Below, piece by piece: positions 1-51,424 of a stretch of DNA of 51,424 nt; position 1 is the first letter of the stretch, and every line of letters starts with the position of its first letter. The position numbers were made by a program, and so were the translations under genes. The DNA is taken from assembly GCA_002716065.1 (NCBI GenBank), contig PAZE01000051.1:1-51424 (forward strand), in the 5' to 3' direction. Source of the stretch: Crocinitomicaceae bacterium. Its GTDB lineage: Bacteria > Bacteroidota > Bacteroidia > Flavobacteriales_D > Parvicellaceae. A model generated the notes under the pieces. It worked only from the letters and a program-made list of their open reading frames with translations, ran no database searches and was not told the origin of the DNA.

Positions 1-143
1 GTGGTTTTTCCTGATCCAGAGGGGCCAACAATAGCAGTGAATTCTCCTTGCTTAAAATTTATAGAAACATCGTTTAAGGCATTTACTTGAATTTCTCCCT
101 GTTGGTAGGTTTTAACTAATTTATTGGTTTCTATTACATTCAT
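1..143 (-). CDS. ABC transporter ATP-binding protein, N-terminal part (runs off the window)
   Basis: Only the first 47 codons are present. Reading from the ATG at 143, the protein opens MNVIETNKLVKTY, reaches a Walker A motif GPSGSGKT at residues 39-46 and is then cut by the window edge. This is the N-terminus of a LolD/MacB-type ATPase, which powers FtsX-family permeases in the inner membrane. It lies 10 nt after the stop of a permease gene and is the last visible gene of an operon transcribed leftwards (LolA-like protein, two permeases, ATPase). The family is clear from Walker A and context. The exact substrate, lipoprotein or lipid, cannot be told. Confidence 0.9.
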   Translation of the reverse strand, partial: MNVIETNKLVKTYQQGEIQVNALNDVSINFKQGEFTAIVGPSGSGKT

Positions 144-153
144 AGTTTAAAAT

Positions 154-1374
154 TTATAGTGCTCTTACCGCTTCTGCAGGATTCAGTTTTAAGGCTCTTC
201 TTGCAGGAATTAAAGAGGATAAGAACGTAACAACTAACGTTAGTATAGAAATACTGATGTAATTGGCAAATGATAATTTGGTATACACTCTTGTTCCTAT
301 TCCCAATTCTTCTAATCCTTCTGAAACAGCAGATAAGTCAATGCCATGAGTTCCGAAATAAGAAATAAATAGGTAGGAAAGAATTATTCCTAGTGGTGCA
401 GCTACCAATGAAATAAAAATAGTTTCCAATACAACCATTAAAAAGACCTTTCTTTTATTAAGCCCTACAGACATTAACATTCCTAACTCTTTTTTTCTTT
501 CTAAAACTGCCATAAGCATGGTATTTATAATCCCGAATGAAAGTGCAATTAATATTATTCCCATGAATATGTATATTATACTACCCATCATTTCTTGTGC
601 AAACCCTAGCTCTGGAGCTATTTGTCCCCAAGACTCAGCTTTATTCTCTGATGACTTATTGTTTATCAATGCAGTCATATTGTTAACCGTAGCTAAATCT
701 TCACAAATAATACCTAGCTCATGAATTGCCGCCGAGTTATTAAGCACCTTTTGAAGGTCTTTTTGTTTCATGTAGATGTTAGTTCTGTCAAACAATGAAC
801 TAGCTGTTTTAAAAAAACCTTCTACTTTTAATTTTAAACGCTGCTGATTGCCATCTTTATCCACAAAAGTGAGGTAGATTTTCTTTTTTACATCTAGCTT
901 TAATTTCTCTGCTAATTTTTCACCAATTATTGCGGGTTTGCTTTTGATACTATTAAAGTAACTTCCCTTTACCATGCTTTGATGAACGTTGGTAATGTTT
1001 TTCTCAGCATCTGGGTTTATGCCTATTAGTCGAACTCCTGCAGAACCGTGAGCAGTTGAAGCCATTGCTGAAACAATAGTTCGTGAACTGAAGTATTTAA
1101 TTCCTTCTTGTTTTTTTAAGAATTTTTGTAATGAATCGTAATCAACAACAGTATGCTCTAAATCTAAATTTTCAGTAAATGAAGGGTGATGAACTTGAAT
1201 GTGAGATAAATATGAATTTATAGCACTGTCCATTCGTTGTTCATTAAGCCCAAGCATCATAGAGACTGCAAAAAGACCAGACCATAATCCTAAAACCATA
1301 GAGAAAATGACTGTCAAGCTTCTGAGCTTATTTCTCCAGACATTACGCCATGCTATTTTAATAATGGTTTTCAT
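154..1374 (-). CDS. FtsX/MacB-type ABC transporter permease
   Basis: This 406-residue inner-membrane permease has the layout of LolC/LolE/MacB permeases. One N-terminal membrane helix (about residues 20-42) is followed by a large periplasmic MacB-PCD-like domain (about 45-255) and three C-terminal helices (about 260-290, 315-340 and 370-392). It ends in the typical SLIPARRALKLNPAEAVRAL tail, which couples to the ATPase. The ATG lies one base after the TAG of the upstream, frame-shifted permease, so the two are translationally coupled and probably form a heterodimer. With a LolA-like carrier gene at the head of the operon, a role in moving lipoprotein or lipid out of the inner membrane is inferred. 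Confidence 0.9.
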   Translation of the reverse strand: MKTIIKIAWRNVWRNKLRSLTVIFSMVLGLWSGLFAVSMMLGLNEQRMDSAINSYLSHIQVHHPSFTENLDLEHTVVDYDSLQKFLKKQEGIKYFSSRTIVSAMASTAHGSAGVRLIGINPDAEKNITNVHQSMVKGSYFNSIKSKPAIIGEKLAEKLKLDVKKKIYLTFVDKDGNQQRLKLKVEGFFKTASSLFDRTNIYMKQKDLQKVLNNSAAIHELGIICEDLATVNNMTALINNKSSENKAESWGQIAPELGFAQEMMGSIIYIFMGIILIALSFGIINTMLMAVLERKKELGMLMSVGLNKRKVFLMVVLETIFISLVAAPLGIILSYLFISYFGTHGIDLSAVSEGLEELGIGTRVYTKLSFANYISISILTLVVTFLSSLIPARRALKLNPAEAVRAL

Positions 1375-1375
1375 G

Positions 1376-2591
1376 CTATCTTTTCATGGCTTTAATTGGA
1401 TTTAACTTGTAAATAGTAAGAATAGGATAGAAACAAATAATTAACGAAATGAAGAAAATAATTAATCCATGAGTAATTGGAATATCATAAGAGCTCATAA
1501 ATGGAATAACTGCTTCAAAACCTTGATTTTCCATCATTTTCGACTTGATCTGAGGGGAATTCTAATGGGTTGTTGTAAAAATATAGAACAATTGGCCTAG
1601 AAAGTGCAATACCTAGAAGGATTCCAATAGCGCTTAAAAAGATAGTTTCATATACCATAGCAATCATAAGCTTTGTTTTTTTCATTCCAATAGAGATTAC
1701 CACTCCAAATTCATATTTTCTCTCCTGTGTCATCATTAAAACAGTTCCAAAAATCCCAAATGTTATGATCATATATAGAATGAAAATCATGATTAACCCA
1801 CCAGCACTATCGGCTTGTATGATTGTTTCAATCTCTGGCATCATTTCTTGCCAAGACATGATTTCATAGTCTTGATCTAACTGTTTTTTTATGGCAGCTA
1901 CAATATCTGCTTCTTCACTATATTGTTTCTTGTTTATAACCAGGTGAGTCATTAAATTATAAGCGGAAAGAAAATCTTGTGCTTTAGGTAAACTCATAAA
2001 GACACTAGTATTGTTTAAGTTAGGGTTTTTCATGTCTAAAATTCCACTTACTGGGTAAGCTCCAACAGCTTGCATACCATGATATCCTTGACCAATAAAA
2101 ATTAGCGTATCTCCAATTTTTAAATTGTAGTACTTAGCAATGCCTTTGCCAACATTAACCGAGTTGCTATTGGTTTGAAGGAGTTGACCATCTATTAATC
2201 GCTTGCTCCAATCTGTTAGAAGTTGTTCTTTTTCAGGTTCAATACCAGTAACGAAAACAAATTTTGATAAATCACCATAAGAGGAAAGACAACCGCTTTG
2301 AATTCGTTTAGTTGTGCCGGCAACATCTTCGGTTTTTTTAATTTTTTGAATTAATGAGGCATTGTACTCAAAGGTATTGTCAATGGTTTGTTCTTCCCAA
2401 AAACCATTAGAATGAATTTGAACATGACCAGAGTAAGAACCTACCACATTTTGAATCATGTTGTCATACATACCCAATTGCATAGAACGCATTAATATGG
2501 CTAAAAAAACAGCAATGACAATAGCTGTTATTGTGATGATACTTCTTTTTTTATTCCTCCATATATTTCTCCAGGCAAGCCTAATTAACAT
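1376..2591 (-). pseudogene. FtsX/MacB-type ABC permease with an apparent -1 frameshift near its 3' end
   Basis: The open frame from 2591 encodes 358 residues starting MLIRLAWRNIWRNKKRS, with the same one-plus-three helix layout as the neighbouring permease. After YNNPLEFPSDQVE it turns into a short unrelated tail and stops at 1515. In the next frame the expected ending continues without a break, MMENQGFEAVIPF and on to KLNPIKAMKR with TAG at 1376-1378. Restoring one A in the coding-strand A-run (plus-strand T-run 1537-1540) would give a full-length protein of about 404 residues. The lesion could be a sequencing error, a real mutation or homopolymer slippage. The shared operon and one-base spacing to the next permease suggest the intact gene is the norm. 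Confidence 0.8.
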
Positions 2592-2596
2592 TTCAT

Positions 2597-3337
2597 TTAT
2601 TTTAGTCTAGAAACATATTGTGTGGTGAAGTAATTAGATGGTATTTCAACATCAAAGTTCCAATTTTTATATTCGATTATGGTCTTATTACCTTCATCGT
2701 CTAAAGGGATAAATTCTATTTTAGATGGTAGCTTTTTGTTTCCAAATAGTTGAACATTATAGCCCTCCATTAAATTTACAATTTCTAGATCCTCATCATA
2801 AAACTCAACTTTTAATTGCATAAAGTCTTTTTGGTCAATCCAAACCACTAATTTACCCCATACCACAGTAGCTTCTTGCTTAGGTGACAATTCTAATTTC
2901 CAACATTTAAGTTCTCTCACTTGTTCTTCACCAATTATTTTGTGAGAATAATCTACCACCATTGAAGATTGTTTTACCAAATCGTCATTTGTTAAATCTG
3001 TGCCCATAAAACTTTGGTTCATCATTGAGGGAGGGAGCTTTATGGTTCGCTCCAATGAAGGTAAATAGTTCCAAACTTCATTGCCCCTTTTTAAAAAAAC
3101 AGAGCCCTTTTCTTTTGCAGGGTTTGTCACCAAGGAAACAGCATAATCATTCCCCATAGACCAATTTTTCATGGTCATAACTTTTTGCCATTTAGGTCTT
3201 ACAATAGTGATGCTCATTTCAGAGTATGAAGATTTTCCACGCATTTTACTATCTGCTTTTTCGATAATTTCATAAGCAGTTTGAGAGTTAGTAAATAGGT
3301 AAAAGAATAAAAAAGTTGTACTCAGAAGAATTTTCAT
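2597..3337 (-). CDS. LolA-like outer-membrane lipoprotein-sorting protein
   Basis: This is a 246-residue exported protein. An N-terminal signal peptide (MKILLSTTFLFFYLFTNSQT) precedes a beta-rich domain of the LolA-like/COG2834 type, recognisable from AYEIIEKADSKMRGKSSYSEM, the PKWQKVMTMKNWSMG stretch, GNEVWNYLPSLERTIKLPPSMM and MGTDLTNDDL. Members are periplasmic carriers with a hydrophobic cavity, usually encoded beside FtsX permeases, as here: it is the first gene of the operon and ends 5 bases before the first permease. Cargo is not evident. It is divergent from the ABC-F gene. A TATCTTTG -7-like element on the minus strand (3361-3368) lies 24 bases upstream. Confidence 0.85.
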   Translation of the reverse strand: MKILLSTTFLFFYLFTNSQTAYEIIEKADSKMRGKSSYSEMSITIVRPKWQKVMTMKNWSMGNDYAVSLVTNPAKEKGSVFLKRGNEVWNYLPSLERTIKLPPSMMNQSFMGTDLTNDDLVKQSSMVVDYSHKIIGEEQVRELKCWKLELSPKQEATVVWGKLVVWIDQKDFMQLKVEFYDEDLEIVNLMEGYNVQLFGNKKLPSKIEFIPLDDEGNKTIIEYKNWNFDVEIPSNYFTTQYVSRLK

Positions 3338-3360
3338 TTGTTATGAATAGTTGTTCTTAT

Positions 3361-3368
3361 CAAAGATA
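3361..3368 (-). promoter_or_regulatory. -7 promoter element (TATCTTTG) for the LolA/ABC operon
   Basis: The minus strand reads TATCTTTG, matching the Bacteroidetes TAnnTTTG element, 24 bases before the LolA-like start codon. No well-placed upstream TTG was found, so only the -7 part is supported. Confidence 0.4.
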
Positions 3369-3398
3369 GCTTATTTATATTTTGTACGTTTATAATCA

Positions 3399-5270
3399 AT
3401 GAACTATTTGTCTGTTGAAAATATAAGTAAATCATATGGGGAGAGAGTGCTTTTTCAGGATCTTACTTTTGGTTTAAGTAAGGGGGATAAAGTAGCACTT
3501 ATTGCCAACAATGGAACCGGTAAAACCAGCATGCTGAAAATAATAGCAGGTGAAGATGTTTCTGAGGGTGGAAAAATAACATTACGAAAAGGTATTCGAG
3601 TAGGTTATTTAAATCAAGATCCTCAATTTGAGGATCAGCATACTGTTAAAGAATTAATTGATGCTTCAAATTCAAAGTTTATAGCTATAATAAATGAATA
3701 TGAAGCTGCTCTTGCTGCTCAATCACAAGATTATAATCAAGAAAATATTGCTCGCTTTGACGCTGCTACTGAAAAAATGGATGAGGTTGATGGGTGGAAT
3801 TACGATCAGCTGATGAAACAAGTGCTTTCTAAGTTTAGAATTTCTGATTTAACTCAAAAGGCAAAAAATCTTTCTGGAGGTCAAAAAAAAAGGCTTTCGT
3901 TAGCCATGTTGTTATTGGATGAGCCAGAGCTTCTATTATTAGATGAGCCTACCAACCATTTAGATGTTGAAATGATTGAATGGTTGGAGAGATATCTTCA
4001 ACAGCAGAGAATTACCTTGCTTATGATTACTCACGATCGCTACTTTTTAGACAGAGTATGTAATCATATTCTAGAGCTTGAAGACGGTAAGTTGTATCAT
4101 CATAAAGGAAATTACAGTTATTTTCTTCAAAAAAGAGCAGAAAGAGAAGAGGTGTATAGTACTGAAATTTCTAAGGCGTCAAGACTAATGAAAAAGGAGC
4201 TAGATTGGATTAGAAGATCTCCAAAGGCAAGAACAACCAAGTCAAAATCTAGAGTAACTAATTTTCACAAAATAAAAGAAAAGGCAAATAGTAAAAAAAT
4301 AAAACAAGAGCTAAATCTTGAGGTGAAAATGAGCCGGGTTGGAGGGAAAATATTAGAGCTTAAAAAAGTATATAAAAGCTATGATGGATTAGATATCATA
4401 AAAGGGTTTGATTACACTTTTAAAAAGGGAGAACGAATAGGTATAATTGGAGAAAATGGAGTGGGTAAATCTACTTTCTTAAATGTGATAACTCAAAGGG
4501 AACAAGCTGATAGTGGTAAAATTAACACAGGAGAAACCATTACTTACCGCGAATTTACCCAACAGGGAATTAGTATTAAAGAGGATAAGAGAGTTATAGA
4601 TGTTCTTAAGGACATAGCTGAAGTAATTGTAATGGCAGATGGAAAAAAAGTAAGCGCATCTCAATTTTTAGAACATTTTATGTTTACTGCTCAGATGCAA
4701 TACACTTATGTTTCTAAATTAAGTGGTGGTGAAAGAAGAAGATTGCACTTGCTTACAGTCTTAATTAAAAACCCAAATTTTTTAATTCTTGATGAGCCCA
4801 CCAATGATCTAGATTTATTAACCTTAAATAAATTGGAAGAGTTTTTAATTCAGTTTAAGGGTTGTTTAATAATCGTTTCTCACGATCGATATTTTATGGA
4901 TAAGCTAGTTGATCATTTATTTGTATTTAAGGGAGGGGGAGAAATACAAGATTATTATTGTTCTTACTCTGAATACAGAAAGAAAATATCCAATCAGAAA
5001 AAAGAAATCAAAAAAGAAATTGTTTCTCAAGAAAATGCTCAGGGTTCAGTTAAGAAAAAAAGAACCTATAGTGAAAGTATTGAATTCGATAAAATTGAAA
5101 AGGAAATAGATGGTTTAGAAGCACAAAAACAACAAATAGAAAAATCTTTACTCGATACAAATTTAGATTACGATACTATACTAGAGAAATCCAATAAATT
5201 AGGTGATATTATACAGCTTATTGAAGATAAAACCATTCGTTGGATGGAACTAGAGGAAAAAGGGGGCTGA
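3399..5270 (+). CDS. ABC-F family ATPase (Uup-like)
   Basis: This 623-residue soluble protein has two ATP-binding cassettes and no membrane segments. The first has Walker A NNGTGKTS (residues 37-44), signature LSGGQKKR and Walker B LLLLDEPTNHLD. The second has GENGVGKST, LSGGERRR and LILDEPTNDLD. An ABC-F linker rich in Arg/Lys lies between them (about 240-305), and a C-terminal charged coiled coil (about 540-620) resembles that of Uup. ABC-F proteins act on ribosomes or on branched DNA intermediates; the coiled-coil tail favours the Uup group. It is monocistronic, divergent from the LolA operon, with BipA following after 136 bases. An antibiotic-resistance ABC-F cannot be excluded but is less likely. 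Confidence 0.93.
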   Translation: MNYLSVENISKSYGERVLFQDLTFGLSKGDKVALIANNGTGKTSMLKIIAGEDVSEGGKITLRKGIRVGYLNQDPQFEDQHTVKELIDASNSKFIAIINEYEAALAAQSQDYNQENIARFDAATEKMDEVDGWNYDQLMKQVLSKFRISDLTQKAKNLSGGQKKRLSLAMLLLDEPELLLLDEPTNHLDVEMIEWLERYLQQQRITLLMITHDRYFLDRVCNHILELEDGKLYHHKGNYSYFLQKRAEREEVYSTEISKASRLMKKELDWIRRSPKARTTKSKSRVTNFHKIKEKANSKKIKQELNLEVKMSRVGGKILELKKVYKSYDGLDIIKGFDYTFKKGERIGIIGENGVGKSTFLNVITQREQADSGKINTGETITYREFTQQGISIKEDKRVIDVLKDIAEVIVMADGKKVSASQFLEHFMFTAQMQYTYVSKLSGGERRRLHLLTVLIKNPNFLILDEPTNDLDLLTLNKLEEFLIQFKGCLIIVSHDRYFMDKLVDHLFVFKGGGEIQDYYCSYSEYRKKISNQKKEIKKEIVSQENAQGSVKKKRTYSESIEFDKIEKEIDGLEAQKQQIEKSLLDTNLDYDTILEKSNKLGDIIQLIEDKTIRWMELEEKGG

Positions 5271-5380
5271 TTTATTTAATTCTTCTTTATTTGTGCTTTT
5301 TTAAATCAAAAATAAACTCATTTTAACAGATGTCTAATTTAACAATGAGTTAAAAATGCCCTTTGTTAATTTGCTTTCCC

Positions 5381-5388
5381 TACATTTG
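5381..5388 (+). promoter_or_regulatory. -7 promoter element (TACATTTG) upstream of bipA
   Basis: TACATTTG fits the Bacteroidetes -7 consensus TAnnTTTG and lies 18 bases before the bipA start codon. A TTTG at 5362-5365 is present, but the spacer of 15 is shorter than usual, so the -33 assignment is unsure. Confidence 0.5.
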
Positions 5389-5406
5389 CGCCTTTAAAAT
5401 TTAAAA

Positions 5407-7197
5407 ATGAATATTAGAAACATTGCCATTATAGCTCATGTCGACCATGGTAAAACTACGTTGGTAGATAAATTAATTTATGCATGTAAAGCTGCGGATG
5501 ATAGAAAGCAAACCAAGGAGCTAATCTTGGATAATAATGATTTGGAAAAAGAAAGAGGAATTACCATTCTTTCTAAGAATGTTTCTGTCAGCTATAAGGA
5601 TACAAAAATTAATATTATAGATACTCCTGGTCACGCAGATTTTGGCGGTGAGGTGGAAAGAGTGCTAAATATGGCCGATGGGGTGCTTTTATTGGTAGAT
5701 GCTTTTGAAGGGCCAATGCCCCAAACACGTTTTGTTCTACAGAAAGCAATTGAACTTGGACTAAAACCTATAGTTGTAATTAATAAAGTAGATAAAGAAA
5801 ATTGCACACCTGATGAGGTTCAAGAGAAAGTGTTTGATTTAATGTTTAATCTTGATGCTTCTGAAGAGCAGCTTGATTTTCCTACTGTTTTTGGATCTGC
5901 TAAAAATGGGTGGATGAGTATGGATCATACTGAACCCACTGATAATATTATACCTCTTTTAGATTCAATTGTTGAGTTTATTCCTTCACCAAAAGTTGAA
6001 CAAGGCAATACACAACTTCTTATTACCTCTTTAGATTTCTCTTCTTTTATTGGCAGAATTGCTATTGGAAGATTGCAAAGAGGTGAACTCAAAGTAGGCC
6101 AGCAGGTTGCACTAATTAAAAGAGATGGCAGTGTTGTGAAAAGCAGACTTAAAGAATTGTATCTTTTTGAAGGGTTGGGAAAAGTAAAGGTAGATAAGGT
6201 AAATGCTGGTGATATATGTGCTATTGTTGGTATAGATGGATTTGAAATTGGAGATACTATTGCAGATATTGATTCTCCTGAAGCATTGCCTACAATTTCC
6301 ATTGATGAGCCTACAATGAGTATGTTATTTACTATAAATGACTCTCCGTTTTTCGGTAAAGAAGGGAAGTTTGTTACTTCAAGGCACATAAAAGACAGAT
6401 TAGAAAAAGAATTAGAGAAAAATTTAGCTCTAAGAGTTGAAGACACTGGTTCTGCAGATTCCTTTAATGTTTTTGGAAGAGGAGTTCTGCACCTTTCTGT
6501 TTTAATTGAAACTATGAGAAGAGAGGGGTATGAATTACAGGTGGGTCAACCTCAAGTTATTATCAAAGAAATTGATGGGGTAAAATGTGAGCCAGTTGAA
6601 GAGCTTACTATTGATTTGCCTGAAAATGTTTCTGGAAAAGCCATAGAAATGGTAAACATTCGAAAAGGGGAGATGTTGAGTATGGAGCCTAAAGGAGATC
6701 GAATGATTTTAGAGTTTACCATTCCTTCAAGAGGAATTATAGGTCTACGTAATTACTTACTTACAGCAACTGCAGGTGAAGCGATTATGTCTCATCGTTT
6801 TGTAGATTTTCAACCTTTCAAAGGAGATATAGCAGGCAGACTTAATGGTTCATTGATCTCTATGGAAAATGGAAAGTCTATTCCTTTTAGTTTGAGTAAT
6901 CTTCAAGACAGGGGGAAGTTTTTTGTTGATCCAAATGAAGATATATATGAAGGACAGGTGATTGGAGAGCATACTAGAGCAAGTGATTTAACTGTAAATG
7001 TTACAAAGACTAAAAAACTTACCAATATGCGCTCTGCAGGAGCAGATGATAAGGCTAAGATTGCACCGGCTATTAAATTTACTTTGGAAGAGGCGTTAGA
7101 ATACATTCAATCTGATGAATATGTTGAGGTAACACCGTCTTGTATACGGTTAAGAAAGGTGCTTTTAAAAGAGGTAGAAAGAAAAAGAAAGAAATAA
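5407..7197 (+). CDS. typA: Translational GTPase BipA/TypA
   Basis: This is a 596-residue GTPase of the elongation-factor family. It begins [19 protein letters not shown], a G1 loop AHVDHGKT, with the switch-I region ERGITI, G3 [12 protein letters not shown] and G4 NKVDKENC, followed by beta-barrel, EF-G III/V-like and the BipA-specific C-terminal domains. Length agrees with BipA (about 590-610). BipA binds 70S ribosomes and helps 50S assembly and stress or low-temperature growth. The gene stands alone with its own -7 element, and its 3' end faces the proteorhodopsin gene 74 bases away. Confidence 0.97.
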
Positions 7198-7271
7198 GGG
7201 ACCCCAAGTCACACAAACGTATGATGAAGAAATAATTGTTGGGAATGAAGCTGAGGCCCCTATATGGTTTA

Positions 7272-8066
7272 TTATGCAGTTACTTCTTTAGATGAGGCAA
7301 CAGCTAAGTTGTAAACCACTAATCCGAATCCAATTTTATTGATTGCATCTCCAATATTGTAAATTACATCCATGTCAATATTTTTTAATCCAAATAACAC
7401 ACCTTCAGCACCATACCATCCTGTAGTTCCTGCCATGTATCCAAGAGGATAAATAGCCCAACCAATTAGTACAAATTTGCATAAAATGTTATGTGCTTTA
7501 AGTACATTTCCACCTGCTTGGGTAGCTAATCCTTTAGCTTTTCCAAACATTATTAAGTAAACAATATAGAAGTAAGCTAGTCCAGAAACTAATCCCCATA
7601 ATGCAGCATTACTGCTATTTACTGCCTCACCGAAATATCCTGTTACCAACATTACAGTCGATGCTCCTATTAGGGTCCACATTAACTTTTTAGTTGCTCC
7701 TGCAGCTCTAAGTATTAAATAAAACTCAACGCACATTAAGGGAACTGTTAAAATCCAATCTACATACCTGAAAAATGTAGGAGATGCATTTCCAAGTACT
7801 GCTGGATCTGTGGAAAGTACACCATCAATATAAGCATTGGTTGCCCAATAATCACGCATGTAATAATAATGTACAGCTGCAATGAAAGTTATTAATCCTG
7901 AAACAAGTATGGATGTTTTCCATTTCTTGTCAAAATTGTTCATTGATAAAAAGAAAAATGCAGATGCTGCCATCATAGCCATACATCCTACAAAAAATGT
8001 AAAGCCAACAAAGTCGTTGTCTGCCATTTTAGGGGTCATTAAGAAAAGGTTATTTAAGGTATTCAT
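7272..8066 (-). CDS. Proteorhodopsin, green-tuned light-driven proton pump
   Basis: This is a 264-residue, seven-helix retinal protein. Helix C reads RYVDWILTVPLMCVEF, giving the proton-pump set D103 (Schiff-base counter-ion), T107 and E114 (proton donor), the DTE motif. The colour-tuning position three residues after VP is Met (M111), which goes with green absorption. H66 (AAVHYYY) corresponds to the conserved helix-B His and K244 (DAINKIGFG) is the retinal Schiff-base lysine. Light-driven outward H+ pumping is therefore expected. No retinal-forming blh or carotenoid genes are in the window, so retinal must come from elsewhere. The upstream region holds four TTTGTTTAAC-type elements also found before the photolyase/pterin operon. 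Confidence 0.98.
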   Translation of the reverse strand: MNTLNNLFLMTPKMADNDFVGFTFFVGCMAMMAASAFFFLSMNNFDKKWKTSILVSGLITFIAAVHYYYMRDYWATNAYIDGVLSTDPAVLGNASPTFFRYVDWILTVPLMCVEFYLILRAAGATKKLMWTLIGASTVMLVTGYFGEAVNSSNAALWGLVSGLAYFYIVYLIMFGKAKGLATQAGGNVLKAHNILCKFVLIGWAIYPLGYMAGTTGWYGAEGVLFGLKNIDMDVIYNIGDAINKIGFGLVVYNLAVASSKEVTA

Positions 8067-8082
8067 GATTATAAATTTTATT

Positions 8083-8180
8083 TTTGTTTAACAATTATAC
8101 TGTAAAGTTAAACAGAATACATCAATATTAACTTTTGTTTAATAAATTGTTGAAGTTTTAGTAAAAAAAAGTTAAACAAA
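8083..8180. promoter_or_regulatory. Four TTTGTTTAAC-type elements upstream of proteorhodopsin
   Basis: TTTGTTTAAC occurs at 8083-8092 (plus), as GTTAAACAGA at 8107-8116 (minus, one mismatch), TTTGTTTAAT at 8134-8143 (plus, one mismatch) and GTTAAACAAA at 8171-8180 (minus, exact). The first plus/minus pair is 14 bases apart, exactly as in the photolyase/pterin operon upstream region. A -7-like TAACTTTA on the minus strand (8103-8110) overlaps the second element, so binding there could block transcription. The regulator is not known from this window. Confidence 0.7.
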
Positions 8181-8212
8181 AATGAATTTTGTATATTTAA
8201 TAAAACATACAC

Positions 8213-8773
8213 ATGAAAAAATTAGCTCTTCCCATATGTCTTCTTTTATTGATATTTACAGTTGAATCCTGTAAAAAGGGTTGCACAGATCCATATGCTC
8301 AAAATTATAATCCCAATAGAGAGATTGATAATGGTTCATGTAATTTTTACAGTCATGTTGTTTTGTACTCCGTTAATATTCATAGTATTCCCGAATTGAA
8401 TTCTCTTGGTTATCCTTGGGATGCAGGTTTTGGTAACGATTTAGATGATGACAATACTTATCCTGATTTATTTGTCTCATTTAAAGCTGATAATGGATAC
8501 TCCTTTATTCCAAACACCTATTTTCCTACAATAGACCCAAACAATGCTTTAGTTTATCAAGAAGTATATCCTGCTTTAAGTTTGTCATCTTGGCAAGAAG
8601 GTGGTTTTTGGGTTTTTCTTTCTGAAATAGATTTTCCTTTTGAAGAAGAATTTATTGATTCTGTTTTTGTTGATCCATTTGATTACGATGCAAGATTCAA
8701 TAGGTTTAAAGACACCCTTATGGTTACAAAAGGAAATATTCAACTAACAGCCAACATGAATTGGGTAGAGTAG
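8213..8773 (+). CDS. Lipoprotein with a GCTDPYAQNYNP Cys motif
   Basis: The product is 186 residues with a lipoprotein signal: hydrophobic stretch LALPICLLLLIFTVE, then a lipobox with the modified Cys at position 20. Right after it comes GCTDPYAQNYNPNREIDNGSC, cut short here as the well-known Bacteroidetes motif GCTDP...NYNP...DNGSC that occurs in many secreted proteins. The remainder is acidic and beta-rich with no recognised domain. It is divergent from proteorhodopsin and shares its upstream region, so it could respond to the same regulator, although no good promoter element was seen on this side. Its 3' end is 6 bases from the convergent TPM gene. Function unknown. Confidence 0.75.
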   Translation: MKKLALPICLLLLIFTVESCKKGCTDPYAQNYNPNREIDNGSCNFYSHVVLYSVNIHSIPELNSLGYPWDAGFGNDLDDDNTYPDLFVSFKADNGYSFIPNTYFPTIDPNNALVYQEVYPALSLSSWQEGGFWVFLSEIDFPFEEEFIDSVFVDPFDYDARFNRFKDTLMVTKGNIQLTANMNWVE

Positions 8774-8779
8774 TAAAGT

Positions 8780-9559
8780 TTACCAGCTTCCTCCAGCTCC
8801 ACCACCACCAAAGCTACCACCACCAAAGCTGCTTCCGCTACTAAAACTGCTCGAGCTTGAGCTAAAACCACCACTAGAGTAATAGGTTCCACCACCACCT
8901 CCATTTTTCTTTCCAAAAACAGCGATTAGTATAAAAACAGTAAAGAATAAAAAGAAAGCCCATAATGGAAGCTCTCCTTCACTGTTAGAAGAATTGTTTG
9001 TGGTGTATTGAGAAAAGTTAAATTCTTTTACGGCTAAAGACATCAGCACATCAGTTGCTGCATCAATGCCTAAATAAAAATTTCCGTTTTTAAAATTGGG
9101 TAGAAGCTCATTGTTAACGATTTCAAGACAAGTAAAGTCTGGGATTACTGCTTCTAGGCCTCTCCCAGTGGCAATAAATGTTTTTCGTTGTCCTGCACCA
9201 CCAGTAGGTTTAATTAAAACAATAATTCCATTGTCTTCTTTTTCTTGTCCAGGGCTCCATTTTTCTCCAAGCTCCGTTGCAAAAGCCCATGGCTCTAATC
9301 CATTTAGCGTATCAACAACAACAACAACAATTTGGTTAGAAGTTGAATCACTAAAAGCTTTTAATTTATATTCTATTGCTTGAGCTTCTGAAGGGGAAAG
9401 AAATTTCGGAAAAGCTTTTGATAAATTGTTGTAAAACTTTACAGGATTTGGTTTAGCAGGAATATCACTTTGAGTATTACCAAAAACAATAGCTAAAGAA
9501 AAAACAACTGATAATAAAACAGTTTTGATATATGCAAAAGTTAATTTATTCATCTCCAA
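8780..9559 (-). CDS. TPM-domain membrane protein, YgcG family
   Basis: This is a 259-residue protein with a signal peptide or anchor (residues 9-30), a TPM domain (about 45-185: LSPSEAQAIEYKLKAF, QIVVVVVDTLNG, NGIIVLI), one membrane helix (about 198-215) and a Ser/Gly-rich tail ending in GGGGAGGSW. This layout is typical of YgcG-type proteins, which are thought to act in envelope or thylakoid-like membrane protein turnover. Its start overlaps the end of the preceding TPM gene by 14 bases. Together with LemA and YceI genes upstream it forms a four-gene operon; LemA plus TPM pairs are a common bacterial combination of uncertain function. Confidence 0.88.
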   Translation of the reverse strand: MEMNKLTFAYIKTVLLSVVFSLAIVFGNTQSDIPAKPNPVKFYNNLSKAFPKFLSPSEAQAIEYKLKAFSDSTSNQIVVVVVDTLNGLEPWAFATELGEKWSPGQEKEDNGIIVLIKPTGGAGQRKTFIATGRGLEAVIPDFTCLEIVNNELLPNFKNGNFYLGIDAATDVLMSLAVKEFNFSQYTTNNSSNSEGELPLWAFFLFFTVFILIAVFGKKNGGGGGTYYSSGGFSSSSSSFSSGSSFGGGSFGGGGAGGSW

Positions 9560-9971
9560 AACTTATTTCATTACTTAATTCATCTACATCATCACTTTGG
9601 TAAGGAAAATGTTTTTTTAATTGCTCTCCGGATTTTATGATCCCATTGGAAAGTCCAGCTGTAAAATCACCATTTTTAAAATGAGAAATCATTTCATCTT
9701 TAATATCATCCCAAAAATTTTCTGAAACAGCATTATTTATGCCTTCATCTCCAATGATTGCTAACTTTTTATTAGAAGTTGCAACATAAATTAATACCCC
9801 ATTTCTGAGCTCAGTGTTTTGCATTCCTAATTTTTCAAAAACTTCAATAGCCTTGTCAATAGGGTCAATTTTACATTTTTTATCAATGTGAACACGAATT
9901 TCACCTGATGTATTGAGCTCTGCTTTTGTTATGGCATCTACAATAGTTTTTTTGTCATTTTCGTTAAACAT
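9546..9971 (-). CDS. Short TPM-domain protein
   Basis: A 141-residue protein made almost wholly of one TPM domain without a signal peptide or obvious membrane segment: MFNENDKKTIVDAITKAE, GEIRVHIDKKC, LRNGVLIYVATSNKKLAIIGDEGIN. It is co-transcribed between LemA (11-base gap) and the larger YgcG-type TPM protein (14-base overlap). Such short TPM proteins regularly accompany LemA/YgcG; their biochemical role is not established. It probably acts at the cytoplasmic face of the membrane with its partners. Confidence 0.87.
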   Translation of the reverse strand: MFNENDKKTIVDAITKAELNTSGEIRVHIDKKCKIDPIDKAIEVFEKLGMQNTELRNGVLIYVATSNKKLAIIGDEGINNAVSENFWDDIKDEMISHFKNGDFTAGLSNGIIKSGEQLKKHFPYQSDDVDELSNEISFGDE

Positions 9972-9982
9972 AGTTCTATCTA

Positions 9983-10540
9983 TTAGTCAAACGAAACTGT
10001 TGGAGCCACATCAGAACCTTCACTGGCTTTAAAGGCTTCTTTTCTATTGAATTCTTCACTAAAAAAGCTAAGCACTAAGCTATTGTAAAAACCTCTAATG
10101 TGGGTGTTGTATCTTTTTACAGTCCCATTATAGTCTGTTCTTGCTTTATTAATTCTATTTTCTGTGCCTTCTAATTGTGCTTGTAACGCTCCAAAATTTT
10201 CTGTCGATCTGATTTGTGGATAGGCTTCAAATGCTAAATTGATAGCTGTATTGATTTCTTTTCCAAACATGGTCATGTCTTCAGGCGTTTCGGCATTAAC
10301 AATTCCTGCTCTTGCTTGAGTTACCTTAACTAAAATTTCTTTTTCATTTTCTGCTGCTCCTTTAACAGTGGCAACCAATTGAGGGACTAGGTCGGCTCTT
10401 CGTTGGTAGGCTGCACTTACATTTCCCCAAGATTCGTCTACTTCTTCTTGAAGAAGTACTGCTTGGTCATAAGGACCACAGCTAGTAAAGATGACTGCTA
10501 GTAAAAATATGCTAGTTAATTTTAAAAATGATTTTTTCAT
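9983..10540 (-). CDS. lemA: LemA family protein
   Basis: A 185-residue LemA protein. The N-terminus MKKSFLKLTSIFLLAVIFTSCGPYD is a hydrophobic anchor ending in a lipobox (FTSC), so it may be lipid-anchored. The body has the family hallmarks: VDESWGNVSAAYQRRADLVP, LVATVKGAAENEKE and a long helical bundle with YNTHIRGFYNS near the end. LemA proteins are membrane-anchored four-helix bundles, generally encoded with TPM proteins as here. It starts 3 bases after the YceI gene stop. Function in the envelope is inferred only. Confidence 0.93.
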   Translation of the reverse strand: MKKSFLKLTSIFLLAVIFTSCGPYDQAVLLQEEVDESWGNVSAAYQRRADLVPQLVATVKGAAENEKEILVKVTQARAGIVNAETPEDMTMFGKEINTAINLAFEAYPQIRSTENFGALQAQLEGTENRINKARTDYNGTVKRYNTHIRGFYNSLVLSFFSEEFNRKEAFKASEGSDVAPTVSFD

Positions 10541-10543
10541 AAT

Positions 10544-11185
10544 TTATTGTTTTTTTAATTCTGTGTAAAAATGTAGTGTAACAAGGTTTCCAACGCTGGG
10601 CGCTTCTTTCATTCCATGAGCGGTACGGTCAAATTCTACTTTTCCCTCAAAAATGTAAATCGTGTCTCCTTCTGAATTAGAAGAAGATCCTAAATAGTTA
10701 AATGGTACATTTATTTTACTTTCTGTACCCACAAGAGCTAATTTACCTTTTGCAATAAATGAAGAATCCAAAGGGGTAATGTTTTTTGATTTGAAAGCAA
10801 TAAAAGGATATTTTTCAGAATTAAAAAAATCTTCATTTAGTAAATGTTCATCTCTAGTTTCATTTTCTGTAAAAACAGAACTAGATTTAATGGTTACGTT
10901 AAGTGATAAAGAATTGCTTTTAGGATTAGCATTGAGTTCTATAGTGAAGTTGTTAAACCTTCCTTTTGTATCACTTAAGCCATCGATTTCAAAACTAATT
11001 TCTGAAGATGTAATATCTATTCCTTCTTCTGATTTATACACTCCATCCAATTCAAAAAGTTCACTTGAAGTATTTTCAATAATTGTTTTTTCCAATTTGC
11101 TTTCAGGAACACCCCAAACTTCTTCTTCTATCCAATTGCAACTTGAAAGTGAAAAAATAAAAAAAGCCCAAACAACGTATTTCAT
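10544..11185 (-). CDS. YceI-family lipoprotein
   Basis: 213 residues. The signal MKYVVWAFFIFSLSSC ends in a lipobox with Cys16, so the protein is probably a lipoprotein. The rest is a YceI-like beta-barrel (lipocalin-like) domain: ISFEIDGLSDTKGRFNNFTIELNAN, HLLNEDFFNSEKYPFIAFKSKNI and a C-terminal strand with AHGMKEAPSVGNLVTLHFYTEL; these phrases are typical of the family that binds isoprenoid-like lipids. First gene of the YceI-LemA-TPM-TPM operon. The ligand is unknown. Confidence 0.85.
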   Translation of the reverse strand: MKYVVWAFFIFSLSSCNWIEEEVWGVPESKLEKTIIENTSSELFELDGVYKSEEGIDITSSEISFEIDGLSDTKGRFNNFTIELNANPKSNSLSLNVTIKSSSVFTENETRDEHLLNEDFFNSEKYPFIAFKSKNITPLDSSFIAKGKLALVGTESKINVPFNYLGSSSNSEGDTIYIFEGKVEFDRTAHGMKEAPSVGNLVTLHFYTELKKQ

Positions 11186-11215
11186 AGATGTAAATATTTT
11201 TGCTAAAAGTAGTAA

Positions 11216-11785
11216 TTATTTAGCTTCAATTATAGGGCTCCCATCATTGTCTTTCTCTTCGCCAAACCATATGGTAGCATACCCTCCATAAATACCAATT
11301 CCTATTGCTTTCCATGTGGTGTTTTTCCAGATGCTTTTATTGATAATTACATTGTTGTGTGGAACACTTGATTTCCAGCTTTCTAATGAAGTTTTTGCAG
11401 TTGCAACATAATTACCTTCACCTCCATGGGCACATTCGTAACCAGTAAATTGATAAGAGGTTAACTCAGATGGTTTTTCCCACATACATGGATAGGTTTT
11501 AGCTAGATTATCTTTGTATTTACATGTAGACCAGCCATGGGTTAGCGTTTCTAAATTCAACTCTAAATCTTTTGCATGTAATTTAGCTACATGACAAAGT
11601 GCTTTGGATAATTCAATTGCAGGTAGCCGTTTTTGTTTTCTATATTGATTGATAAGCTCATATAATAGGTGTTCCTCTTTTGAAATAGTAGTCTCTTTAG
11701 AATTGTATTTTTCAAAAGTATATTGTGAGATTCCACTAAATCCAAAAGCAAATAAAATAGCTACAAAAGAAATCACTGTTTTCAT
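11216..11785 (-). CDS. Secreted CAP (SCP/PR1-like) domain protein
   Basis: 189 residues with an N-terminal signal peptide (MKTVISFVAILFAFGFSGIS). The mature part matches the CAP superfamily: LLYELINQYRKQKRLPAIELS, then LCHVAKLHAKDLE, HGWSTC, GYECAHGGEG and a late WKAIGIGIYGGYATIWFGE strand. Several conserved Cys (CHVAK, WSTCKY, YPCMWE, YECAHG) could form disulfides in the periplasm or outside. CAP proteins in bacteria are secreted and of diverse, mostly unknown function. The gene is 30 bases from the YceI operon and may be co-transcribed with it. Confidence 0.8.
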   Translation of the reverse strand: MKTVISFVAILFAFGFSGISQYTFEKYNSKETTISKEEHLLYELINQYRKQKRLPAIELSKALCHVAKLHAKDLELNLETLTHGWSTCKYKDNLAKTYPCMWEKPSELTSYQFTGYECAHGGEGNYVATAKTSLESWKSSVPHNNVIINKSIWKNTTWKAIGIGIYGGYATIWFGEEKDNDGSPIIEAK

Positions 11786-11816
11786 AGGATAAAACTATAG
11801 AATTTAATTGATAGAC

Positions 11817-12023
11817 TTATTGCCATTTTTTACATTTTTTTTGCTGATAGTTTACTTTCTTTTGATAAGGTTTGGACTTAAGTTTGTTATTGCTGCTTTT
11901 GTTTTTTGCGTAAAGTATATTAGCACTTTCTTTATTGGAATTTAATGAGCAGGATAATTTTGAGGGATTACATGAAGATGCATAAGCTAGAATAATTAGA
12001 AACATAAAAACTACTTTTTTCAT
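11817..12023 (-). CDS. Small basic lipoprotein, function unknown
   Basis: A 68-residue product with a lipoprotein signal (MKKVVFMFLIILAYASSC, Cys18 in the lipobox) followed by a short, very Lys/Asn/Ser-rich tail (KNKSSNNKLKSKPYQKKVNYQQKKCKK, cut here only by its own end). There is no recognisable domain. It precedes the CAP-protein gene by 31 bases on the same strand. The signal sequence makes it likely to be real; function not recognised. Confidence 0.5.
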   Translation of the reverse strand: MKKVVFMFLIILAYASSCNPSKLSCSLNSNKESANILYAKNKSSNNKLKSKPYQKKVNYQQKKCKKWQ

Positions 12024-12107
12024 AATGGTAGGAGTTGGTTAAGTAGAGGTTTTTCATAAGCACTTTTACTAACTATAATGCATTAAATAGAATATGGAAC
12101 AATTTTC

Positions 12108-13082
12108 TTACAGAAAAAAAGTATGAAAAGGTCTAGCGATATTAAACCCTTTTTCTTTCACCAAATTGGATTCTATGCTATTGGAATCTAAAAGTGGATT
12201 GGTATGATTTAAATGAATGAAATAAATTTTACTTTTTATTTCTTTGGAATACTTCTCAAATAGCTTCATGGTTTCAATAACAAAGGGATGTGGGATTTCT
12301 GAAATGTCTCTATTGTTGATTTCTTTTTCATCATAGAAAGTAGCGTCTATAAATGCATAATCAACGTTTTCAATTTCTTTGATTACACTTGAATTCCATT
12401 TACTCCATTTGTCAATATCTGGAATAAATAATGCAGTTTTATTGGGGCCAGTTATTTTATAGCCTACTGTTTCAGAAAACTCATCTCTATGAGGAACTAA
12501 AAATGGTTCGATAGAAATGTTTTCAGAAAGTGATAAGTTTTCTCTGTTGTCAATGTTGGAAATTTTAATGTTGTTGATGTTGACAAGTTGACTCCAGGGA
12601 CCATTTTTTACTAAAAAGCCTTTCATTCTTGTCATTGCATAAACTGGAACATTTGATGAGTTCATAGATTCTTTTCCTAAATACATTAATCCAGCATAAT
12701 GACCTATATGGGCATGAGTTAAAAAAATGCCATCGGGATATTCTTTTTCATTAAATGGGCAATGTTTTTTTAGAATTTTTGCCTGTCTAGGGAAGTCAGG
12801 TGTTGCCTCTATCATCCAACACTTCTTAGATAGGGGATCGCTAATTCCTAGTGAGACCACCATTCGGTTTTTATCAGGATTTTCAAAAAGGTTTTTACAG
12901 CAAGATTTTTTACACCCCATATGAGGAGAACCCGCGTCTTGTACATTACCCAATATTATTAGATTTGGAGATTCAAGGGTTATTTTAGTTGAATTTTCTG
13001 GAGAAAATGATGAGTTATTACTGCAAGAGAATAGCAATACTATTGATGAGAAATTTATAAAAGCAGTAAGAATTCTACTCAT
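12108..13082 (-). CDS. PqqB-like metallo-beta-lactamase-fold lipoprotein
   Basis: The start at 13082 (MSRILTAFINFSSIVLLFSC) is preferred over an upstream ATG at 13163, because it gives a clean lipoprotein signal and an 8-base ATGAGTAG overlap with the preceding CapA-like gene. The 324-residue protein carries a Cys-rich motif SPHMGCKKSCCKN, then the metal site LTHAHIGHYAG, in which the usual Asp of HxHxDH is Gly, and later VPHRDEFSETVGY, FIPDIDKW and HLNHTNPLL. These agree with the PqqB/MBL branch. Probably a periplasmic or outer-membrane-anchored metal-dependent hydrolase. The substrate is unknown, and no other pqq genes are near. Confidence 0.82.
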   Translation of the reverse strand: MSRILTAFINFSSIVLLFSCSNNSSFSPENSTKITLESPNLIILGNVQDAGSPHMGCKKSCCKNLFENPDKNRMVVSLGISDPLSKKCWMIEATPDFPRQAKILKKHCPFNEKEYPDGIFLTHAHIGHYAGLMYLGKESMNSSNVPVYAMTRMKGFLVKNGPWSQLVNINNIKISNIDNRENLSLSENISIEPFLVPHRDEFSETVGYKITGPNKTALFIPDIDKWSKWNSSVIKEIENVDYAFIDATFYDEKEINNRDISEIPHPFVIETMKLFEKYSKEIKSKIYFIHLNHTNPLLDSNSIESNLVKEKGFNIARPFHTFFL

Positions 13083-14217
13083 CGTTAATAATCCATTGAT
13101 TTTCTTTGAAGATATATTCGCTAACTGAGAGGTTGTTCTCATCAAGAAGTTTTCTTGAGTCATCTATAAAAACATTCATCTTTTGAAAATCTTCTTTTTT
13201 ATCGAAAAACATAGAGTCGTTTTCAAATTTTGAACACGGTAATATTTGGTAATTGTATTTACTATCTATTAGTCTTCTATATACCCAGGTGAGTAGATAC
13301 CCACATTCCTTAATTCTTACCTCTTGCTCGTTTTTTTGTAGAATTAGCTTCACCATACATCCTCCATCTTTTCTTCTGTCTCTTTGATTAGAAACGTAAT
13401 TTCCTAATGAATAAACAATAAACGATTCGTTTAATTTATCTTGAGATTCACTTTTAGGAACATAGATCATTTTTTGTAATACGTGTGGGTGAGATCCAAT
13501 AATGATGTCTACATTTTTAGAAAAGAGAAATTGGGCAGTTTTAAGCTGATAATTATCTGGTTGTTCTTTGTATTCTCCTCCCCAATGGGTAAAAACAATT
13601 AATTTATCTATGTCCAACTGCTTAGCTTTAGCTATGTCTTTTGCCATTAGAGTAGTGTCGATTAAATTAACATAAACTGAATCACCAAATGAAAGTCCAT
13701 TGGTGCCGTAGGTATAATTAAGGATACCTACTTTGATATTGTTTTTTTCAAGAATCAAAAGATTTAGGCTGTCTCTAGTAGATTTGTTTTTAAATGTTCC
13801 TGTGTGCAAAAGGTTTAATTTTTCAACAACTTCTATTGATCGAATAATTCCTTTGTCCCCTCTGTCGCAAGAGTGGTTGTTGGCCATAACAAAACCATCT
13901 ATCCCATTATTTTTACATGCTAAGGCAAGCGCATCTGGAGAGCTAAACTTTGGATATCCTTGATAAGGTTTTCCAGCTAGAGTGACTTCTAAATTAGCAA
14001 TAGTGAAATCTGCATCAGAAACCTCATCTTTAATATAGGTGAACATGTCATTATACGAATAGGTTTTAGTAGAATCATTGTATGCTCCTTTAATTTGAGG
14101 CCCGTGTCCCATAATATCACCTATGAAAAGTAGTGATAGTTCATTTTCATTAGATTCTAGTGGAGTATTGGTAATCCATGAAAATAGAAGTGCGATTCCG
14201 ATGTAAAAAGATGCCAT
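13075..14217 (-). CDS. CapA-family (PGA_cap) metallophosphatase-like protein
   Basis: 380 residues with an N-terminal hydrophobic signal (MASFYIGIALLFSWI). The calcineurin-like CapA domain shows its motif series: LLFIGDIMGHGPQI, FTIANLEVTLAG, GFVMANNHSCDRG, VFTHWGGEY and IIGSHPHVLQ, which supply the metal-binding Asp, Asn and His residues. CapA (PgsA) proteins take part in poly-gamma-glutamate capsule export; stand-alone homologues occur widely with uncertain function. No capB/capC genes are nearby, so capsule formation is not supported. It lies 17 bases after the hydroxylase gene and overlaps the MBL gene by 8 bases. Confidence 0.86.
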   Translation of the reverse strand: MASFYIGIALLFSWITNTPLESNENELSLLFIGDIMGHGPQIKGAYNDSTKTYSYNDMFTYIKDEVSDADFTIANLEVTLAGKPYQGYPKFSSPDALALACKNNGIDGFVMANNHSCDRGDKGIIRSIEVVEKLNLLHTGTFKNKSTRDSLNLLILEKNNIKVGILNYTYGTNGLSFGDSVYVNLIDTTLMAKDIAKAKQLDIDKLIVFTHWGGEYKEQPDNYQLKTAQFLFSKNVDIIIGSHPHVLQKMIYVPKSESQDKLNESFIVYSLGNYVSNQRDRRKDGGCMVKLILQKNEQEVRIKECGYLLTWVYRRLIDSKYNYQILPCSKFENDSMFFDKKEDFQKMNVFIDDSRKLLDENNLSVSEYIFKENQWIINDE

Positions 14218-14234
14218 GTTTAAAATTAACAGTT

Positions 14235-15128
14235 TTAATCTTTTGTTTTTTTAAATCCATATAAAATTTGAGGAAAAAACGATTTTGGAAAAAATTCTAC
14301 GTTATTAAATCCCAATTTGTTTTGACCTCCATCATAAGGAACATAATTGGTTTTAAAAATGTAATCCCAGATGCTTAATGATATGCCAAAATTAACGCCA
14401 TGCTTTTTTGCTGATGGAAGATCTTTAGAGTGGTGCCAAACGTGCATTTGAGGATTGTTGAAAATGTACTTAAAAACCCCATAATTTAAACGGATATTAG
14501 CATGATTTAGGTGTCCAATAGCAATTGTGAAATAATACACAATAAAGGCTTGATTGGGTTCAAAATTTCCAATTAATAGCAGTACTATATATTTTGCCGG
14601 AGTGTAAATAAACGTTTCCATCCAATGAAATCGAAAATGAGAAGCAAATCCCATTTGCTCAACTGAGTGGTGCACTTTATGAAATTGCCAAAGAAATTTA
14701 TTTTTATGTAAAAAGATGTGCGTTATCCAGCTTATAAAATCAACTAAAATAAAAAAGATAACTAGCTGTAAAATAGGGTTCAACTCCTTAGCGTTAAAAA
14801 GTTGAAAGGTCTCTTTATTTCCTATAATTGTTAAAAATAATTTTTCAACCACTACAGAAAAGCCTATAAATAGGATTACTTTAAAAATATAGAAATTGAA
14901 AAACATGTAAAATAAGTCTAACCAGAAATCTTTTCTAAATGCAGGTTGAGATTTTCTCCAAGGAAAAAGTAATTCCATTGACCAAACAAGAATAGATAGT
15001 CCAATTAGCCACCAAAAATAATTTACATACCAAACAGATGTATTAAAGGTGATTTCGTTTAATACATAGTAGAAAAAATCAATTGAGGCTTTTGAAAAAT
15101 AATAAATATATTCTTGAAAAAAGCTCAT
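14235..15128 (-). CDS. Fatty-acid hydroxylase/sterol desaturase family membrane protein
   Basis: 297 residues with about four to five membrane helices and the di-iron histidine boxes of this superfamily: HIFLH, FHKVHH, HLNH and VWHHSKD (about residues 137-225). These ligate two irons and support O2-dependent hydroxylation or desaturation of a lipid. It overlaps the upstream GMC oxidoreductase gene by 4 bases (ATGA), so the two are translationally coupled. A combined oxidation of a lipid alcohol or carotenoid-like substrate is plausible but not shown. The family name sterol desaturase should not be taken as evidence for sterols. Confidence 0.88.
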   Translation of the reverse strand: MSFFQEYIYYFSKASIDFFYYVLNEITFNTSVWYVNYFWWLIGLSILVWSMELLFPWRKSQPAFRKDFWLDLFYMFFNFYIFKVILFIGFSVVVEKLFLTIIGNKETFQLFNAKELNPILQLVIFFILVDFISWITHIFLHKNKFLWQFHKVHHSVEQMGFASHFRFHWMETFIYTPAKYIVLLLIGNFEPNQAFIVYYFTIAIGHLNHANIRLNYGVFKYIFNNPQMHVWHHSKDLPSAKKHGVNFGISLSIWDYIFKTNYVPYDGGQNKLGFNNVEFFPKSFFPQILYGFKKTKD

Positions 15129-16690
15129 TTTTTCATAGGGATTTTTTCCATAGCCCTTTCAGCTATTGCTGTAATAGATAATGAAGGGTTTACTCCAGGA
15201 TTAGCCGAAATCATGGCTCCATCAATAACAAACATGTTCTGGTATCCAAAAACACGATTGTTTTTATCAATTACCCCTTTGGTTCTATCTTCACCCATAA
15301 CAGCTCCACCAAGAATATGAGCAGTTGAGGGTATTCCAGCTAAAGGTTCTAATGCAAATACAGTAGCTCTTCCGTCAATTATTTTGGCATATTTTTTTGC
15401 TAATTCAGAGGCTCTTGGAATATAAACTCTTGGTTTTTTTCCACTTGTTATTCGTGAAGATAAAACACCAATTTTATTTTTTTTAAATTTTATTTTACTA
15501 TCTAGGGTTTGCATGAACAGGAGTGTGGCTGTTCTTTTGGCCCAATCTTTCACAAAATATAGTTTAATGTATGTTCTAGGTGTTTTGAAAAAGTTATAGA
15601 TAATTTTTAGAATATTTAAAATTGGAATTTTTCCAGTTGTGTAGGGTAGGTGGGTCCATTTCCAGAACCCAGATCCTGAGGAGTATCTACAAATTTCCAA
15701 ATGACTATCCTTATCGGTATCTAAAATAGAACCAATGGCAACTCCTTTGGACAAATCTTTTTTCCCCTTAAGATGAGTGATGCTAATTAGGCTTTCATTA
15801 TTGGTTCTTATATCTTCTCCAATCTGATTTGAAATATTTGGTAGAGAAGAATTTTTAAGTTGAAGAAGTAATTTAATAGTACCTAATACTCCACCAGAAA
15901 AAATTACTCCTTTTGCAGTTGATTTCTTTTTTCGCTTAATTAATTTGGTGCTGGATTGATAATATACTTCATAGCTGTTTCCCCCATTTATCTGAACAGG
16001 AACAACATCTACGACTTCATTTTCTGCAAGTATTTCAACCCCTAATTGTTGAGCTAGATATAGGTAGTTTTTGTCTAGTGTATTTTTAGCGCCATGCCTA
16101 CAACCGGTCATACATCCTCCACAATAATTACATCCTGTTCTTTCGGGACCTCTTCCATTAAAATAGGGGTCTGGAACTTTTTTGTTGGGCTCACCAAAAT
16201 AAACAGCAACATTTGTTGGACTGAATTTATTTGATCTTCCAATGTTTTCTGCTAGTTCTTTTAGCGCTAAATCGCCATCGAATAATACTGGCGTTTTATT
16301 TGCACCAAGCATTTTAAGCGCTGTTTTGTAATGAGGCTTTAGTTCATTTTCCCAATCTTCGAGATTTTTCCAACTTCCAGTTTCGAAAAAATCTTTTTTT
16401 GGTACAGGAAGTGTGTTTGCATATACTAAAGAACCTCCTCCAACGCCAACACCAGAGATAACACTTATGTGTCTGAAAAAACTCATTTTCATAATTCCAT
16501 GCCAACGTAGCTTTGGAGCCCATAACCATTTTTTTAGATTCCAATTGGATTTTGGAAAGTCATCTTTTTTATACCATTTACCTTTTTCAATAACAAGAAC
16601 TTTATATCCTTTTTCAGCTAGGCGTAAAGCACTTACAGATCCACCGAATCCACTTCCAATAATGATATAATCATAGTCTTGGTTTTGCAA
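15125..16690 (-). CDS. GMC-family FAD-dependent oxidoreductase
   Basis: 521 residues. The N-terminus YDYIIIGSGFGGSVSALRLAE is the Rossmann dinucleotide-binding motif, followed by GVGVGGGSLVYANTLP. A Cys-rich segment GCNYCGGCMTGCRHGAKNT (about residue 187) is typical of the ChoD/cholesterol-oxidase-like branch, and the C-terminus has the conserved VIDGAMISANPGVNPSLSI region. It probably oxidises an alcohol with FAD; the branch works on sterols or bulky lipids in some bacteria. Start of the downstream group GMC-hydroxylase-CapA-MBL, 80 bases after the photolyase stop, so it might be read through from the photolyase operon. Confidence 0.88.
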   Translation of the reverse strand: MQNQDYDYIIIGSGFGGSVSALRLAEKGYKVLVIEKGKWYKKDDFPKSNWNLKKWLWAPKLRWHGIMKMSFFRHISVISGVGVGGGSLVYANTLPVPKKDFFETGSWKNLEDWENELKPHYKTALKMLGANKTPVLFDGDLALKELAENIGRSNKFSPTNVAVYFGEPNKKVPDPYFNGRGPERTGCNYCGGCMTGCRHGAKNTLDKNYLYLAQQLGVEILAENEVVDVVPVQINGGNSYEVYYQSSTKLIKRKKKSTAKGVIFSGGVLGTIKLLLQLKNSSLPNISNQIGEDIRTNNESLISITHLKGKKDLSKGVAIGSILDTDKDSHLEICRYSSGSGFWKWTHLPYTTGKIPILNILKIIYNFFKTPRTYIKLYFVKDWAKRTATLLFMQTLDSKIKFKKNKIGVLSSRITSGKKPRVYIPRASELAKKYAKIIDGRATVFALEPLAGIPSTAHILGGAVMGEDRTKGVIDKNNRVFGYQNMFVIDGAMISANPGVNPSLSITAIAERAMEKIPMKK

Positions 16691-16770
16691 TAAAAAGAAG
16701 GTTTTAGTTTCTTACTAATTTAATTAAATCTGATTTAACTCAGAAGATGTTTAAATCTTAGTGTAGTTGA

Positions 16771-18051
16771 TTATAGTTTGGCTAGTCCAATTTTATAAGC
16801 TTCCAGGGCTCTATTTCTTGCCCATTTATGATCTACTATAGGTGTTGGATAGTCAAAAGAATTTAAATTATCCACCCATTTGTTGATGTATGTTAGCTCT
16901 TTGTCAAATTTTTTGGTTTGCTCATATGGGTTAAAGATTCTAAAATAAGGAGCTGCATCACAACCTGTTCCTGCACACCATTGCCAATTTCCATTATTGG
17001 ATGCTAGTTCGTAATCCAATAATTTTTTTGCAAAATAGGCTTCTCCCCATCTCCAATCAATTAACAAATGTTTGCAAAGAAAACTAGCGGTAATCATTCT
17101 TACTCTGTTGTGCATAAATCCAGTTTTGTTGAGTTCATTCATTCCAGCATCAACTATTGGATAACCAGTAGTTCCATTGCACCAATTTTCGAAATCTTTC
17201 TCGTTGTTATTCCATGCTATGGAGTTGTATTTTGATTTGAAATTTTCAGAAACAACTTTAGGAAAATGATGTAGAATTTGAATAAAAAATTCTCTCCATA
17301 TTAATTCACTTAAGAAAGTTGAGTTAACATTGCTAACAGATCGGACAATTTTTCTAATGCTAACGGTTCCAAATCTTAGATGAGGTCCAATTTTAGAAGT
17401 GCTATCAAGTCCTGGGAAATTTCTGGTTTTCTCATAATCAATAGCCTTATTCAGGTTGAATATTGGAACCTTAATGGAAGAAATTTTAAATCCTATATCT
17501 TCAATTTTAGGAAGAATGTGGTTAGAGAGTTTAAGATTTTTAAATTGAGTATTTTCTTCGATTGAGTTATCTAATGATTGATATTTTTCTAACCACTTGT
17601 TTTTGTAAGGAGTAAATACAGTATAAGCTAGGCCGTCATTTTTTACTACCTCACTTTTTTCAAAAATCACATGATCTTTAAATGTTTTAAACTCTATTTT
17701 TCTATCTTTTAGAATTTCTAAGATGGCATTATCTCTTGTATTGGCATATGGTTCGTAATCGCTGTTAGTGTAAACAGATTCTATTGAATGGGCATTACTT
17801 ATTTCCTTAAAAATCTTCAGAGGATCTCCTACATAAACCTTTAAAGATGAATTATAAGATTGTAATTTTTGGTGAATAGTCTTTAAATTTTCGTATATAA
17901 AAGTTAATCTTGGGTCATCAACTTCTAGTTCTGAAATAATATTGGTGTCAAAAATGAAAATGGGCTGAACGTCTTTCCTTTGTTGAAGACATTTGTTTAG
18001 TCCAGTATTGTCAACAGTTCTTAAATCTCTTCTGAACCAAAAAATATTCAT
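16771..18051 (-). CDS. phrB: Deoxyribodipyrimidine photolyase (class I CPD photolyase)
   Basis: 426 residues, shorter than E. coli PhrB (472) but complete. The antenna domain starts MNIFWFRRDLRTVDNTGL. The FAD domain has KIGPHLRFGTVSIRK, LIWREFFIQIL, TGYPIVDAGMNELNKTG, WRWGEAYFAKKLLDY and NNGNWQWCAG...YFRIFNPYEQTKKFD. The Asn/Trp set of NNGNWQW is that of CPD photolyases. It uses light to split UV-made pyrimidine dimers. The gene is the last of the tight PTPS-FolE-SRPBCC-SDR-photolyase operon, 2 bases after the SDR stop, and so is probably light-induced along with pterin synthesis. Confidence 0.95.
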   Translation of the reverse strand: MNIFWFRRDLRTVDNTGLNKCLQQRKDVQPIFIFDTNIISELEVDDPRLTFIYENLKTIHQKLQSYNSSLKVYVGDPLKIFKEISNAHSIESVYTNSDYEPYANTRDNAILEILKDRKIEFKTFKDHVIFEKSEVVKNDGLAYTVFTPYKNKWLEKYQSLDNSIEENTQFKNLKLSNHILPKIEDIGFKISSIKVPIFNLNKAIDYEKTRNFPGLDSTSKIGPHLRFGTVSIRKIVRSVSNVNSTFLSELIWREFFIQILHHFPKVVSENFKSKYNSIAWNNNEKDFENWCNGTTGYPIVDAGMNELNKTGFMHNRVRMITASFLCKHLLIDWRWGEAYFAKKLLDYELASNNGNWQWCAGTGCDAAPYFRIFNPYEQTKKFDKELTYINKWVDNLNSFDYPTPIVDHKWARNRALEAYKIGLAKL

Positions 18052-18053
18052 TG

Positions 18054-18728
18054 TTATGTCTTTAGTGTTGATAATCCACCATCTACACGAATTATTTGCC
18101 CCGTTATATTGTTGTCCTCTAATAGAAAAACAGCAGTTTTAGCAACATCTTCAGAGAAATTAATTCTTTTAGATGGATGTCTTTGATTAGATCTTTCCCT
18201 GGCTTGTTCGTTTCTTAGTATAGCTACCGCTAATGGAGTGTCGGTAAGAGATGGAGCGATACAATTTACTCTAATGCTCCCTGCAAATTCAGCCGCTAAA
18301 GATTTGGTTAATCCCTCGATAGCTCCTTTGGCGGAGGCTATTGACGCGTGAAAGGGCATTCCTTGAAATACTGCAACAGTGCTAAAAAGCAAAATTGAGG
18401 AGTTTTCTTGCTTTTTTAAAGTCCTAAAAAAATGTTTTATTGCTTTAACTGCACCAAAGAAGTTAATTTGCATGTCTGTTGTAAAATCTTCCTCTTTTAA
18501 CGACCCAAAAGGTTTAAGGTTAATTGATCCTGGACAATAAACTAAAGAGCTTACTTCATCTATTTCAGGAAGAGGGTCCTTGGTAATATCTAAATTAAAA
18601 TGGGTGTGATTGGGATAAGGGCTAGTTGGTGCATTTCTGCTTATGGTAATGCATTTTTGATCTTTTAATAGTTGGGTAATGCTTTTTCCAATACCACTAC
18701 TTGCTCCAATAACTACTGTTTTTTTCAT
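18054..18728 (-). CDS. Short-chain dehydrogenase/reductase, lacking the catalytic Tyr
   Basis: 224 residues with the SDR fold: TVVIGASSGIGKSI (NAD(P)-binding), LVYCPGS, ILLFSTVAVFQG with the catalytic Ser, and IRVNCIAPSLTDTPLA. The YxxxK motif is altered: the segment HASIASAKGAIEG keeps the Lys, but Ile stands where Tyr is expected. The enzyme may therefore be catalytically unusual or a binding protein. It overlaps the SRPBCC gene by 4 bases and precedes photolyase by 2. With FolE and PTPS upstream it occupies the place of a sepiapterin-reductase-like step, but the missing Tyr argues against assigning that activity. Confidence 0.88.
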   Translation of the reverse strand: MKKTVVIGASSGIGKSITQLLKDQKCITISRNAPTSPYPNHTHFNLDITKDPLPEIDEVSSLVYCPGSINLKPFGSLKEEDFTTDMQINFFGAVKAIKHFFRTLKKQENSSILLFSTVAVFQGMPFHASIASAKGAIEGLTKSLAAEFAGSIRVNCIAPSLTDTPLAVAILRNEQARERSNQRHPSKRINFSEDVAKTAVFLLEDNNITGQIIRVDGGLSTLKT

Positions 18729-19210
18729 GATTTAGAATTAAAAAGAGTGTCTAATTTTTTTTCTCTGTATTGGAATATTTTAGTTAACTGTGGTTTAACT
18801 ATTATCGGAAATGCTAAATGCCCTAAGATTCCAAAAGGTATTTTGAAGGATACTCTATCAATCATTTGAGTTTGATTCCCATTTTTAATAAAATGATGCT
18901 CATGATGCCACATTGAGTACGGTCCAAAGCGTTGTTCGTCCACGAAAAAATTGGGTGCATCAACATGAGTAATTTCTGTTACCCAATTGGTTTTAATGGA
19001 CAAAATAGGTTTAACAATGTATGAAATAATTTGTCCAGCAAACATGTCTTTAGTTGGACTGGAAGTGATTATAAACCCCATAGAATCAGGAGTGATTTCA
19101 GCTAAATTAGAAGGATTAGAAAAATAGCTCCAGGCTTTTTCAATTGGGGTATTAACAATTGCGTTAGTTTCTAAGGTGTAAATTCCAGAATGCTTTTTAA
19201 ATGTGATCAT
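18725..19210 (-). CDS. SRPBCC-family (START/Coq10-like) protein
   Basis: 161 residues. The sequence begins HSGIYTLETNAIVNTPIEKAWSYFSNPSNLAEITP, given here only in its family sense: the opening strand and helix of SRPBCC ligand-binding domains (IEKAWSYFSNPSNLAEITP). Later WVTEITHVDAPNFFVDEQ, YSMWHHEHHF and MIDRVSFKIPFG are typical of the polyketide-cyclase/cell-division-inhibitor-like branch. Such proteins bind lipids or hydrophobic cofactors. It overlaps FolE by 14 bases and the SDR by 4, so it belongs to the photolyase/pterin operon. The ligand is unknown. Confidence 0.85.
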   Translation of the reverse strand: MITFKKHSGIYTLETNAIVNTPIEKAWSYFSNPSNLAEITPDSMGFIITSSPTKDMFAGQIISYIVKPILSIKTNWVTEITHVDAPNFFVDEQRFGPYSMWHHEHHFIKNGNQTQMIDRVSFKIPFGILGHLAFPIIVKPQLTKIFQYREKKLDTLFNSKS

Positions 19211-19862
19211 GATTGCAGTTTAGTGAAAGATTTAAGAATTCTTTTTTGATGTCCTTTTTTTTGAATTTTCCACCGTAATAGGAAGTAATTGTAGAAGAGC
19301 TATTGTCTTTGATTCCTCTTGAAGAAACACATAAGTGTTTGGCATCAATTAACACAGCAATGTCATCGGTGTCTAAAATTTTAGCAAGTTCATCAGCAAT
19401 TTGATTGGTTAATCTTTCTTGAACTTGAGGTCTTTGAGCGAAATAATTTACAATTCGGTTTATTTTAGAAAGACCGATAACGTTTCCATTGGAGATGTAT
19501 GCAACATGCGCTTTCCCGATTATTGGTACAAAATGGTGTTCGCAGTTAGAATAAAAGGAAATGTTTTTTTCTACTAACATCTCATTGTGTTGATACTTAT
19601 TTTCAAAAAGAGATATTGCAGGCTTATTTTTTGGGTCTAAACCACTAAAAATTTCTTCTACATACATTTTTGCAACTCTTTTAGGTGTGCCGTTTAATGA
19701 ATCATCTGAAAGATCTAAACCTAATGTTTCCATTATTTTTCGAAAGTGGAATTCGATTATTTGTTTTTTTTGACTGTCATTTTTCTCAAATGCATCTTCT
19801 CTCATGGGTGTTTCATAAGAAGTAAATATATGATTATCGCCAATTAGGTCAATATCTTGCAT
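19197..19862 (-). CDS. folE: GTP cyclohydrolase I (FolE), light/pterin operon copy
   Basis: 221 residues from the start MQDIDLIGDNH at 19862. An upstream ATG at 19931 would overlap the PTPS gene by 38 bases; the shorter start gives exactly the length of the second FolE in the window (39476-40141). Zinc and active-site residues are present: NCEHHFVPIIGKAHVAY and DAKHLCVSSRGIKD, with RPQVQERL between. FolE converts GTP to 7,8-dihydroneopterin triphosphate. Directly downstream of PTPS, it provides the PTPS substrate, pointing to a biopterin-like branch rather than only to folate. Confidence 0.96.
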   Translation of the reverse strand: MQDIDLIGDNHIFTSYETPMREDAFEKNDSQKKQIIEFHFRKIMETLGLDLSDDSLNGTPKRVAKMYVEEIFSGLDPKNKPAISLFENKYQHNEMLVEKNISFYSNCEHHFVPIIGKAHVAYISNGNVIGLSKINRIVNYFAQRPQVQERLTNQIADELAKILDTDDIAVLIDAKHLCVSSRGIKDNSSSTITSYYGGKFKKKDIKKEFLNLSLNCNHDHI

Positions 19863-19893
19863 TTTTTGCTCTAGAAAAGAAGATGAGCTCGAC

Positions 19894-20304
19894 TTAGGCC
19901 GGGTATTCAACAATGTTTCTTTGTGTCTCATAAAGTCTAATTTTTAAATTCAAATTGTCTGGGAGTTTAGCATCGATTCTGTTGTAAATAACAATGGCAA
20001 TATTCTCAGCTGTAGGATTTAAGTTCTTAAACTCTGATACATCAAGATTTAAATTTTTATGGTCCATGTAATCAAGAACTTCTGATTTTATCAGATTAGA
20101 AAGTAACTTCATGTCGATTAAATAACCTGTTTCAGGGTCAATTAAACCAGAAACCATTACATCAAGATCATAATTGTGTCCATGGAAATTTGGATTATTG
20201 CACTTGCCAAAAATTTTAGTGTTTTTTTCATCACTCCAATTTGGATTGTGCAGTCTATGTGCTGCGTTAAAATGTTCTTTTCTTATAACAGTAATAGGTT
20301 TCAT
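19894..20304 (-). CDS. 6-pyruvoyl-tetrahydropterin synthase (BH4-type)
   Basis: 136 residues. Zinc ligands are in HFNAAH and HGHNY. The motif FGKCNNPNFHGHNY has five residues between the catalytic Cys and HGH, the spacing of eukaryotic and PTPS-II enzymes, whereas QueD has three. IDPETG and the ending YETQRNIVEY also match the true PTPS type. The expected reaction is dihydroneopterin triphosphate to 6-pyruvoyl-tetrahydropterin. It is the first gene of the operon and its upstream region carries the TTTGTTTAAC elements shared with proteorhodopsin. A queuosine role is less likely given the motif and absence of queC/queE. Confidence 0.9.
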   Translation of the reverse strand: MKPITVIRKEHFNAAHRLHNPNWSDEKNTKIFGKCNNPNFHGHNYDLDVMVSGLIDPETGYLIDMKLLSNLIKSEVLDYMDHKNLNLDVSEFKNLNPTAENIAIVIYNRIDAKLPDNLNLKIRLYETQRNIVEYPA

Positions 20305-20312
20305 ATTGTCAA

Positions 20313-20380
20313 TTTGTTTAACAAAATCAATTCAAACTTAAACAAAATTTGTTTAACTTTCAAACAAAAAGTTTAAACAA
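20313..20380. promoter_or_regulatory. TTTGTTTAAC element array upstream of the pterin/photolyase operon
   Basis: TTTGTTTAAC lies at 20313-20322 (plus, exact), CTTAAACAAA at 20337-20346 (minus, one mismatch), TTTGTTTAAC at 20348-20357 (plus, exact) and GTTTAAACAA at 20371-20380 (near-palindrome). The first two are 14 bases apart, the same as upstream of proteorhodopsin. The array covers the minus-strand promoter, so a repressor is the simplest model. It also lies upstream of pnuC on the other strand. Confidence 0.7.
20333..20363 (-). promoter_or_regulatory. Promoter of the PTPS-FolE-SRPBCC-SDR-photolyase operon
   Basis: On the minus strand TTG (20361-20363) is followed by a 20-base spacer and TAAGTTTG (20333-20340), a full match to the Bacteroidetes TTG/TAnnTTTG promoter. 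It sits 29 bases before the PTPS start codon and overlaps two TTTGTTTAAC elements. Confidence 0.6.
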
Positions 20381-20396
20381 TTTAAAAAATCTTCAT

Positions 20397-20431
20397 TTTG
20401 TTAGTGTGAATAAAGTAAGTTAATAATTTTG
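20397..20431 (+). promoter_or_regulatory. Promoter upstream of pnuC
   Basis: TTTG at 20397-20400, a spacer of 23, then TAATTTTG at 20424-20431. The -7 element ends only 7 bases before the ATG at 20439, so the transcript would have almost no 5' leader. Confidence 0.4.
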
Positions 20432-20438
20432 TGAATCT

Positions 20439-21032
20439 ATGAAATTCGAACTTATTTTTTTTCTAGAAATATTAGCTGTTTTAACAGGAATAGTAAGTGT
20501 TTGGTTTGCAAAAAAGGAAAATATATTGGTTTATCCTATAGGCATAATTAGTGTTCTTATATGGGTTTATTTGTGTTGGTTTGGTAATTTGTTTGGACAA
20601 GCTGTGGTAAATTTTTTCTTTTTCGTTATTAATATTTACGGTTGGTACAACTGGTCAAGAAAAAAAGAAGATGACTCAAGTGCTGTTAAAATTGTATATA
20701 ACACCAAAAATCAAAATATACTAGCAATTTTGATTTCTTTAGTTTTTTGGTTGATTTTGTATTTTTTGCTTATCCCTTATAAACCTGCATTGGAAAGTGC
20801 ATTTTATGTTTCTTTGGAAGCGTTAATTACTGCTATGAATTTTGTTGCCATGTTTTTATTGGCTTGGAAAAGAATGGAAAACTGGATTTATTGGATTGTT
20901 GCAGATATTATGTGCATTCCACTTTTTATTCACAAGGATTATTATCTTGGAGTAATTCAGTTTTTATTTTTTATTGTAATTGCTTTTTCGGGTTATCTTC
21001 AGTGGAAAAAACAAATTATTGAAAGAGAATGA
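20439..21032 (+). CDS. pnuC: PnuC-family vitamin transporter (nicotinamide riboside or thiamine)
   Basis: 197 residues with about seven membrane helices. PnuC signatures include VSVWFAKKENILVYPIGIIS, FFVINIYGWYNW (about residues 62-73) and AFYVSLEALITAMNF, WIYWIVADI. PnuC transporters facilitate vitamin diffusion that is made one-way by intracellular phosphorylation. The next gene, overlapping by 4 bases, is a NadR-like kinase, the usual partner. Because a TPP riboswitch and a TonB receptor follow, a thiamine-specific PnuT role is an alternative. The sequence alone does not decide the substrate. Confidence 0.88.
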   Translation: MKFELIFFLEILAVLTGIVSVWFAKKENILVYPIGIISVLIWVYLCWFGNLFGQAVVNFFFFVINIYGWYNWSRKKEDDSSAVKIVYNTKNQNILAILISLVFWLILYFLLIPYKPALESAFYVSLEALITAMNFVAMFLLAWKRMENWIYWIVADIMCIPLFIHKDYYLGVIQFLFFIVIAFSGYLQWKKQIIERE

Positions 21033-21544
21033 AAGTTGTAATCACTGGTGCTGAATCTTCTGGAAAAACTACACTTTTTGAGTCTTTGGAAAAATATTAT
21101 GGAATTGTTGGGGCTAAGGAGTTTGCTAGAAATTATTTATTAAACTCAAATGGAAAATACTCTCAAAAAGACTTGCTTTCTATAGCAAATGGGCAAATTG
21201 ATGCTGAAATTGCCGTAAAGAAAAACAACCCAGATCTTGTAATATGTGATACAGATTTGCTCACTATTAAAATATGGAGTCAGTACAAATATGGGAATTG
21301 TGATAAACAAATACATAATCTATTGAACAGTTATCCAGCTGATCTATATTTATTGATGAAACCTGATATTCCATGGGAAGATGATCCATTGAGAGAAAAT
21401 CCTGATGACAGATGGGATATATTTGGTATTTATAAGCAGGAATTAGCTATACTTGGAGTGCCATTTTTTACTATTTCAGGATCCAAAAAAAATCGTTTAA
21501 GCAAATCAATTTCAATAATTGATAAGTTTCTTTTAACTAATTAG
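21029..21544 (+). CDS. NadR-like AAA-family nucleoside/vitamin kinase
   Basis: 171 residues. P-loop GAESSGKTTL at residues 7-16, then VGAKEFARNYL, VICDTDLLTIKIW (Walker B-like) and YLLMKPDIPWEDDPLRENP, all typical of the kinase domain of NadR. The adenylyltransferase and DNA-binding parts of full NadR are absent. It would phosphorylate the vitamin entering through PnuC, either nicotinamide riboside to NMN or a thiamine-like substrate. Its ATG overlaps the pnuC end by 4 bases. The TPP riboswitch begins 20 bases after its stop. Confidence 0.88.
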   Translation: MKVVITGAESSGKTTLFESLEKYYGIVGAKEFARNYLLNSNGKYSQKDLLSIANGQIDAEIAVKKNNPDLVICDTDLLTIKIWSQYKYGNCDKQIHNLLNSYPADLYLLMKPDIPWEDDPLRENPDDRWDIFGIYKQELAILGVPFFTISGSKKNRLSKSISIIDKFLLTN

Positions 21545-21563
21545 TTTTTTATTAGTTTTGCAA

Positions 21564-21661
21564 ATGTAACTCAAGGGGGTGCCTTATTGGCTGAGATTAT
21601 ACCCATGTTCTGTTAATTTACAGAACGAGACCTGAACCAGATAATACTGGCGTAGGAACAT
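21564..21661 (+). promoter_or_regulatory. TPP riboswitch (THI element)
   Basis: The conserved pieces are in order: GGGGTGCC (21576-21583), CTGAGATTATACCC (21591-21604), ACCTGAACCAGATAATACTGG (core 21630-21650) and GCGTAGGAA (21650-21658). ATGT (21564-21567) can pair with ACAT (21658-21661) to close P1. A variable hairpin TTCTGTTAATTTACAGAA lies in the P3 arm. Thiamine pyrophosphate binding would switch off the TonB receptor that starts at 21728. The region between holds further inverted repeats and a tiny ORF. Confidence 0.95.
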
Positions 21662-21663
21662 AA

Positions 21664-21717
21664 GTTAAATGAAAAACAATTACGTGTTTTTCTTACTCCC
21701 AGTAAGACACATTTAAC
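21664..21717 (+). promoter_or_regulatory. Expression platform with a 15-codon leader ORF
   Basis: GTTAAATG (21664-21671) can pair with CATTTAAC (21710-21717), enclosing an inner hairpin CTTAC-TCCCA-GTAAG. ATG at 21669 opens a 15-codon ORF (MKNNYVFFLLPVRHI) that stops at 21714-21716, inside the same structure and 11 bases before the receptor start. Whether it is translated is unknown. Confidence 0.45.
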
Positions 21718-21727
21718 AAAAAATCAA

Positions 21728-23986
21728 ATGAAATATATATTTAGTTGCTTGCCGGCATTATTACTGGTGAATTTTACAATTGCTCAATCTGAAATTGATT
21801 CAATTCCAACAAGACAGCTCAATGAGTTTGTTCTAAAAGCTGTTAAAGTTTATGACAATAGTCCTGTTGCTCATGAAGATATTCTAAAAGAAGATTTAGA
21901 TAAAATTAATCATGGAGTGGATATACCTATACTGCTTGATCAGGCAACTTCTGTAGTAACTACATCAGATGCTGGTGCTGGAGTTGGTTATACAGGAATT
22001 AGAGTTAGGGGTTCTGATGCTACTAGGGTAAATGTAACTATTAATGGAATTCCTCTTAATGATTCTGAATCTCAGGGAACTTTCTGGGTAGATCTTCCGG
22101 ATTTGTCTTCATCTACTAACGATATTCAAATTCAAAGAGGGGTTGGTACCTCATCCAATGGTGCTGGTGCCTTTGGCGCAAGTATAAACTTAAGTACCTT
22201 TAACACCTCTAATTCATCTGCTCCATATGGTGAAATTGCCAATAGTTTTGGCTCTTTTAATACTCAAAAAAACACCCTCAAATTAGGAACTGGTTTAATT
22301 GACGGTAAGTGGAACTTTGAAGGAAGGCTCTCAAGAGTTGTTTCTGATGGATTTGTTGATCGAGCTTCTGCAGATTTAAGTTCTTATTACTTGTCTGGAA
22401 GTTACTATGGTAATAAATCCACCTTAAGGGCTATAGCATTTTCAGGACATGAAACAACTTATCAGGCTTGGTACGGTGCACCGATAAGAGTTTTGGATAC
22501 GAATCAGACCTATAATCCTTACCAATACGATAATGAAGTGGATGATTACACTCAGTCGCATTATCAGCTTCATTTTTCTCATTTTTTCGATACTAAATTT
22601 AAGGTCAATGCAGCTTTGCACTATACACGAGGGTTTGGATATTATGAGCAATATAAGCGAATAGGTCAAAATGCTCTTATTAATTATTATTCTCAAGAAA
22701 ATTTAGCAGATTATGGACTTGATACCATTTTCACAAGTTCTGGTGACACAATTGCTCAAACTGATTTGATTAGAAGAAGATGGTTGGACAATCACTTTTA
22801 TGGATTAGTGTATTCTGCTGAATACAATTCAGAAAAATTACAATTAATAATTGGGGGTGGAGCTAATCAGTACTTAGGAAAGCATTTTGGTGAGGTGATA
22901 TGGGCTCAGTATGCAAGTAATGGCTCAATAAGACACCCTTACTACGATAACGATGCAATAAAAAATGATGTGAATGTTTACGCTAAAATGAATTATAAGC
23001 TTAAGCCTAATCTTGATTTGTATTTGGATTTACAGGAACGTTTTATAAGCTATGAGTTTTTAGGTTTTGACAATGACTTAAATAACATTACTCAAAATGC
23101 TCAATTGGCATTTTTTAATCCTAAAGCTGGAATTAATTATCAATTTAATAACAACAATAAAATTTATGCCTTTGCTGGTATAGGCAATAAAGAACCTAAT
23201 AGAGATGATTATACCAATTCAACTCCAAATAGTCGTCCTGAGCATGAGCGTATGCTAGATGTTGAATTAGGATATGCTCTTTCAATTGATCGATTAAAAA
23301 TGAATGTCAATTTTTACAACATGCATTATAAAAATCAATTAATTGTTACTGGTGAGCTTAATGATGTTGGTGCTGCGATTCGTCAAAATGTGGAAGATAG
23401 CTACCGTAGAGGAATGGAGATTTCTGGAGATTTAAGAATTTTGAAAAATCTAAACTGGAAATTTAATGCTACTTTTAGTGATAACAAGATAGCTTCTTTC
23501 CATGAATACATTGATGATTGGGACACTTGGGGAAAGGTTGATTCAATATACACTAATACTGACATTGCTTTTTCACCTTCTTTAATTGCTAGCAGTCAAT
23601 TGGTATACAGTCCATTTAATTCCGATAAAAAAGGTGCTTTAGAGCTTGCGTTTATTACCAAATATGTTGGTGAGCAATTTATTGATAACACATCAAGCAT
23701 TTATGCTAAATTAGACGACTATGTGGTAAATGATTTTAGAATGAGTTACTCTATTAAAAATAAGCTTTTTAAAGAAATTGTTTTGAGTAGCTGGATTAGA
23801 AATTTATTCAATAAGAACTACATTTCTAATGCATGGATATATCGATTTAAGTCTGATGGTTATAATCCAGTTCCAGATGATATCTATACCAATTCAGAAG
23901 GTGAGGGAACTGGTAGATATAACCAGATTGGAGCTTTTAATCAAGCAGGAATTAATTTCTTTGTTGGATTAACAGTTAAATTCTAA
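21728..23986 (+). CDS. TonB-dependent outer-membrane receptor under TPP control (thiamine uptake)
   Basis: 752 residues: signal peptide (MKYIFSCLPALLLVNFTIAQ), a plug domain with GYTGIRVRGSDATRVNVTINGIPLND and IQIQRGVGTSSNGAGAFGASINL, and a beta-barrel to the terminal Phe (FVGLTVKF), as needed for BAM-mediated insertion. A TonB-box-like region is expected near residues 28-45. The TPP riboswitch in its leader points to thiamine or a thiamine precursor as ligand. The upstream PnuC/kinase pair may complete the import route across the inner membrane. No carboxypeptidase-like domain or SusD partner is present. Confidence 0.92.
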   Translation: MKYIFSCLPALLLVNFTIAQSEIDSIPTRQLNEFVLKAVKVYDNSPVAHEDILKEDLDKINHGVDIPILLDQATSVVTTSDAGAGVGYTGIRVRGSDATRVNVTINGIPLNDSESQGTFWVDLPDLSSSTNDIQIQRGVGTSSNGAGAFGASINLSTFNTSNSSAPYGEIANSFGSFNTQKNTLKLGTGLIDGKWNFEGRLSRVVSDGFVDRASADLSSYYLSGSYYGNKSTLRAIAFSGHETTYQAWYGAPIRVLDTNQTYNPYQYDNEVDDYTQSHYQLHFSHFFDTKFKVNAALHYTRGFGYYEQYKRIGQNALINYYSQENLADYGLDTIFTSSGDTIAQTDLIRRRWLDNHFYGLVYSAEYNSEKLQLIIGGGANQYLGKHFGEVIWAQYASNGSIRHPYYDNDAIKNDVNVYAKMNYKLKPNLDLYLDLQERFISYEFLGFDNDLNNITQNAQLAFFNPKAGINYQFNNNNKIYAFAGIGNKEPNRDDYTNSTPNSRPEHERMLDVELGYALSIDRLKMNVNFYNMHYKNQLIVTGELNDVGAAIRQNVEDSYRRGMEISGDLRILKNLNWKFNATFSDNKIASFHEYIDDWDTWGKVDSIYTNTDIAFSPSLIASSQLVYSPFNSDKKGALELAFITKYVGEQFIDNTSSIYAKLDDYVVNDFRMSYSIKNKLFKEIVLSSWIRNLFNKNYISNAWIYRFKSDGYNPVPDDIYTNSEGEGTGRYNQIGAFNQAGINFFVGLTVKF

Positions 23987-24008
23987 TAAACTAATCTTAG
24001 TTAAGTTT

Positions 24009-25289
24009 TTAGTGGATCATCTGTTTAGTTGTAACAACTGCCTCAAAAGCTTGTTTAATGTCGCTAATGATATCCTGATGGTTTTCAACGCCCACAGATA
24101 ATCGGATCATTTTGTCTGTGATGTTTAGTTTTAAGCGATGTTCTGGATCAACTCCCGCATGAGTCATTCTATTGGGGTGTTGAGCTAGAGATTCTGTGCT
24201 TCCTAAGCTTACTGCTAGCTTAATTAATTTAAGTTGATTTAGAAATTGGAATGCTTCTTTTTCGCCACCTTTTATATCGAATGAAATCATTGCTCCTGCT
24301 CCAGAGCATTGTTTTTTATAAATATTGAACTCTGGATCATTTTCATTAAGCAAGCCAAGGAAATATACTTTTTCAACTTTAGGATGGTGTTGTAGATATT
24401 CAGCAACTTTCTGCGCATTTTCTGCTTGTTTGTCCATCCTTATTTTGAGTGTTTCTAAGCTTCTTAACAATAGCCATGCAGTGTATGGACTAATCATGTT
24501 CCCAAGAAATGTTCGAAGTGTTTTAACTCTTATCATAAGTTCTTGATTTCCAAGAACAGCGCCAGCGATAACATCACTATGTCCTCCAATGTATTTAGTG
24601 GCAGAATAAATAATAAGATCTGCTCCTAGTTGTAAGGGGTGTTGCCATATAGGCCCCATATAAGTGTTGTCTACTGCTATAAGAACTTCTTTATTGTTTT
24701 TTGTAGAAAAATAATTGGCAATATTTTTTTTAGTTGATTGAATATCAACTAAATGGTTTGTTGGGTTAGCTGGAGTTTCTAAATAGATCATCGCAAGAGA
24801 ATCCGCATGATTGGTGTTTTCAATAGCAGAAATAATTTCTTCATCGGTTTGGCCAGGTAAAATTCCAAGAGTATGAACGCCAATTTTTGGTAAGAAGTGG
24901 TTGATAAAATGATCAGTTCCTCCGTAGGTCGGATTACTGTATACTAAAAGATCACCGGGTTTTAAAAATTCTAAAAGCACTGTGCTGATTGCTGACATTC
25001 CACTTTCAAAAACAGCGCAGTCATCCGCTTTGTCCCATAAGCACAATCTATTTTCTAAAATTTCTAGGTTTGGATTGTTGATTCTACTGTAGATTAACCC
25101 TAGCTCTTCTTTAGGTTCTTTGTCTCTAAGGCCATACGCTATTTCAAAAAAGGCTTTTCCTTCCTCAGCAGTTTTAAAAACAAATGTTGAGGTTTGAAAT
25201 ACAGGACATTTGACGGCTCCTTCTGAAAGTTCTGGCTTATAGCCATGGGTCATCATAAGACTTTCTGGGTTCATTTGATCTTTGTTCAT
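24009..25289 (-). CDS. Cys/Met-metabolism PLP enzyme (methionine gamma-lyase/cystathionine gamma-synthase family)
   Basis: 426 residues. PLP-enzyme motifs are SRINNPNLEILENRL, FESGMSAISTVLLEFL, YGGTDHFIN, YLETPANPTN, AVDNTYMGP and the Schiff-base lysine in IIYSATKYIGGHSD. The ending SLGSTESLAQHPNRMTHAGV is typical of the family. It is divergent from an Lrp gene, a common pairing for methionine gamma-lyase and for sulfur amino-acid breakdown. A -7 element TATCTTTG (25294-25301, minus) lies just 4 bases before the ATG, so translation may start at Met6 (25274). Gamma-lyase versus gamma-synthase activity is not decided. Confidence 0.9.
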   Translation of the reverse strand: MNKDQMNPESLMMTHGYKPELSEGAVKCPVFQTSTFVFKTAEEGKAFFEIAYGLRDKEPKEELGLIYSRINNPNLEILENRLCLWDKADDCAVFESGMSAISTVLLEFLKPGDLLVYSNPTYGGTDHFINHFLPKIGVHTLGILPGQTDEEIISAIENTNHADSLAMIYLETPANPTNHLVDIQSTKKNIANYFSTKNNKEVLIAVDNTYMGPIWQHPLQLGADLIIYSATKYIGGHSDVIAGAVLGNQELMIRVKTLRTFLGNMISPYTAWLLLRSLETLKIRMDKQAENAQKVAEYLQHHPKVEKVYFLGLLNENDPEFNIYKKQCSGAGAMISFDIKGGEKEAFQFLNQLKLIKLAVSLGSTESLAQHPNRMTHAGVDPEHRLKLNITDKMIRLSVGVENHQDIISDIKQAFEAVVTTKQMIH

Positions 25290-25293
25290 TTTA

Positions 25294-25301
25294 CAAAGAT
25301 A
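25294..25301 (-). promoter_or_regulatory. -7 promoter element for the Cys/Met PLP enzyme gene
   Basis: The minus strand reads TATCTTTG, fitting TAnnTTTG. AT-rich repeats such as AAGATTTAAATTCTT (25309-25323) lie just upstream between the divergent genes and could be Lrp-binding DNA. Confidence 0.4.
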
Positions 25302-25428
25302 ATTTAAAAGATTTAAATTCTTATTTTAGTGATTAATAAAGAATTTAATACTATTTAAATTAATATTTATGGTAATATCTTCTTAAATTTTCTTATTTTT
25401 AGGTGTTTACTAGAAAATATATCTTGTT

Positions 25429-25893
25429 ATGGTTGATGAAATAGACAGCAAAATATTGACTTTGCTACAAAAGGATGGTAAAATGACATTCAAAGAGATA
25501 GCAAATGAACTTGATTTAACTACAACTCCTGTATATGAACGAATTAAGAAAATGGAAAAAAATGGTGTTATCCAATCCTATAAAGCCATTGTAGATAGGA
25601 GGAAGTTAGGTTTGCAATTATTGGTGTTTTGCAACGTATCTTTAAAAGAACACCAAGCTTCATTTTTAGAGAATTTTGAAAATGATATTGTCAACTTTCC
25701 TGAAGTTATTTCTTGTTATCATATTGCTGGAATGTATGATTATCTGATTCAGTTAACGGTTAAGGATATGGATGAGTATCAGGTTTTTATTTCTAAGAAA
25801 ATAGCCAACATTAACAATATAGCTAAAGTCCAGAGCTCCTTTGTTATGACCGAAGTAAAAACCAACCAGGATTTACCTACTAGTGTTATTTAA
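25429..25893 (+). CDS. Lrp/AsnC-family transcriptional regulator
   Basis: 154 residues: an N-terminal winged helix (IDSKILTLLQKDGKMTFKEIANEL, LTTTPVYERIKKMEKNGVI) and a C-terminal RAM effector domain (LLVFCNVSLKEHQ, PEVISCYHIAGMYDYLIQLTV). It likely senses an amino acid and controls the divergent PLP enzyme and possibly itself. It converges with the membrane-protein gene on its right, with a 21-base overlap of the 3' ends. Confidence 0.94.
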   Translation: MVDEIDSKILTLLQKDGKMTFKEIANELDLTTTPVYERIKKMEKNGVIQSYKAIVDRRKLGLQLLVFCNVSLKEHQASFLENFENDIVNFPEVISCYHIAGMYDYLIQLTVKDMDEYQVFISKKIANINNIAKVQSSFVMTEVKTNQDLPTSVI

Positions 25894-27282
25894 TTTTAGC
25901 TGACCTTTAATTTTTAAACCAAGCTTTAATTGGTCATGTGTAAAATGATTGGAATCATTTGAAATTTCTGCTGAATGAAGATATCCTGATTCTGTTAATG
26001 GATCTAGTAGAATCTGTTTATTGTTGATCTGCTGAGTTATTTGAATTAGTCTATTATCAAATGATTCTCTGTAAGATTTACTAATATGGTATTGATTATG
26101 CAATTGAAATGAGTTTAATCCAATTATTAGAATTAACGCAGTAATTGAAAGAACCTTTTGGATATGTTTTTTATTGGTAAATAATTTCCCAAATTGGTAA
26201 AAGCAAAAGGTGAAAACAAAAAATGTAATAATTGCTAGTGGGTATAGAGTTCTTTCTGCTCCAATATCTTGAGTTTTATATGTGATAGGAAGCTGAAAGA
26301 TATATATTGCCAATCCTAGAAATAAAATGGAAAAGCAAATTTTTTTTAACGATGATTTTATTGAATTAGGTGCTGATATTGGAGTTAATATAGTTGAAGC
26401 AACAATAGCGAAAATTAGACAATAGGGAATGATTTCAGGAATGATTTTTAAAAAAATAATTTCTGAGAATTTTATGTTGTCAATCAAAGCCGTAAAAATG
26501 GATATTTCTTTGAAAAAACTACTTCTAATTTGATTTCCATTTCCTAAGTACATAACAATAAATGCAAGATGAACAATAAGGTAAAGAACGATGCATTTAT
26601 TTACTTTACTTGAAGAAAATTTAATAGAACTTAGTTGACTTTTTTTAGCCCAAAGAAAAATGAAAAAGAAAGTTAGAAATATTAATAAGGTTAAACTTAA
26701 TGTTCCATTTGATCCGCCAATGGTTATTCCACAAGCTATTAATACAACATAATTTAAAAAAGTATTGGCATTGGTTAAAATAATACCAGCAGAAAAAATT
26801 AATACCATACAAGAAAGAAGGTAAGTGCAACTGGAAGATAGCCAAAACCATGTTTCTCCAATATTAAAACTACAATAGAATAGAGCACAGGAAATTAAAA
26901 TACTGTAGTTAATCATTTTAAATTTAGTGAATGATATATTAACTATGTTTTTTAAACCCGTAAGAAAAAGATAAATAGAACTTGAGCATAGCAAAAGAAG
27001 AAAAAGCTGATAGATTACTAACGTAGTTTTAAATTTTAAAAATGATGTAATAAAAAAGCTAATAAGCAAAGCTACGTACCTTGTACACCATTGATTGTAA
27101 ATCAATTTAACACCATCAATAACACCAAATTCTTCAACAATATACATGGAATAAAAATCGTCATGAGAAATTCTATTGTTAAATGAAAGAACGAAATAAA
27201 GTCCTAAAAAAATAACATTTGCAACAACAATTAGGTAGTCTATTAGAGATAGCTGATTGATGATTTTTTTTAATGGATTCAT
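25873..27282 (-). CDS. Polytopic membrane protein, possibly a GT-C type glycosyltransferase
   Basis: 469 residues with about 11-13 membrane helices and few soluble parts. After the first helix comes NNRISHDDFYSMYIVEEFG, an acidic DD motif in the first outer loop as seen in many GT-C-like polytopic proteins, and a later GAERTLYPLAIITFF. No better family match can be claimed. It begins directly at the end of the deacetylase-like gene (no gap), so the two are co-transcribed and may act on the same envelope polysaccharide or lipid-linked sugar. Function inferred only weakly. Confidence 0.7.
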   Translation of the reverse strand: MNPLKKIINQLSLIDYLIVVANVIFLGLYFVLSFNNRISHDDFYSMYIVEEFGVIDGVKLIYNQWCTRYVALLISFFITSFLKFKTTLVIYQLFLLLLCSSSIYLFLTGLKNIVNISFTKFKMINYSILISCALFYCSFNIGETWFWLSSSCTYLLSCMVLIFSAGIILTNANTFLNYVVLIACGITIGGSNGTLSLTLLIFLTFFFIFLWAKKSQLSSIKFSSSKVNKCIVLYLIVHLAFIVMYLGNGNQIRSSFFKEISIFTALIDNIKFSEIIFLKIIPEIIPYCLIFAIVASTILTPISAPNSIKSSLKKICFSILFLGLAIYIFQLPITYKTQDIGAERTLYPLAIITFFVFTFCFYQFGKLFTNKKHIQKVLSITALILIIGLNSFQLHNQYHISKSYRESFDNRLIQITQQINNKQILLDPLTESGYLHSAEISNDSNHFTHDQLKLGLKIKGQLKLNNTSR

Positions 27283-28674
27283 TTATTGGGCATTGATTAA
27301 ATCTTCTCTTTCTTTTTGCCATTGGTAATAGTTTTCAAAACTAGTTACCCATACATTTTTAGTATTAGAGAGGTGCTCGATTATTTTCATATATACTCTT
27401 GCATATAAAGAAAGTTTTTTATCTGTAGGATATGCCATTCTTACGTGCCAATTAATTGAGGCTACTCCCTGAGCTTTTGTTAATTCATTAATGAATACTA
27501 TAGCTTTTTGTACAATTTCTTCTTCATTTTCACCATTAACAAGATTCGTATCCATTAAGAAATTAGGGATCTGAAGGGTAGAAAGGGTAATGTTGTTTTC
27601 TGAATTGTATGGATAAAAAGGCAATGCAGTACTTCTTCGGAATCCAGGGCAGTCGTTAAAGGCAATTGAAGAGTCGTATTTAAATCCTGATTTATGATGT
27701 GCCAAAAGGGTTTGATCTTCATTTTTTCCTAAATTCCAAAAATGATGTCTGTTGCCAATTACTTGACGTTTAGCTATTTTTTCTAATCTGTTTTTTTCAT
27801 CCTCGAAAAAGGAAAGATTAGTATTGGCATTGTAGCTACTGTGTAGACCAATTTCAAACCCCTTATCGTTAAGTAAACTAAATAATTTTTGGAATTCTTG
27901 ATGGTCAATATCATAGGAATTGTCAAGCTTAAAGTTGCTGCCTTTTTCAAATCTAGATTTAGCACTAAAAAAGAAGCTCGATGAAAATCCGTATTTACTT
28001 TCTAAGGCTAATATTTTTTCAAAATTCCAATAACTTTTGTGTCCGCCAAAAATAATTTTTCTAATGTATTTTCTTAAAAATATCCAGGCATAATATAGCT
28101 TATTTTCAAAGTTTAGATGCTTTATTTTTTCTTTTTGCCTTTTTAAAATAGCGTATCTATCAGGCTCATCAACATCATGAGATAGCACAACTACACTTGT
28201 GTAATCTTTTGGATAAAAAGGTATAGGAGTTAAAAGAAATTTTTCTTTAATACTGTTTTTAATTAACAATACATAATAGTTAACAATAGGTTTTTGAATA
28301 CTACCATTTTTAAATTGATAAGAACAAGCACCTTTTAATCTATTGTGCTTGTCGTAATGTTCTTTGTTAAGGTTGGAATGAATTTTATCTGTTAATAAAA
28401 GGATAGTAGCCTCAATTATGTCAAATGATAATTCCTTAAGCCTAGATTTTTCGTTAAAAGAAAAAATAGCACTAGGAGACGTTTTTTTTTGTTGAATAAT
28501 TATTGAATTGGATAAGCTGTTTATTTCTACTAAATCGTTACCATAATAAAGCTTTACTTGATCAGTTATTGTGTTGCTTTTAACAGCTTTATAACCGGAG
28601 CTTTCTACAAGAAATTTTATAGCCCAATTGTTTATTGGAGTGTCTATTGTTTTATTTATGAAATAACTAACCAT
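27283..28674 (-). CDS. Polysaccharide deacetylase-like (CE4/NodB-type) protein
   Basis: 463 residues without a signal peptide. The N-terminal half (1-165) has no clear domain. From about 170 a NodB-like barrel appears: VVVLSHDVDEPD (the SHDVD metal and catalytic Asp region), YGFSSSFFF, KGFEIGLHSSYN (the H of the second motif), GNRHHFWNL and, late, VASINWHVR. These correspond to motif series of polysaccharide deacetylases of the large, bacterial-envelope kind. Paired with the polytopic protein that follows without a gap. The substrate is unknown. Confidence 0.8.
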   Translation of the reverse strand: MVSYFINKTIDTPINNWAIKFLVESSGYKAVKSNTITDQVKLYYGNDLVEINSLSNSIIIQQKKTSPSAIFSFNEKSRLKELSFDIIEATILLLTDKIHSNLNKEHYDKHNRLKGACSYQFKNGSIQKPIVNYYVLLIKNSIKEKFLLTPIPFYPKDYTSVVVLSHDVDEPDRYAILKRQKEKIKHLNFENKLYYAWIFLRKYIRKIIFGGHKSYWNFEKILALESKYGFSSSFFFSAKSRFEKGSNFKLDNSYDIDHQEFQKLFSLLNDKGFEIGLHSSYNANTNLSFFEDEKNRLEKIAKRQVIGNRHHFWNLGKNEDQTLLAHHKSGFKYDSSIAFNDCPGFRRSTALPFYPYNSENNITLSTLQIPNFLMDTNLVNGENEEEIVQKAIVFINELTKAQGVASINWHVRMAYPTDKKLSLYARVYMKIIEHLSNTKNVWVTSFENYYQWQKEREDLINAQ

Positions 28675-28748
28675 GACGAAAAAAATCTCCGAACAAAGTA
28701 CTAAAAAGATCCCTTATACGAACATTTATTCTATTTAAATATGTACTT

Positions 28749-28808
28749 AACTTTACAAAAAGTAAAGTTTATTTTACATTATGTAAAAAAAGTATTACAT
28801 TTGTGTAA
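28749..28808. promoter_or_regulatory. Three evenly spaced TTTAC-N5/6-GTAAA palindromes (operators)
   Basis: CTTTAC-N5-GTAAAG is centred at 28759, TTTTAC-N5-GTAAAA at 28780 and TTAC-N6-GTAA at about 28801.5. Centres are about 21 bases apart, two turns of B-DNA, so proteins would bind on one face. The third overlaps the -7 element TACATTTG (28796-28803). The XRE-type regulator encoded at 29288 is the obvious candidate binder. Confidence 0.65.
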
Positions 28809-28823
28809 ACTAAATTTTAAAAA

Positions 28824-29285
28824 ATGAAAAACAATTATTTATTACCTCACAAATTCAAATTAATTGGATTAATTCTTTTAGCACCAACTTTAGTATTAGC
28901 TGCTATGTTTTTATTTAATGACTTTGAGTTTGAATTTTTAGAACTCTCTGTATTTTCTTTAGCAAATACTCCTTTGTTTGGAGATGCTGACTTGTTTGTC
29001 ACTCTTTCTAATAACATAACCAATGAACTTATTGCTGTTTTATCAATTGTTAGTTTGTTGTTTATTGCTTTTTCAAAGCAAAAAAATGAAGATGAATTGG
29101 TGAATGCGATTCGACTTAAGTCATTAGTAATGGCAACTTATATTAATTACTTCATCCTTTTATTTTGTGTAATCTTTTTCTATGAACTTGCTTTTTTATG
29201 GGTTATGCTGCTAAACATGTTTACTATTTTAATCTTTTTCATTGTTTATTTTAATTTGAGGATGTTTCAACTAAATAGAAAATAG
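28824..29285 (+). CDS. Four-helix membrane protein, unknown function
   Basis: 153 residues with four hydrophobic segments (about 13-31, 68-84, 100-122 and 126-145). The cytosolic loop has SKQKNEDELVNAIRLKSLVMATYIN. This pattern is common in small Bacteroidetes membrane proteins encoded directly before an XRE repressor, but no function is established. It begins 2 bases before the regulator gene and is preceded by three palindromes overlapping its promoter, so the module is probably autoregulated. Confidence 0.75.
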   Translation: MKNNYLLPHKFKLIGLILLAPTLVLAAMFLFNDFEFEFLELSVFSLANTPLFGDADLFVTLSNNITNELIAVLSIVSLLFIAFSKQKNEDELVNAIRLKSLVMATYINYFILLFCVIFFYELAFLWVMLLNMFTILIFFIVYFNLRMFQLNRK

Positions 29286-29287
29286 AT

Positions 29288-29491
29288 ATGAAAAATAGTT
29301 TAAAAGTTGAAAGAGCAAAAAAAGATATTACACAAGCACAGCTTGCTGAAAAAGTAAAGGTTAGTAGACAAACAATTAATGCGATTGAATCTGGAGATTA
29401 CAACTTATCTACTATTCTTGCACTAAAAATTGCAAAGGTGTTCGAAGTTAATGTAGATGATATATTTACTTTAGAAGATAAAGATATGTAA
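29288..29491 (+). CDS. XRE-family helix-turn-helix regulator
   Basis: 67 residues, a single HTH domain: LKVERAKKDITQAQLAEKVKVSRQTINAIESGDYN, cut here to the core pattern QAQLAEKVKVSRQTINAIE, followed by LALKIAKVFEVNVDDIF. It resembles the compact YozG/PH-type regulators that accompany a membrane protein gene. It is translated 2 bases after the four-helix membrane protein and probably binds the palindromes at 28749-28808. Confidence 0.9.
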   Translation: MKNSLKVERAKKDITQAQLAEKVKVSRQTINAIESGDYNLSTILALKIAKVFEVNVDDIFTLEDKDM

Positions 29492-29493
29492 GG

Positions 29494-32400
29494 TTAATAA
29501 AGGGTTATTTTTTTATAAATGGTTTGCTCCATTTTTTTAATTAAAACGTAATATATTCCCTTTGCATTTTCCTTTAAATTAATCTCATTAACTTGTTTTA
29601 GTTCAGTAATTGAATAGATTACTTTTCCAAGATTATCAATAATTTCGATTTTTTCAATTGACTCATCCATCGAATTTAATTCAATGTAAAAATTACCACT
29701 ATTGGGATTAGGGTAAATTGAAATTTCATTATCCTGGTTTTCTAAAATGGAATTAACACCTACATTGATTTCTAAACTGTCTACATTTGAGCAAGTCCCA
29801 TTTAAAACAGTTAAGATAACGGTATATGCACCTGAGTTGGTGTATTGATGGCTAGGGTTCTGGTTTGAAGAGGTGTTTCCATCACCAAAGTTCCATATAA
29901 AGGATGACCCGACAGAGCCAATACTACTAAAATTGATAGTTTGGCCAACTAATGGACTATTTACATCAACATCTGCAATTGCAGTTGCAGGTTGATCAAC
30001 TGTTATTGTAATTGATGTAGTGTCGCTTAGGCAACCGTTAGTACTTCCTTGAACATATAAAGTAGTATCGTTGGTTGGTGATAAAATAATAGTTGAAGAA
30101 GTATCTCCATTATACCAAATATAGTTTTGTGCACCTGAAACTACTATGTTGATTTGATCTCCTAGGCATATTGATGGATCGTTTGGAACAGCAACAATAG
30201 TTGGTTTTGGATAAATGGTAATGTATCCAGAAATTACTTTAGTGTCTGAATTTGACCCGTCAGATACGGTGAGTTCTACATCATAGGTTCCAGGTGAACT
30301 GTAGGAGATAGTAGGGTTCTGAAGAGTAGAACTTGAAGGTGTTCCGCCATTAAAGTTCCAACTCCATGAATTTATAGCTCCAATAGATAGATCTTGAAAG
30401 GTAATGGTTTCTGAACTACATCCAAAGGTTTGGTTAGCGCTAAAATCCGCACTGATATTTGAAGATAAACAGAAATTATGGATGGCTTGTGATCCAAAAT
30501 CAGGATTGGCCATTTGAACAAGAACCGAGTTTTGATCATCTACAATAGTATAGTTTCCATCAATGGAACAGCTTCCCCATTGACTTCCATATAAACCATC
30601 TCCATAGGAATCGTTAATGATGAAATCGTAACATCCATCAGAAAGACAGAAAGACTCACTAATTGATTCCCCGTTAGAATCGTCACTGTAAGGACCTCCA
30701 GAAATTAGTGTATTGCCGATACTGTCTTGAACAACCCAAGTTATTTCAGATCCCCAACAATCTGTATCTAGGTTTAAAGTAACGTTTGTTCCACCACCAG
30801 CAGTAATAGAAAAATTACTCGAATTGGAATCATTTGAATTATCCTGGTCGTTTTGACCATTGGGAAGAATAGTAGAAGCGTTAAAGACATGGCTGCCAGA
30901 AGAGGGTGATAAAGAGGGAAGGTTAACGTTAACAGAAGCGCCAGTACTTAAATTGCCAGTCCAATTGAAGGTTTGATTGGTATTCCCATCAATATTATAC
31001 AAAATAGTTACAGCTGTTAAATCTAGGGCGCCATAATTCGTTAATTGTACAATAGGAGTGATGCTTCCTCCTCCACATAGGGAAGATTGCGGTTCAATTA
31101 CCATCGAAATACCTGCATCATAATCAGGTAAATTAATACTAGTTGGTGATTCCCATATACCTCTTCCGTAAGTTCCGGCTCTAATTACACCAGCACTTTG
31201 GTTAATTTCCAAATCGTTTACTATAACATTAGGGAGATTATTCATAAACTGCATCCAACCCGCAAAAGCATTGTCGTAATAGTAAACGCCAATATCAGTT
31301 CCAACAAAAATACCTCCATTGGTGCCTTGATCGTATTTAACAATATTGCAGGGTAAATTGGGAAGGTTACCCGTTATGTTATTCCAAGTGTTTCCTCCAT
31401 CAATAGTATGAAATACATGATTAGATGCTGACCATCCACCTCTAGTAATCCAAATTTCATTAAAATTTGTAGGATTAACTTCAATAGAAGTAAAATTAGA
31501 AGTTGATGGAATAGATCCAGTTATATCCGTAAAAGTTGCACCATTATCCGTGGTTCTATATAAATTATCGTTTGTGCTAACAAACATAATATCGGAATTT
31601 GCCTCATAGATTTCGATACACCTTAGCTGTTGAGGGAAATTAAATGTAGAGAGTTGATTCCAGCCAGTATTGTAGTCGTATTCGTATAAATCATCATATC
31701 CAGCAACAAGTCTGTTGTTATTGGGATCCATTTGCATAGGAGTAACCCATCTTCCACTTTGTGGACTACCAAGACCGGTAGAAGTGTTTCCACCATTGGA
31801 AGATCTGTACAAATCTCCAAATTGAATCATTCCAAAAATAATATTAGAGTTGTTAGGATCAACTCCTGCTTCCATTCCATCAGCACCATAATATACTTTC
31901 CATGTGCCATTTTTCAATACATATCCTCCGTTGTCTTGTAACCCACCAGCAATAGTGTTTACATCATTCTGAGCAACAGAAATCCTATAAAATTGTCCTA
32001 TTTGTAAACCAAAAGAAAGGTCGTTAAATGAGTTTCCATTATTGGTTGATTTGTATATACCTCCATCGCTTCCACAATAAAGTCGATTGTTGAAGTATTT
32101 TAAAAAATGAATATCTGCATGAGTGTAGGTATTACTTGAAGGATTACTCCAACTATTTAATTTTGTAAAAGAGCTGCCTCCGTTAGTAGATTTCCAAACA
32201 TTTAATACTCCAGTAATTATTGTATTTGCATTTGTTGGTGATACAGCTATTGCCATATCATACCAAGCTTGAGTAGATTCAAAAATATCAGTTGTAGTAT
32301 TCATAGCAGAGAATGAATTTCCTGAATCATTTGATCGATAAAGTCCTTGAAAAGCGTTTCCAGTTGTAGCACTTAAAACATATACATAATTGGCATTTGC

Positions 32401-33351
32401 AGCAGTAGTAGCAATGGCAAGTCTTCCAGATGTGTTTGGTAGGCCATTTGTGGTGGTGTTGGTCCATGAATTACCTGCGTTTGTAGAAACGTGAAACGTT
32501 TCCGAACCAACTGCATAAATCGTAGTAGGGTCATTAGGTTTTAAATCTATATCTCTTATGTATCCACTTAAAAGAGTATTCCAGCTATTGCCTGCATCAG
32601 TTGATTTTAATAGGCCTCCGTTTGTAGCAAGATAAAGAACATTGGAATTGGTTGGGTCTATAATTAATTCAGTAGTTTCATTAGTGGTGATATTTCCTAT
32701 GATGCTCCATGTAGCACCACCATCAGTAGATTTCACCAATCCAATACTATAGGTGTCACCACCGTCAGTATCTCCTGTACATAGGTATATAATGTTGGAA
32801 TTAGTGGGGTCAATAGTAATTCCAGAAATTCCTATTGTTGATAGCTCATCTGAAATGGGAGACCAATTTATTCCACCATCAGTAGTTTTCCAGACTCCCC
32901 CTGCTGGTGCACCAATATAGATAATGTTTGAGTTAGTTGGATCCTCGGTGATGCAATTAACTCTTCCTGTTCCAGGACTCCAGGAACCAGTAGAGGTATA
33001 ATTAAAAGGGCCTAATGGTTGCCAATTTCCAATTCCTCCAGATTTGGTTAAGGATATTTTAGTGAGTTTTTTGTAATTCTCCCATACCTTAGAATTTGTG
33101 GGAAATGATCCATCTTCTAAAATTCTTGACTCCCAAAAATTTTCCCATCTTTTGTATTGTTTCCAACCTTTTCCTTTTACGTAGCTTTTTCCTTCCCATT
33201 CTTTATTAAAAGCTTTCTGGATGTCGTAAAAATTTGCTTTTGGACTCATCATCATCTCTACCCATTGTTGAGCTGAAAGGGTGAATGATAAAACAAGAAA
33301 GCCTAAAGTTATTATAGATTTACAATAGGAACCAATTGAGGAAGTTTTCAT
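29494..33351 (-). CDS. Large secreted beta-propeller/PKD protein with T9SS C-terminal signal
   Basis: 1285 residues. Signal peptide up to about residue 28 (ITLGFLVLSFTLSAQ). Residues 110-740 hold many BNR/sortilin-type repeats: GGVWKTTDGGINWSPIS, GLVKSTDGGATWSIIG, LYRSNDSGNSFSAM and the like, forming one or two propellers. Then come a CARDB-like part (about 750-840), a Cys-containing beta domain, two PKD domains (about 960-1050 and 1135-1195, with DGSNSD and FIWNFGDGNTSSNQNPSH) and a type IX secretion sorting domain (ISIYPNPNSGNFYIEL...GIYYVLIKK). It is therefore exported across the outer membrane and attached or released. Probably binds a polymer or protein; the substrate is unknown. Confidence 0.9.
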   Translation of the reverse strand: MKTSSIGSYCKSIITLGFLVLSFTLSAQQWVEMMMSPKANFYDIQKAFNKEWEGKSYVKGKGWKQYKRWENFWESRILEDGSFPTNSKVWENYKKLTKISLTKSGGIGNWQPLGPFNYTSTGSWSPGTGRVNCITEDPTNSNIIYIGAPAGGVWKTTDGGINWSPISDELSTIGISGITIDPTNSNIIYLCTGDTDGGDTYSIGLVKSTDGGATWSIIGNITTNETTELIIDPTNSNVLYLATNGGLLKSTDAGNSWNTLLSGYIRDIDLKPNDPTTIYAVGSETFHVSTNAGNSWTNTTTNGLPNTSGRLAIATTAANANYVYVLSATTGNAFQGLYRSNDSGNSFSAMNTTTDIFESTQAWYDMAIAVSPTNANTIITGVLNVWKSTNGGSSFTKLNSWSNPSSNTYTHADIHFLKYFNNRLYCGSDGGIYKSTNNGNSFNDLSFGLQIGQFYRISVAQNDVNTIAGGLQDNGGYVLKNGTWKVYYGADGMEAGVDPNNSNIIFGMIQFGDLYRSSNGGNTSTGLGSPQSGRWVTPMQMDPNNNRLVAGYDDLYEYDYNTGWNQLSTFNFPQQLRCIEIYEANSDIMFVSTNDNLYRTTDNGATFTDITGSIPSTSNFTSIEVNPTNFNEIWITRGGWSASNHVFHTIDGGNTWNNITGNLPNLPCNIVKYDQGTNGGIFVGTDIGVYYYDNAFAGWMQFMNNLPNVIVNDLEINQSAGVIRAGTYGRGIWESPTSINLPDYDAGISMVIEPQSSLCGGGSITPIVQLTNYGALDLTAVTILYNIDGNTNQTFNWTGNLSTGASVNVNLPSLSPSSGSHVFNASTILPNGQNDQDNSNDSNSSNFSITAGGGTNVTLNLDTDCWGSEITWVVQDSIGNTLISGGPYSDDSNGESISESFCLSDGCYDFIINDSYGDGLYGSQWGSCSIDGNYTIVDDQNSVLVQMANPDFGSQAIHNFCLSSNISADFSANQTFGCSSETITFQDLSIGAINSWSWNFNGGTPSSSTLQNPTISYSSPGTYDVELTVSDGSNSDTKVISGYITIYPKPTIVAVPNDPSICLGDQINIVVSGAQNYIWYNGDTSSTIILSPTNDTTLYVQGSTNGCLSDTTSITITVDQPATAIADVDVNSPLVGQTINFSSIGSVGSSFIWNFGDGNTSSNQNPSHQYTNSGAYTVILTVLNGTCSNVDSLEINVGVNSILENQDNEISIYPNPNSGNFYIELNSMDESIEKIEIIDNLGKVIYSITELKQVNEINLKENAKGIYYVLIKKMEQTIYKKITLY

Positions 33352-33436
33352 AAGTTTCTTATAAGGGAGTTTGTATGTACTAGTATAACAGTAAACTCTC
33401 CAAATAGTTGCTTATGTTTAATGTAGAATCTTAAGC

Positions 33437-33470
33437 AAAAAAAAGCCTATCGAATCCGATAGGCTTTTTT
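33437..33470 (-). terminator. Rho-independent terminator of the cold-shock gene
   Basis: AAAGCCTATCG (to 33452), loop AATC, CGATAGGCTTT: a perfect stem of about 14 pairs including flanking A/T runs at 33439-33452 and 33457-33470. It lies 20 bases after the csp stop on the minus strand. A/T runs on both sides could let it work in either direction. Confidence 0.85.
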
Positions 33471-33489
33471 AGATAGTATAAAATAAAAA

Positions 33490-33681
33490 CTAAACAACTT
33501 TTACGTTAACTGCATTTAAACCTTTTCTACCTTCTTTTAATTCAAATTCAACACTGTCACCTTCTTTAATTTCATCAATTAAACCAGAAACGTGAACAAA
33601 ATGTTCGTTTGTTGAATCATCTTCAACAATAAAACCAAAACCTTTGGTTTCATTAAAGAATTTTACTTTACCTGTATTCAT
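33490..33681 (-). CDS. Cold-shock (CspA-like) RNA-binding protein
   Basis: 63 residues, a single CSD fold: GKVKFFNETKGFGFIVEDD (RNP1 KGFGFI) and EHFVHVSGLID (RNP2 FVHVS). Binds single-stranded RNA or DNA as a chaperone. It has a strong terminator and a putative promoter TTG-N21-TAAATTTG at 33705-33736, giving a leader of only about 20 bases, unlike the long leaders of E. coli cspA. The 250 bases upstream up to the GreA-like gene hold no other gene. Confidence 0.96.
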   Translation of the reverse strand: MNTGKVKFFNETKGFGFIVEDDSTNEHFVHVSGLIDEIKEGDSVEFELKEGRKGLNAVNVKVV

Positions 33682-33704
33682 TGTAATTTAATATTAATGT
33701 GGAA

Positions 33705-33736
33705 CAAATTTAATTTAATGAATATATCTACCACAA
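33705..33736 (-). promoter_or_regulatory. Promoter of the cold-shock gene
   Basis: Minus strand: TTG (33734-33736), spacer 21, TAAATTTG (33705-33712), ending 23 bases before the ATG. Good match to the Bacteroidetes consensus. Confidence 0.5.
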
Positions 33737-33934
33737 TAAATTCAATTTATTTTTTGTAATTAATTTTTAAGAGAGATATAATTTTATGAATTTGAACTAA
33801 AAATTTGATAATCTTTATATCTATATGCTCATTTTTTCTTAATAGAGATTTCATTTTATAAGTAGATTTTTTTCAGCTTTAAATCAAATTCAGCTTTAAT
33901 TGTTGTTTAATGAGAGGAGTTGATGGATTGGAGT

Positions 33935-34387
33935 TTAATAAATTTCAATAATTGTAATTTTTCTATTGGAGAAGGTGATGTTGTTTCCATTTTCTTGATT
34001 CATTAGTGATTTACCAATAGGTGAAGCAAGAGAAATACAAAAATAGTTTTCCCCCTCAATTGATAGTTTCCCCCAACCGATACCGATAAAATAGGTTCCT
34101 TCGTTTGTCATTACCAAACTACCCAATTCTACTTTTTGTGGATCGCTGATTTGTGGTATTTGCTTAAGGTTATTTTTTTGAATTAGTGCTTTGTTGAGCT
34201 GTTGAGCGTAATTGTCAATTTCAGTTTGAATAAGAGCTCTGGAAGTTTCATGCTTGTCACCAGCACTGCTTTTAGTTGCCTCATTTCTAGATTCTAATGC
34301 AATATTCATGCTCTGCTGAATAGTTTTAATCTTACGTTCAATTAATGTTGTTAGATGGAATATTATTTTAGATTTAATTTCTTTCAT
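33935..34387 (-). CDS. GreA/GreB-family transcription elongation factor-like protein
   Basis: 150 residues. The N-terminal half is a coiled coil with SSAGDKHETSRALIQTEID, close to the Gre tip region with its acidic residues (D and E of AGDKHE), and the C-terminal half is a short FKBP-like Gre domain (GSLVMTNEGTYFIGIGWGKL, ISLASPIGKSLM). The coil is shorter than in GreA. Such proteins rescue or modulate RNA polymerase by binding its secondary channel. The function is inferred from the fold. A stand-alone gene between rluF and csp. Confidence 0.75.
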   Translation of the reverse strand: MKEIKSKIIFHLTTLIERKIKTIQQSMNIALESRNEATKSSAGDKHETSRALIQTEIDNYAQQLNKALIQKNNLKQIPQISDPQKVELGSLVMTNEGTYFIGIGWGKLSIEGENYFCISLASPIGKSLMNQENGNNITFSNRKITIIEIY

Positions 34388-34482
34388 TGTGAATTTAAAA
34401 CCAATTTGTTAATCATGCCTTTGAAAACGAATCTTTTAGTAAAATATCCAGTTTTACTAAAAGTAACTTTATTCAAGAGTTA

Positions 34483-35214
34483 TTAATCATTTGTTTTAGA
34501 AGAATCTGAAATTAATCGATTGAGTTCCTTTAACTCTATACTACTTAGGTCTCTCCATTTGCCAACTTTTACGTCTAAACGAATGTTCATTATTCTTGTT
34601 CTTCTAAGTTGAATAACATTATAATTTAATTGTTCACACATTCTTCTAATTTGTCGATTGAGCCCTTGCGTGAGAATAATTCTAAATTTATTTCTTGTTA
34701 GCTTTTCTACCTTGCACTTTTTAGTAATGGTATCTAAAATTGGAACACCATTTCTCATTGCTGTTAAGAATTCAGTTGAAATGGGTTTATTAACAGTAAC
34801 AATATATTCTTTCTCATGATTATTTCTAGAGCGTAAAATCTTATTTACAATATCTCCATCATTAGTAAGTAAGATAAGTCCATCACTAGGTTTATCTAAC
34901 CTACCAATAGGAAAAATTCTTGAAGGGTAATTAATAAAGTCGATAATGTTGTCTTTTTCAACCCTAGTGTCTGTAGTGCATACAATTCCAACAGGTTTAT
35001 TAAAAGCAATATAAACTGGTTTTTCAGCTTTGTTGTTGATTATTTTACCATCTACTTTAACAATGTCTCCAGGAGCTACTTTAGTTCCTATAAGAGGAAT
35101 TTCATCGTTAATCAGAACTCTATTAAGTGCTATAAGTTTATCAGCTTCCCTTCTAGAACAGAATCCTGCTTCACTTAAAAATTTATTTATTCGAGTAAGA
35201 TTAGAATCGCTCAT
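34483..35214 (-). CDS. rluF: 23S rRNA pseudouridine synthase RluF
   Basis: 243 residues from MSDSNLT at 35214; an ATG at 35235 would add seven residues, but the shorter start aligns with E. coli RluF. An S4 domain ([21 protein letters not shown]) leads into the RsuA/RluB-type catalytic domain: [33 protein letters not shown] with the catalytic Asp of [12 protein letters not shown] and the C-terminal [13 protein letters not shown]. It isomerises a uridine of 23S rRNA (U2604 in E. coli). Confidence 0.93.
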
Positions 35215-35260
35215 TTGGCATTTTTTACCTTTCAAATTTAGGTAAAATACCTATTAGGCA

Positions 35261-35782
35261 TTAGATTGATTTTATGTAGTCTATTTCCAATTGGAAATCT
35301 TCCTCTTTTTTATTGGAAATTAAAAAACCAACTTCCTCAACTTTATCTCCATTAAAATTGGGTATTCTTAAATCTCTTCCTCTAAAAGTAGGGGATAAGT
35401 GTATAAAAGGAATGGTAATAATTTGCCAAGTTTTGTCGGTTTTAAAAGTGAATTTATAGGAGTATGAATCTGAAAGAGATGACCTTATTCTAAATTGGTA
35501 AGATTTGCCGTCTCCTTTTATTCTCATTTGGAAACTATTGCAATTTTCAATAGTAATGTTTTTTGACTGATACCTAACAGAAGAAAAACCTCCGTAGTTT
35601 TCTAATGAAACGTGACCTTCAAATACACCATTTCCATCGCTGTTAATTGAAAATGAACTTGTGGAAATTCCTCCCATAACATCATCATTTACAATTCTCC
35701 AATTTTTATTGTTTGAGGTTGAGTTGAAATCAAAAATCATATGACTTAAAAAAAAATAGGCTATTAGAAAAAATGTGTTCAA
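35261..35782 (-). CDS. CIA30-family protein
   Basis: 173 residues with a short hydrophobic N-terminus (MNTFFLIAYFFLSHM) and then a CIA30 (complex I intermediate-associated protein 30) galactose-binding-like domain: WRIVNDDVMGGISTSSF, FEGHVSLENYGGFSSVR, YQFRIRS and a late IDYIKSI. In mitochondria CIA30 (NDUFAF1) assists complex I assembly; bacterial versions have no proven role. It follows the AsmA-like gene after 12 bases. Confidence 0.85.
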   Translation of the reverse strand: MNTFFLIAYFFLSHMIFDFNSTSNNKNWRIVNDDVMGGISTSSFSINSDGNGVFEGHVSLENYGGFSSVRYQSKNITIENCNSFQMRIKGDGKSYQFRIRSSLSDSYSYKFTFKTDKTWQIITIPFIHLSPTFRGRDLRIPNFNGDKVEEVGFLISNKKEEDFQLEIDYIKSI

Positions 35783-35794
35783 TGCTGGATCTTC

Positions 35795-38700
35795 TTAACT
35801 GTTTGGTTTTTTTAGTTTAATGGTGTAATCTTCAAGATCTCCTTTTACTAAGATATTTACATAACGAATTTTTTTTCCTTCTGTTGCATAGATTATTTGA
35901 TCTTCTTGGTCAGGGTCTACATCTTCAGTTTTCTTGCCAAATAATTTTGATGCACCAGCTTTGGTAATCATTTTCCATGGAACTTTTAAATAATATTCGT
36001 AGGAGTAATCACTGTTTTGAATTCCAGAAATTTCTACAAATCCTAAAGAAGTGTTTATTTTCATATTGGGAATGTTCATTACACCATCTTTAAGATCTAT
36101 ATGGTTTTGAAGGGTGTCAAACAATACCTTGGCAACATTTTTATCTGCAAAATATTCTGCTAAGTATTCCATTGGACCAAAATTTTCAAGCTTTCCAGAA
36201 AGAACATTGAAATCTAGATGGATTTCACTGTCATCAATTATGGGGACCATATCTTTGTGTAGATGTATTTTACCCCATAAATCACCACTTAGTTGACCAT
36301 GAAGATTTTCCGATACTAAATAATCTTGGCCAAAATTTTCAAATTTAACAAGAAGCTGATCTAAATTGACGTTGGTTAACTTCATCTTTGGACTAAAGTA
36401 AATGAGCTTTGGGTTAGATCCATTAAAGTAGCCACTCATTCTCATATTTCCTCCAGCTAAATCTAAAGATAACGTGTCAACATAAACGAAATGGGTAGGT
36501 TTAATTCTTATGGAGCCTTCAAAATTTTGAATTTTATACAAGTGGTAATTTAGATCTTTAATATCAACATCAACTTTTAGATTTGGGAAAGGTACTTCGT
36601 AGATGTTAAATCCTTTTTCATGATCTTGGGGAGAAGAAGCATATTCAGATGCTGGCTGTTGATAAGCAGTAAGCTGATCAAAATCTAATTTTGAGGCTTT
36701 AAGACTAACATAATTGTCTTTGTTTTTAAGTAGGGTGTCGCCACCTAGAAATAGTTCGGCATTAACAATAAAATTACTCTCTCCTAATTTGCCTCTAAAA
36801 TTTTCAACCAATAGGTTGTCATCTTCAAGGTGAATTCTGCCACCAAAATCTTTAAATCTTAAATGGTGAACTTTCATTTTAGCTTCTAGTAAGTCAAATG
36901 TTACATCACTAGAGTATAGTGTTTTGTTAAAATGTAAGTCTGCAAATCCATGAATTTTTAAATCATCAAATTCTTCATGACGATAATCTTCAGGAACATA
37001 ATTTTCACCTTCGTAAGAAAAAAGATCCTCCAATTGCAAAATATTGGAAGTAAGGTTGAATTCCACCTTAGCATCCCCTTTAGGGTTTTGCTGAAACCAC
37101 TTGTCATAATGGGTAAGGTGGCCATCAAAATGGAAGTCACTTTTATCAATCATTCCAGAAAAGTCAATTAACTTCAAGTTTTCTTCTTCTATTATAAGAT
37201 CGGCATGAAAATCATGAAAATTGTGTGGGTAATTTTTTAATTGAGCATGAAAGTCATCAATAAAAAATTCTCCTATTGGAAGATAGGGAGATTCTGTAAA
37301 GTCTCTTGCAGAACTTTTAAATGTTAAGGCTAAGTTCATCTCAGAAAGGGATTCATTAATTCCATCTAAAGTGTCTTTTGATGAACTAGTAAGCTGTTGA
37401 ATATCCAGAAAATTCGATGAAATTTCTAAATGGGTAATTACATCTTTAGCTGTATGATGTAAAATTGCAGGAAGATCATCAACACTTCCTTTAATTTGTA
37501 AATCAGAATCTCCAATTAGAAGATTAAAATAGTCAATGGAAGCTTTATGACCATCCATTACTGCATATAGATCTAAATCTTTTAAGGGCAGGTGAAAATC
37601 TGGTGTTTTAAAGCTAAGGTCAGTTACTTTTAGTTCAGTAAAGTAGGATTCGTTTAGTTTTTCAATGCTTTTTTCGGGGTGGTTTAAATCAATGATGTCG
37701 TGAAAATTCATTGTTAATTCCACACCACCAGATAAATCTTGCAAATATTCAAGATTAAAGAATTTAGCTAAAAAGTCGAGTTTGAAATCCGATACTAATT
37801 TTAAATTAATATCAGGTTCTAAGAAGTTTTGAACAGATAAATCTCCACTAAAAACTCCAGCTTCAGGATTTGCAGAGAAATCTGATAAAGAAAACTCCAT
37901 AGTGGTAATGTCTCTTTTATTTCCATTGGAAAAATGACCATTGAATCTAAGGTTATCAAGCTTTTTATCGTTTGCAGTGTTTTCTATAAATGCTTCGCTA
38001 CATCCAAAAACTGCATCTATGTATGGAGTATGCCCATTAATGCATGGGCCAAGCACTGATCCATTAAAGAATACTTTTCCTCTGTTATTGTATAGTTCAA
38101 GAGTGGGAGTGAGTTCATCTGGAGCAAATGCAATAAGTAGATCAAAATTGGGTTTTTCACCTTTAAAATTGATGTTCAAATTCATGTTGTCTGCAAAATC
38201 AATATCCCCTTCCATATTAAAAACAGCACCTTCAAGTGCTATTTCTGAGGGTACAATTTTTAATATTTCTTCTTTAGCGATGTAGTCAATTTCCGTATGT
38301 ACATCAAAATGCTTATCATGAATAAAGCTAGTGTCTCCATTATCTATATAGGTGATTATAAACTTAGCGTCCAGAAAAGCTTGTAGGTCATCTCCGGCAG
38401 ATTTAAATTTAGATTTTGCTGAATTAATGTATAAGTCGAAGTACATTCCGTTTGCTTGATTAAGCTTGTTGATGTCAATATTATTTAGCGCTATAGATTT
38501 TAAGTTAATGTGAAACTCTTCTGCAGGATCATCAATTTTCTTTTTTGTTTCCAGTGCATCTGTGATGTTAAAGCTGCCGTCAGGATGTTGAACTATATTA
38601 ATAGATCCATTATTTAGTACAATGGACTTGATTTCCATATCTCCAGAAATAATATCCCAAATGTTAAATCCTACATATACATCATGAATGTCTAATAAAT

Positions 38701-38974
38701 GGTTTTCCTTTTTATTTTCATTTTCAAAGATGGATAACTCTTCTAGATCAATAGAGATGTAAGGAAAATTTTTAAAGGGAGAAATGTGGCTTCCGTTTAT
38801 TTGAAAATGACCGACAAAATCTTCATTTAGGGTTGCAATGAGTTCTTGGACAACAACATCTTGCTTGTAATAAAGCAAGGTAACTAATGTGGAAAACAAG
38901 AAGGAGGGTAGTAGAACTAAAAAAAGTATACATCTTACCCAAAATTTTCTTTTTCGTAAGAATTTAAATTTCAT
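35795..38974 (-). CDS. AsmA-like (TamB/YhdP-type) large envelope protein
   Basis: 1059 residues. One N-terminal membrane helix (FWVRCILFLVLLPSFLFSTL, about 10-30) anchors a long periplasmic region of repeating beta-strands (LNNIDINKLN, LDDIELSIFENEN-type pieces and DGVMNIPNMKINTSLG in the AsmA C-terminal-like domain near 960-1010). AsmA-like proteins form hydrophobic-grooved bridges that carry phospholipid to the outer membrane. Length agrees with this group. The only gene of its kind in the window. Confidence 0.85.
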   Translation of the reverse strand: MKFKFLRKRKFWVRCILFLVLLPSFLFSTLVTLLYYKQDVVVQELIATLNEDFVGHFQINGSHISPFKNFPYISIDLEELSIFENENKKENHLLDIHDVYVGFNIWDIISGDMEIKSIVLNNGSINIVQHPDGSFNITDALETKKKIDDPAEEFHINLKSIALNNIDINKLNQANGMYFDLYINSAKSKFKSAGDDLQAFLDAKFIITYIDNGDTSFIHDKHFDVHTEIDYIAKEEILKIVPSEIALEGAVFNMEGDIDFADNMNLNINFKGEKPNFDLLIAFAPDELTPTLELYNNRGKVFFNGSVLGPCINGHTPYIDAVFGCSEAFIENTANDKKLDNLRFNGHFSNGNKRDITTMEFSLSDFSANPEAGVFSGDLSVQNFLEPDINLKLVSDFKLDFLAKFFNLEYLQDLSGGVELTMNFHDIIDLNHPEKSIEKLNESYFTELKVTDLSFKTPDFHLPLKDLDLYAVMDGHKASIDYFNLLIGDSDLQIKGSVDDLPAILHHTAKDVITHLEISSNFLDIQQLTSSSKDTLDGINESLSEMNLALTFKSSARDFTESPYLPIGEFFIDDFHAQLKNYPHNFHDFHADLIIEEENLKLIDFSGMIDKSDFHFDGHLTHYDKWFQQNPKGDAKVEFNLTSNILQLEDLFSYEGENYVPEDYRHEEFDDLKIHGFADLHFNKTLYSSDVTFDLLEAKMKVHHLRFKDFGGRIHLEDDNLLVENFRGKLGESNFIVNAELFLGGDTLLKNKDNYVSLKASKLDFDQLTAYQQPASEYASSPQDHEKGFNIYEVPFPNLKVDVDIKDLNYHLYKIQNFEGSIRIKPTHFVYVDTLSLDLAGGNMRMSGYFNGSNPKLIYFSPKMKLTNVNLDQLLVKFENFGQDYLVSENLHGQLSGDLWGKIHLHKDMVPIIDDSEIHLDFNVLSGKLENFGPMEYLAEYFADKNVAKVLFDTLQNHIDLKDGVMNIPNMKINTSLGFVEISGIQNSDYSYEYYLKVPWKMITKAGASKLFGKKTEDVDPDQEDQIIYATEGKKIRYVNILVKGDLEDYTIKLKKPNS

Positions 38975-39058
38975 GTTAGCTAAAGTATTAACTTCTTTTT
39001 AAAGTACTTTAAGAGTCGTTGAAAATGTGCTATTGTTTTTTTTGCTAAATTTAATTTC

Positions 39059-39451
39059 ATGAAAAAGTATTACTGTTTTTGTTTAGTTCTTTTGCTTTTT
39101 ATGGGTTGTTGTAAGCTCACAAAGATAGAATGTAATAAATACGATGGTTTTCACAAATATATTTATGAGCCTATTGTTGTTTCTGAGGATTGTAATTGTA
39201 TTGTTTCAGGAAAAGTAAAATACCTAAAAGATTGTCAGACAGTTGCTTTAATTCATTATGGAGATGGCAGTTGTGATAACATAGCTACAAAGATTATTTG
39301 CGAAAATGGAGATTGTTTTGATAAAAATGACAGCCCTTTAACTTCAGTTGATTTTACCATCGATTGCAATGTAAATTCGATTACTGAAGGACCGATAAGC
39401 TCATCTGAGCTGAATCAGCTTTTTGATCCAAGCTCAGGACCTCAGCCTTAA
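39059..39451 (+). CDS. Cys-rich lipoprotein, function unknown
   Basis: 130 residues. The signal MKKYYCFCLVLLLFMGCC ends in a lipobox (FMGC). The mature part has about ten further Cys, arranged in pairs such as EDCNCIVSG and ENGDCFD, which suggests disulfides in the periplasm. It has no domain that can be named. Divergent from the AsmA-like gene and convergent with the second folE (24 bases apart). Confidence 0.7.
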   Translation: MKKYYCFCLVLLLFMGCCKLTKIECNKYDGFHKYIYEPIVVSEDCNCIVSGKVKYLKDCQTVALIHYGDGSCDNIATKIICENGDCFDKNDSPLTSVDFTIDCNVNSITEGPISSSELNQLFDPSSGPQP

Positions 39452-39475
39452 GCTGAACAGTTAGAATATTAGAAA

Positions 39476-40141
39476 TTAATCTTCTAGCTTTGATGTTAAG
39501 CTTCCAAAAAAGTCGTTTCTGCACTTTACATCTTCAAAAACACCACTATACTCAATTGTAGTAGTAAAGCTATTTTTATCTTTTATACCTCTTGAAGAAA
39601 CACAAAGGTGCTTTGCATTAATAACAACAATTACATCCTGAGTATCTAGTGTTTTTTGAAGGTCTTTTAAAATCTGCATGCATAGCCTTTCTTGTACTTG
39701 TGGACGATGAGAATAGTAATCTACCAATCGATTTATTTTAGAAAGGCCAATAACTTTTTCATTTGGAATATAAGCAATGTGAGCATGACCTACGATTGGA
39801 AGAAAATGATGCTCACAGGAAGAGTCAATGGTAATGTTTTGCTCAATTAACATCTTTTTATAACCGTATTTATTTTCAAAAGTTGAAAGCTTAGGTTTGT
39901 TGGACGGATTTAATCCATAAAAGAGCTCTTTTACATACATTTTAGCAAAACGGTAAGGAGTTCCGGATAAACTATCGTCAGACAAATCTAGTCCAAGTTC
40001 TTCCATTATTTTGGCAAAATACTTTTGTATGGATTCAATTTTTTCTTGATCAGATTTAACAAAAGCGTTTTCTAAAAGAGGAGTTTCAACATTTGTTGAA
40101 ATATGGTAATCTCCTATAAGTTCTAATTCTTGTTTATTCAT
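39476..40141 (-). CDS. folE: GTP cyclohydrolase I, second copy in the metal cluster
   Basis: 221 residues, the same length as the copy at 19197-19862 and sharing GLDLSDDSL, GLSKINR, RPQVQERL and AKHLCVSSRGIKD. All zinc and active-site residues are kept (SCEHHFLPIVGHAHIAY, HLC), so it is a type IA enzyme and not the metal-flexible FolE2 (IB). It ends an operon SEC-C-MerC-FolE below a Zur-like palindrome (40768-40786). A paralogue made under zinc shortage to keep folate or pterin flow going is a reasonable model, but the conserved zinc site leaves that open. Confidence 0.93.
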   Translation of the reverse strand: MNKQELELIGDYHISTNVETPLLENAFVKSDQEKIESIQKYFAKIMEELGLDLSDDSLSGTPYRFAKMYVKELFYGLNPSNKPKLSTFENKYGYKKMLIEQNITIDSSCEHHFLPIVGHAHIAYIPNEKVIGLSKINRLVDYYSHRPQVQERLCMQILKDLQKTLDTQDVIVVINAKHLCVSSRGIKDKNSFTTTIEYSGVFEDVKCRNDFFGSLTSKLED

Positions 40142-40142
40142 T

Positions 40143-40541
40143 TTATGAACAGCATTTATCAGATTTACATTGGCAATATTTCAAATTATAAAGATGAAGC
40201 CCTATTAGTGAAAATGCAGCAGTGTATTTAAAATATTCTGAAAAATATAACCAGCCAGATTGTTCAATAAGTATTGTTGTTAATAATCCAGCCCATGCGG
40301 TCCAAAGTGCCGGCTTCATCCAAGATTTTGATGTTGTTTGAGTAGATCTGTAAACTGCAAAAAAAGAAATGAATAAAAAGATGAAATCTAGCCATATCCA
40401 CCAAGTAGGCGCTGAAGCACAACAACTTTTAGAGCAAGCTGAAGCAATAAATAAAAATGGAGTAGCAATACAATGAATCATACAAGTAAAGCTTGCAATA
40501 GCTCCAATTAAATCAGATTTTTGTTTTAATGTTGCAATCAT
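40143..40541 (-). CDS. merC: MerC-domain membrane protein
   Basis: 132 residues with four membrane helices. The Cys motifs of MerC are present: CMIHCIATPF in helix 1-2 and SACSKSCCASAP in the first loop, and a Cys-rich cytosolic tail KYCQCKSDKCCS. MerC proteins carry mercuric ions; chromosomal versions in metal-homeostasis clusters may carry zinc or another soft metal. The stop is 1 base before folE and the start 6 bases after the SEC-C mini-gene. Confidence 0.85.
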   Translation of the reverse strand: MIATLKQKSDLIGAIASFTCMIHCIATPFLFIASACSKSCCASAPTWWIWLDFIFLFISFFAVYRSTQTTSKSWMKPALWTAWAGLLTTILIEQSGWLYFSEYFKYTAAFSLIGLHLYNLKYCQCKSDKCCS

Positions 40542-40547
40542 ACTTGA

Positions 40548-40721
40548 CTATTTACCGCAACATTTTTTGAATTTATATCCGCTTCCACAAGGGCAAGGGC
40601 TATTTCTTCCAACCTTTGGATAAGAACGAGTATATGGTTCAGGCGTATTACAACAATTAGAGTCATTGCAACAAGGCTGTTGATTTTGGCTGTGATCTAT
40701 TTCTTGTTCGTTATGAATCAT
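40548..40721 (-). CDS. SEC-C zinc-binding mini-protein
   Basis: 57 residues: [20 protein letters not shown], a double-Cys stretch (PCCN, NCCN), then [20 protein letters not shown], the SEC-C zinc-binding motif CxC...CC. In SecA this motif binds zinc and SecB; free-standing forms are common and often lie with metal genes. It opens the operon SEC-C-MerC-FolE and starts 46 bases from the Zur-like palindrome at 40768. Confidence 0.82.
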
Positions 40722-40767
40722 GTCTTATTCTCTAAATGAGAAAACAAAATTAACTTAATTTAGATTA

Positions 40768-40786
40768 AATGCAACAACGTTGCATT
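40768..40786. promoter_or_regulatory. Zur/Fur-type palindrome 1 (AATGCAAC-AAC-GTTGCATT)
   Basis: A 19-base palindrome with perfect 8-base arms and a 3-base spacer, 47 bases upstream of the SEC-C start and overlapping the cobW stop codon. The same palindrome occurs at 44771-44788 and, weaker, at 43236-43250. A Zur-like repressor is inferred from form and gene content. Confidence 0.75.
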
Positions 40787-41990
40787 AATTTACCATTCTA
40801 ACAATATTCTTTGGCCATGGATCATTGAATTCATGATTGTTATTCCACAGTTCAATTTCACTATCGGTAAGGAAACATGATTTTAATGCATTTGTGAATC
40901 GATCTACCTGACTTTCATCTCCAATTACCGTAAGGTCACAGTGGCGATCACCAAATCTTCCGGATTCTTTAGAAAGCATTTCTTTCATTAGCTCTATCTC
41001 CATTGATGAAAGACCATTATTGGCATCTTCAACAATTCCTGATCTCCAGGATCCAATTATTTCTAGATTGATACCTCCAGCGGCCTGATTCCAAAGAAGA
41101 GAGTGTTTATCTCGGCTAGCAAGCCAGAAAAAGCCTTTGCTTCGATATATTCTTTGGTCTAAAAATTGATGACAGATGTCCCACAATCTTTGAGGATGAA
41201 ATGGACGGTCGTCTTTTATTATTCTAGTGGCTAAATTGTAAGGACGGTCTTCTTTATCTTGAGAAGCTAACACAGGTTTTAGCTCGTTAATTAATTTTTC
41301 TACTTTAAAGAAGTCGTAATTTTGAAGTTCAAATAAAGACGCTATATCGAGTTTCCCAAACAAAACAGAATGTGTAGAAGAGTACGGGTTTATGTTTTGA
41401 ATGTGTGATGCAATATCAGGAAGTTTTCCCTCTTGAATTCGATCGGCTTTGGTAAGAAGAAGATGACTGCAAAACATAATCTGTTCTACTAATAAATTCA
41501 CTGTATCTCGTTTGCCATTAGCCAAGTTATTTTGCATTATTGGAATTAGTCTTTCTCCATAGTTGTAGTCATGCGAAAGCATTAAGCTATCCACAAGAGC
41601 AAATACACCGGTTAGTCTTACACTTGTATGATTCTTAAAGTATTCAATTAGAGGCATTGGGTGGCAGCTTCCGGAGGTTTCAATAATAATTAATTCTGGT
41701 TCTTGGTTCGAAAGTAATTTTTCAATTGCATCGTTAAGCTTTTTAATTCCTTTTTTACTACTTAGCACACAGGAGTGAATGGATTCCAAAATAGTGTTGT
41801 TTTGCTCAACTATATCTGTATTTCCAAGCAACTCCCCATCTACATCTAGCTCACTCATGTCATTTACAATGGCACAAACTTGAATGTTTTTCTTTTTGGA
41901 TTGAGCCAGCAGGCTTCTAAATAGGGTAGTCTTTCCAGATCCAAGGAATCCATTAAGTATTACAACTGGAATTTTTAAACTTGTTTTCAT
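40785..41990 (-). CDS. CobW/COG0523-family GTPase with a degenerate CxCC motif
   Basis: 401 residues. Walker A GFLGSGKTTLFRSLL (residues 14-28), Walker B IIIETSGSCHP, LLTKADRI as NKxD-like base motif, and a CobW C-terminal domain (RIYRSKGFFWLASRD). COG0523 proteins hand metals to enzymes using a GCxCC motif; here the site reads ESIHSCVLSSKKG, leaving only one Cys. Metal transfer must therefore differ or use other residues (the Cys of SGSCHP). In the zinc cluster next to Zur-like boxes, it may be a zinc-chaperone of the ZNG/YciC type. Confidence 0.85.
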   Translation of the reverse strand: MKTSLKIPVVILNGFLGSGKTTLFRSLLAQSKKKNIQVCAIVNDMSELDVDGELLGNTDIVEQNNTILESIHSCVLSSKKGIKKLNDAIEKLLSNQEPELIIIETSGSCHPMPLIEYFKNHTSVRLTGVFALVDSLMLSHDYNYGERLIPIMQNNLANGKRDTVNLLVEQIMFCSHLLLTKADRIQEGKLPDIASHIQNINPYSSTHSVLFGKLDIASLFELQNYDFFKVEKLINELKPVLASQDKEDRPYNLATRIIKDDRPFHPQRLWDICHQFLDQRIYRSKGFFWLASRDKHSLLWNQAAGGINLEIIGSWRSGIVEDANNGLSSMEIELMKEMLSKESGRFGDRHCDLTVIGDESQVDRFTNALKSCFLTDSEIELWNNNHEFNDPWPKNIVRMVN

Positions 41991-42039
41991 TAAATGTATA
42001 ATACTTATTAGGTAGTAATCATTTTTAGTTGTTGATTAT

Positions 42040-42573
42040 TCACTTGCTTTTAGGTCTAAATGGCTTAATAACTTCTTGGTTACATTCCATAAATGGACCT
42101 TCCATTAAATCTATACAATATGGAATAGCTGGGAAAACAGCATCTAAACATTCTCTAATTGATTTAGGTTTTCCAGGAAGATTAAGTATTAAGCTCGAAT
42201 TTCTAAGACCTGCGGTTTGTCTAGAAAGAATGGCAGTAGGAACATATTTTAACGATTCAGCTCTCATAAGCTCACCAAAACCGGGCATCATTCGATCACA
42301 AACAGCTTCAGTTGCTTCTGGTGTTATGTCTCTTTTGGCTGGTCCAGTGCCTCCAGTAGTTATTACTAAACAACACTGTTTGTTGTCAACTAAATCAATA
42401 ATTGTTTTTTCAACATGTTCTCTTTCATCAGGAATGATTTCGTAAAACTTTTCCCATTCAGAAATCAAATACTGGTTTAGGGTATCTATAATTGCTTTTC
42501 CACTTAAGTCTTCGTAAATACCAGCACTAGCTCTATCACTAACAGTTACAATTCCTATTTTTATGTTTAGCAT
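42040..42573 (-). CDS. mog: Molybdopterin adenylyltransferase (Mog)
   Basis: 177 residues of the MoaB/Mog fold: IGIVTVSDRASAGIYEDLSG, CLVITTGGTGPAKRDITPEA, VCDRMMPGFGELMR and SLILNLPGKPKSIRECL. The GGTG and the RD(x)TPEA motif bind the pterin phosphate and ATP. It activates molybdopterin by adenylation before Mo insertion. No other Mo-cofactor gene is in the window; it lies 49 bases before cobW on the same strand and may be co-transcribed with it. MoaB is the alternative, but length and motifs favour Mog. Confidence 0.88.
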   Translation of the reverse strand: MLNIKIGIVTVSDRASAGIYEDLSGKAIIDTLNQYLISEWEKFYEIIPDEREHVEKTIIDLVDNKQCCLVITTGGTGPAKRDITPEATEAVCDRMMPGFGELMRAESLKYVPTAILSRQTAGLRNSSLILNLPGKPKSIRECLDAVFPAIPYCIDLMEGPFMECNQEVIKPFRPKSK

Positions 42574-42713
42574 TTTAAGATTTACTATTTAATTTTTACT
42601 GAAAATTCTGTAGCCTAAAGCCAAAAAAATCAGGCTTTTTTAAAATTCATCTAAAGAAACCTGATCTTTTATTTAAAATTATTGATAAAGAAATTTAGCT
42701 AATTTCAATACGA

Positions 42714-43175
42714 TTAAGGGTTATAAGGAAAAGATGAGTGGTGTAAGTCAATTTTTAACTGACCATTGCTCAATTTATAACCAAAAGTGTATTCAACTTT
42801 TGCTTCGTTTCCATCTAAATCTGTAAAAAAGTAGTTCCCCATAGCTATTGCACGGTTTTGTTCAAGAATCATTCCTGAATTTTCAAATCTAACTTTTGTC
42901 CATGGATTGATGGCAAAACCTTTATCTTCATTACAAGCACGATCATCTCCGGCAATAAAATAAGACTTAGCCTCAGCTTTTGATGGTCTAAATTGTTCAA
43001 CTGCACATTTTGTTGGTTTGAATAAAACTGGACCTGATTCAAATGAATAAAGTTCATCTAAAAAATCGCTGGTAAAAGTTTCACATTCAGATCTGTTGTC
43101 TTTTAATGATCCTATTTTTACAACACCACTTCCCCAAGTATTTTGGGCTTCTATTACTTGTTCTTTTGTTATCAT
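42714..43175 (-). CDS. NTF2/SnoaL-like protein, Zur-type control likely
   Basis: 153 residues, no signal peptide. It opens MITKEQVIEAQNTWGSGVVKIG and has ECETFTSDFLDELYSFESGPVLFKPT and a C-terminal KVEYTFGYKLSNGQLKIDLHHSSFPY. The helix-strand pattern looks like an NTF2/SnoaL cone-shaped domain; related proteins are sometimes labelled phosphoribosyl-AMP cyclohydrolase, which I cannot support. A TGCAAC-TTT-TTTGCA element lies 61 bases upstream, so it probably belongs to the same metal-responsive set. Function unknown. Confidence 0.7.
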   Translation of the reverse strand: MITKEQVIEAQNTWGSGVVKIGSLKDNRSECETFTSDFLDELYSFESGPVLFKPTKCAVEQFRPSKAEAKSYFIAGDDRACNEDKGFAINPWTKVRFENSGMILEQNRAIAMGNYFFTDLDGNEAKVEYTFGYKLSNGQLKIDLHHSSFPYNP

Positions 43176-43235
43176 TGTTACTTATAATTTAGGTTTGATT
43201 TTTTTTAAAAACAAAATTAAAAATTTATTGAAAAA

Positions 43236-43250
43236 TGCAACTTTTTTGCA
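43236..43250. promoter_or_regulatory. Zur/Fur-type palindrome 2 (TGCAAC-TTT-TTTGCA), imperfect
   Basis: One half-site matches TGCAAC exactly and the other differs at one base. It is 61 bases upstream of the NTF2-like gene. Confidence 0.45.
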
Positions 43251-43327
43251 CTGTTTTTGGCTTAAGTTTTTGATTTTTTAACATATTTTTCTACTTATTT
43301 ATGAATAATAAATCAGCTGTAAATGGT

Positions 43328-43615
43328 TTACTTGAGAAATAATATTTTTAGATAGAATAGTGCTAAAGCTAAACTAAATAGTGCACCTGCGTAACCAAAT
43401 ATTTTTCTAATAAAATGTTTGTTGGAGTTTAGCTTTTCTAGACTCATTTGATCTTCTCCAATGTCTGACATAGAGATATACATGGCACCGAATATTATCC
43501 AGGAAAGAGCCATTTCAAAACCATCAATAAAGTAGACCAGAATGCCTGAAAAAACAAGAGAGAACCCAGCAACTAAATGTAATGTTTCTATAGAAATTAA
43601 ATAGTTCTTTTTCAT
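43328..43615 (-). CDS. Small membrane protein, unknown function
   Basis: 95 residues with three hydrophobic segments (about 12-28, 32-50 and 72-92). It has no Cys/His metal motif and no family that I recognise. It begins 18 bases after the flavoprotein gene stop and shares its transcription unit below the palindrome at 44771. Likely a partner or accessory of that enzyme, by position only. Confidence 0.65.
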   Translation of the reverse strand: MKKNYLISIETLHLVAGFSLVFSGILVYFIDGFEMALSWIIFGAMYISMSDIGEDQMSLEKLNSNKHFIRKIFGYAGALFSLALALFYLKILFLK

Positions 43616-43633
43616 AAGTTTTAAGATTAATAT

Positions 43634-44752
43634 TTAACACACACATTCAGTGTCACAACAACTTAAATCAGATAAATACATGCCATTTTCTTTCCATTTA
43701 TTTACGAGCATATCTATTTCTTGGTCAATGTAATTTTCTTTGCGCATAATATCAGAAACAATTACCCCAAATCGTTGCCTGAACTTGTAAATAAAACAGA
43801 ATATATGATTATCATGTCTAACAGAGGGCCCTGCAAGATAAATATTCTCTTGTCCATAAAATTCATCTGTTTGCTCAACTAATTGTGGACTTCCATCTTC
43901 TCGGTACGAGATGTATTTTTCAATAGGTCCCTTTACTAATGAAAATCCTGTTGCACAAATTGGAGCTCGAGTAGATTCAATAATTGAATTATCTTTTAAT
44001 TGAAGCTGATAAGTAGTTTGATTTTTTGTTACGCTTTCTAGCTCGCCCAAAACTTCAGTATAATTGGGAGAGTTTTTTATTTCAGTGTATTTATTAAACG
44101 TGTAAGGAGATAATATTTTAGATGGGTCACTAGTATATTTATCGTCAATTGGATTTGGATTAATTAAAGTAACTTTTTTATTGCTTTTGATTAGATCATA
44201 GGTCAATTGAATGCCACTTTCATAACCTCCCACTACAACAAATTTCTCCCCTCTTAGTTTAGATGGATTTTTAATTAATGAACTATGCGTACAATGTTTT
44301 GCTCCTTTAATGTCTTTAATTATTGGATTCTGGTACTCACCAGCGGCCCAAATTAAATATCGAGCAAAAAATTGACCTTGATTGGTTTCTACCATCCATA
44401 TTCCTTTATGGTTGTGTACAGTCTTTACTTCAGTATTAGTTTGAATGTTTAGGTTAAAATAATCAGTAACCATATGAAGATATTCAGAATATTCCTTTCC
44501 TGATAGGTGTTCTTTGTTAAAGGAGAATGCTGGTGATGTTTCTATACATATCGAATTCAAATCTATTTGACCAAATGCGTTGCTAGGAAAAGAAGGTGTT
44601 ATCATCTCCATACTTGTAGGCCATTTTAAAAATGAATGTCCAATTTCATTTTTTTCAAGAACTAAATAGCTTATATCAGCTTGTTTTAAAAGAGATGCAA
44701 CTCCAACCCCTGCTGGTCCACCCCCTACGATTATTACGTTTGTAATTGTCAT
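43634..44752 (-). CDS. CzcO/YpdA-like FAD-dependent oxidoreductase with Cys-rich tail
   Basis: 372 residues with an N-terminal FAD motif VIIVGGGPAGVGVASLL, then FLKWPTSMEMITPSFPS, a second Rossmann motif FVVVGGYESGIQLTYDL for NAD(P) and ATGF (ICATGFSLV) near 265. It belongs to the flavoprotein mono-oxygenase/CzcO/YpdA-like group. The last residues, LSCCDTECVC, form a Cys cluster that could bind metal, an unusual end for this family. First gene of its unit; an excellent Zur-like palindrome lies 19 bases upstream. Role in metal or thiol chemistry inferred. Confidence 0.82.
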   Translation of the reverse strand: MTITNVIIVGGGPAGVGVASLLKQADISYLVLEKNEIGHSFLKWPTSMEMITPSFPSNAFGQIDLNSICIETSPAFSFNKEHLSGKEYSEYLHMVTDYFNLNIQTNTEVKTVHNHKGIWMVETNQGQFFARYLIWAAGEYQNPIIKDIKGAKHCTHSSLIKNPSKLRGEKFVVVGGYESGIQLTYDLIKSNKKVTLINPNPIDDKYTSDPSKILSPYTFNKYTEIKNSPNYTEVLGELESVTKNQTTYQLQLKDNSIIESTRAPICATGFSLVKGPIEKYISYREDGSPQLVEQTDEFYGQENIYLAGPSVRHDNHIFCFIYKFRQRFGVIVSDIMRKENYIDQEIDMLVNKWKENGMYLSDLSCCDTECVC

Positions 44753-44770
44753 TTTCTATAATTAAATCTA

Positions 44771-44789
44771 AATGCAACAATGTTGCAAT
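44771..44789. promoter_or_regulatory. Zur/Fur-type palindrome 3 (AATGCAAC-AAT-GTTGCAAT)
   Basis: Core TGCAAC (44773-44778), spacer AAT, GTTGCA (44782-44787), 19 bases upstream of the flavoprotein start. A -7-like TAATATTG on the minus strand overlaps its edge (44786-44793), the layout of a repressor operator. Confidence 0.75.
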
Positions 44790-45009
44790 ATTAATTAAAA
44801 ATCAATTAATAATTTACTGCTGTTTTATTTATAATTGATAGATAAGTATATCTAGATCAATGTAGAAAATTGAATCGTTTGCGTGGGTAAGACTCATTGA
44901 TATAATTTATTTAATAATATTTGTATGTATCAATTATAATTTAAGATGTAATCCTATTTATAACCTATTGAATAATTAAGTTGACTTATTGGATTATTAT
45001 TTAATGGTG

Positions 45010-45852
45010 TCAATGAGTGTCCCAAAAACGGTTAATTAACTCAGAAAAAGTTTTGTGCTCTTTGATTGTCTCAAACTTTTTCAAATTCAACACCTTAAAA
45101 TAAATACTCGCTTCACAGGGATCACCACCCGCTCCTGAAATCTGGTAGTTGGAATATAAAACGGCTAAAAGATATTTTTCATCAGGACTTAAGAAATATC
45201 CTTTTACTTCATCAGGACAACCCAAATCAAAATCGGACAGCTCTTCTGAGCTTTTAATTAATATTTCGCCTTTTTTTGTTGAGCTGAATGTTAACTTTTG
45301 TTCGTTTTCATTTTCATTAAGATAGTTGTTAATATTTATTTTCTCTGAAAGCGCTCCACTATCATTATTGATTATTAAAGGAAATTGTTTTAGTCTAGGT
45401 TCTAGCCCAATGTTGTATTCACTCAAAAATTCCTTGTTTTGAGTTGTGTCGTATAATAGCAGCGTATTAGTGGTGATATCCACTAGAAAGTATTGTGTAG
45501 GTATCTCAAGCTCCTGTTCATAATAGCCATAATTATGTATGGCGTAGTAAAATTTGCCATCGCTTGACCATCCAAAGGGTTCTATTTTGTCATCGTAACA
45601 ATATAAATACTCTCCCAAATAAGGGTCTCTATCTACATAAAGATCTTGAAACTCATATACCTTGCCTGTTCTTGGATCGGTGTAGGATGGATGAATCCAT
45701 TCGTCTTTAATGGAATCGTAATAGGGTTCAGGAAAGTCCCTTTCATAGTTATCGATTTGTAAAACAGAAGATGAAATTTTTTGAGCCTGATAACTATAAT
45801 CGAATAATAAAAACGACAACAATAATATATATGATAAATTATGTATTCTCAT
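45010..45852 (-). CDS. Secreted protein, unknown function (cassette gene)
   Basis: 280 residues with a signal peptide (MRIHNLSYILLLSFLLFDYSYQAQ). The mature protein is acidic and Tyr-rich with beta-propeller-like pieces (SSDGKFYYAIHNYGYYEQE, FLSPDEKYLLAVLYSNYQ) but no nameable domain. It is flanked upstream by the attC-like repeat at 45861-45930 and has no operon partner, as expected for a single-gene cassette. Confidence 0.65.
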   Translation of the reverse strand: MRIHNLSYILLLSFLLFDYSYQAQKISSSVLQIDNYERDFPEPYYDSIKDEWIHPSYTDPRTGKVYEFQDLYVDRDPYLGEYLYCYDDKIEPFGWSSDGKFYYAIHNYGYYEQELEIPTQYFLVDITTNTLLLYDTTQNKEFLSEYNIGLEPRLKQFPLIINNDSGALSEKININNYLNENENEQKLTFSSTKKGEILIKSSEELSDFDLGCPDEVKGYFLSPDEKYLLAVLYSNYQISGAGGDPCEASIYFKVLNLKKFETIKEHKTFSELINRFWDTH

Positions 45853-45860
45853 AATTACAA

Positions 45861-45930
45861 TTAACGGTGCATCTAAAATGACGTGCGATGGTATGGGTAG
45901 GTGTATACATTTTAGACTGTGTTATGTGCA
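45861..45930. repeat. attC-like inverted repeat A
   Basis: TTAACGGTGCA, then arm TCTAAAATG (45872-45880), loop of 27, arm CATTTTAGA (45908-45916) and CTGTGTTATGTGC. AAC near the left edge pairs with GTT near the right edge, as in integron attC sites, with unpaired bases between. It separates two single-gene units. Confidence 0.6.
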
Positions 45931-45935
45931 GTAAA

Positions 45936-46373
45936 CTAATTTTCCAAGAAACTTATTTCACGATTATACAATCCAGGTAAAATAACCTTGAAATTCTTTT
46001 TGTCGTTTTCGAAATAACCCGAATATGAACCCGAGGGGTTTGAATCTGGAATAAATAGAATGTTAATATCATCTACATTAGCTTCACCTTCTTCATAAGC
46101 CAAAACTTTATCAGATTTATTTGAGCCGTTTTGGATTTCGGAAGACTCCGCAACTAACTTATATTTCCAAACTTTCCTTTCATAAAAAAAGACTGTGTAG
46201 AGAATGTCAATATCATCAATATTAATGTTTAAAATTGTCCCAGATCCTGACTTTAAATTATCTGATTTAAAATCAGTGGAATAGTAATAGTATCCGTCTT
46301 TTTCTTCCCATTTGTCACAAGATGAAAGTGTGAATATAAATGATAAGATAAATAATGCTGATAGAGTTCTCAT
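45936..46373 (-). CDS. Small lipoprotein, unknown function (cassette gene)
   Basis: 145 residues with a lipoprotein signal (MRTLSALFILSFIFTLSSC, Cys19) followed by DKWEEKDGYYYYSTDFKSD and a beta-rich domain ending in YNREISFLEN. No family recognised. It sits between the attC-like repeats A (5 bases from its stop) and B (about 70 bases upstream of its start), the arrangement of a gene cassette. Confidence 0.65.
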   Translation of the reverse strand: MRTLSALFILSFIFTLSSCDKWEEKDGYYYYSTDFKSDNLKSGSGTILNINIDDIDILYTVFFYERKVWKYKLVAESSEIQNGSNKSDKVLAYEEGEANVDDINILFIPDSNPSGSYSGYFENDKKNFKVILPGLYNREISFLEN

Positions 46374-46441
46374 AATGAAATATATATGTCTTAAAGTTAA
46401 TTATAAATTACAAATGATTGATACATTATTGTTTATCCATT

Positions 46442-46511
46442 GCATATAACGTTTAGTGTATGGTGTCGTAGCATCCCGCAGATGCTATGCACTATACACA
46501 TTGTTGTATGC
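46442..46511. repeat. attC-like inverted repeat B
   Basis: GCATATAACG at the left, TAGCATC (46469-46475), loop CCGCA, GATGCTA (46481-46487) and TTGTTGTATGC at the right. Outer arms GCATA/TATGC and the AAC/GTT triplets pair, and the middle has bulges (GTGTATGGTG against GTGTATAGTG). It separates the lipoprotein gene from the restriction-like operon. Confidence 0.65.
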
Positions 46512-46535
46512 CGTTTTTATTTTATTCATTTCGTT

Positions 46536-46554
46536 ATTAGCGTTGGCGTGAAAG
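46536..46554. repeat. Flanking repeat TTAGCGTTGGCGTGAAAGC (left copy)
   Basis: Matches TCAGCATTGGCATAAAAGC at 51286-51304 at 15 of 19 positions. The two copies lie just outside the restriction-like operon, one on each side. Confidence 0.45.
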
Positions 46555-46610
46555 CTCTTTTAAATTTTTAAGGAACAAGCAAACTTTAAATGTGCTTGAA
46601 CTTACATTGT

Positions 46611-48515
46611 CTATTGTTTATTTACAAACACCTCATTGTAGTCTTCTCGACTTAAGACGGTATCAAAACCACCCACTGATTGTCCTTCATGTTTATTAAT
46701 TCCTATATATTCTAAACTGGCATCTTCATACCTTTTGAACTTGTATACCGCATCATTCATCATTGAACTGTTAAATACACCAAGGCTAACAAGTAATTCA
46801 AAATCAGACACCTGTAAACCTGTGACTTTTTTAAATAGACCAGGCTCTAATTGGGTGATTACATCTTTTAAACTGTGTTCTCTGAAATCTGTTAGATACA
46901 TGAATACTGGAATTCGAGTCGCAAATTTTATTAGTTTTTCCTGAATTTTTTTGCGTAAACTTTTATATTCTTTTTCCTCTTTTGAAAGTTCTTTTTTCTT
47001 CTTTGGAGTTAACTGTTCTTCATTTGCTTCTTTCTTTGCCTTTTTAACTGCCTCAGATTTATTTATAATTGTCTCAATATCTTGGTTAAGAGATCTAAAC
47101 CCTTCAATACTCATTAATGCGTCTAACGCATCTTGATTTTTCATCAAGCGTGCTAACGTTGAGTTGTCTACATTCACCAACAATGCAGACTCCCATCTTC
47201 GGGCAAGCAAGGTAGCTGAGGTGCCACTCATTGCAATATCTAATACCCCTGCTGCATCGATTTGTTTCATTGAACTCCCATCATAAGCCAATACAGGTAA
47301 AAAATGTATAAATTCTGCTACATTTTTCTCGGGATTAGATTCATTTATATTTAAACGACATGCATAATCTGCAACCTGACTTAGTGCTCTGTTTGGTGCA
47401 AAGTCGAAAACATAACACTCTTTTTTTATAATTTCTATTTTGTTAGGAGATTCTCCATCAGGGTTTTTGATTGCCCAAGGAGTTTGCACTCTAAATGCGG
47501 CTTGAAAATAGGTTTCTGGACTCGAAGAATTTCGTAGCATAAAAATCCCTGTCCATGGCTTAACAGAAACCCCTGTCGTAAGTTTACCGCATGACAGGGT
47601 AATAGTTTTTGATTTTAATGGGTTGCGCATCTTGTCCAAAACAGGCGGTAATGCCTCAACTCCAATACCAGCACTTGTACCAGCTGCAACTATAATCTCA
47701 TAATCCTGATAAAATAAATTATTCATTTGCATCATCAAATTTTTCATTGCGTGACATGATGCAACAGTTGGTAAAAACCAAAAAGTGTGGTTTAAAATAC
47801 TTAATAACCTTGAATCCGAAAAAGGCATTGGGGGTTTTTTAGCACCTAATTTTAAGTTATCTAAATTGGTCTCAGCGTAGTTTCCTCTAATTAAATCTAA
47901 CCATTTTTGAACCTCGTTTTCCATTTTAAAACGAGCATTTTCCTTTTCTCCAGTTGCGGCAAAGAATACATTTAAATCAAACTCATTAAACTCGCCACCA
48001 AGTGCAATTTCTCTTATTGAATCTGGCATTTGATAAGTAAGCATAACCATGCGTGGTAAAGTTAAATATGGGTTGTCTTTGCCCTCCCATTTCTCTTTAG
48101 CATTCTGTTCATCTGAATATGTCCAATTGAAGATTTGTTCTTCTATAAACTCGCCAGAATTGATGGCCCTAAATGGTGTTCCTGATAAATACAAAAAGTG
48201 ATCGGTTGTAATGGGTATAATATCGGCGTCAAAGTTTTCTACCTTACCAATTTTCTTTTCAAACTCAATTAAATCTTCGTCTTTACCATCCTCATACAAT
48301 TCATTGAACAATCCTTTGGAATTTTCATTCCAAGCACCAAAATGATATTCATCAAAAACTACACAATCCCAGTGTGTAGCATGTACCCACTCGTTTTTGG
48401 TTTTTACTCCACCAGTAGAGGTGTTTTTACCCAAGTAGTCTTGAAAAGAACCAAAGCAAACAAAAGGTTTGTTAGTATCTATATCCTCATAGGAATTTCC
48501 GTTTTTACTGATGAA
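46611..48515 (-). pseudogene. DEAD/DEAH-type restriction helicase, downstream part of a split gene
   Basis: Coding-like sequence in the same frame as the gene at 48516-49133 and separated from it only by TAA at 48516-48518. It continues FISKNGNSYEDID, KPFVCFGSFQDYL, then CVVFDEYHFGAW (the DEYH Walker B-like box of SF2 helicases), FLYLSGTPFRAI, LSCGKLTTGVSVKPWTG and AAFRVQTPW (SF2 motifs V-VI like) with a Lys-rich coiled region near the end. If expressed alone it could begin at TTG 48434 (607 residues), but it would lack the Walker A. Together the two halves form a restriction-type ATPase. Confidence 0.8.
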
Positions 48516-49133
48516 TTACCATCCCTCAAATTCAACAAGCATCATTAAATCTTCTTTCCATGCATTTTGAACTGCAGGTTTAAATGTTAAAACTAAAACC
48601 TTGGACCATCCCATTTCTTTTGCCAACTGATAAGTGGTAAATGTTTTACCAAAACGCATCTTGGCATTCCATAGATATTGTGGTGCTGACTCTAGACCTT
48701 CTTTTTGGTACTGTTTAAAATATTGAGAAGTTTTCTCAACTGCAGCCTTTTGCTCAGGACGCATAGAAAAATCTAAAGAACGATTTTCTTCATTTATCTC
48801 ACCGCTTTTTAAAGCGATGATTGCAGCACTTACATCTTCTACGGTACACTCAAACCATTCTCCTTCTGAGTTGTAAAACCCTTTATTTCGTAGATAATTA
48901 TGGATGTCATGATCTGTAAATGTAGATCCATCATTTCGCATTGCGTTTTCTTCTAGAACAATATTAAATGCTGCTCTTGTAGCACCAACTTGTTCTGTGA
49001 CCCTCGCCAAGACACTTCTGTTAGTTTGACCAATCTTTAATTGCCCTTTTCTAGAACTATCGTTTGGTAATTCATAGGCATAAATAATTGGCTTTACAGC
49101 TGATTTTTTTGGAAAGAATTCTTGCTTTTTCAT
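48516..49133 (-). CDS. N-terminal part of the restriction helicase (GIY-YIG/T5orf172-like domain plus Walker A)
   Basis: 205 residues, from ATG at 49133 to an in-frame TAA. The first about 110 residues (IIYAYELPNDSSRKGQLKIGQTNRSVLARV) resemble a GIY-YIG/T5orf172 nuclease domain (KIGQT...R). It then gives RPEQKAAVEKTSQYF, a Walker A-like WNAKMRFGKTFTTYQLA and KVLVLTFKPAVQNAWKED, the first half of an SF2 helicase. It stops after EFEGW. A CAA-to-TAA change at the next codon would explain the break. It overlaps the second methylase-like gene by 4 bases. Confidence 0.82.
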   Translation of the reverse strand: MKKQEFFPKKSAVKPIIYAYELPNDSSRKGQLKIGQTNRSVLARVTEQVGATRAAFNIVLEENAMRNDGSTFTDHDIHNYLRNKGFYNSEGEWFECTVEDVSAAIIALKSGEINEENRSLDFSMRPEQKAAVEKTSQYFKQYQKEGLESAPQYLWNAKMRFGKTFTTYQLAKEMGWSKVLVLTFKPAVQNAWKEDLMMLVEFEGW

Positions 49134-50629
49134 AATTCCATTGTTCTGACCATTGAGTCGATAAACTTGGTTTCTTCTTCCGTTAATCCATATTTGACAT
49201 ACAGTTTTTCATCAGTCCACTCCTCATCAAAGTTTTGAATTGGAACTTCTGAATAAACTCCTTTTGGGGCATTTTGGGTGTTCTTCTTCTGAAGAATTAA
49301 AAATCTGGTAAATTTAGTTGCTAGATAATATTGGATATTTTTAGCTCTATTTTGGTTTACAACAGGTCCAATTACTAAATATGTTTCAGAACAACATGTG
49401 TTTTCTTCTGCAATAAATGGTTTACCAATTACCAAATAAGGAAAAGAACCTCTCTCCCCATATGCTTTTGCTATCATTACCTTTATTTCTGGTAACCACG
49501 CTTCATTTTTTAAAATCTTATGCTTTGAAACATATCCATTGTTGGGATATGAATATATTTTCACACTATTTTTAGAATACTTCTCGCTTACTCTAACGGA
49601 AGAATTGATTCCAAATGGTTTTCTTGAACTGACAATTGACTGGAGGGATTTTTCATTCAAAGATTTAACTTTTCTTAAAATACTGACTCCTTGATTAAAT
49701 CTAATAAATGTTGATGTGTTTTTTTCAAGCAAGGGTCGGATCATTTCATTTTTATTTCCATCTCTTATTGAGATTACTTTACAATCACTATGGTTATCTC
49801 TCTCCCAGAGGAAATAGCAAACTCCCCCAGAAATATCCACACCTGGGAAACATTCAACTGAATTAAAGTAGTCAACGAGAACTTTAATTCTCCTATCATT
49901 AAGCATATCATTTCTAAATTCATCGAGTCCTTTACCACCAGAATACCATCTAGCTGGAATAATCATAGACAAATACCTTGGCTTTAGCTTCATTCCTTGC
50001 TGAATAAACTTTTGATAAATTGGTTTGGCACTTGTACCCATTCCCCCTCCGTCATTCAGCTGATAAGGTGGATTTCCTATAATTACATCAAACTTCATAT
50101 TAAATATATTTTGCGGCTCATCAATATGAATAAACTGATAAGCATAGGTTTCTAAATCGTCTGTTCTTCTATACACTTCCTCATTTGCACCACAATAGAT
50201 ACACTTCCCATTTTTCCAAGTGTGCTGAATACGTTCGTATTTTATATTGCCTTGTTCGTTTTCAAAATCAGTACATACAGAGTAGTCCCCGTTCGCATAT
50301 TTAGAACAGTAGGTACTTCTTCTTGCTAGTAAGGAAGTAAGTTCAGTGATGGCAATTCCATACAATTGTTTTGTGAAAATGTGGTTTATTCGTTCTTGTT
50401 GGTCAGGGATTTGTTGTTTCAGCCCTTCATTTAGTCGTTTGGCAATTTCTCTAAGAAAAACCCCTGATTTTGTCACAGGATCAAGAAAGGTAGTTTCTTT
50501 GTTTTGAAATAAATCCTGGGGCAGCATATCTAACATTTCATTAACCAATTTAGGAGGTGTAAAAACCTCATCATTGCTCAAGTTTGCAAGACACGATAAG
50601 ACATCAGGATTATAATTTACATTAAGCAT
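49130..50629 (-). CDS. Eco57I/TaqI-like DNA adenine methylase, second subunit
   Basis: 499 residues. EVFTPPKLVNEMLDMLP is the usual opening of N6-adenine methylases. The SAM motif I is altered, FLDPVTKSGVFL against the usual DPACGSGxFL. Motif IV NPPYQL follows GNP (about residue 185), so catalysis is plausible. A CIYCG zinc-ribbon-like piece (about 143) lies between, and the C-terminal half (300-499) looks like a target-recognition region (LYVKYGLTEEE at the end). It overlaps both neighbours (8 and 4 bases), forming an M1-M2-R operon. Confidence 0.85.
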   Translation of the reverse strand: MLNVNYNPDVLSCLANLSNDEVFTPPKLVNEMLDMLPQDLFQNKETTFLDPVTKSGVFLREIAKRLNEGLKQQIPDQQERINHIFTKQLYGIAITELTSLLARRSTYCSKYANGDYSVCTDFENEQGNIKYERIQHTWKNGKCIYCGANEEVYRRTDDLETYAYQFIHIDEPQNIFNMKFDVIIGNPPYQLNDGGGMGTSAKPIYQKFIQQGMKLKPRYLSMIIPARWYSGGKGLDEFRNDMLNDRRIKVLVDYFNSVECFPGVDISGGVCYFLWERDNHSDCKVISIRDGNKNEMIRPLLEKNTSTFIRFNQGVSILRKVKSLNEKSLQSIVSSRKPFGINSSVRVSEKYSKNSVKIYSYPNNGYVSKHKILKNEAWLPEIKVMIAKAYGERGSFPYLVIGKPFIAEENTCCSETYLVIGPVVNQNRAKNIQYYLATKFTRFLILQKKNTQNAPKGVYSEVPIQNFDEEWTDEKLYVKYGLTEEETKFIDSMVRTMEL

Positions 50630-51260
50630 ACTCAGCTATTTTTAAAAAATGAGTAATTGGGAAGTCTTTTACAGGTTCATCTATTGCTGCAGGATTTCCT
50701 TCGTCATTAAACATAGAGAATTGATGGGTTTGTTCAACTAAAAATTTAAAGACATAATCACGTCTTTTAATCATACTCCCGTTAATTGCTGACCATTCTG
50801 AAAAAACAATTGGTTCTTTGGTTTCAGGATTTGTAAAGTCCAAAGCATCACCCCATAGAATATTTCTTTTCAGTAAAAATTTTACAGACGCTCTACAGTC
50901 TTCTTTACAGTCAGTTTTATACAATCTTGTATAGATGCCGTCAAAGATTTCAAATAATCGATCACGACATTCTATTGCATTGTCTTGCAAGATGTCAACT
51001 CCGTATATACTAGAAATTGCAATGATGGCATTGCGTTCAAATTCAATTTGATTTTTTTTGTATCTATCTGTAACGATTTTGAGTTTTCTGTTTAGTATTT
51101 CAACAAGAAAATTACCTGTTCCACATGCAGGCTCCAAGAATCTAGAATCAATTCTTTCGGTCTCTTGTTTTACCAGATCCAACATAGCATTAACCTCGCG
51201 TTCTGAAGTAAAAACTTCACCGTGGTCAGCTACTCTTTTTTTTGATTTTGTTTGGCTCAT
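50622..51260 (-). CDS. DNA methylase-like protein with SAM motif but without NPPY
   Basis: 212 residues: GEVFTSEREVNAMLDLVKQE, FLEPACGTGNFLVEIL (canonical SAM motif I, about residue 45) and SIYGVDILQDNAIECRDRL. At the place of NPPY it reads WSAINGSMIKRRDYVFKFL, and no D/N-PP-Y occurs. It might bind SAM and pair with the second subunit, which has NPPY but a weak motif I. First gene of the restriction-like operon. Confidence 0.82.
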   Translation of the reverse strand: MSQTKSKKRVADHGEVFTSEREVNAMLDLVKQETERIDSRFLEPACGTGNFLVEILNRKLKIVTDRYKKNQIEFERNAIIAISSIYGVDILQDNAIECRDRLFEIFDGIYTRLYKTDCKEDCRASVKFLLKRNILWGDALDFTNPETKEPIVFSEWSAINGSMIKRRDYVFKFLVEQTHQFSMFNDEGNPAAIDEPVKDFPITHFLKIAEYA

Positions 51261-51285
51261 TTATATTTCTATTCTTTTCATTTTT

Positions 51286-51304
51286 ATCAGCATTGGCATA
51301 AAAG
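51286..51304. repeat. Flanking repeat TCAGCATTGGCATAAAAGC (right copy)
   Basis: The partner of 46536-46554. It runs into a hairpin AAGCAA...GTGC-GGCA-GCAC...TTGCTT (51302-51331) and GTGTTGGC, a possible degenerate repeat of the same group. Confidence 0.4.
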
Positions 51305-51354
51305 CAATGTGTGCGGCAGCACTCTTTGCTTACGTGTTGGCTATTTCTTCAATG

Positions 51355-51408
51355 GCATACAACGTTGCGTGTAAAATGCGAATTAGTGCATTTTACACTG
51401 TGTTGGTA
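51355..51408. repeat. attC-like inverted repeat C
   Basis: GCATACAACG, then a perfect 11-base stem GTGTAAAATGC (51369-51379), loop of 8, GCATTTTACAC (51388-51398), and TGTTGGTAG at the right. Same left AAC-G and right TGTTG edges as repeats A and B. It closes the restriction cassette at the right end of the window. Confidence 0.65.
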
Positions 51409-51424
51409 GTTTTAATCATAGTAA

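Follow-up and report, generated by a model that had tools for sequence, protein, structure and literature searches.

The biochemistry of CarH is established: the protein carrying adenosylcobalamin (AdoCbl) is bound to DNA in the dark, and photolysis leads to its release. CarH of Thermus thermophilus is a class I, AdoCbl photoreceptor (PDB 5c8d, 5c8e, 5c8f). Of the two B12-binding domains, class II LitR proteins of Pseudomonas (PplR1-3, PmlR2) retain only one, and a LOV protein serves PmlR2 as a partner. Their regulons contain photolyase, folE, cryB, folM and related light-inducible genes and no rhodopsin, and their two-part palindromic operator overlaps promoter elements (PMC9758184).

Light-linked control of proteorhodopsin (PR) was reported for RpoS1 of Vibrio campbellii, which was described as the first identified PR regulator (PMC3380642). 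RpoS1 is a stress sigma factor with a possibly indirect effect, and not a dedicated photoreceptor with an operator in the PR promoter. According to a study of 2012, molecular PR regulators were unknown in any organism but V. campbellii (PMC3380642). PR, cryptochrome and photolyase of Dokdonia MED134 are reported to be light-responsive (PMC9040609), and PR of Dokdonia PRO95 was termed constitutive in one paper (PMC3380642) and light-responsive elsewhere (PMC9040609). Photolyase genes are enriched in PR-bearing Flavobacteriia (PMC5932025). Light-induced carotenoids in Chryseobacterium prompted a guess at a CarA/LitR-like regulator (PMC7064467). No link of LitR/CarH to PR control, nor a later PR regulator, was found in the open literature, subscription papers lying outside the search.

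The window, i.e. the whole stretch of 51,424 nucleotides analysed here, carries a PR gene and a pterin/photolyase operon behind copies of one palindromic element. The same genome encodes a LitR/CarH-type regulator, called LitR below. It shares the MerR helix-turn-helix (HTH), the B12 module and the predicted fold of CarH, and it is likewise encoded with carotenoid genes. The two systems differ in sequence (about 20% identity over the structural alignment), in the operator and in the target set, which here takes in PR, pterin/photolyase and fasciclin genes. Photolyase, folE and a two-part palindromic operator over promoter elements also recall the class II proteins. However, the operator of PplR1/PmlR2, T(G/A)TACA-N12-TGTA(C/T)A (PMC9758184), is not matched by the TGTTTA-N18-TAAACA found here.

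Results and discussion

A paired operator before the PR and photolyase genes

According to the original prediction, TTTGTTTAAC occurs as plus/minus pairs upstream of the pterin/photolyase operon and of the PR gene. Both pairs are present. The decamers at 20313-20322 and 20337-20346 are 14 bases apart, and those at 8083-8092 and 8107-8116 have the same 14-base gap, with one mismatch in the latter decamer (TCTGTTTAAC). The repeated element can be written as a 34-bp palindrome, TTTGTTTAA-N16-TTAAACAAA. Two more copies that had been noticed near 20348-20380 turned out to form, together, a second complete operator. Sites were scored with a weight matrix (PWM) trained on sites of the family, the window's own sites being excluded; stretches without a recognised site score up to about 6. 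The features of the window are as follows.

7272..8066, minus strand, proteorhodopsin (PR; Bac_rhodopsin, PF01036)
8083..8116, no strand assigned, PR operator, PWM 32.0, ending 16 bp before the PR start codon
8092..8099, minus strand, -7-like box TATAATTG inside the PR operator (TAnnTTTG with one mismatch)
14235..16690, minus strand, GMC-type oxidoreductase (cholesterol-oxidase-like, below cut-off) and a hydroxylase/desaturase-like gene
16771..18051, minus strand, DNA photolyase/cryptochrome family protein
18054..18728, minus strand, short-chain dehydrogenase (SDR)
18725..19210, minus strand, 161-aa protein, SRPBCC-like by eye and conserved in the operon of relatives
19197..19931, minus strand, GTP cyclohydrolase I (FolE)
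19894..20304, minus strand, PTPS/QueD-like protein of the 6-pyruvoyl-tetrahydropterin synthase family, first gene of the operon
20313..20346, no strand assigned, operator 1 of the PTPS-folE-photolyase operon, TTTGTTTAA-N16-TTAAACAAA, PWM 30.0
20322..20329, minus strand, -7-like box TGATTTTG inside operator 1 (TAnnTTTG with one mismatch)
20348..20381, no strand assigned, operator 2, tandem copy with one mismatch, PWM 22, register 35 bp to operator 1
20439..21544, plus strand, divergent PnuC (PF04973) and NadR-like AAA_28 genes, conserved neighbours

Operator 1 lies 8 bp from the PTPS start codon. The 161-aa protein gave no match to Pfam and NCBIfam profiles. The two genes at 14235..16690 are probably the tail of the operon, judging from the gene order conserved in L096 and L099. 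Regulation of the divergent PnuC gene by the operators is doubtful because a TAATTTTG box belonging to this gene lies downstream of the two. Extra half-sites at 8134 (plus) and 8171 (minus) do not support a second PR operator (PWM -0.2 and 2.2). Elsewhere in the window, a second FolE paralogue has a MerC-like gene and a gene for a CobW/COG0523-type GTPase as neighbours (39476-41990, by eye), which looks like a set of metal (zinc) stress genes separate from the light-linked folE. At the contig end, a helicase-like gene and two DNA-methyltransferase-like genes (46611-51260, by eye) are probably a restriction-modification island.

The exact pair, with a spacing of N10-N20 permitted, occurs three times in the 2.33-Mb genome and every time with N16, whereas the reversed pattern with the same spacing range occurs nowhere in it. 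A strict, slightly looser form, TNTGTTTAA-N16-TTAAACANA, has four occurrences in the genome against an expectation of 0.018 from a second-order model of the local sequence (Poisson P about 4e-9). The genome search that had been proposed for the inverted pair thus shows it to be rare and not frequent before unrelated genes. Two strict sites are those at the promoters of PR (8083-8116) and of PTPS-folE-(161-aa protein)-SDR-photolyase (20313-20346). The third, C15:23234 (contigs of the genome are given as C numbers), abuts the start codon of a Lacal_2735-family gene that is followed by a DUF2805/TIGR03643 gene. The fourth, C2:32714, abuts the ATG of the 292-aa MerR-B12 protein (litR), which is followed by crtI-, crtB- and crtZ-like genes.

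Taken singly, the decamers show no enrichment in the window (13 matches with at most one mismatch versus 16.8 expected), so half-site enrichment alone was rejected as an explanation. The significance resides in the paired arrangement and not in the single decamers. Matches with two mismatches occur at 16 places in the genome versus 9 in the control, and as candidate sites they are mostly at chance level. There are two exceptions, both probably real. C2:32664 (PWM 23.4) is next to litR and directly adjoins the divergent gene of a TonB-dependent receptor, and C43:10987 (PWM 19.2) overlaps the start codon (ATG) of a DUF983 gene. A DUF983-like gene also follows a SOUL gene behind the operator in relatives (cluster 24).

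Within the family, 28 of 39 genomes have the operator and no genome has the control. At the level of the order, the strict site is present in 140/399 genomes and the reversed control in 0.

Promoters of proteorhodopsin genes

PR promoters were tested INDEPENDENTLY: the PR genes were gathered by the PR protein alone and the motif was not used. All 14 PR genes of the family with upstream DNA have a site (PWM 16.5-32). Among PR genes of Flavobacteriia in GTDB genomes, an upstream site was found in 68/79 versus 0/77 downstream control stretches; the two sets overlap in some members of the family, and certain PR promoters are nearly the same sequence, which reduces the effective number. The larger set covers Robiginitalea, Allomuricauda, Winogradskyella, Nonlabens, Kordia, Aquimarina, Dokdonia, Leeuwenhoekiella, Maribacter, Tenacibaculum, one Polaribacter and uncultured lineages.

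As a rule, the PR operator ends some 20 bp ahead of the start codon. The spacing was also obtained independently of the matrix: exactly 18 bases separate 49 of the 69 convergent TGTTTA/TAAACA pairs upstream of PR. Two operators are present at 24/79 PR promoters. Their registers are 34/35 or 44-46 bp, apart from a single case of 31. About one helical turn separates the two register groups, and the PTPS pair of the window has the register of 35.

These data bear on the view that the pairs match by chance or are simply the AT-rich sequence usual in promoters. The sequence is indeed AT-rich, single decamers are not enriched, and promoter elements of Bacteroidota themselves contain TTG/TTTG. However, a chance origin is contradicted by the reversed-pattern controls (none in 399 genomes), the Poisson expectation and the 77 matched control stretches devoid of a site, and the fixed spacing and the occurrence of only four strict sites in the genome also speak against it. 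Such an origin is therefore extremely improbable.

The flavobacterial -7 consensus is TAnnTTTG (quoted in PMC3587595). Inside the PR operators, this box is in sense orientation in 22 promoters and antisense in 1. Its usual start is operator position 17 or 18, immediately ahead of the half-site nearer the gene, and G is enriched 20 bases upstream of it, which fits a -33 element. At non-PR targets the orientation of the box is weakly biased (9 versus 3 of 38). The second element of each pair had been said to overlap a -7-like hexamer. The box is there at both promoters of the window, but it abuts the gene-proximal half-site. Because the -7 box is inside the PR operator, a bound protein would cover the box and the transcription start, which is the geometry of a repressor.

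The regulator encoded beside the carotenoid genes

The candidate regulator is encoded on another contig of the same genome.

C2:32748-33623, LitR/CarH-type regulator, 292 aa

A search for a MerR/B12-type regulator with its own copy of the site had been proposed, and LitR is such a protein: since the strict site abuts its ATG, autoregulation of litR may be inferred. The gene order is litR-crtI-crtB-crtZ. The N-terminal HTH matches PF13411 (MerR_1) with 55.6 bits (cut-off 21.6), PF02607 (B12-binding_2) is above its cut-off, and PF02310 is below it (20.4 versus 32.1). CarH of T. thermophilus is the best sequence match in the PDB. W139, E149, H150 and H187 of LitR (the W-x9-EH motif and the axial His) are identical in 30/30 family homologues. 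They align with W131, E141, H142 and axial H177, the light and cobalamin residues of CarH. The AlphaFold model has a mean pLDDT of 88.5, and its top fold matches are dark-state structures of CarH; against isolated B12 modules (CarH, Chloracidobacterium) the TM scores are 0.7-0.8, normalised by target. By every defining feature testable here, the regulator groups with LitR/CarH.

The genome also contains a PduO-type adenosyltransferase (PF01923). Its only further B12-binding_2 protein comes from a frame of 908 aa, which would fit methionine synthase. AdoCbl could therefore plausibly be made from salvaged B12. The beta-carotene cleavage enzyme Blh (PF15461) had no match in this genome (an 85% complete assembly), and the control genomes were also matchless.

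Since the operator is also on the gene of this predicted B12 light sensor, the sensor is the likely switch of PR. The repressor geometry at PR, together with the biochemistry of CarH, suggests that PR would be off in the dark and on in the light. LitR could instead activate transcription in a light-dependent manner, or act by way of a partner photoreceptor. MerR proteins often activate transcription from a site between promoter elements. A partner would have a precedent in the class II protein PmlR2, which works with a short LOV photoreceptor (PMC9758184). Against both stand the four CarH cobalamin and light residues kept in all 30 homologues, the full B12-module fold predicted here and absent from class II, and the -7 box covered by the operator at PR. 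An activating or partner-dependent LitR is thus very unlikely, and a dark repressor of the CarH type fits better.

Target genes and co-occurrence in relatives

In 28/30 LitR loci, sites are beside litR or before the following crt operon, often as a tandem pair. The genes directly downstream of family sites are litR-crt, ECF sigma-crtI-crtB, PTPS-folE-SDR-photolyase, DUF429-photolyase with a divergent SOUL gene, GPx-SDR, DUF2805-photolyase, fasciclin proteins and, divergent from litR, a TonB receptor. Elsewhere in the order, outside this family, the operator precedes litR, crtI, crtB-crtZ, ECF sigma-crtI, PTPS-FolE and fasciclin genes.

Fasciclin-domain proteins recur across families (L084, L098, L127, L133, L134, L152, L171, L174, L176, L178), and their role in a light response is not obvious. 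A TonB-dependent receptor with CarboxypepD_reg_2 is beside litR and divergent from it in L094, L102, L106, L122, L128 and L130, and stands alone behind its own operator in L076 and L100. In genus g3 of the family, the operator (position 6001 in L086 and L090) precedes an operon with HMG-CoA reductase, GHMP kinases, a decarboxylase and a UbiA-like protein. This appears by eye to be the mevalonate pathway, so that in genus g3 the regulon may include isoprenoid supply. In many lineages the crt operon directly behind the operator begins with the gene of an ECF sigma factor: L126, L132, L153, L159, L161-L163, L165, L169, L172, L173, L175, L177 and L179. The arrangement suggests a cascade from photoreceptor to sigma factor for carotenoids.

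Across the order, the operator is present in 134/330 genomes with LitR versus 6/69 without it (p=6.6e-8), although genomes and PR genes are phylogenetically related, so that counts are not independent and the statistics overstate independence. The six operator-bearing genomes without detected LitR are all drafts of 62-90% estimated completeness.

PR lacks the operator in 11/79 cases (L185-L187, L196, L198, L215, L228, L229, L231, L249, L255), several of them Polaribacter and Crocinitomicaceae-type MAGs. LitR is present in 9/11 of these genomes (six of the nine also have no site beside litR) and in 19/19 of the operator-bearing PR genomes checked. A site beside litR was found in 18/19 genomes whose PR has the operator versus 3/9 whose PR has none (p=0.0014). 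Recognition and the PR operator therefore appear to have been lost or changed together. In these lineages the operator may have changed or the link may have been lost; a search by eye found no alternative operator common to the site-lacking PR promoters.

The same data weigh on whether the shared operator is bound by some other regulator, such as an unidentified MerR protein or a redox or oxidative-stress repressor, with litR as a mere target. The case for LitR is indirect and consists of the site at its own promoter, the co-occurrence and the content of the regulon; GPx and SOUL targets could also fit oxidative stress, and nine genomes have LitR yet no site at PR. However, the four strict sites of the genome include no regulator gene other than litR, and in relatives only one further regulator recurs at the sites, the ECF sigma factor at the head of crt operons, which does not belong to a repressor family. 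The loss of the site at PR accompanies its loss at litR, and the targets agree with LitR regulons already described (PMC9758184). A different binding protein is therefore unlikely. A LitR/CarH-type regulator had been named by analogy as the leading candidate, and it gains support from the CarH photoreceptor residues, the CarH fold, the conserved regulon and the operator in most flavobacterial PR promoters.

Conclusions

We conclude, with a probability of about 0.85, that a class-I-like LitR/CarH regulator has this element as its operator, with AdoCbl-LitR as a dark repressor that is released by light. The analysis establishes the sites and how rare they are, where they lie over the -7 box in PR promoters, the conserved targets, the operator of litR itself, the co-occurrence, and the photoreceptor residues and predicted fold of LitR; LitR binding, the sign of its action and the AdoCbl photochemistry we infer. 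In the dark, LitR with AdoCbl would occupy the 34-bp palindrome and cover the -7 box and the transcription start. It would thereby repress PR, the pterin/SDR/photolyase operon, the carotenoid operon, the DUF2805 operon and litR itself. Light would break the Co-C bond of AdoCbl and LitR would leave the DNA, so that energy capture by PR, pigment and DNA repair would be switched on together. It is likely that a B12 photoreceptor directly represses PR in the dark in most marine Flavobacteriia, by way of a 34-bp operator that surrounds the -7 box and has not been described before.

One shared regulator would account for the light response of MED134 (PMC9040609) and for the gap in PR regulators noted in 2012 (PMC3380642). 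The analysis names a regulator, an operator, a promoter geometry and the rest of a regulon for flavobacterial PR. Direct tests are possible in genera with cultured members, namely Dokdonia, Nonlabens, Leeuwenhoekiella and Kordia. If the proposal is true, PR, carotenoid, photolyase and pterin genes would be one light regulon across the group. Light-energy capture would be tied to B12 supply, and dark repression would fail in cells with too little B12. Marine phototrophy would then be linked to vitamin B12.
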